This document shows positions 1-23,094 of a stretch of DNA of 23,094 nucleotides, in pieces. The first letter of the stretch is position 1. Each line of letters opens with the position of its first letter. The notes beneath the pieces are model-generated. The model ran no database searches and had not been told where the DNA came from. It saw only the letters and a list, made by a program, of their open reading frames with translations. Made by a program: the position numbers and the translations under genes. The stretch covers positions 1 to 23,094 of the IMG/VR virus record IMGVR_UViG_3300042894_007413. The stretch is one strand, 5' to 3'. This DNA is from a virus.

Positions 1-36
1 GCGTGATGCTTCCCTTAACAGTTCTTCAATAAGCAT
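1..36 (-). CDS. N-terminus of a late gene, cut by the window edge
   Basis: Twelve codons are visible and read MLIEELLREASR before the window ends. The start is supported by a late promoter motif (CATAAATA, 42-49) exactly 5 nt upstream of the ATG, the spacing seen at other genes here. The leader is hydrophobic and acidic and contains L-R-E followed by A. This fits the T4 prohead protease rule (hydrophobic-x-Glu, then a small residue) found at the end of capsid-targeting leaders. Nothing can be said of the rest of the protein. Confidence 0.55.
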   Translation of the reverse strand, partial: MLIEELLREASR

Positions 37-40
37 ACAA

Positions 41-1318
41 CTATTTATGAAAATTTCTGTACCAGCTGACCTGTCTGGCCAGTTGAACGCCTCGCTTGCG
101 AGTTTCAGCATTGTCACTTTGTTTCATACGATTAGCACGACTCTTTAGTCGCTTGAGGTCACTGGCTGTGATTTTCTCATCTTTGCCTTTGCCAGCTTTA
201 CGCTTTAAACTGCCAGGTCTGCTGCCGGGTTTGGCACGCTGAGTGAAATCCTCGATCACATCTATAGTGAATTCCGTTACCTGTTTGTGTTCAATATCAG
301 TTGATTTCAAGTACTGTTGTAGGTTTTTAACACCAGTTTTGAATGCCCATCTAAGTCGGTGATCCTCGTAGGGATCACCACCGCTTACGTGAGCGGCGCC
401 AGTGTCGGGATCAATAAACAAAGGAACTACATATTCACCCATTTCTGGCAATTTTCTAGTCCAAATAGCCACCGCCCCGGGCCAGTGTGTATCGTCACTG
501 ACTATAACCACATCCAACTCCTTGGACAACATTTGATAAATGTTAGCAGTTAAATTTTTACCACGGTAAGACGGATGGGTCCAGATTGTAGACGCCACCA
601 GTGCTTTTTTATGATTCAGCATTTGTTCTGAAAAGCTAATACTCACTACGAACTCGTCTTCATCATCCAAAACCACAGCACGACGCTGTTTAGAACCAGA
701 AAGTGTGATATAAGTTACTGTAATGTCGGGGAATCCTGGAAGATCATAATTTTGAAATCGTTCATATTTTAGCATTGATCGCAGCATTCTTTCCACACTG
801 GGATTCATGAAGTCATCAGAATGACCACTATCAGCCATTTGTAAAATTTCATTTACTTGATCTTCATCAATAGTTTTATTGGCGAATTTCAGCATCTGCT
901 CCTGACTGGCTTGATTTGACAGCGTGGGTTTCAGACCTGGATGCAGTGGAGTAGGCCAATCCCCATACTCGACCCAACAAAATCCCTTTGATTCCCAATT
1001 TAGTTCAGGCTCAAATTCTTCATCAATCACTGCCAAAAAGATATAGTATTTGTGACCTCTCGTGGGTTCCACAAACACACTAATGGGGATCATTTCTGCT
1101 GGACCTGAGTATCCACTTTCTTCTGCCATTTCTCTCTTGGCTGCTGTTTGTGCATCCTCACCTGGGTCAATTTGTCCACCCCAACAGCCCCAGGTATTGG
1201 GATGACTAACATATTGGCTGCGATGGTTAAGACAAAACCTTCCAGTACTCTTGGCTACAATCAGGCAACCAGCAGCTTTGCGAATCTTGTTGGTATCAAA
1301 CATTTCATTCAGTATCAT
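41..1318 (-). CDS. Nudix hydrolase with GNAT-like domain and basic tail
   Basis: A 425-residue protein in three parts. Residues about 10-130 are a Nudix hydrolase domain with a near-complete Nudix box at 48-70 (G48, E54, R62-E63, E66-E67, G69), so it probably cleaves a nucleoside diphosphate linked to another group. Residues about 195-290 resemble a GNAT acetyltransferase fold (HPSYRGKNL, then SDDTHWPGAVAIW) and look related to the C-terminal domain of the neighbouring 551-residue protein. The last 65 residues are Lys/Arg-rich and end in SWYRNFHK, a tail type I have seen on phage proteins and which may bind nucleic acid. The start overlaps the upstream stop as ATGA, so the two genes are translationally coupled. 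Substrate and acetyltransferase activity are unproven. Confidence 0.75.
   Translation of the reverse strand: MILNEMFDTNKIRKAAGCLIVAKSTGRFCLNHRSQYVSHPNTWGCWGGQIDPGEDAQTAAKREMAEESGYSGPAEMIPISVFVEPTRGHKYYIFLAVIDEEFEPELNWESKGFCWVEYGDWPTPLHPGLKPTLSNQASQEQMLKFANKTIDEDQVNEILQMADSGHSDDFMNPSVERMLRSMLKYERFQNYDLPGFPDITVTYITLSGSKQRRAVVLDDEDEFVVSISFSEQMLNHKKALVASTIWTHPSYRGKNLTANIYQMLSKELDVVIVSDDTHWPGAVAIWTRKLPEMGEYVVPLFIDPDTGAAHVSGGDPYEDHRLRWAFKTGVKNLQQYLKSTDIEHKQVTEFTIDVIEDFTQRAKPGSRPGSLKRKAGKGKDEKITASDLKRLKSRANRMKQSDNAETRKRGVQLARQVSWYRNFHK
42..49 (-). promoter_or_regulatory. T4-like late promoter motif CATAAATA
   Basis: Reads CATAAATA on the minus strand, then GTTGT, then the ATG at 36. It overlaps the stop codon of the upstream Nudix gene. 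Confidence 0.6.
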
Positions 1319-2970
1319 AACTGTTCCTCTAGATCACTAATTCTATTTTTGAAATCAAATGCTAGGACCAAATGCTTGTTTGATGAGTTATACGCTGTTT
1401 TAGGGTCACCTTTGATGTATTTTTGTTTGTAATAATCAAATAATCTGGGGTTAATGCCAATTTTTTCCAATCCCGGAGTTCCGTCAGTTCTATACCATAT
1501 AGATTTTCCTTCTGGTGTCTGCCCAAGGTCACTGGTTATGATAACTCCGTAGTGTTGTGCTACTTCTTTATAAATTCTAGCTCCTAGATTCAGGTTTCCA
1601 TATTCAGGAGTTACGTGAACATTTTTAACTTGCCAGGATTTTCTTTTTACTTCAAATTTGACCCAAGCCACAATATCAATCTCGCCATGTACTTCATTGG
1701 TTGCTACTAATTCTTTAATCAGACCCTGGTCAATTATGTTCAGTTGGATGCCCTCGTGGCCACTTAATGGCATAGTTTTGTGTGGGAACTTCAGCATGGA
1801 TTTGAGTTTAGGCGATCTCAGAATAGAATGACGACCAACGGGATCTAACATATCAGTTTCACTCAGCTGTTTGTCGTTTGAATGAAAATATTCAGGATGT
1901 GTTTTGCCAAAGTCACGCATCAGAATTCCAGCAGCAGCATTGGCTTGGTTTTCATGTTCACTGCCAGTTTCACCGCTGTGATCTTCCAGTTCATTATTTA
2001 ATCTTTGTACATAATGAACTAATTCATGAGCCAGTGTTCTCATGATGTCCATGGGATGTCTTTTATCTAGCACTAACACAATATGATCAGTGTGTGGGTC
2101 AAAGTATCCAAAAGCAGTAGGGTGGCTGGTAGCAAAATTCTTTTGAAATTTAATTTTGGGCAATTGCTGTAACTCCAGTTTTTGTACTGCAAACTTTAGA
2201 AAATCCGTCAGTACCTGCCCACTCTGTACAGATTCCGAAACTATGTCAGAACTCTTTTTTTTAGGCTTGGATGTTTTAGTTATCATAACAGCAGTTTTTG
2301 TGAGGTTAGGTACCTTTTTAGCATCAAACCCTGGTCCCAATATACTAACCACGTACTCAATGAGTTCATTGCCGTCAAAACCCTTTTGGTAAATTCTGCC
2401 ACCAGGTCTCAAAATCCAAACTGATCCGGGCTCATCTCCGGGTTCGAAATTTTTAGTTCGATCGATATCGTCTCGATATCCTCTAACACCAATAACAGCC
2501 ATACCTCCAGTTTTGAGCAGTTTGCCAATGTGCTTTACTACTCTGTCTCGAATGTTCGGTGGCAACACGTTCAACACATTCAAACACACCACAGCGTCGT
2601 ATTGTTCGGTAATCTCTGATGACTTTGTGAAAGTGGGCTTTGATTTGGCTCGTTTGGGTTCAGGCTCATAGGAATCAACTTGAGCAATATCTGTTAACAC
2701 CGATCTCATGGCATTTGTGCCGGATCCCAGACCTGCACCATAATCCAGAACTCTGGCTCCTGGTTGGATAAGAGGCAACAATAGCGAAGCTGCTTTAGCG
2801 TAACTGGTTTTCGTGGCTTCTACTTGCGTGGTTTCTGACCCAGGTTGATGCTCAATATCCTCATCATCTTCTTTTTTGGATTTTAACTTTTCCACATTCA
2901 GTAAAGATGGATCGTCCTTTTTGTTTGAACCTTCGCTAATGTTTACGCTTAAAAAATCCCGGAGTTTCAT
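1315..2970 (-). CDS. Methyltransferase-HExxH metallopeptidase-GNAT-like fusion protein
   Basis: A 551-residue protein. After a leader (MKLRDFLSVNISE then GS) comes a class I SAM-dependent methyltransferase domain at about 55-232 with the SAM-binding loop VLDYGAGLGSG at 74-84. A zinc metallopeptidase domain follows at about 250-360, with H315-E316-x-x-H319 in AHELVHY and a downstream E340 as candidate third ligand. The C-terminal 430-545 resembles a GNAT-like domain (SDLGQTPEGKSIWYR) also present in the adjacent Nudix protein. Three enzyme folds in one chain is unusual. A late promoter motif lies 5 nt before the ATG, and the leader ends I-S-E/G, matching a T4 gp21-type cleavage site. The protein is therefore a candidate virion-packaged effector (inference). 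Confidence 0.72.
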   Translation of the reverse strand: MKLRDFLSVNISEGSNKKDDPSLLNVEKLKSKKEDDEDIEHQPGSETTQVEATKTSYAKAASLLLPLIQPGARVLDYGAGLGSGTNAMRSVLTDIAQVDSYEPEPKRAKSKPTFTKSSEITEQYDAVVCLNVLNVLPPNIRDRVVKHIGKLLKTGGMAVIGVRGYRDDIDRTKNFEPGDEPGSVWILRPGGRIYQKGFDGNELIEYVVSILGPGFDAKKVPNLTKTAVMITKTSKPKKKSSDIVSESVQSGQVLTDFLKFAVQKLELQQLPKIKFQKNFATSHPTAFGYFDPHTDHIVLVLDKRHPMDIMRTLAHELVHYVQRLNNELEDHSGETGSEHENQANAAAGILMRDFGKTHPEYFHSNDKQLSETDMLDPVGRHSILRSPKLKSMLKFPHKTMPLSGHEGIQLNIIDQGLIKELVATNEVHGEIDIVAWVKFEVKRKSWQVKNVHVTPEYGNLNLGARIYKEVAQHYGVIITSDLGQTPEGKSIWYRTDGTPGLEKIGINPRLFDYYKQKYIKGDPKTAYNSSNKHLVLAFDFKNRISDLEEQL

Positions 2971-2975
2971 GTGAT

Positions 2976-2983
2976 TATTTATC
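2976..2983 (-). promoter_or_regulatory. T4-like late promoter motif GATAAATA
   Basis: GATAAATA, then ATCAC, then the ATG at 2970. The 5-nt spacing puts the expected +1 at the first base of the start codon. Confidence 0.65.
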
Positions 2984-2994
2984 CATTTGTGTTT

Positions 2995-4611
2995 TTAAAA
3001 ATCTCTATATACTTGTACTTCCGAAGGCATTGGACCATTCAGTGTTGATGCCCAAGCTCGGATCTTGTTGTCTCTGTCTGCATCTGTGCTATTGAAGCGA
3101 TGCAGTATCCGGCCATTCGAATCCACTACTTTCCAGGAGTACTCTCCAGGTTTGGGTGCTTCGGGTTTTGTTTCAGGTGCAGTCTGAGGTTTAGATCTGA
3201 GTTGGGTTAGTTCTCTCTGTTGAATGATACCAGTCATTGCAGCTCTAAACTCTTCTTTGTTAATTTCACCTGCTAGCACTTGTGCAAACAGACTGCGAGT
3301 GGAGTCGTTGCCAGGCTTGATTATCTTGTAGAATTTTTTGAGGTATTCTTTTCTGTAAGCGTCTGGGTCCATGGCTGCGCTCAACGCCACAGTGTAACGA
3401 TTTACCACAGCTAACAATTCCTCTATTGGCTTATCTAACCAATTATCACCAGGACTGCGGAATTCTACCCTGTTATCATGTATGTTAATGCTGTCTATGT
3501 GGCGAGTCTTGCCTGTGTGTATATATTTAGATGTAATCTGAGTAAAATGCTTGCGCATTTGATTGAAAATTTGATCTGTATATGCAGAATCAAAAGCGGC
3601 AGACGAAGTTAAGTTAGCTGCTTTATTTTTAATTTCACGAGTCATGTTTCTGGAATAACTGTTAAATTCTCTTTCAAACTGTTTCAGCACATACTCATCG
3701 CCGCTCAGTATAACCAGTTTAACATAATCAATTTTTGCCCGATCAAACGCAGGAAAACTCATGTTGATATGCAATCCGGTTTCAGAATCAGTATAACAGT
3801 TACGTTGCCCCCAGTTATAAATCTTAGCGAATTCTCTCACAGCTTGTTCATATGGCAGAGGTGGTCCAATAATTTCCACTCCATGATCAGAGTTATTTGA
3901 GCTCAATGAGGAGTCCGGTTCCACGATGTAATAGTCACCGCCCCTGGCCACACCATGATAATCTTCACTCCAAGTAGCATTACGACCAGTTACATTTTTT
4001 ATTGTTTTTGATACTTCTCCAAATACAGATGCTTTCTTGATGCGTGGCCATTCAATTTCGCCCGAGTATCTATTATAGATATCACTGGCCATTGTTAAAT
4101 CTTCGCTTGATAAAAAGTCTTCAAATGTATAATGATCGTCAAAATCTTGGAGATATTGTTCGTGAGCCATGTTATATTCATGGGTTTCATTTGATATTGC
4201 TTGCTCAACATGGTCTTCCAAATAGTCTAAGTCATACCCTTCGGTGTCTTTGATATCTGTGTTGTCAACTATCCATTCTCGAACATAATCAGTTTTTGCT
4301 GATTCCCAATCACGGTTAATTTGAACTGTTTTCCAATATTCAAAATCTTGATCTATGCTTCTCATGAAACGTCTAACTGCACGACTGGAATTTGGACCAT
4401 CTAAAAAAAAGTCTTCAACATCGTCGTATGTTTTCATTTTTTCATCATAATCAAAATCTGGTTCTTCATCCAGATCATATATGTTACCGTCCACAAACAT
4501 TTCCATTTCAAAACCCAGTGTGGGTCTCAATTTGGCTGCCTGTGTGCTGAGACTGCCCGGGGCCATTTTGATTTCAGTCACATTTTGTTCTATTAGATCA
4601 CGAAGTTTCAT
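2995..4611 (-). CDS. Amidoligase-family enzyme (carboxylate-amine ligase fold)
   Basis: A 538-residue protein that fits the Amidoligase_2 family, ATP-dependent enzymes related to glutamate-cysteine ligase and glutamine synthetase that form peptide or isopeptide bonds. Visible family signatures are the first strand with acidic metal ligands, GFEMEMFV (33-40); the EPDSSL...GVEIIGPPLP strand pair (231-253); GLHINMS (279-285); and VEFRSPG (382-388). Residues 490-538 form a small extra C-terminal module after a Pro/Lys-rich linker at about 474-489. The leader MKLRDLIEQNVTE closely resembles that of the downstream 551-residue protein. There is no late motif directly upstream. The start lies 3 nt after the stop of the oxidoreductase gene, so the two are co-transcribed. 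The substrate is unknown; cell-wall or protein tagging are possibilities. Confidence 0.7.
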   Translation of the reverse strand: MKLRDLIEQNVTEIKMAPGSLSTQAAKLRPTLGFEMEMFVDGNIYDLDEEPDFDYDEKMKTYDDVEDFFLDGPNSSRAVRRFMRSIDQDFEYWKTVQINRDWESAKTDYVREWIVDNTDIKDTEGYDLDYLEDHVEQAISNETHEYNMAHEQYLQDFDDHYTFEDFLSSEDLTMASDIYNRYSGEIEWPRIKKASVFGEVSKTIKNVTGRNATWSEDYHGVARGGDYYIVEPDSSLSSNNSDHGVEIIGPPLPYEQAVREFAKIYNWGQRNCYTDSETGLHINMSFPAFDRAKIDYVKLVILSGDEYVLKQFEREFNSYSRNMTREIKNKAANLTSSAAFDSAYTDQIFNQMRKHFTQITSKYIHTGKTRHIDSINIHDNRVEFRSPGDNWLDKPIEELLAVVNRYTVALSAAMDPDAYRKEYLKKFYKIIKPGNDSTRSLFAQVLAGEINKEEFRAAMTGIIQQRELTQLRSKPQTAPETKPEAPKPGEYSWKVVDSNGRILHRFNSTDADRDNKIRAWASTLNGPMPSEVQVYRDF

Positions 4612-4614
4612 AAA

Positions 4615-5382
4615 TTACAGCCCTTGTTCTCTCATGTAATCATGATTTTTTATAACAGGCATAGTTACTGGCTCATTGATTTCATCCAGTGGCTCTGTTT
4701 CAACTGGTTCAGGTTCAATTGGTTCAGACTTGGCGGCAGAAACATGTGGCTGCCAGCTCATGTAATCAGGTCTGGGTTCTTTGTTTTCCTGAACCTCAGC
4801 GCCAATCTTACGACGTCTGAGCAGCTGAGTCCAGGCAGCTTGATTTCTAGCAAATAGTTCAATGTGTTGTTGTGTTCTCTGGTCAGTGCGGATGTCTTTG
4901 CGATCTTGCATCACACAGGGCACAATTGCATCTGGTGGCACAGTGAATCCCATGTTGGTTGCAAAGTTCAATAGTAGCCCAGTGATTTGTTGAAAGCCGT
5001 CATCACTGCCGCTTATGATTGCACCAAATGTTTTGCCATACAGGGGATTGATAGCAGTCTTGATGGCAAAATCGTCATAGTAGCACATGCGTTCCATCAG
5101 GGCCTGGATCAGGCTGCTGTGTATTCCCCACCAGATGGGAGTGGAGAAAATCACACAATCAGCTCCCAGTACCTTGGCTAGTGCTTGAGTCATACCATCA
5201 GCGTTGCCGCTTTCAGTAACATTGCTTACACCAGGTTCGTACTGGATTTTTCTCAGATTGAACAATTCAACTTCTTTGAAACCCCGTTCCAGTAGCTGCT
5301 TTTCCACTAATTTTGCAATATAAGCACTATTGCTGTCTGATTGTTTTTGCTTCAGTGATCCCAAAAATATAATGGCTTTCAT
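4615..5382 (-). CDS. Flavodoxin-fold NAD(P)H-dependent FMN reductase-like protein
   Basis: A 255-residue protein. Residues 1-165 show the flavodoxin-like fold of NADPH-dependent FMN reductases. The first strand and phosphate-binding loop are IIFLGSLKQKQSDSNS, followed by a FSTPIWWGIHSSLIQ loop typical of the family and a third loop around SGSDDGF. It probably binds FMN and reduces flavin, quinone or disulfide-type substrates in the cytoplasm. The C-terminal 60 residues are a Pro/Glu-rich extension with repeated EPxE units and no clear fold, longer than the usual family end. A perfect TATAAATA late motif lies 5 nt upstream of the ATG, so it heads a late transcript that also carries the amidoligase gene. 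Confidence 0.7.
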   Translation of the reverse strand: MKAIIFLGSLKQKQSDSNSAYIAKLVEKQLLERGFKEVELFNLRKIQYEPGVSNVTESGNADGMTQALAKVLGADCVIFSTPIWWGIHSSLIQALMERMCYYDDFAIKTAINPLYGKTFGAIISGSDDGFQQITGLLLNFATNMGFTVPPDAIVPCVMQDRKDIRTDQRTQQHIELFARNQAAWTQLLRRRKIGAEVQENKEPRPDYMSWQPHVSAAKSEPIEPEPVETEPLDEINEPVTMPVIKNHDYMREQGL

Positions 5383-5387
5383 GCCGG

Positions 5388-5395
5388 TATTTATA
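5388..5395 (-). promoter_or_regulatory. T4-like late promoter, perfect TATAAATA
   Basis: TATAAATA, then CCGGC, then the ATG at 5382. This is an exact match to the T4 late consensus with the 5-nt spacing found at other genes in the window. Confidence 0.75.
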
Positions 5396-5407
5396 CAACA
5401 ATGCTGA

Positions 5408-6571
5408 TCAGCGGTGCCACAACAGGAAGCTGGTAATTACATCTGGTCTGAATGCTGCACGATCGCCGTCGCCCTGAGTCACAATCACATGCCATCTGGG
5501 TTGATCACTCTGTGGTGTATCCAGCATCTGATCATAAGTGATGATGTCCTGCACAGGCACATGGTAGGTCTTGGCCAACTGTTGACGGAACGTGTTCAGG
5601 CTCTTGGCGTCCTTGAACTGAATGCGACCCTTGGCATCTTTAATAAGTGCATTGCCTTCGTGCTGGATCAGATCCCAGAACATGCTCTGTGGCACAGTGA
5701 TGGCCTGCTTGACAGTTTTACCAGCGTCTTTTGCTCGTTGAATCTGAATAACATCGCTGCGTCTGGCACCAGTGCTGAAGTTGATCAGGAAGTTACTGGG
5801 AAGATTTCCAACAGCGATATCAGCCACTTTGGTATAGGCATAAAACTGCACATCGGGGTTTGCTTTGGCCAGATCCAAAGCCATCTCCAGGTACTCTTTG
5901 CTGAAGAAGTCACCAGCGTCATGCCAACGAACCACCAGCTCTATGTCTTTCTTCTTGAGCTTTTTCTTGATTTTGTTAATTTCAGTGCTGATTAATCCAA
6001 AGTATCCAGCTGGGTCGTTCACCAAAAAGTTAAGAGCTCGGGCAGCACTCAGTGAGCTGGTAGGAAACATCACATACCCACCACGTCGAGCATAGCAGTA
6101 TTTCTGACATTCGCCAGCACTGGGGCAGGTTGTGATTTCCACAAACTCGCCAGTTTCTTCGTCCACCACTATGCCTTTGAGTGCTGGTAAACTGATGTCA
6201 TAGAGCACTTTGTCCTTGTCGCTGCTCTTGACCATCTTGGCACTGGGGGCACTCTTGACCATCTTGGTGTTGATGCCCATCAGCGTCAGCGGTCGCTTGG
6301 TGATTTTCTGTCGCAACTGATCCAGATCCCAAACGTCCTCAGCATCATCAGTCTTGGTGATGTTGCTGGCATGTATGTACGCACCCATGCGTTCTTTGGG
6401 AGTCTTGGTCTTGCTCTTGATTCTGCCAGCCATGGCTTGCATCTCGGGATCGGTAATTCTGCGCTGTCCTGGTGGGTTCAGCTTGAGAGCTTCATCCAGC
6501 TGGTCGTTGAGATCCAGTCTGTGGACTGTGAATCCACCCAATCGTTTTTCCATTAATTCTCTAGTGTTCAT
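5408..6571 (-). CDS. gp88-like phage protein
   Basis: A 387-residue protein matching the phage gene product 88 family, whose function is unknown. Recognisable blocks are ITTCPSAGECQKYCYARRGG (about 146-165) and VVRWHDAGDFFSKEYLEMAL (about 213-232), followed by FYAYTKV. Three cysteines (C149, C155, C159; spacing C-x5-C-x3-C) sit in the first block and could bind a metal or iron-sulfur cluster, which is inference from spacing only. The start is set by a late promoter motif 5 nt upstream. The last codons lie 25 nt from the start of the downstream oxidoreductase gene. Confidence 0.72.
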   Translation of the reverse strand: MNTRELMEKRLGGFTVHRLDLNDQLDEALKLNPPGQRRITDPEMQAMAGRIKSKTKTPKERMGAYIHASNITKTDDAEDVWDLDQLRQKITKRPLTLMGINTKMVKSAPSAKMVKSSDKDKVLYDISLPALKGIVVDEETGEFVEITTCPSAGECQKYCYARRGGYVMFPTSSLSAARALNFLVNDPAGYFGLISTEINKIKKKLKKKDIELVVRWHDAGDFFSKEYLEMALDLAKANPDVQFYAYTKVADIAVGNLPSNFLINFSTGARRSDVIQIQRAKDAGKTVKQAITVPQSMFWDLIQHEGNALIKDAKGRIQFKDAKSLNTFRQQLAKTYHVPVQDIITYDQMLDTPQSDQPRWHVIVTQGDGDRAAFRPDVITSFLLWHR

Positions 6572-6576
6572 GTCAT

Positions 6577-6584
6577 TATTTATG
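6577..6584 (-). promoter_or_regulatory. T4-like late promoter motif CATAAATA
   Basis: CATAAATA, then ATGAC, then the ATG at 6571. It lies at the foot of a perfect hairpin (6584-6590 with 6594-6600). Confidence 0.65.
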
Positions 6585-7036
6585 ATGTGCTACGCACATC
6601 AGCGTCTTCGCTTCCGCAGTCAGCTCGACGCGATTTTTAATGAACTTTTAAGATATCACTGCTATAGATTCAGCCACTCTTCGCCCGTCCGCGGGGCGAA
6701 GCGGAAAAGATCTGCTATGAGTTCTTGATCCAGTCAATACAGAAGTTTATGCGGAGGCGGTTGGCCTGTACCCCCTGCTTCTTCTTCGTTTCACACACGT
6801 TGGACCATAAGGGCAAACTCACTTAATCCTGCTCAACCTTCAAGCTAATGTGCGAAAACCAACGGAAACACACAGACACAGTATTGACATGCGTCAGTGT
6901 GTTTAGCGGTTGTATCTTTTTCACAGAGCCGCTATCATTTGTTTAGGTGCGTAACTCGCAAGATCCGTCCGCAATATCCGATGCTGACTCAATGCGGGTC
7001 GAGCTGCCTCGACCAAACAGTGTTACTATGAATGAT
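6584..7036. other. Hairpin-rich intergenic stretch, possible structured RNA
   Basis: About 450 bases without a convincing gene, unusual in this tightly packed genome. It contains several perfect stems: GATGTGC/GCACATC (6584-6590, 6594-6600); CTTCGCCC/GGGCGAAG (6679-6686, 6694-6701); AAACACAC/GTGTGTTT (6866-6873, 6897-6904) enclosing TGAC/GTCA (6885-6888, 6893-6896); TAGCGG/CCGCTA (6904-6909, 6929-6934); and GGTCGAG/CTCGACC (6997-7003, 7008-7014). Parts are more GC-rich than the flanks. I looked for tmRNA, RNase P and 6S signatures and found none. It may be one or more non-coding RNAs, a set of terminators, or decayed coding sequence. Confidence 0.35.
6715..6822 (-). CDS. Possible 35-residue peptide or gene remnant
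   Basis: A GTG-started frame of 35 codons plus TAG, with AGGA about 6 nt upstream. It ends RINFCIDWIKNS, and its composition looks protein-like (basic centre, mixed hydrophobic end). Neighbouring short frames upstream on the same strand also look coding-like but are broken by stops, so this could be the tail of a decayed gene. I do not recognise it. Confidence 0.2.
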   Translation of the reverse strand: MSLPLWSNVCETKKKQGVQANRLRINFCIDWIKNS

Positions 7037-7059
7037 TGGGCTGGATTTTGTCCAGCCCA
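7037..7059 (-). terminator. Hairpin terminator candidate after the beta-barrel gene
   Basis: TGGGCTGGA pairs with TCCAGCCCA, a perfect 9-bp stem with a 5-base loop, 14 bases after the stop codon of the last gene in the early operon. It lacks a clear U-run downstream on the minus strand, so it could also be a transcript-end protector rather than a factor-independent terminator. Confidence 0.55.
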
Positions 7060-7072
7060 GGCTTAAAACGAT

Positions 7073-7675
7073 TTACTTCTGAAATGCAACTCCAAAAGTC
7101 CAGACAGTGCGATGCAGATAACCACGTTGTAGTTCATAAGAAGTCACTACTGCAAGCCCCGGAGTAAGATTGTAACCCACACCCAGCTTTTTAATATTGT
7201 ACTTGGTGTTACGATCATTAGTCAAACTTTTGCTGATTTCGTATCCAGCTCTGAGAGTCATTGCACCCAGAGCATAACGAACACGTGGTTCAAAAATATA
7301 ACCCGTATCGTTTACTCCATCAGGTCCAAACAACTGGCGAACTCCACCACGGGCACCAATCTCCAGATCCTGTAACTTGATCAGATTGTTTTTCAACAGT
7401 GCAGCACTGGCTTGGCTGGGTGTATTCTGACGTTGTTGGAAAAACTGTACGTTTTGCCAGTACATGGGGGCATTGTAATTTCTGCTCTGCACTGACTCTA
7501 GGCGAATTTCTGCAGCCAGATTATCACCCGATAGCTTAATGGTATCAGTGATTCTGACTCCCTTGGCTAGGGATTGCACTTGGTGATCCTTCATGCTAAC
7601 TGCTTCCAGCCTGATCTGATGATCCAGTGCTTGGCACTGAAACGCCAACATTGCAAAAAACAGTATCTTTTTCAT
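7073..7675 (-). CDS. Secreted, probable outer-membrane beta-barrel protein
   Basis: A 200-residue protein. The start at 7675 is chosen over an upstream in-frame ATG because it begins a signal peptide (MKKILFFAMLAFQCQA), has GGAG 5 nt before it, and lies 10 nt after the ClpP-like stop codon; the longer frame would run inside that gene. After the signal come alternating hydrophobic/polar strands separated by turns (for example EPRVRYALGAMTLRAGYEIS and KKLGVGYNLTPGLAVVTSYE), ending WTFGVAF near the C-terminus. This pattern suits a small outer-membrane barrel. Function is unknown: modifying the host surface or blocking superinfection would fit a phage, and a link to the curli-like cassette further along is speculative. 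It is the last gene of the early operon and is followed by a hairpin. Confidence 0.6.
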   Translation of the reverse strand: MKKILFFAMLAFQCQALDHQIRLEAVSMKDHQVQSLAKGVRITDTIKLSGDNLAAEIRLESVQSRNYNAPMYWQNVQFFQQRQNTPSQASAALLKNNLIKLQDLEIGARGGVRQLFGPDGVNDTGYIFEPRVRYALGAMTLRAGYEISKSLTNDRNTKYNIKKLGVGYNLTPGLAVVTSYELQRGYLHRTVWTFGVAFQK

Positions 7676-7685
7676 ATCAACTCCA

Positions 7686-8315
7686 TTATTTGTAGGGATA
7701 ATAGGTAGCCACCCGGTCTGCAATCCCCAGTTTAATTGCATCACGAGCCTCCAAGTAAACATCACTGGGAGGAAGCAGGTACTGACGTATGTCAGCATCA
7801 GTTTTCAAACTGGTGCAGGTTTTAATATGATTTATTAAACGTCGTTCCAGCCTGGCGAGTTCAGAAGTTTGGGCCATTAGTTCATGAGCCTTGCCACCAG
7901 TATACCAACTGAATTGGTGGCTCATGATACTGGTGTTGGGCGTGACAGTGCGATGACCAGGTTCACCAGCCATGAATGCAAACAGGGCACTGCTGGCTAT
8001 GCTGCCAATACCCACGGTATGAATGGGAATACGGCTGCCTTTCATCACATCAATTAAACCAAAACAAGCACTTAAATCACCGCCATCACTCATGAACATC
8101 AGAGTAATGTGTTGTGGTTTTCGGTTTGCTGGGCTGTAATTTTTATTCAGTATAAATTTGATACATCTGGCCACGCTGGAGGTGGTAAATTCCTCACTGA
8201 ACAGATAAATCCCATTTCGATCCAGATTAGATGTGACATCTGAATCAAAATAGGATTGATCGTCTAGAAATTCTGATACTTCTGCACTGCCAGAATTTTT
8301 TTTGTTTTTTGACAT
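7686..8315 (-). CDS. ClpP-like serine protease
   Basis: A 209-residue member of the ClpP/crotonase-fold serine protease family. Aligning by eye to ClpP gives a full catalytic triad: S108 in GSIASSALFAFMAG, H133 in MSHQF and D185 in SDVYLEARDAIKLGIAD. The GGDL turn before the active-site helix (about 78-81) is also present. Phage ClpP-like proteins often act as head-maturation proteases, but this one sits among small early-type genes without portal or capsid genes nearby, so a regulatory or host-protein-degrading role is equally possible. The start at 8315 lies 4 nt after the upstream stop; the longer frame would overlap that gene entirely. The N-terminal 30 residues are polar and Lys/Asp-rich. 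Confidence 0.75.
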   Translation of the reverse strand: MSKNKKNSGSAEVSEFLDDQSYFDSDVTSNLDRNGIYLFSEEFTTSSVARCIKFILNKNYSPANRKPQHITLMFMSDGGDLSACFGLIDVMKGSRIPIHTVGIGSIASSALFAFMAGEPGHRTVTPNTSIMSHQFSWYTGGKAHELMAQTSELARLERRLINHIKTCTSLKTDADIRQYLLPPSDVYLEARDAIKLGIADRVATYYPYK

Positions 8316-8319
8316 AGCG

Positions 8320-8664
8320 TTATATACAATCTGCACATTTGGTGTAAAGAAAACCGAAAATATTGCGAATCTCCGCAGGCACACCACCACAATCTTCACA
8401 CACAAAGGAACTTCTGTTCTCGTATTCATTGGTGATGTCCCATAGGGTATCACTTGATTGATACAAGTAGACTCGCAAAGTTCCAAATTTTTGTTTTAGT
8501 TGTAGCAGTCTGCCATCCCAACCTGCTTGAAATAGTTTCTCAAACATTTCAGTCAGTAGATCATTCCAGCCAACACCCACATACCCTGATTGCAAAAATT
8601 TTTCCACAGAGTATGTTACAGGATTTGCCGGATATTCCAGATAGGTGATAACTTTATCAGTCAT
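8320..8664 (-). CDS. Small phage protein with C-terminal zinc-ribbon-like motif
   Basis: A 114-residue protein of a type common in phages. It has a helical N-terminal half with GWDGRLLQLKQKFGTLRVY and a C-terminal cysteine pair motif, CEDCG...C-x2-C, likely to bind one zinc. The start at 8664 is preferred because it overlaps the upstream stop as TAATG; an in-frame ATG further upstream would overlap that gene by 50 nt. Function is not known. Confidence 0.6.
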   Translation of the reverse strand: MTDKVITYLEYPANPVTYSVEKFLQSGYVGVGWNDLLTEMFEKLFQAGWDGRLLQLKQKFGTLRVYLYQSSDTLWDITNEYENRSSFVCEDCGGVPAEIRNIFGFLYTKCADCI

Positions 8665-8924
8665 TAGTCCAACTTTAGAGTAATCCATACGTCTTTGGAG
8701 ATTTCCATCTGACACTGGTCATCCTGAATTCTGGTGGGTTTACCACCAGTGCTTGCGATCACTGGGCAGACTTTGTTCACTGTTTGTGTGTGAGCTTCGC
8801 GAAATTTGCAAATTCTGAAGTACTCCCAAATCCCAAAACCAGCCACCAAGACAACCACCACAATACTCATTGTGAGGTCATTAATATAACGATGCGAACC
8901 ACTGACTTTACTTAAAGATGTCAT
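8664..8924 (-). CDS. Small single-pass membrane protein
   Basis: An 86-residue protein with one strong membrane segment (about 17-36, MSIVVVVLVAGFGIWEYF) and a polar C-terminal domain holding two cysteines. AGAGAGGA before the ATG is a good ribosome-binding site. Unknown function. An inner-membrane spanin or signalling role is possible, but there is no coiled coil to support a spanin. Confidence 0.55.
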   Translation of the reverse strand: MTSLSKVSGSHRYINDLTMSIVVVVLVAGFGIWEYFRICKFREAHTQTVNKVCPVIASTGGKPTRIQDDQCQMEISKDVWITLKLD

Positions 8925-8933
8925 AATTCCTCT

Positions 8934-9257
8934 CTATAGATCAAACATGTTCATAACAAACCAAATCAGTTTACAAAATATATGCAGGGCCTGATCTGTG
9001 TGAAAACCAATGTCTTCATTGCTTTTGTGGAAGTCTATTACCAAATGGGTTATGGTTTCGTAACTAGCCAATCTTAGACTGCCAGTCACCAGCAACACCA
9101 AGCTGCCATGCACCACGCTGTGGGCCAACAGACTCCAAAACCAGGGTATACCTGGTAAAGGATTTTTATGATTTTTGGATCGAGCCAAAAAATCATTTTG
9201 AAACACATAATCGCCAAAAAAATGACCTGCCAATAACCACCATAACACATTAAACAT
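8934..9257 (-). CDS. DUF3307-family integral membrane protein
   Basis: A 107-residue membrane protein matching the DUF3307 pattern. The first helix carries H12, D16 and Q20 (GHFFGDYVFQ), a second helix has AHSVVHGS, and a third has THLVIDFHKS, so conserved His/Asp residues lie along membrane helices. The family is widespread in bacteria and phages without an assigned function. The start overlaps the upstream 46-residue gene by 8 nt. Confidence 0.65.
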   Translation of the reverse strand: MFNVLWWLLAGHFFGDYVFQNDFLARSKNHKNPLPGIPWFWSLLAHSVVHGSLVLLVTGSLRLASYETITHLVIDFHKSNEDIGFHTDQALHIFCKLIWFVMNMFDL

Positions 9258-9390
9258 TTTTACCCCTACGCAGGCATTGACGAATAAACATCACACCGGC
9301 ACTTACAACAGGCACTATTACAGGCCATCTAGTAGGCGCAAACACACCGTGAACTGGACAAAACAAAAATTCTGTGATATCGTTTAGCAT
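9250..9390 (-). CDS. 46-residue membrane-associated phage protein
   Basis: A 46-codon frame beginning MLNDITEFLFCPVHG, then a hydrophobic segment (about 23-37) and a basic end. I recall similar short proteins in other T4-like phages, and the FCPVHG motif supports a real gene. Its stop overlaps the start of the DUF3307 gene by 8 nt and its ATG is 10 nt past the stop of the lipoprotein gene, as expected inside an operon. A weak late-type motif (AATAAATA) lies 7 nt upstream. Confidence 0.55.
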   Translation of the reverse strand: MLNDITEFLFCPVHGVFAPTRWPVIVPVVSAGVMFIRQCLRRGKNV

Positions 9391-9397
9391 GTCTTTG

Positions 9398-9405
9398 TAT
9401 TTATT
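9398..9405 (-). promoter_or_regulatory. Possible late promoter motif AATAAATA
   Basis: AATAAATA lies 7 nt before the ATG at 9390, two more than at most other sites. It overlaps the end of the upstream lipoprotein gene, so it may be chance or an internal promoter. Confidence 0.3.
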
Positions 9406-9679
9406 TCTGCACTGACTGTTCCTGAATTATGTATTTTAGATAGCAGCGACCACTTATGTCGTAAAATTTCATCTCCACAGTTTCTGACTGTTCATCCGGG
9501 TAGGCCTTGCGGGTCTCCACACTGACATTTGAAGACACTGGGTGAACAAAGGAAACCTTCTGTCCTGGCGGTAACTGAATGTGAGTGACGTGCGGATCAG
9601 TGGTGGTGTGAACTTCATTCTGTTGACGAATCCTGCAACTCATCAAAAAAACCATTAACAAAATCATTGCGTAGCGCAT
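9401..9679 (-). CDS. Small lipoprotein
   Basis: A 92-residue protein with a lipoprotein signal peptide: a hydrophobic stretch and the lipobox LMSC with C15 as the expected lipidation site. The mature part is polar with a short beta-rich end (VEMKFYDISGRCYLKYII). It could be an outer-membrane spanin partner or a surface-exclusion lipoprotein, neither proven. AGAGG before the ATG is a good ribosome-binding site. It follows a tiny membrane protein by 9 nt. Confidence 0.55.
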   Translation of the reverse strand: MRYAMILLMVFLMSCRIRQQNEVHTTTDPHVTHIQLPPGQKVSFVHPVSSNVSVETRKAYPDEQSETVEMKFYDISGRCYLKYIIQEQSVQK

Positions 9680-9688
9680 GGGTGCCTC

Positions 9689-9820
9689 TCAGATAAAGAA
9701 ATACATCTCGATATTTTTCTTGTTTTTGCGTTTGTTGTGGGTGTGCCAATCCATTAATCGATGCACCAGCATTATGGGCAACGGAATCAGTATCAGCAAA
9801 ATAATCAATGTGAGAATCAT
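9689..9820 (-). CDS. 43-residue membrane peptide
   Basis: A short frame beginning with one long hydrophobic helix (MILTLIILLILIPLPIML) followed by a strongly basic stretch (HNKRKNKKN). Its ATG overlaps the upstream stop as ATGA, so it is translationally coupled and likely real. A role in lysis or membrane targeting is possible but unsupported. Confidence 0.5.
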   Translation of the reverse strand: MILTLIILLILIPLPIMLVHRLMDWHTHNKRKNKKNIEMYFFI

Positions 9821-10137
9821 GTGGAAAGGATACGCCAAACTATCAGTTGTTCGAGGCTTGACATGTCTGCCACAGTTAACAGCGTCTCATTGGGGACAAT
9901 TTTGTATCTATGCTTGATAGCCCGCTCACGATACTGATTGATGCGACCTGCCAAACATGGCTCCCAAATTTCAAAGCTCAATTTTTTGGTGTCGATGTGG
10001 CCAGTGATGTGAGCGCATTTAAACTCAATCCTGGAAGCATTGCCCATTATATCCTCGTAGAAGATTTTTTCAGAACTTAAAATCACAAGTGCTCTGAAAA
10101 ATCCGCGATCATCTTGTGCTGCCCAAGCAATTCTCAT
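9817..10137 (-). CDS. Hypothetical protein
   Basis: A 106-residue protein from the ATG at 10137, chosen because it lies 10 nt after the upstream stop; the longer frame overlaps that gene. It has mixed alpha/beta composition with two cysteines (FKCAHI, EPCLAG), no membrane segment and no family I recognise. Part of the early operon. Confidence 0.45.
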   Translation of the reverse strand: MRIAWAAQDDRGFFRALVILSSEKIFYEDIMGNASRIEFKCAHITGHIDTKKLSFEIWEPCLAGRINQYRERAIKHRYKIVPNETLLTVADMSSLEQLIVWRILST

Positions 10138-10147
10138 TTGTGTATTC

Positions 10148-10411
10148 TTAGTATCCGTATTTGAGTACAAAAAATGTTAGCAATTCGGGGTCATCAACTA
10201 TCAACGTGGCATCACGGTATTCGTCTGCTCCTTTGAAGCCAGACAACCCCCATTCAGATTTCATCCATTTGACAAAATTTTTTCTGCTGGCAGTTATAGA
10301 ATATCCTTTTTGTGCGGTTCTCTCTCCATATGGGCCAAATTCTAAAGTCCAGGCAGCAACAAATGCTCGCTTGATGTGGTTGTTGTTTGGATCGCTGAGT
10401 TTAACAGTCAT
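10148..10411 (-). CDS. Small phage paralogue (LLTFFVLKY family)
   Basis: An 87-residue protein of unknown function. It ends PELLTFFVLKYGY and has a central WMKSEWGL. The immediately upstream broken gene, and two genes near 15.2-15.7 kb, share the same layout of a central tryptophan helix and a C-terminal (T/S)xF(F/I)(V/A/L)(L/I)K(F/Y) strand. They appear to be one small paralogous family. The ATG lies 1 nt past the stop of the broken copy. Confidence 0.5.
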   Translation of the reverse strand: MTVKLSDPNNNHIKRAFVAAWTLEFGPYGERTAQKGYSITASRKNFVKWMKSEWGLSGFKGADEYRDATLIVDDPELLTFFVLKYGY

Positions 10412-10412
10412 G

Positions 10413-10619
10413 CTATGCTGCGTATTTGATTAGGAAGAATGTCAATAGCTCTGGGTTGTCAATTTTGATGTTATTTGTATCACTAATGTCAATACCCCAT
10501 TCTTTATGCAACCAGGTGCTAAAAGAACCGGCACAGCCAGTACGTCACCAGTCAGTGACTGAACGACGACATGCTGCATCTATCTGACGAAATTCTGGGT
10601 CACTAGTTTTAATAATCAT
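10413..10619 (-). pseudogene. Paralogue broken by an in-frame TGA at codon 25
   Basis: A 68-codon frame starting MIIKTSDPEFRQID and ending PELLTFFLIKYAA is interrupted only by TGA at 10545-10547 (context DW-stop-RTG). Both ends fit the operon closely: the ATG is 3 nt past the upstream stop and the final TAG is 1 nt before the next ATG. The second half aligns well with the downstream 87-residue paralogue. TGA is an ordinary stop elsewhere in the window, so this is most simply a nonsense mutation or a sequence error. Readthrough cannot be excluded. Confidence 0.6.
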
Positions 10620-10622
10620 ATT

Positions 10623-10838
10623 TTACGCCAGATTACCGTGGAAGTAGTACTTGTGGCGACTGGGGTCAGCAGGCGAGCCCAAATACTGAAACCCAGCATA
10701 GTTGCCGGTTTCGTGAAGCACGTTTTCCAGCACGCTGATCATAGCAAATCGTTCAGCGTCAGTGCAAGTGCTATGCTCCAAACGATAGTTGATGTTGATC
10801 ACCAACTCCCTTACGCTGAATGTTTTTCTGTTTGCCAT
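10623..10838 (-). CDS. Small conserved phage protein, first gene of early operon
   Basis: A 71-residue protein from the ATG at 10838 (MANRKTFSVRELVINI). The blocks STC, AMISVLENVLHETGNYAGFQYL match a small helical protein family I have seen in many phages, with no known function. The start is set by a sigma70-like promoter whose -10 ends about 6 nt upstream; an in-frame upstream ATG lies at or beyond that promoter. The mRNA leader would thus be very short. Confidence 0.55.
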   Translation of the reverse strand: MANRKTFSVRELVININYRLEHSTCTDAERFAMISVLENVLHETGNYAGFQYLGSPADPSRHKYYFHGNLA

Positions 10839-10844
10839 ACTCTT

Positions 10845-10874
10845 ATGATAGCAAGACAACGTGAGCGATGTCAA
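10845..10874 (-). promoter_or_regulatory. Sigma70-like promoter (TTGACA-18-TATCAT, extended -10)
   Basis: TTGACA, 18 bases, then TATCAT preceded by TGC, so an extended -10 as well. It faces the minus-strand early operon starting at 10838 and lies back to back with the plus-strand late promoter at 10882. Confidence 0.65.
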
Positions 10875-10881
10875 TTCTTAG

Positions 10882-10889
10882 TATAAATA
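10882..10889 (+). promoter_or_regulatory. T4-like late promoter, perfect TATAAATA
   Basis: TATAAATA, then ATTAC, then the ATG at 10895. It defines the start of the ADP-ribosyltransferase gene. Confidence 0.75.
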
Positions 10890-10894
10890 ATTAC

Positions 10895-12022
10895 ATGAGA
10901 TTCAGGGAAATCAAACACTTCGTGATTGAGTCAACAGAAGATGCTGTGGATTTTTTGAGAAAATATGTTAACGATCCCATGAACAGATGGATCAGTGCAG
11001 ACCGATTTGACAACATTCTCAGCTATTTTCCCTATCAGGGTGGTAAGCTGTATCGCGGTATGAATTTTCTTGACCGGGAATCTTATGAAAAGTTTCTAGA
11101 CGATATCAAAGATGGAGTGGTCAAAACACAATCAATCACCAGCTGGACCAGAGACTTGGACACTGCTTCACAGTTTGCAATCACCAGACCAACTTATTAC
11201 TTTAACTCAGTGTTAGCATCTGCTGAATCGGCTCGACAAAAAAGTGGCGAACATATGGTTGGTTACCGAGGAGTGATTCTGACCACAGTTGTTCCTGCAG
11301 AAGTTGGAGTGGATGTTAATCAATCTGGTGTGGGTGCTGAGGATGAAGTTATCTTACCGGCTGGAAACTACAAAATTCAGATATTCAAAGAGTTTAAACC
11401 ATTTGCCCAACAGGTCGCTGGACGAGATCCCAACGAACTCATTCAGTCTATTTCTCAAGAACAGTTTCGCTCTCAAGAGGAATATAAAAAATTGTTTTAT
11501 TTCCTGCTCACAAACAACAAACCTGAAAGTTTCTCATCTGCCAGCAAACAACATATTTTTCGTTTACTATACAGGAAACCCTACACTCCAGGTAACATTG
11601 CGTACGACGACCGTGTGAGTTACTTTGGATCTTTTGAAGTAACGCCCAGGTATAACTTCGCACCTTTTGGTCTCACAGAATACTTTTTGGACCAGGACCT
11701 AAAAAAACTGAGAAAAGACGCTGACCTCATGCTAAATGACGTGATGAAGACACTTAAACCCAAACTGGCTGAATTTGGAATCTCAGTGGTAGATGTTAAA
11801 CTCACTATTCACCATATTGAATGGGTATTGAAGATGGCATCGCCGGGGGCAATTAGTAAGTACACAAAATTTATCAAATCAATTGTGGCACCAGAAAAGC
11901 AAAAGTTAGAACTCTCAGTCAGAGACATAAACAAAATCACTGACTCAAAACAAAAATCCAAAGCCATCGACGAATACAAAGAAAAGATCACCAGATTGAT
12001 TCGTTTTGCTTCACAGGTTTAG
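10895..12022 (+). CDS. ADP-ribosyltransferase-like protein
   Basis: A 375-residue protein. The first 165 residues show the R-S-E class ADP-ribosyltransferase signature: R54 in KLYRGM, S80-x-x-S83-W in SITSWTRD, and the E-x-E pair E149/E151 in GAEDEVILPAG. It probably transfers ADP-ribose from NAD+ to a host protein. The remaining 200 residues are helical, Lys-rich and unassigned. T4 packs an ADP-ribosyltransferase (Alt) in its head and injects it; the leader here (MRFREIKHFVIE then S) resembles the leaders of other late proteins in this window and could serve the same purpose. The start at 10895 is chosen over an earlier ATG at 10868, which lies upstream of the late promoter. It is the only large plus-strand gene in this half. 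Confidence 0.72.
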   Translation: MRFREIKHFVIESTEDAVDFLRKYVNDPMNRWISADRFDNILSYFPYQGGKLYRGMNFLDRESYEKFLDDIKDGVVKTQSITSWTRDLDTASQFAITRPTYYFNSVLASAESARQKSGEHMVGYRGVILTTVVPAEVGVDVNQSGVGAEDEVILPAGNYKIQIFKEFKPFAQQVAGRDPNELIQSISQEQFRSQEEYKKLFYFLLTNNKPESFSSASKQHIFRLLYRKPYTPGNIAYDDRVSYFGSFEVTPRYNFAPFGLTEYFLDQDLKKLRKDADLMLNDVMKTLKPKLAEFGISVVDVKLTIHHIEWVLKMASPGAISKYTKFIKSIVAPEKQKLELSVRDINKITDSKQKSKAIDEYKEKITRLIRFASQV

Positions 12023-12163
12023 TATTGCTGCTACATTTGATCATAAAAACGCATATAGAACAGGATCTCCTATCCAAACAGTTACGATCTTACTGTCATG
12101 ATTGTCTATTACAATGCTGTTCAGTGTTGTCATGCAGTTTGACTATCAAAGTGCCCACTGAAA

Positions 12164-12676
12164 TTAAAAATACCGATATCTTTCTGTTAGGTTTGATTTG
12201 TTTTCCACCAAACGATCGAACTGACCACTCTCGCCATCGATGTAAAAACCACTGGGATCCAGGATCCGACCACGTAGCTCTACCCAGCTGTGTGGTACCC
12301 ACCGAAACTCTTCTTCCAGATTGTTTTGGTAGATATATGTTTTGCGATCTTTTCGCTTCTTGGGGTTTAGACCAGTTGATCTCATCTGTCTGATATCATG
12401 ACTGGTTAAAGCATCCGGTGTTAGAACCGGGTGATCCAGATGAAACCAACCTTGTGCTTTGATTTGCTTTCCGTTTGTGGTAATTATGTAACCAATTGGT
12501 ATTATTTCTGCAAAACCCGACAGCCCTTTTGTGTCCAAGAACTCTAAAAAATTCTGACTGGCCGAAATGCATCCGTCAGTCGTAAAATACTGGTCAAGTT
12601 TATCCTGACTTTGTTGTCTCCAAAATTCAATTAACAAAGGATCAAATTTTTTGACCATTACCTCTGAGATAAACAT
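12164..12676 (-). CDS. Papain/transglutaminase-like fold protein
   Basis: A 170-residue protein whose order of conserved residues suits a circularly complete papain-like (NlpC or transglutaminase-like) enzyme: C36 in DGCISAS at a helix start, H129 in HSWVELRGR and D140 in ILDPSGF. The HSWVEL-x-GRILDP block is the most telling. It could be a cysteine peptidase, amidase or acyltransferase; no substrate is evident. The start follows a CTAAATA late-type motif by 6 nt. It lies downstream of a tRNA-Leu and converges on the ADP-ribosyltransferase gene with about 140 bases between them in which I see no clear feature. Confidence 0.5.
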   Translation of the reverse strand: MFISEVMVKKFDPLLIEFWRQQSQDKLDQYFTTDGCISASQNFLEFLDTKGLSGFAEIIPIGYIITTNGKQIKAQGWFHLDHPVLTPDALTSHDIRQMRSTGLNPKKRKDRKTYIYQNNLEEEFRWVPHSWVELRGRILDPSGFYIDGESGQFDRLVENKSNLTERYRYF

Positions 12677-12682
12677 ATAATC

Positions 12683-12690
12683 TATTTAGT
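12683..12690 (-). promoter_or_regulatory. Late promoter motif variant ACTAAATA
   Basis: ACTAAATA, then 6 nt, then the ATG at 12676. It overlaps the end of the palindrome at 12686-12716. Confidence 0.5.
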
Positions 12691-12716
12691 GATACACTGA
12701 AAAAGTCTATCACTAA
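12686..12716 (-). promoter_or_regulatory. Palindrome between tRNA-Leu and the 170-residue gene
   Basis: TTAGTGATA pairs with TATCACTAA (12686-12694, 12708-12716), continued inside by ACT/AGT across one mismatch. As RNA it would form a long hairpin 12 nt after the tRNA CCA end, useful as a terminator or processing site. As DNA it overlaps the late motif and could be an operator. Confidence 0.5.
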
Positions 12717-12728
12717 GCCCAGTAATTT

Positions 12729-12814
12729 TGGTAGTCGGAGAGGGAGTCGAACCCTCATGTCTTGCGACGTCAGTTCCTAAGACTGATGCGTATTCCTAAT
12801 TTCGCCATCCGACC
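12729..12814 (-). tRNA. tRNA-Leu (anticodon TAG)
   Basis: A full cloverleaf with long variable arm. The acceptor GGTCGGA pairs with TCCGACT (one G-T at the first pair), the anticodon stem is TCAGT/ACTGA with loop CTTAGGA (anticodon TAG), the variable stem is GTC/GAC, the T arm is GAGGG-TTCGACT-CCCTC, and CCA is encoded. It reads CUA-type leucine codons. Confidence 0.88.
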
Positions 12815-12838
12815 ACATGAATTTTTGTATTTCGGCGG

Positions 12839-12866
12839 GAGCAACCTAAGTTGCTCTTCTTTATTT
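12839..12866 (+). terminator. Hairpin with T-rich tail (plus strand)
   Basis: GAGCAAC pairs with GTTGCTC (12839-12845, 12850-12856) around CTAA, followed on the plus strand by a T-rich tail. It looks like a factor-independent terminator for plus-strand transcription, although no plus-strand gene lies directly upstream. On the minus strand it sits in the leader of the tRNA-Leu. Confidence 0.4.
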
Positions 12867-12945
12867 ATTTATCTCTACCCTTGGGTGGAAGACCGAAAAA
12901 ACTTGGTAGACCCTTTGAGCAAATTGCCCACTTTGAGTAATCTTT

Positions 12946-12953
12946 GCTAAATA
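12946..12953 (+). promoter_or_regulatory. Late promoter motif variant GCTAAATA
   Basis: GCTAAATA, then TATTT, then GTG at 12959. The exact 5-nt spacing selects the GTG as the endonuclease start. Confidence 0.5.
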
Positions 12954-12958
12954 TATTT

Positions 12959-13699
12959 GTGGTTCGCGATATGCAACTATCCAACCACTCTATAACTTCT
13001 AGGGAGTCACAGCAAATGTATTTATCTGATACCGAACACCTTCTAAAATGTCAGTATTGCGGAAGGCCTGCCAAAACAAAAAACTCAAACGCTCAACACG
13101 AAATTCGATGCCATCACAATCCAAACCCATCGAAAATAAAACCTTCTTACGGGATGTTAGGAAAGAAAGGGTCTAATCAACATATCAAATCCAAACAAAC
13201 TGGAGAGGAATATGTTATCGCTGAGTCAACAAGAAAAAAGATTAGTGAAGCAAACAAAAAACGCAGAATGTCTCTAGAAGCTAGAGAAAATCACAAAAAA
13301 TCTATGGCAAGAGCAGTTGAAAATCATCCCGAATCACATCTTTATGGAAACTCACGTAGAACAAAAAGATATTATCATAATGATTTTATTTGTCAGGGTA
13401 AATGGGAACTTGATTTTTATAAATGGTGTTTAGAACAAAACCTCAAAGTTGAACGTGGAACTTCGTTTCCTTACTATTGGGAAGGTCAAACTAGGAAATA
13501 TTTCCCTGACTTTTATCTTCCTGAACTAAATCTTTGGATTGAAGTAAAAGGTTTTGAAACTGAACGTGATCGAGCTAAGTGGAAAGAATTTCCGCATTGT
13601 TTGAAGATTGTTAAAGAACAAGAAATCAAAGCAATTAGAACCGGAAATTTTTTATTGGTGGACCTGGTTGGGATTGAACCAACGACCCTTCGGTTATGA
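12959..13699 (+). CDS. Vsr/PD-(D/E)xK-like homing endonuclease
   Basis: A 246-residue free-standing endonuclease from the GTG at 12959; an in-frame ATG at 12971 is an alternative. It has a C2HC zinc finger (CQYCG...H...C, about 25-47), then NUMOD3-like basic helices (TRKKISEANKKRR), then a Vsr-like nuclease domain (about 143-225) with GKWELDFYKWCL, FPDFYLPE and EVKG, the P-D and E-x-K parts of a PD-(D/E)xK active site. The gene is AT-rich and faces against the neighbouring tRNAs. Its last 14 or so codons are antisense tRNA sequence (GIEPTTLRL is a tRNA read as protein), so it has been inserted right up to, and overlaps, the tRNA at 13656-13732. Confidence 0.72.
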   Translation: MVRDMQLSNHSITSRESQQMYLSDTEHLLKCQYCGRPAKTKNSNAQHEIRCHHNPNPSKIKPSYGMLGKKGSNQHIKSKQTGEEYVIAESTRKKISEANKKRRMSLEARENHKKSMARAVENHPESHLYGNSRRTKRYYHNDFICQGKWELDFYKWCLEQNLKVERGTSFPYYWEGQTRKYFPDFYLPELNLWIEVKGFETERDRAKWKEFPHCLKIVKEQEIKAIRTGNFLLVDLVGIEPTTLRL

Positions 13700-13732
13700 G
13701 CCGATCGCTACTGACCACTGAGCTACAGGTCC
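13656..13732 (-). tRNA. tRNA with CAT anticodon (Met or Ile2)
   Basis: The acceptor GGACCTG pairs with CAGGTCC, the anticodon loop is CTCATAA (anticodon CAT), the T arm is GTTGG-TTCAATC-CCAAC, the discriminator is A, and CCA is encoded. The C13-T22 and A27-A43 positions are mismatched, so it is slightly degenerate. Elongator Met and lysidine-modified Ile cannot be told apart here; it lacks the initiator C1-A72 mismatch. The endonuclease gene overlaps it by 44 bases on the other strand. Confidence 0.82.
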
Positions 13733-13740
13733 ACATTTTG

Positions 13741-13767
13741 CCTTTAACTCCATTGAGCTACGGGTCC
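13741..13767 (-). pseudogene. 5' remnant of a second, related tRNA
   Basis: Begins GGACCCGTAGCTCAATGGAG, close to the 5' end of the intact CAT tRNA (GGACCTGTAGCTCAGTGG), but the similarity stops in the D arm and there is no anticodon or T arm. It lies 8 bases upstream of the intact tRNA on the same strand. It is probably a leftover of duplication or recombination. Confidence 0.6.
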
Positions 13768-13783
13768 ATACTCAGATTAAAAT

Positions 13784-13894
13784 CACAATGTAAACTCAAC
13801 TACTTTATGGTCCCCGACTGCGAGGGTCATTTTAATGATCTAGTTCTAGTTCTAGTCTTTTCAAAACAGTCTAGTTAGTTGAGTTCACACTGTG
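13784..13894 (-). ncRNA. Structured RNA element A (pseudoknot, copy 1 of 2)
   Basis: A 19-bp closing stem (13784-13802 with 13876-13894) with two positions that are A-C mismatches on the plus strand but G-U pairs on the minus strand, so the RNA is probably minus-strand. Inside are a variable hairpin (13837-13843 with 13852-13857, containing a TAGTTC repeat) and a CCC/GGG hairpin (13813-13815, 13824-13826). The loop of the latter contains the complement of GACTG. CAGTC at 13867-13871 can pair with GACTG at 13816-13820, forming a pseudoknot. Copy B has the same layout. I match it to no known RNA family. Confidence 0.6.
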
Positions 13895-13904
13895 AAATTG
13901 TTAT

Positions 13905-14005
13905 GCAGATTAGCAAACTTCCTAACGGTGACCCTGACTGCGAGGGTTATTAATGGATGGATTATAAGTCCAACCTTTTTAAATACAGTCTGTTTGCTAA
14001 TCTGC
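13905..14005 (-). ncRNA. Structured RNA element B (pseudoknot, copy 2 of 2)
   Basis: A perfect 14-bp closing stem (13905-13918 with 13992-14005). Inside are a variable hairpin (GGATGGA/TCCAACC, 13955-13961 with 13969-13975) and the hairpin ACCC/GGGT (13931-13934, 13944-13947). Its loop GACTG (13936-13940) can pair with CAGTC (13986-13990). It shares the core CTGCGAGGGT and the pseudoknot with copy A, while the closing-stem sequences are quite different though both fully paired, which is covariation-like evidence. It lies 10 bases after the stop of the 94-residue gene and 10 bases before copy A. Confidence 0.62.
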
Positions 14006-14015
14006 AAAATCGTTG

Positions 14016-14300
14016 TTACGGCTTGTTGAAGAAGCCCCGCAGAATCTGCACCTTAACAGTGGGCTCGAACTGTTCCGCCAGCTTGTGAACAGCAGCTTCG
14101 TTGGCCTTCTTGCGGTTGTACGCATCCTTGTGGTAGGGCTTAACGGTGGCGACATCCATCACCTCACCCTGCTCGCCCACCAGCACAGCGGTGGTGCTCA
14201 TGCGATTCTGTGTGACCTGCCGACCACGCTGGAAAAACGTCACTGGAGCCAGCTGCCGATAAAACTCAATACTGCACTGCTTACCATTGATAACAACCAT
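14016..14300 (-). CDS. Small hypothetical phage protein
   Basis: A 94-residue protein (MVVINGKQCSIEFYRQ) with a central TTAVLVGEQGEVMDVATVKPYHKDAY strand-turn-strand block and a basic helical end. I do not recognise a family. It has a good ribosome-binding site (AGAGGAT) and a strong sigma70-like promoter upstream, so it is probably early. It is noticeably GC-richer than its neighbours. Both structured RNA elements follow in what would be its 3' UTR. Confidence 0.6.
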   Translation of the reverse strand: MVVINGKQCSIEFYRQLAPVTFFQRGRQVTQNRMSTTAVLVGEQGEVMDVATVKPYHKDAYNRKKANEAAVHKLAEQFEPTVKVQILRGFFNKP

Positions 14301-14317
14301 TTTTTTATCCTCTGTGT

Positions 14318-14357
14318 GTTCTGTGTTTACTGCTAAATTTTGTTCTGTTTACTGCTA
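14318..14357. repeat. Short direct repeat in the leader of the 94-residue gene
   Basis: TGTTTACTGCTA occurs at 14324-14335 and again at 14346-14357, each preceded by GTTCTG. It lies between the -10 box and the start codon and could be an operator pair or a slippage duplication. Confidence 0.45.
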
Positions 14358-14364
14358 CTCTTTA

Positions 14365-14393
14365 AGTATAGCAAATTGCTCAACTTTAGTCAA
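14365..14393 (-). promoter_or_regulatory. Sigma70-like promoter (TTGACT-17-TATACT)
   Basis: TTGACT at 14388-14393, a 17-base spacer, and TATACT at 14365-14370, all on the minus strand. Near-consensus; it would drive the 94-residue gene and the RNA elements and tRNA beyond it. Confidence 0.72.
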
Positions 14394-14402
14394 ACAATTT
14401 GG

Positions 14403-14801
14403 TTACCATCTTTTATTGGGTTGTGGATGCAGGAATTGCACAATGCTGCCATCCAGATGATGCACAGTGTAATCACTGCTAATGTAGCCGTCATTGGGGT
14501 TGGTATACCCATCACTCTCACTACATGGATGCCAGCGATCTCCACAGCATTCACAATCTTTGTTCTCTTCTACTCCGTTGAAATAAATGCCAATATCGCA
14601 TGCACGACTGTTTGCATGTTCAGCATCAAATGCTTGAATGAACACATGGCAGTCAATACCCTGTTCTTCATCCACATCATAACTACCACCACTGTTGTTT
14701 TGATCAAATGAATAAAAGCGTGGCGCCTTTTTTGCCAGTAGATCAAAAGTCAATTGATCCAGATGTTCATTTGCGGGTTTTAGGAGCTTGCTGGTAAACA
14801 T
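14403..14801 (-). CDS. Small cysteine-rich phage protein (CECCGDRW family)
   Basis: A 132-residue protein from the ATG at 14801. It contains ACDIGIYFNGVEENKDCECCGDRW; the CECCGDRW motif recurs in small phage proteins and suggests a metal site. Tyr-, Asp- and Ser-rich C-terminus. Frames reading further upstream are translated tRNA and are not used. The start codon is only 6 nt past the CCA end of tRNA-Leu(TAA), and no ribosome-binding site is visible. The mRNA would be released by tRNA 3' processing with an almost absent leader. Confidence 0.6.
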   Translation of the reverse strand: MFTSKLLKPANEHLDQLTFDLLAKKAPRFYSFDQNNSGGSYDVDEEQGIDCHVFIQAFDAEHANSRACDIGIYFNGVEENKDCECCGDRWHPCSESDGYTNPNDGYISSDYTVHHLDGSIVQFLHPQPNKRW

Positions 14802-14807
14802 AAATTT

Positions 14808-14895
14808 TGGTGGGGATGGAGGGGGTCGAACCCTCACGCTCATTGAGAGCAACGCGGTTTAAGCACGTTGTGGCTGCCGATTACACCACATCCCC
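14808..14895 (-). tRNA. tRNA-Leu (anticodon TAA)
   Basis: The acceptor GGGGATG pairs with CATCCCC, the anticodon stem is ACGTG/CGCGT with loop CTTAAAC (anticodon TAA), the variable arm is GCTC/GAGC, the T arm is GAGGG-TTCGACC-CCCTC, the discriminator is A, and CCA is encoded. Reads UUA-type leucine codons. Confidence 0.9.
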
Positions 14896-14920
14896 AAGTT
14901 GCACTGTTCTTACTTATTTA

Positions 14921-14928
14921 AGTATAGC
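14921..14928 (-). promoter_or_regulatory. Extended -10 promoter for tRNA-Leu(TAA)
   Basis: TGCTATACT is an extended -10 with a strong TATACT; the -35 region (TTAAAA) is poor. It faces the tRNA 25 bases downstream. The same GCTATACTTAAA core appears in the promoter at 14365. Confidence 0.5.
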
Positions 14929-14964
14929 ACACTACTGGCAAATTTTTAAGCATTTTGGTTAACT

Positions 14965-15225
14965 TTAGTTGATCCAATAGTTCAAATCAACAGGTTTGGA
15001 CCTTCTCTCACGCTCTGCTATTTCCTGAAGTTCATCACGGATCTGAAGCACACGATTGGTTAACGCCAGGTTTGAATCCATCAACTCCTTGATTTCAATA
15101 GAGAGTTGAGCACCTTCTTTACGTCGAGCCTCCAGATGCTCAGTCTCTCTTTTAACAAACCAGCGCCGAAACAACCAACCTGCAGTAATGCCTACCGCAA
15201 ATGACAAAAAGACACTAACCAACAT
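14965..15225 (-). CDS. Small membrane-anchored coiled-coil protein
   Basis: An 86-residue protein with one N-terminal membrane helix (about 1-19, then RRWFVKRE) and a long charged helix with heptad-like spacing (about 25-75). The layout resembles inner-membrane spanins or small phage scaffolds, but no lipoprotein partner is adjacent. AGAGG lies upstream and the start overlaps the preceding gene by 11 nt. It ends the early operon that begins at 16053. Confidence 0.5.
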   Translation of the reverse strand: MLVSVFLSFAVGITAGWLFRRWFVKRETEHLEARRKEGAQLSIEIKELMDSNLALTNRVLQIRDELQEIAERERRSKPVDLNYWIN

Positions 15226-15442
15226 ACACCACCTCTGTGTTTTGATTGGAAAACTTTAAAATAAACATAGTGGTTAACTCCTTGGGCAGTATCCACCCAC
15301 TGTGGATAAAGCAATTTTTTGGCGCCACTTCATTGAGCCAATGATCGATTTCTGCTATTGTTAGCAGATTATATGGTGAAAAATATATAATATCACTCTC
15401 AGAGTCAGAGTTACTGTAGATTGTGAATTTCATTGTCGTCAT
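15215..15442 (-). CDS. Small phage paralogue (TMFILKF family)
   Basis: A 75-residue protein of unknown function with a central IDHWLNE helix and a C-terminal ELTTMFILKFSN strand. This is the same layout as the next gene upstream and the pair near 10.2-10.6 kb. The start overlaps the upstream stop as ATGA. Confidence 0.5.
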   Translation of the reverse strand: MTTMKFTIYSNSDSESDIIYFSPYNLLTIAEIDHWLNEVAPKNCFIHSGWILPKELTTMFILKFSNQNTEVVYVG

Positions 15443-15687
15443 CCAACTCGATCCTCATAGAGAACAAATTTTACTTTTGGATCACTAAATTTCAATGCAA
15501 AGAATGATAAAGTAGATTGGTTGATCTCCCAATATAACCTATTATTGAGTACTACTTTGATATCCGTCTGTTGGTCTAACCATTCGTATATTTCACAGTA
15601 CAGTGAGGATGATACATCACTGGGTAATACAACTCGAATATTCATTTTGTCGGCATGTTCAGAGGGTCTGACCCTAACAAAAATCAT
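15439..15687 (-). CDS. Small phage paralogue (LSFFALKF family)
   Basis: An 82-residue protein with a central IYEWLDQQTDIKVVL and a C-terminal TLSFFALKFSDPKVKF. It pairs with the adjacent 75-residue gene as a probable tandem duplicate, and both resemble the 10148-10411 gene. ATGA overlap with the upstream stop. Confidence 0.5.
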   Translation of the reverse strand: MIFVRVRPSEHADKMNIRVVLPSDVSSSLYCEIYEWLDQQTDIKVVLNNRLYWEINQSTLSFFALKFSDPKVKFVLYEDRVG

Positions 15688-15911
15688 AATCTCACGTTAA
15701 GCCATTTTTGATTGGTATCTTTGGTTTGCTCCCAAGTGTTCTCATCACACCATTCCAGCTTGCCTTTGGTCCAATTCTGCTGAGCAATAGCTTTACAATG
15801 ATCAGGATCCTGTGCTAGTATAAAACCACTTACGTGGTCTCGTTCTTTTGATCCAGTCAGGGGGTTGTGTGTGGAAAAACTAATTCCACAGTGAAAAACT
15901 CTAAGATTCAT
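15684..15911 (-). CDS. Hypothetical protein
   Basis: A 75-residue protein from the ATG at 15911 (MNLRVFHCGISFSTHNP). This start overlaps the upstream 50-residue gene by 11 nt; a longer frame would overlay that gene in another frame and is rejected. Contains AQDPDHCKAIAQQNW. No family recognised. Confidence 0.5.
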   Translation of the reverse strand: MNLRVFHCGISFSTHNPLTGSKERDHVSGFILAQDPDHCKAIAQQNWTKGKLEWCDENTWEQTKDTNQKWLNVRL

Positions 15912-16053
15912 TCTGAAACCATTCGCGTTTTTGATGTTTATACCTGCGCTGATGCTGAGCCTTGCTCTTTTTGCTGGTCTCAATCTTGCCAGGTCGAACC
16001 CCGGAACGAATTTTGGCAGGGTCATGTTTGGGAAGTGAAATTCTCAAGTTCAT
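15901..16053 (-). CDS. 50-residue basic protein, first gene of an early operon
   Basis: Starts MNLRISLPKHDPAK and continues RPGKIETSKKSKAQ into a very basic helix ending KREWFQNES. Strong positive charge suggests nucleic-acid binding. The start is fixed by a combined promoter: a perfect-spacing sigma70 site and an overlapping AATAAATA motif 5 nt from the ATG. Four more overlapping genes follow. Confidence 0.55.
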   Translation of the reverse strand: MNLRISLPKHDPAKIRSGVRPGKIETSKKSKAQHQRRYKHQKREWFQNES

Positions 16054-16058
16054 AACAA

Positions 16059-16092
16059 TATTTATTGTAGCATCTAACAATCACAATGTCAA
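16059..16092 (-). promoter_or_regulatory. Overlapping sigma70 (TTGACA-17-TACAAT) and late (AATAAATA) promoters
   Basis: TTGACA at 16087-16092, 17 bases, TACAAT at 16064-16069. The late motif AATAAATA (16059-16066) shares bases with the -10 box (TACAATAAATA). Both predict a transcript starting within a few bases of the ATG at 16053. Confidence 0.7.
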
Positions 16093-16096
16093 CTGC

Positions 16097-16270
16097 CTAC
16101 TTGTCGTGTATCACGTCAACGATCACAAACATCATCCAGATCCAGACCAAAGCAAACACTGCTTTAAATGCCGGGTTGTTTAGGATGCTATTCTGAATCA
16201 GAACGTTGACGAATGAATACCCCAACCAGCACCAGACCAGAATAAAAATCAGTGACAAAAGTGATCTCAT
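16097..16270 (-). CDS. 57-residue two-helix membrane protein
   Basis: Two hydrophobic helices (about 4-20 and 36-52) joined by a polar turn (QNSILNNPAF), ending VDVIHDK. Its size and shape fit a small holin or membrane-interference protein, unproven. The start is fixed by a perfect TATAAATA motif 5 nt upstream. Its stop lies 4 bases before the -35 box of the next promoter. Confidence 0.55.
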   Translation of the reverse strand: MRSLLSLIFILVWCWLGYSFVNVLIQNSILNNPAFKAVFALVWIWMMFVIVDVIHDK

Positions 16271-16275
16271 AGATC

Positions 16276-16283
16276 TATTTATA
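16276..16283 (-). promoter_or_regulatory. T4-like late promoter, perfect TATAAATA
   Basis: TATAAATA, then GATCT, then the ATG at 16270. It is divergent from the plus-strand late motif at 16309. Confidence 0.72.
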
Positions 16284-16308
16284 CTAGTATATGAACAGTC
16301 AAATAATT

Positions 16309-16316
16309 AATAAATA
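16309..16316 (+). promoter_or_regulatory. Late promoter motif AATAAATA with leader
   Basis: AATAAATA lies 15 nt before the ATG at 16332, and GGGAG follows as a ribosome-binding site. Unlike most late motifs here, it would give a short leader. Confidence 0.5.
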
Positions 16317-16331
16317 CACCGGGAGTTCTTT

Positions 16332-16613
16332 ATGGATGACATTTTTAAACTCATAGCTGACGTAGGGTTTCCCATGGCAGCAGCTCTGGCAGCCGGGTAC
16401 TTTATCTTTTTGGTTTTAAAATTTATTCTGGATGGTGTTAAAGGCAGCGTAAAATCGCTCAGTGGGTTGATTATGGCGCTGGATAATCGTGTAAAGACCA
16501 TGAATTCAGAAGTTATCCGCATAGACACACTGATGAGTAATGCATTAGGCATACAACCTGATCTAGATCGCATCGCAAGGGCAGATGGAAAAATAGATTG
16601 TCGTAAAGATTAA
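16332..16613 (+). CDS. YvrJ-like small membrane protein, copy 1
   Basis: A 93-residue protein. An N-terminal membrane helix follows the motif ADVGFPMAAALAAGYFIFLVLKF, close to the GFPIVxA start of YvrJ-family proteins, and is followed by a predicted cytoplasmic helix (LDNRVKTMNSEVIRID). The plus-strand gene at 17392 shares this plan, so the two are paralogues split by an HNH endonuclease. Good GGGAG ribosome-binding site. Holin-like activity is a guess. Its stop overlaps that of the convergent endonuclease gene. Confidence 0.58.
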   Translation: MDDIFKLIADVGFPMAAALAAGYFIFLVLKFILDGVKGSVKSLSGLIMALDNRVKTMNSEVIRIDTLMSNALGIQPDLDRIARADGKIDCRKD

Positions 16614-17338
16614 CTTTTGAATTTTTTACATTTATCTCCGTGCCATCTTTTGATATTCACTGGCGTTGAAGTTAAACCACAATGAGGACATGTTGGTCTA
16701 ACAAATCCTTCCCTAAATGAATAATGATTTTTGCCTGTATTTTTAAACCTAACCTCAGGACGTTTAGCAACATTTAACTCTCCTTTGTTCCCGCATTTAG
16801 AATGATCTCGGTGGATTCTACCTTCAGCCCAAGCCTTTTTTCTAGACAATGTTATTTTTTCTCGATATTCTAAGTTCTTCCATAATTCTCGAGCTTTCTC
16901 TGATCGCAATTGCCTAGTTTTGATTGAAGAATTTGTTACTTGATGTTTTCGTCGATATTCAGGATCCTGCCATAATAAAGACGTTGAATCTGAAATTTCT
17001 TTCAAAAAATCCTCTCGTACTTTTTGATAGATTCTAGAATTTGGTATAAAATTTCTTTGACAATAGGGATTAACGCGGTTATTCATCGAAAAAAATGCAG
17101 CAGTCATCTGTTTTGATTTATATGCTTTCCATAACATCCAATGAGCTAAATAATGCTGCCTCGGTGTAAGATCTATCAAATTTCCTGGATGATCTAAACC
17201 ACCCATACTTTTTGGTAAAATGTGATGTTTTTCAGTAATAGAAGTGTTATCAGTATTTTTTATGCTAGAAATAAATTTTATGTATCTGTTTAGATAGTGT
17301 AAAGAAATTGCTTCTGGTAAAGAATATTCGTTAATCAT
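16610..17338 (-). CDS. HNH homing-type endonuclease
   Basis: A 242-residue endonuclease. The HNH motif is EKHHILPKSMGG...NLIDLTPRQHYLAH (about 36-67), the middle is basic and NUMOD-like (RSEKARELWKNLEYREK), and a C-terminal C2HC zinc finger reads CPHCG...H...C (about 217-237). That finger resembles the one in the other endonuclease at 12959. The start at 17338 is chosen because CTAAATA lies exactly 5 nt upstream; a longer frame has no such signal. It is inserted in opposite orientation between two paralogous membrane-protein genes and is AT-rich. Confidence 0.75.
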   Translation of the reverse strand: MINEYSLPEAISLHYLNRYIKFISSIKNTDNTSITEKHHILPKSMGGLDHPGNLIDLTPRQHYLAHWMLWKAYKSKQMTAAFFSMNNRVNPYCQRNFIPNSRIYQKVREDFLKEISDSTSLLWQDPEYRRKHQVTNSSIKTRQLRSEKARELWKNLEYREKITLSRKKAWAEGRIHRDHSKCGNKGELNVAKRPEVRFKNTGKNHYSFREGFVRPTCPHCGLTSTPVNIKRWHGDKCKKFKS

Positions 17339-17343
17339 ATTTT

Positions 17344-17351
17344 TATTTAGT
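17344..17351 (-). promoter_or_regulatory. Late promoter motif variant ACTAAATA
   Basis: ACTAAATA, then AAAAT, then the ATG at 17338. Same CTAAATA variant as at the other endonuclease. Confidence 0.5.
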
Positions 17352-17391
17352 GTAATTTGGATTGATAGGGGACAATAAGGAAACAAATTAA

Positions 17392-17667
17392 ATGGTTAAT
17401 ATAGTTGAACTCATTGGAAAATACGGATTCCCCATTGTGGCGGCTTGTGGATCTTGTTATATGGTTTATTTTACTTGGCAGTGGGCCACTGAAGACATCG
17501 ACCCAGTACTAAGTGAAGCCAACAAATTGACCATTGGATTGATTGATCGCATTCGCATGTTGGACAATGACCTTCTGCGGCTTAATATGAAATTAAAAAC
17601 TGTACTAATGATGCGTGAAATTCAGGGGCGAGAGCCCGACGGCACTGTCAAAATCACCAAGAAATAA
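17392..17667 (+). CDS. YvrJ-like small membrane protein, copy 2
   Basis: A 91-residue protein with an N-terminal membrane helix after IGKYGFPIVAACGSCYM and a helical, charged tail (LIDRIRMLDNDLLRLNMKL). Same architecture and many shared positions with the 16332 gene. TAAGGA lies 10 nt before the ATG. The stop abuts, without a gap, the stop of the convergent cyclase gene. Confidence 0.58.
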   Translation: MVNIVELIGKYGFPIVAACGSCYMVYFTWQWATEDIDPVLSEANKLTIGLIDRIRMLDNDLLRLNMKLKTVLMMREIQGREPDGTVKITKK

Positions 17668-19728
17668 TCACTTGCTTGAGGCACGGTAAACACAGTCCCA
17701 GTCTGCTGGTAGATTGGCCTGTTCCAATTCGGTAATTCTGTTCAGCATCATATCATAATAGTGATCCAGTTGACCATCAAAACAGCCACGCAATGCTGCA
17801 ATTTTGGCCGTTGCGCTGGCCCATTTTTGCTGGCAATAGTATTCCAGCATGCGGTTGTGTTCCTCTCTGGCTATCCAGTAGTCTTTGGGTGCAGTATTCA
17901 GTTCATCCACCACAGTGTAGATATCTACTCCCACTTTTTTGCCTTTGACTGCAATGTTATCCAATTTGATTAGAAAGAATTCGTCTTTGGCTTGTTCAGC
18001 AGTGGTGGGCCCGATCACTATCTTTACTCCATAGGGTTTGCTTTGACCTTCCAATCTAGCAGCCAGACTCACACTGTCTCCCAATACATCGTATCCAAAC
18101 CGAGTTTTTGCACCGATGTTGCCAATCAGTGTGACGCCAGTGTTTACTCCCACGCCCATGCCCACTGGTGGTCTGCCTTCGGCAATCAGTTCCTGGTTAA
18201 ACTGTTCCACAGCCTTTAACATGTCCAGTGCTGTTTTGACTGCACTGACTGCGTGTTTGTGGTCATCCAGCGGAGCACCATGCACATGCAAACTGGCGTC
18301 GCCGATAAACTTGATCAAACAGCCCTGATTTTTCATAATGGGATCAGCAATTGCAGTCATGTAACGATTCATTGTGGCAGTAAATTCCTCCACTCTGTCG
18401 CCATAACTTTCACCCAGAGCAGTGAAGTTTCTCATGTCCGTCATAATAATGCTGAGTTCCCTGTTTTCGCCACCCAGTTTGATCAGTTCGGGATTCTTTT
18501 GCAAACGCTCCACTATCACTGGGCTAACATACCCACCAAACTGTTTTTTAATCTGCATTTTCTGCAAGAATTCATAGACAAATTTCACACCATAACAGTG
18601 TAGTCCCACCAGCACCACTGCAACTACAAAAAATGTGCTGTCAAACAGCCACAGATATTGATCAAACAGATATCGGCTTCCCCATATGCCAGCAGCAATC
18701 AAAGTCAACATGGTGGCCAAACCCACGTAAACCCAACGACTGAGCAGCAGCAACAGAACGCCAGCCAGTGCAGCGGCCAGTATTTCCACACCATCTGCGT
18801 AGTCTGGTCTCTGAATGTTAACACCGTTGGCCAGCGTGCCAATCACTGATGCCTGCACATGATGTGGCCAAACAGCACCAGCGGCTGTGGGAACTGGATT
18901 GGCAATACCAGCAGCCGTTGCGCCCACTACCACAATGGCACCGCCAAAATCTTTGGGCAGTTGAGTAACACTGACTTTTTGATGTTGCTGACTCCAGTCA
19001 ATCCAGACTCGACTCAATTGATCAGTGACAATGGGACCAAAAGCTGGTATTCGCATCTTTTCCACTCCGCCCGGAAACAGTTTGACCTGAAAGTTTTCAT
19101 CACCAGCAGCCACTCTAATTACTTCCATACTCAGACTGGGGTAGAGTGTGTCACCCACACGAGCCAGCAGTGGAATACGCCGAACCACACCGTCAATTTC
19201 TGGCAGTGTGTTTATGGTGCCCACCCCCACTGCGGATTTTTCCAAAAACATGATGTTAGATGTAATACCCGGATAACTCAGGATCTGATTCTGATATTCG
19301 CTATTGAGTATGGCTGCTCCAGTTTCTCTGGGAGTATTGCGATTCTTTTCACCCAGCGAACTCACCAACAACACTGGATACCGTTTCATAACAGCAGCCA
19401 ATTCAGAATCCTCTCGCATGCGATCTGGTTCAGGCATCAGAACATTTAACACCACCAAGCCGGCATTGCGTTGGTAGATATCATGTATGATCTGCGCATA
19501 TTCTCCACGAGGCAGCGGCCACTGACCCAGTTTCTCCAGTGCGGCATCATCAATATCCACTGTGTATACATTGTTTTCAATGGGTGCCTTGGTGGTAATC
19601 AAAGTATCAAAATACCTAAGCCTAACACTTTCCACAAAGGGTGTATCGGTGATTCTCAGAGACAACAACAGGCCCAGTGTGATCAGTGCGCACCAGGGAT
19701 TGAGTAACAGTTTGCCGAGTTTTTTCAT
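17668..19728 (-). CDS. CHASE2-domain class III adenylate/guanylate cyclase
   Basis: A 686-residue membrane enzyme. After an N-terminal helix (about 10-26), residues 30-310 form a periplasmic CHASE2 sensor domain (VYTVDIDDAALEKLGQWPLPR is typical), then three membrane helices (about 312-385), a linker ending FGGYVSP, and a class III cyclase domain (about 420-610) making cAMP or cGMP. The metal-binding Asp residues are D431 and D477. K473 and D547 are the expected adenine-selecting pair, favouring ATP, and R558 is the transition-state Arg. The usual transition-state Asn (GDxVN) is Ser here (S554). It has its own late-type promoter motif. The upstream genes encode FecR and curlin-repeat proteins; FecR-CHASE2 cyclase pairs are familiar in bacterial genomes. 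Confidence 0.82.
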   Translation of the reverse strand: MKKLGKLLLNPWCALITLGLLLSLRITDTPFVESVRLRYFDTLITTKAPIENNVYTVDIDDAALEKLGQWPLPRGEYAQIIHDIYQRNAGLVVLNVLMPEPDRMREDSELAAVMKRYPVLLVSSLGEKNRNTPRETGAAILNSEYQNQILSYPGITSNIMFLEKSAVGVGTINTLPEIDGVVRRIPLLARVGDTLYPSLSMEVIRVAAGDENFQVKLFPGGVEKMRIPAFGPIVTDQLSRVWIDWSQQHQKVSVTQLPKDFGGAIVVVGATAAGIANPVPTAAGAVWPHHVQASVIGTLANGVNIQRPDYADGVEILAAALAGVLLLLLSRWVYVGLATMLTLIAAGIWGSRYLFDQYLWLFDSTFFVVAVVLVGLHCYGVKFVYEFLQKMQIKKQFGGYVSPVIVERLQKNPELIKLGGENRELSIIMTDMRNFTALGESYGDRVEEFTATMNRYMTAIADPIMKNQGCLIKFIGDASLHVHGAPLDDHKHAVSAVKTALDMLKAVEQFNQELIAEGRPPVGMGVGVNTGVTLIGNIGAKTRFGYDVLGDSVSLAARLEGQSKPYGVKIVIGPTTAEQAKDEFFLIKLDNIAVKGKKVGVDIYTVVDELNTAPKDYWIAREEHNRMLEYYCQQKWASATAKIAALRGCFDGQLDHYYDMMLNRITELEQANLPADWDCVYRASSK

Positions 19729-19733
19729 AACCC

Positions 19734-19741
19734 TATTTAGC
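19734..19741 (-). promoter_or_regulatory. Late promoter motif variant GCTAAATA before the cyclase
   Basis: GCTAAATA, then GGGTT, then the ATG at 19728, lying directly after the TGA of the PA14-curlin gene. It puts a bacterial-type signalling gene under apparent phage late control. Confidence 0.5.
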
Positions 19742-21025
19742 TCAGGGCTGATTGACAGTAACTGAACATCCAGATGGATTTGTGCAAATTTGGCTTATGC
19801 TGTAAATTTGGCCAGCGTTAACACCATTCTGGTTCAGAGTAAAATTCACACCGCCGCCAGCATTTATCAATGACACTGTGGCTTTGTTTTGTTTGGTACC
19901 TTCTTGTGTTACGTCGGCCCGATGTCCGTTGCCTTGCAATGTTAAATCCAGATAATGATTGCCAGTGCCTCGTTGAATTAGGTTTGTTGTATTGTTGCTG
20001 CCATCCAGGGTTAAGAACAGCAGTTTACTTGTATTGTCCTGCTGGGATTGAGATATCACATTGTTATTGCCTGTGATGTTGTTTTCCAAATAATGGCCAC
20101 CAGTGCCACCTGTGTTTATCTGCTCCACACTAACTGAGTTACGGCTACCATTCAGATTTAATAACTGATAGTGACCATTGGAACTGAGTCCTCCCTGTCC
20201 AGTAAAAGACACCGACTGGTTAAGGTTCACTGTGTTGGCATCACCAGAAATTTTGAATTCTATTTGATTTTTATCTGGATCAGAACCGTTCCAACCCTGA
20301 CGCACTGTAACCACATTGTCATTGCCCTGAATTTCTGCGGTGTCCTGACCCACTCCAGAAAACTGTGTTTTAGACCCAATCTGCGTAATAGATACACTAT
20401 TGTTATCTCCCCAAACTGCTAAGTTTATTGAATTGTTAATAATGTTTCGATTTGCAAAGGAAGTTACTCTGGTCTGTTGAGCACCAGTGATGTTGCTGGA
20501 ATAAGTCACTGGCTGAGTGGTGGCGTATGCACTGGCAGGCACGCTCACTATGCCATTGCCGTCACCAACGTCCCAGTACAGCATGGATACTGCTCCACCT
20601 CCCCATTCAGAAAACCATACATCCAGGTAATAGGATGTCCCAGCAGTCAGAGTCAACGAGGTTTGGTAATTATAAAATGCTGGACCGTGCAGACCCCCAA
20701 TATCATTTACTATGGTGTTTCCATCCACTGACATTTTGAAACCGTCGTCAGATACTATGTAAAAAGTAATGGTTTTTTGTTGATTGGCTGCGCCGGACCA
20801 CTGAATCCATCCGGTGTAATGAACCAGTACTTTATCAGAACGGCCACTGTTTAGTATGTTACCGCCACCCCAGTCGTGGTTGATACTGGTCACAGTCCCA
20901 GTACTGAGTGGTGTGCCAGGATTGGATATGTTGGGTGGCCAGGTGGGAATATAATAGGTGGTGAAATTCAGATTGGCCCACAGCGTTAGGGAAAACAGGC
21001 ACCATGTTGTGATTAGTTTTGTCAT
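19742..21025 (-). CDS. Secreted PA14-domain protein with curlin-like repeats
   Basis: A 427-residue protein. A signal peptide (about 1-17, ending LTLWA) is followed by a PA14 domain (about 20-170; TGWIQWSGAANQQKTITFYI and SDDGFKMSVDGN are characteristic), which usually binds carbohydrate. Residues 195-427 are a chain of curlin-like repeats of the form G-x2-N-x3-V-x-Q, several preceded by (G/N)HYL (for example GHYQLLNLNGSRNSVSVEQ and GNHYLDLTLQGNGHRADVTQ). The last repeat carries two Cys (C414, C420) that may form a disulfide. A carbohydrate-binding tip on an amyloid-like fibre is the natural reading. The start overlaps the FecR stop as ATGA, so it is coupled. Confidence 0.72.
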   Translation of the reverse strand: MTKLITTWCLFSLTLWANLNFTTYYIPTWPPNISNPGTPLSTGTVTSINHDWGGGNILNSGRSDKVLVHYTGWIQWSGAANQQKTITFYIVSDDGFKMSVDGNTIVNDIGGLHGPAFYNYQTSLTLTAGTSYYLDVWFSEWGGGAVSMLYWDVGDGNGIVSVPASAYATTQPVTYSSNITGAQQTRVTSFANRNIINNSINLAVWGDNNSVSITQIGSKTQFSGVGQDTAEIQGNDNVVTVRQGWNGSDPDKNQIEFKISGDANTVNLNQSVSFTGQGGLSSNGHYQLLNLNGSRNSVSVEQINTGGTGGHYLENNITGNNNVISQSQQDNTSKLLFLTLDGSNNTTNLIQRGTGNHYLDLTLQGNGHRADVTQEGTKQNKATVSLINAGGGVNFTLNQNGVNAGQIYSISQICTNPSGCSVTVNQP

Positions 21026-22152
21026 TTTTGCCTAATAATGATCACAGTGTTACCGCCAAAATTTATGGTATTTACTATCTCCAATTGGCTTTGAATCAGT
21101 GTGATGCGACTTTCAGAAACGCCATCTCTGAGCACCTGGGCCTGGTTATTGTCCGTGTCGCGACTGGTGATCTTTTTGGCATTTTCTTTATCTGATTCTG
21201 GTTCATCAATTTCTGAAGGAACGTCCAGACCTGACTTTACCTCTCTGACCTCCACAATAGTTATCACAGGAGGCGCCACTGTGGCCTGGGCAGAAATTTT
21301 GGGTTGAGCACTGATGGTTTTTTGTACTTTCTGCACAATGTTGGATACAAAATCCTGATCCAGCAGGTTGGGTAACAGGTCAGTATTTAGGTCCTGTGCC
21401 GGATCCTGCTGATCCAGCTGATTAGCTAGAAAATTTGCATTCAACATATCAGAATCCAGCTCATTGTTGGCCTCAGCAACTCGCTGGGCAGATTTGATTT
21501 CTGCAGGCTGACTTTGTATCAGCAGATTTTTGATTGCATCCTCACTGATATTGAGTACAACTGGGTTGGAAGGAGCCGCGTCGGAGTTTGCCACAAATGT
21601 GGCTTGGAAAGGACGGTTCATAAAAACACTGGCTGCTTCGGTGCTCACTGTGATGGCTCCGGTTTTGCAATCCTGTTCCAGGTTAGCCCAACCTGGCGGG
21701 CACACTGGCAGTAACACCACAGTGCTGCGACCCAGTTCGTCCACAACACTCATGAAATCTGTTCCTCTTACGCCCACTGTGGCAGTGGGTGTTCGAACAT
21801 TCACGCTGGCTGGATTATTTTTAGCTATGGCTCCACTAGCGTACCTCACAGTACCCAGTGCCACTTTGAGTGCCAGTTTGCCTGATCCCTTTCTAGCAGG
21901 ATCATAAACAAATTCGTCCACCACCAATCGGCTGTGTTCCGTGACCTGCATCCGAGTATTGTCAGCAAATGTAATGCTCACCCTACCAGTGCCGGTTTTG
22001 ATCAGATCCTTCATCTCCACACCAGTGCCCTGAACTCCGGGTAGACTTTTTTGTTGGCGTATTATTACTGCTGTTTGTTGAGCAGTCTGAGTTATACTGC
22101 CCACACTGGCCCATGCCGTATAACCGAATAATAACGCCAACAAAATTTTCAT
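21022..22152 (-). CDS. Secreted FecR-domain protein
   Basis: A 376-residue exported protein. Signal peptide about 1-16 (ending YTAWAS), then a FecR domain (about 20-150) with GDL-type strands and the characteristic TPTATVGVRGTDF (121-133). A C150/C162 pair follows, then a long low-complexity acidic/Gln-rich linker (200-340). The C-terminus ends INFGGNTVIIIRQK, resembling one curlin repeat (N-x3-V-x-Q), so the protein may dock on the fibre (inference). AGGAG overlaps the upstream stop, and the gene is 10 nt behind the curlin-repeat gene. FecR domains sense or scaffold in the periplasm; here the natural partners are the cyclase and the fibre proteins. Confidence 0.75.
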   Translation of the reverse strand: MKILLALLFGYTAWASVGSITQTAQQTAVIIRQQKSLPGVQGTGVEMKDLIKTGTGRVSITFADNTRMQVTEHSRLVVDEFVYDPARKGSGKLALKVALGTVRYASGAIAKNNPASVNVRTPTATVGVRGTDFMSVVDELGRSTVVLLPVCPPGWANLEQDCKTGAITVSTEAASVFMNRPFQATFVANSDAAPSNPVVLNISEDAIKNLLIQSQPAEIKSAQRVAEANNELDSDMLNANFLANQLDQQDPAQDLNTDLLPNLLDQDFVSNIVQKVQKTISAQPKISAQATVAPPVITIVEVREVKSGLDVPSEIDEPESDKENAKKITSRDTDNNQAQVLRDGVSESRITLIQSQLEIVNTINFGGNTVIIIRQK

Positions 22153-22162
22153 AATTCTGCTC

Positions 22163-22834
22163 CTAGTTTTGTGTAACTATGGTGAAGGTATTGGTACTAC
22201 CCACGCTCAGAATATTCACCGAAGTATCAATGGTTCCAGCTTGAGTAACATTAAATGAGTTGCTGCCTCCATTGCTGTCTATTTTTAAGTAATGACCATT
22301 GACTCCAGCTATGCCAGTTTGTGCAATAGTATAGGTGTTACTGGCACCCACACTCTTGATATCATTGGTGGCTTTGCTGCTGCTCAACGTCATGTTCAGT
22401 GTGTTTCCGTTGCCACCACTGAAATCCAATTTATTGTTGATGCTTTCAGCATTTACGCTGATGTCCATGGTGTTGTTGCTGCTGTTAATCGTGGTGTTGA
22501 ATGTGTTGTTGTTGCATTTTTGCCCAGCGTTGGCACCACCACAAGCAAAATTTAGAGAATTGTTGTTTCCAGTGGCACCGTAGTTAAAGGTATTTGAACC
22601 TGTGCCAATCATACTGATAGCCATGGTGTTGTTGTTTCCAATCTGGTTAATAGTTACCAAATTGGTGTTTCCGGTAAATTTGGCGTTTGCTGCGGCTGTT
22701 CCCACACTATTGCCAGATCCAGTTTGGTTGACGGTGATCTGTGTATTGCTACCAGTTTGATCGATATACACCTTGTTATCTGCTGCAATTAGCTGGCTCA
22801 GCATCACAATCAATGCTAATGCTAATTTTTTCAT
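22163..22834 (-). CDS. Secreted curlin-repeat (curli-like fibre) protein
   Basis: A 223-residue protein. Signal peptide MKKLALALIVMLSQLIAA is followed by an almost uninterrupted array of curlin-like repeats: IDQTGSNTQITVNQTGSGN, then INQIGNNNTM, and so on, rich in Asn, Gly, Thr and Ser with alternating hydrophobic positions, ending in a (G)HYL-type repeat also seen in the PA14 protein. C98 and C107 may pair. Curli subunits CsgA and CsgB are secreted through CsgG and form amyloid fibres; the csgG gene lies directly upstream, 10 nt from this ATG. It is longer and has more varied repeats than classical CsgA. Whether it is the main or the nucleating subunit cannot be told. A good AAGGAAG site precedes the ATG. 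Confidence 0.75.
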   Translation of the reverse strand: MKKLALALIVMLSQLIAADNKVYIDQTGSNTQITVNQTGSGNSVGTAAANAKFTGNTNLVTINQIGNNNTMAISMIGTGSNTFNYGATGNNNSLNFACGGANAGQKCNNNTFNTTINSSNNTMDISVNAESINNKLDFSGGNGNTLNMTLSSSKATNDIKSVGASNTYTIAQTGIAGVNGHYLKIDSNGGSNSFNVTQAGTIDTSVNILSVGSTNTFTIVTQN

Positions 22835-22844
22835 TTTACTTCCT

Positions 22845-23094
22845 TTAAAACCAATAGGTTTTTCTATTTTTTACTGCGGATGTGGTTGGTGCCGCAGTAA
22901 CAGCAGATGTTGCAGGAGGGTTTTGATATTGCCAGAGTTTTTGTTTAACTCCCTGATTGATTAGTTCCAACACTGCTGATTCGGTTGCAGTTTTGACTGC
23001 AAACGTTACGGGTTCATTGACCACATAACCGATTTCAGCTTCCAGTGCGTCCAGGTTGCCATTGATGAACTTTAGTGAAGCAACCTGAGCACCA
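22845..23094 (-). CDS. csgG: Curli secretion channel CsgG, C-terminal part
   Basis: The last 82 codons of a gene that continues beyond the window. The sequence EIGYVVNEPVTFAVKTATESA followed by ELINQG and KLWQYQN matches the end of CsgG, which in E. coli reads similarly around LGYTSNEPV and LINDGIDRGLWDLQN. CsgG forms the outer-membrane pore for curli subunits. The tail after this point is a Thr/Ala-rich extension ending TYWF. The start, lipobox and promoter lie outside the window. Being followed by a curlin-repeat gene strengthens the call. Confidence 0.75.
   Translation of the reverse strand, partial: GAQVASLKFINGNLDALEAEIGYVVNEPVTFAVKTATESAVLELINQGVKQKLWQYQNPPATSAVTAAPTTSAVKNRKTYWF

Follow-up and report, generated by a model that had tools for sequence, protein, structure and literature searches.

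Phage operons of the curli type have already been described from pelagiphages and from the phage Melnitz (PMC9599517, PMC7029224, PMC9004378), and they are reported to be common in ocean viromes (PMC9599517). No mechanism has been agreed upon for them: the passages devoted to the operon discuss it as sibling capture in PMC7029224 and as a pore in lysis in PMC9004378, and those in PMC9599517 describe a full type VIII secretion system, with FecR as an iron regulator, plus a histidine kinase and a cyclase. In these passages on HTVC008M and Melnitz, FecR is read as an iron regulator or goes unmentioned, and neither a PA14 domain nor a curlin-like part of FecR is mentioned.

Here, we analyzed an operon of this kind in a virus sequence of 23,094 nucleotides (IMG/VR record IMGVR_UViG_3300042894_007413), the whole of which is referred to below as the window. 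The operon is encoded on the minus strand in the order CsgG-curlin1-FecR-curlin2(PA14)-cyclase, the cyclase being the last gene (Table 1), and the coordinates and open reading frames that an earlier sequence-only reading had given for the middle three genes (19742-22834) were correct on recheck. The modules of HTVC008M, a Pelagibacter phage, and Melnitz, a Methylophilales phage, have the same order, CsgF-CsgG-curlin-FecR-second curlin-cyclase, with 36-38% identity to the window in FecR (in the alignment) and 34-39% in the cyclase; curlin1 is the orthologue of the HTVC008M "curlin minor subunit" and of the Melnitz curlin. A difference from these modules is the position of a pair of small membrane proteins, which in the window are encoded past the cyclase on the plus strand.

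Table 1. Features of the curli operon and flanking genes in the window
Feature	Position	Strand	Evidence or remark
CsgG, C-terminal 82 residues	22845..23093	-	Pfam CsgG 4e-5, PHROG_20175 8e-12; gene cut by window end
Curlin1, CsgA/B-like fibre protein, 223 aa, signal peptide	22163..22834	-	Curlin repeats
HYL rung of curlin1, GHYLKIDSNGGSNSFNVTQ, residues 180-198	22241..22297	-	GH at rung conserved in relatives
FecR-domain protein with curlin-like tail, 376 aa	21022..22152	-	Pfam FecR 2.7e-11, PHROG_37870 2.8e-95
FecR domain, residues 18-200, directly behind signal peptide	21553..22101	-	AF2 pLDDT mostly above 90
Curlin-like tail of FecR, residues 348-376	21025..21111	-	Predicted strands 348-354, 357-363, 369-375
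Curlin2, PA14 domain and curlin solenoid, 427 aa	19742..21025	-	Pfam PA14 2e-5, Curlin_rpt, AF2 model
PA14 lectin-like domain of curlin2, residues 17-163	20537..20977	-	DDG (D-cis-D-like) motif
Curlin beta-solenoid of curlin2, residues 199-425	19751..20431	-	Alternating strands, pLDDT mostly above 85
HYQ rung of curlin2, GHYQ, residues 284-302	20120..20176	-	Motif scan
GHYL rung of curlin2, residues 310-328	20042..20098	-	Motif scan
NHYL rung of curlin2, residues 356-374	19904..19960	-	Motif scan
CHASE2 and class III cyclase, 686 aa	17668..19728	-	Pfam CHASE2 1.7e-38, Guanylate_cyc 1.3e-20, PHROG_35576 2.9e-196
Small membrane protein A, 93 aa	16332..16613	+	PHROG_18771 1.4e-31
Small membrane protein B, 91 aa	17392..17667	+	PHROG_18771 1.2e-25

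Genomic context and distribution of the operon

A longer contig, with genes for a T4-type clamp loader, RIIA and tail fibres, shares the first 772 bases of the window without a mismatch; therefore, the window belongs to a T4-like phage genome and is no bacterial contig assigned in error. Three further contigs from this phage population, identified via another gene, do not extend to the operon. Relatives of FecR were collected with an alignment query, as a single-sequence query gave only three distant RTX-type loci. From 500 relatives, 80 viral loci were taken and combined with 6 genome contigs, yielding 49 non-redundant FecR proteins of curli operons; one further locus, whose FecR frame lacks the tail and is probably broken or different, was omitted. 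Because loci were picked by FecR similarity, the counts below apply to operons possessing FecR. The gene order is conserved across about 80 loci. CsgG, of which the window holds the C-terminal part, is complete in relatives, and a CsgF gene is present in nearly all of them; in this phage, it would be expected upstream of CsgG, i.e., beyond the window.

An operon of this kind also occurs in Caulobacteraceae. Two contigs of Caulobacteraceae metagenome-assembled genomes carry CsgF-CsgG-curlin-curlin-FecR-cyclase, in one case among clear chromosomal genes (methylmalonyl-CoA mutase and acyl-CoA dehydrogenase), and since FecR of these operons has the curlin-like tail described below, the tail is not a phage oddity. 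Four other alphaproteobacterial CsgF loci had neither FecR nor the cyclase.

As judged by eye, each of the small membrane proteins A and B has a single transmembrane segment and a region resembling a coiled coil. At least one of them is carried by 18 of the 22 loci with enough flanking sequence, and both by 16 of 22, lying either upstream in the orientation of the operon or on the strand opposite to it. Among 50,697 phage records, the pair was found only in the six curli-phage records, and it is absent from the Caulobacteraceae loci. No Pfam family matched above cut-off, and one of the two proteins matched the holin family phrog_4898 weakly (8e-4 over 19 residues). As a guess, the pair may correspond to the "histidine kinase, sometimes two" mentioned in the operon description of PMC9599517; at about 92 residues, these proteins are too small for a kinase.

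The FecR-domain protein and its C-terminal tail

In the FecR protein, a linker of about 145 residues with little structure connects a compact domain to a curlin-like tail of 1.5 repeats. Structurally, the compact domain matched FecR-like domains of anti-sigma regulators with Z scores of 14-15, including PupR (Z 15.1, 135 residues). Searching PDB sequences with a profile of FecR gave no match. A weaker structural match, below Z 8, was obtained with 5ix9, a "cell surface anchoring domain" (Z 6.7 and rmsd 2.2 over 73/76 residues; Foldseek TMt 0.73), presumably the domain by which an RTX adhesin is retained at the outer membrane. Weak matches to the Leptospira surface proteins Lsa33 and LipL45 were returned by NCBIfam. 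A FecR-like domain is also located near the N-terminus of giant proteins in loci L007-L009, and the neighbors of the L007 gene, judged by eye, look TolC-like, HlyD-like and CHASE2-cyclase; this arrangement would fit an anchoring use of the domain.

According to the sequence-only reading, FecR ends in one lone N-x3-V-x-R-Q strand. The N and the RQ are present in the terminal sequence, ...NFGGNTVIIIRQK, but I replaces V, and the tail comprises three predicted strands rather than one, with two conserved glutamines 21 residues apart. The AF2 model, at modest confidence here (pLDDT 58-69), places an arc between the last two strands, and the resulting order of second strand, first strand, arc and second strand amounts to one and a half curlin repeats. 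This strand-strand-arc-strand end unit was found in all 49 non-redundant curli-operon FecR proteins (e.g., NSTITQTQG-NVTITNRINAGGNTFITTKQN), with the last glutamine invariant (49/49) and a second glutamine 20-23 residues earlier in 48/49. This spacing is approximately one curlin period, which is 23 residues in curlin2 of the window (Q328-Q351-Q374). Two subgroups of tails, window-like and HTVC008M-like, differ in sequence and keep the pattern.

The terminal motif is largely confined to curli operons: it was present in 49/49 of their FecR proteins versus 1/57 FecR proteins outside curli operons and 16/1173 other open reading frames, and the full motif was found in 0/57 and 8/1173, respectively. 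A strict form of the C-terminal motif occurs in 49/49 FecR, 18/43 curlin2 and 13/43 curlin1 proteins, indicating that the three proteins tend to share one type of C-terminal strand. Profile-profile comparison of the FecR tail with curlin gave a score of 13.2 over 39 columns, compared to a mean of 2.7 (sd 1.4, maximum 6.1) in a permuted-column control and to about 4 or less for FecR windows off the tail. When an HMM of the curlin repeat, derived from the curlin1 and curlin2 proteins with FecR excluded, was run on the FecR proteins, its best position was the extreme C-terminus in most members, a result rarely reached by shuffled tails. Single-sequence scores with this HMM were weak (median 1 bit, near zero) and Pfam Curlin_rpt had no match in 47 FecR proteins, so that the tail is visible only through profile-profile comparison and conservation. 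Altogether, a degenerate curlin-type repeat, the feature sought in a CsgB-type nucleator, is present at the C-terminus of FecR; the last rung of this tail in the window contains neither HYL nor GH.

We found no evidence of residue-level coupling between the tail and the curlins beyond the phylogeny of the module: with CsgG and the FecR domain controlled for, distances among curlin1, curlin2 and the FecR tail showed no extra coupling (partial r 0.04-0.07, p about 0.24). As to whether the repeats form compatible solenoid faces, the outcome is partial: a solenoid was predicted for curlin2, and for the FecR tail three strands were predicted with low confidence. The tail, rather than HYL, is the strongest link among the three proteins; conservation and profile similarity by themselves fall short of proving that it docks on curlin.

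HYL rungs of the curlin proteins and the PA14 head of curlin2

Signal-peptide-like starts were read by eye in curlin1, curlin2 and FecR, and Curlin_rpt matches were detected in the curlin proteins, one of them above the Pfam cut-off. The sequence-only reading had proposed that both curlins share a (G/N)HYL repeat variant and that this sharing points to co-assembly. In the window itself, the variant is real: the curlin1 rung at residues 180-198 (GHYL-KIDSN-G-GS-N-SFN-V-T-Q) fits the pattern exactly, the GHYL and NHYL rungs of curlin2 are each one position off the full pattern (Q for V and H for N, respectively), and [GN]HYL exceeds chance expectation in shuffles of each protein (P ≤ 0.0005). 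When searched for elsewhere, however, it proved rare, occurring in 1/43 non-redundant curlin1 proteins, namely that of the window, 8/43 curlin2 proteins and 0/49 FecR proteins. What recurs is HY[LQ] in curlin2 (21/43) and a bare Gly-His that opens the penultimate rung of curlin1 and likewise certain rungs of curlin2. HYL is a local elaboration of the rung start, not a family signature, and we rejected it as a signature of co-assembly, its occurrence in curlin1 being private to this phage among the 43 non-redundant proteins.

In the AF2 model of curlin2, a curlin solenoid runs without interruption behind the PA14 domain. In the PDB, the model matched PA14 chains with Z scores of 13-17 across about 140 residues, among them sugar-bound domains of an RTX adhesin and of yeast adhesins; the PA14 match in Pfam is also above cut-off. 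The PA14 domain fills all of the PDB matches listed, and none among them covers the curlin part. The DDG motif, which holds calcium and sugar in known PA14 domains (PMC6650083), is found as SDDG in the window and as DDG in PA14-bearing relatives. A PA14 head is present in 13 of 31 relatives (with the GLEYA model in 8), the rest having another domain or none, whereas the solenoid is kept across relatives, with a C-terminal cysteine pair in most. As modeled, curlin2 is predicted to be a swappable N-terminal domain on a continuous curlin solenoid, and a conserved fibre module whose heads can be exchanged would be in keeping with an adhesin.

A candidate surface fibre and its relation to known systems

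Curlin1, curlin2 and FecR probably build one surface fibre. The earlier proposal of a fibre body, a carbohydrate-binding part and an anchor survives as the best reading, but not for the reason given; in place of the shared HYL, joint assembly is supported by the FecR tail, the curlin2 solenoid, the similar C-terminal strands and the conserved gene order. More specifically, we consider it the most likely reading, with as much room for doubt as for belief, that in this phage-borne type VIII secretion operon FecR anchors and nucleates the fibre, curlin1 forms its body and curlin2 carries lectin heads. All three proteins would be delivered to, or exported through, CsgG/CsgF. Folded in the periplasm or else next to the outer membrane, the FecR domain would be unable to follow its tail through the narrow pore, and the tail would provide a template rung for the stacking of curlin1 and curlin2, FecR thereby acting as both nucleator and anchor. 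Curlin1 would supply the fibre, and curlin2 would add heads predicted to bind carbohydrate, their type swapped between phages, so that the infected cell could bind neighbors or particles; the CHASE2 cyclase may report the state of FecR or of the fibre. Against adhesion by such a fibre, the operon passages of PMC9004378 report that cells infected with Melnitz did not clump in the conditions employed there. A bolder version, to which we lend rather less credence, is that the FecR protein of curli operons in phages and some alphaproteobacteria represents a new class of amyloid nucleator and tether, a periplasmic stopper with its own tail threaded through the CsgG pore, which replaces CsgB and holds a fibre with interchangeable lectin heads on infected cells.

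The main rival, which could hold in part and which we regard as possible if somewhat unlikely, is that FecR is not structural but a periplasmic sensor working with the CHASE2 cyclase, its tail reading unassembled curlin or fibre status for conversion into a cyclic nucleotide signal. The cyclase closes the operon, a CHASE2-cyclase homologue lies within about 6 kb in 21/57 FecR loci outside curli operons, and a Burkholderia biofilm operon pairs a LysM-FecR protein with an adjoining CHASE2 histidine kinase (PMC5192318). However, FecR-cyclase pairs occur without a curlin-like tail, so the pairing leaves the tail unexplained, and some curli loci, whose ends are often cut, apparently lack an adjacent cyclase. 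Alternatively, the C-terminal strand might be an export or docking signal for CsgG/CsgF common to the secreted proteins rather than a fibre rung, as the tendency of all three toward a like end strand would allow. We find this improbable, because conservation spans three strands and a second glutamine one repeat off, as in a folded curlin unit, and targeting of CsgA in E. coli relies on a segment at its N-terminus.

Extending the discussion of the operon in PMC9004378, one could suppose that it mainly provides a gated outer-membrane pore for lysis, with the small membrane proteins as holin-like partners and the curlins and FecR as parts of the gate. The linkage of the pair to the phage operon in either orientation (18/22 loci), its restriction to curli phages among the 50,697 records and the holin match of one member speak for such a function; nevertheless, that match is short and weak, and the phages maintain all the fibre proteins, with heads that can be swapped, although a pore has no use for them, making this account quite unlikely as well. 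Least probable by far is the published view of FecR as an iron-dependent transcriptional regulator of the operon (advanced in the operon passages of PMC9599517), which is largely refuted by domain content. FecR/PupR anti-sigma regulators share the FecR fold with the phage protein, but in these regulators it is preceded by an anti-sigma domain in the cytoplasm and by a membrane helix; in the phage protein, the FecR domain follows the signal peptide at once, no N-terminal cytoplasmic anti-sigma domain or later transmembrane helix was found by domain scan and in the AF2 model, and a curlin-like tail is present. Iron regulation is unlikely because the anti-sigma part is missing, and no sigma factor or TonB receptor gene was seen in the operon.

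If FecR is indeed the fibre anchor and not an iron regulator, the operon would constitute a complete and testable surface-adhesin system of nucleator, fibre and lectin head. The swapping of heads hints at the binding targets of the infected cell, and the membrane proteins linked to the operon point to a missing phage-specific component.

Compared to the curli system of E. coli (CsgA, CsgB, CsgF and CsgG), the phage operon has curlin repeats and the CsgG pore in common, while CsgE, CsgD and a separate CsgB were not seen in its known order, and the phage curlin2 bears a lectin. The FecR tail would fill the role of nucleator and anchor that CsgB and CsgF take in E. coli, and it resembles the imperfect C-terminal repeat of the nucleator CsgB (PMC10192328). 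The RTX adhesins of M. primoryensis and M. hydrocarbonoclasticus (PMC6650083) likewise combine an anchor domain, a repetitive extender and a Ca-dependent, sugar-binding PA14 domain, whose fold matches that of curlin2 in the window. These adhesins are a single chain exported by type I secretion, whereas the phage system would divide the same parts among separate proteins, presumably secreted through CsgG.

The membrane protein pair and its linkage to curli operons

The genes of the two small membrane paralogues flank the homing endonuclease gene, and at many loci the pair is linked to phage curli operons (at least one member at 18 of the 22 with enough flanking sequence, and both at 16). Across the 50,697 phage records searched, it was absent from all other than those with a curli operon. 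The operon was also found on contigs (L090-L095 and L125) from MAGs labelled Flavobacteriaceae, Rhodobacteraceae, Pirellulales, and Pelagibacter. The phage-type pair is present on four of these, L090, L092, L094, and L095, which probably belong to phages and ended up in bacterial bins.

Features of the window and of relatives' loci
Feature	Location	Coordinates	Strand	Annotation
ClpP-like protease	window	7686-8486	-	Pfam CLP_protease, 1.2e-24
384-aa protein	window	10868-12022	+	phage minor head protein family, weak match over 52-115
Small membrane paralogue A	window	16332-16613	+	PHROG_18771; single-TM, coiled-coil-like (by eye)
Homing endonuclease	window	16610-17386	-	PHROG_655, 4.9e-45
Small membrane paralogue B	window	17392-17667	+	PHROG_18771; single-TM, coiled-coil-like (by eye)
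Operon cyclase	window	17668-19728	-	VN-L-ASR motif, Asn position = Ser
Giant cadherin-like protein	L007	7746-15857		FecR-like domain at N-terminus
Long curlin1, 377 aa	L064	4866-5999		additional C-terminal repeats
Long curlin1, 386 aa	L125	1589-2749		additional C-terminal repeats

Other genes of the window and its relatives

Curlin1, the CsgA/B-like fibre protein, is atypically long in two relatives' loci, and in a third, L007, the genes after the one for the giant cadherin-like protein look, by eye, TolC-like, ABC-like, HlyD-like, and CHASE2-cyclase. Within the window, the ClpP-like protease gene overlaps other ORFs, and the 384-aa protein looks ADP-ribosyltransferase-like by eye.

The cyclase motif variant

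The Asn of the VN-L-ASR motif is present in 25 other curli-operon cyclases and 14 other cyclases, whereas Ser takes its place in the window's enzyme and in three relatives.
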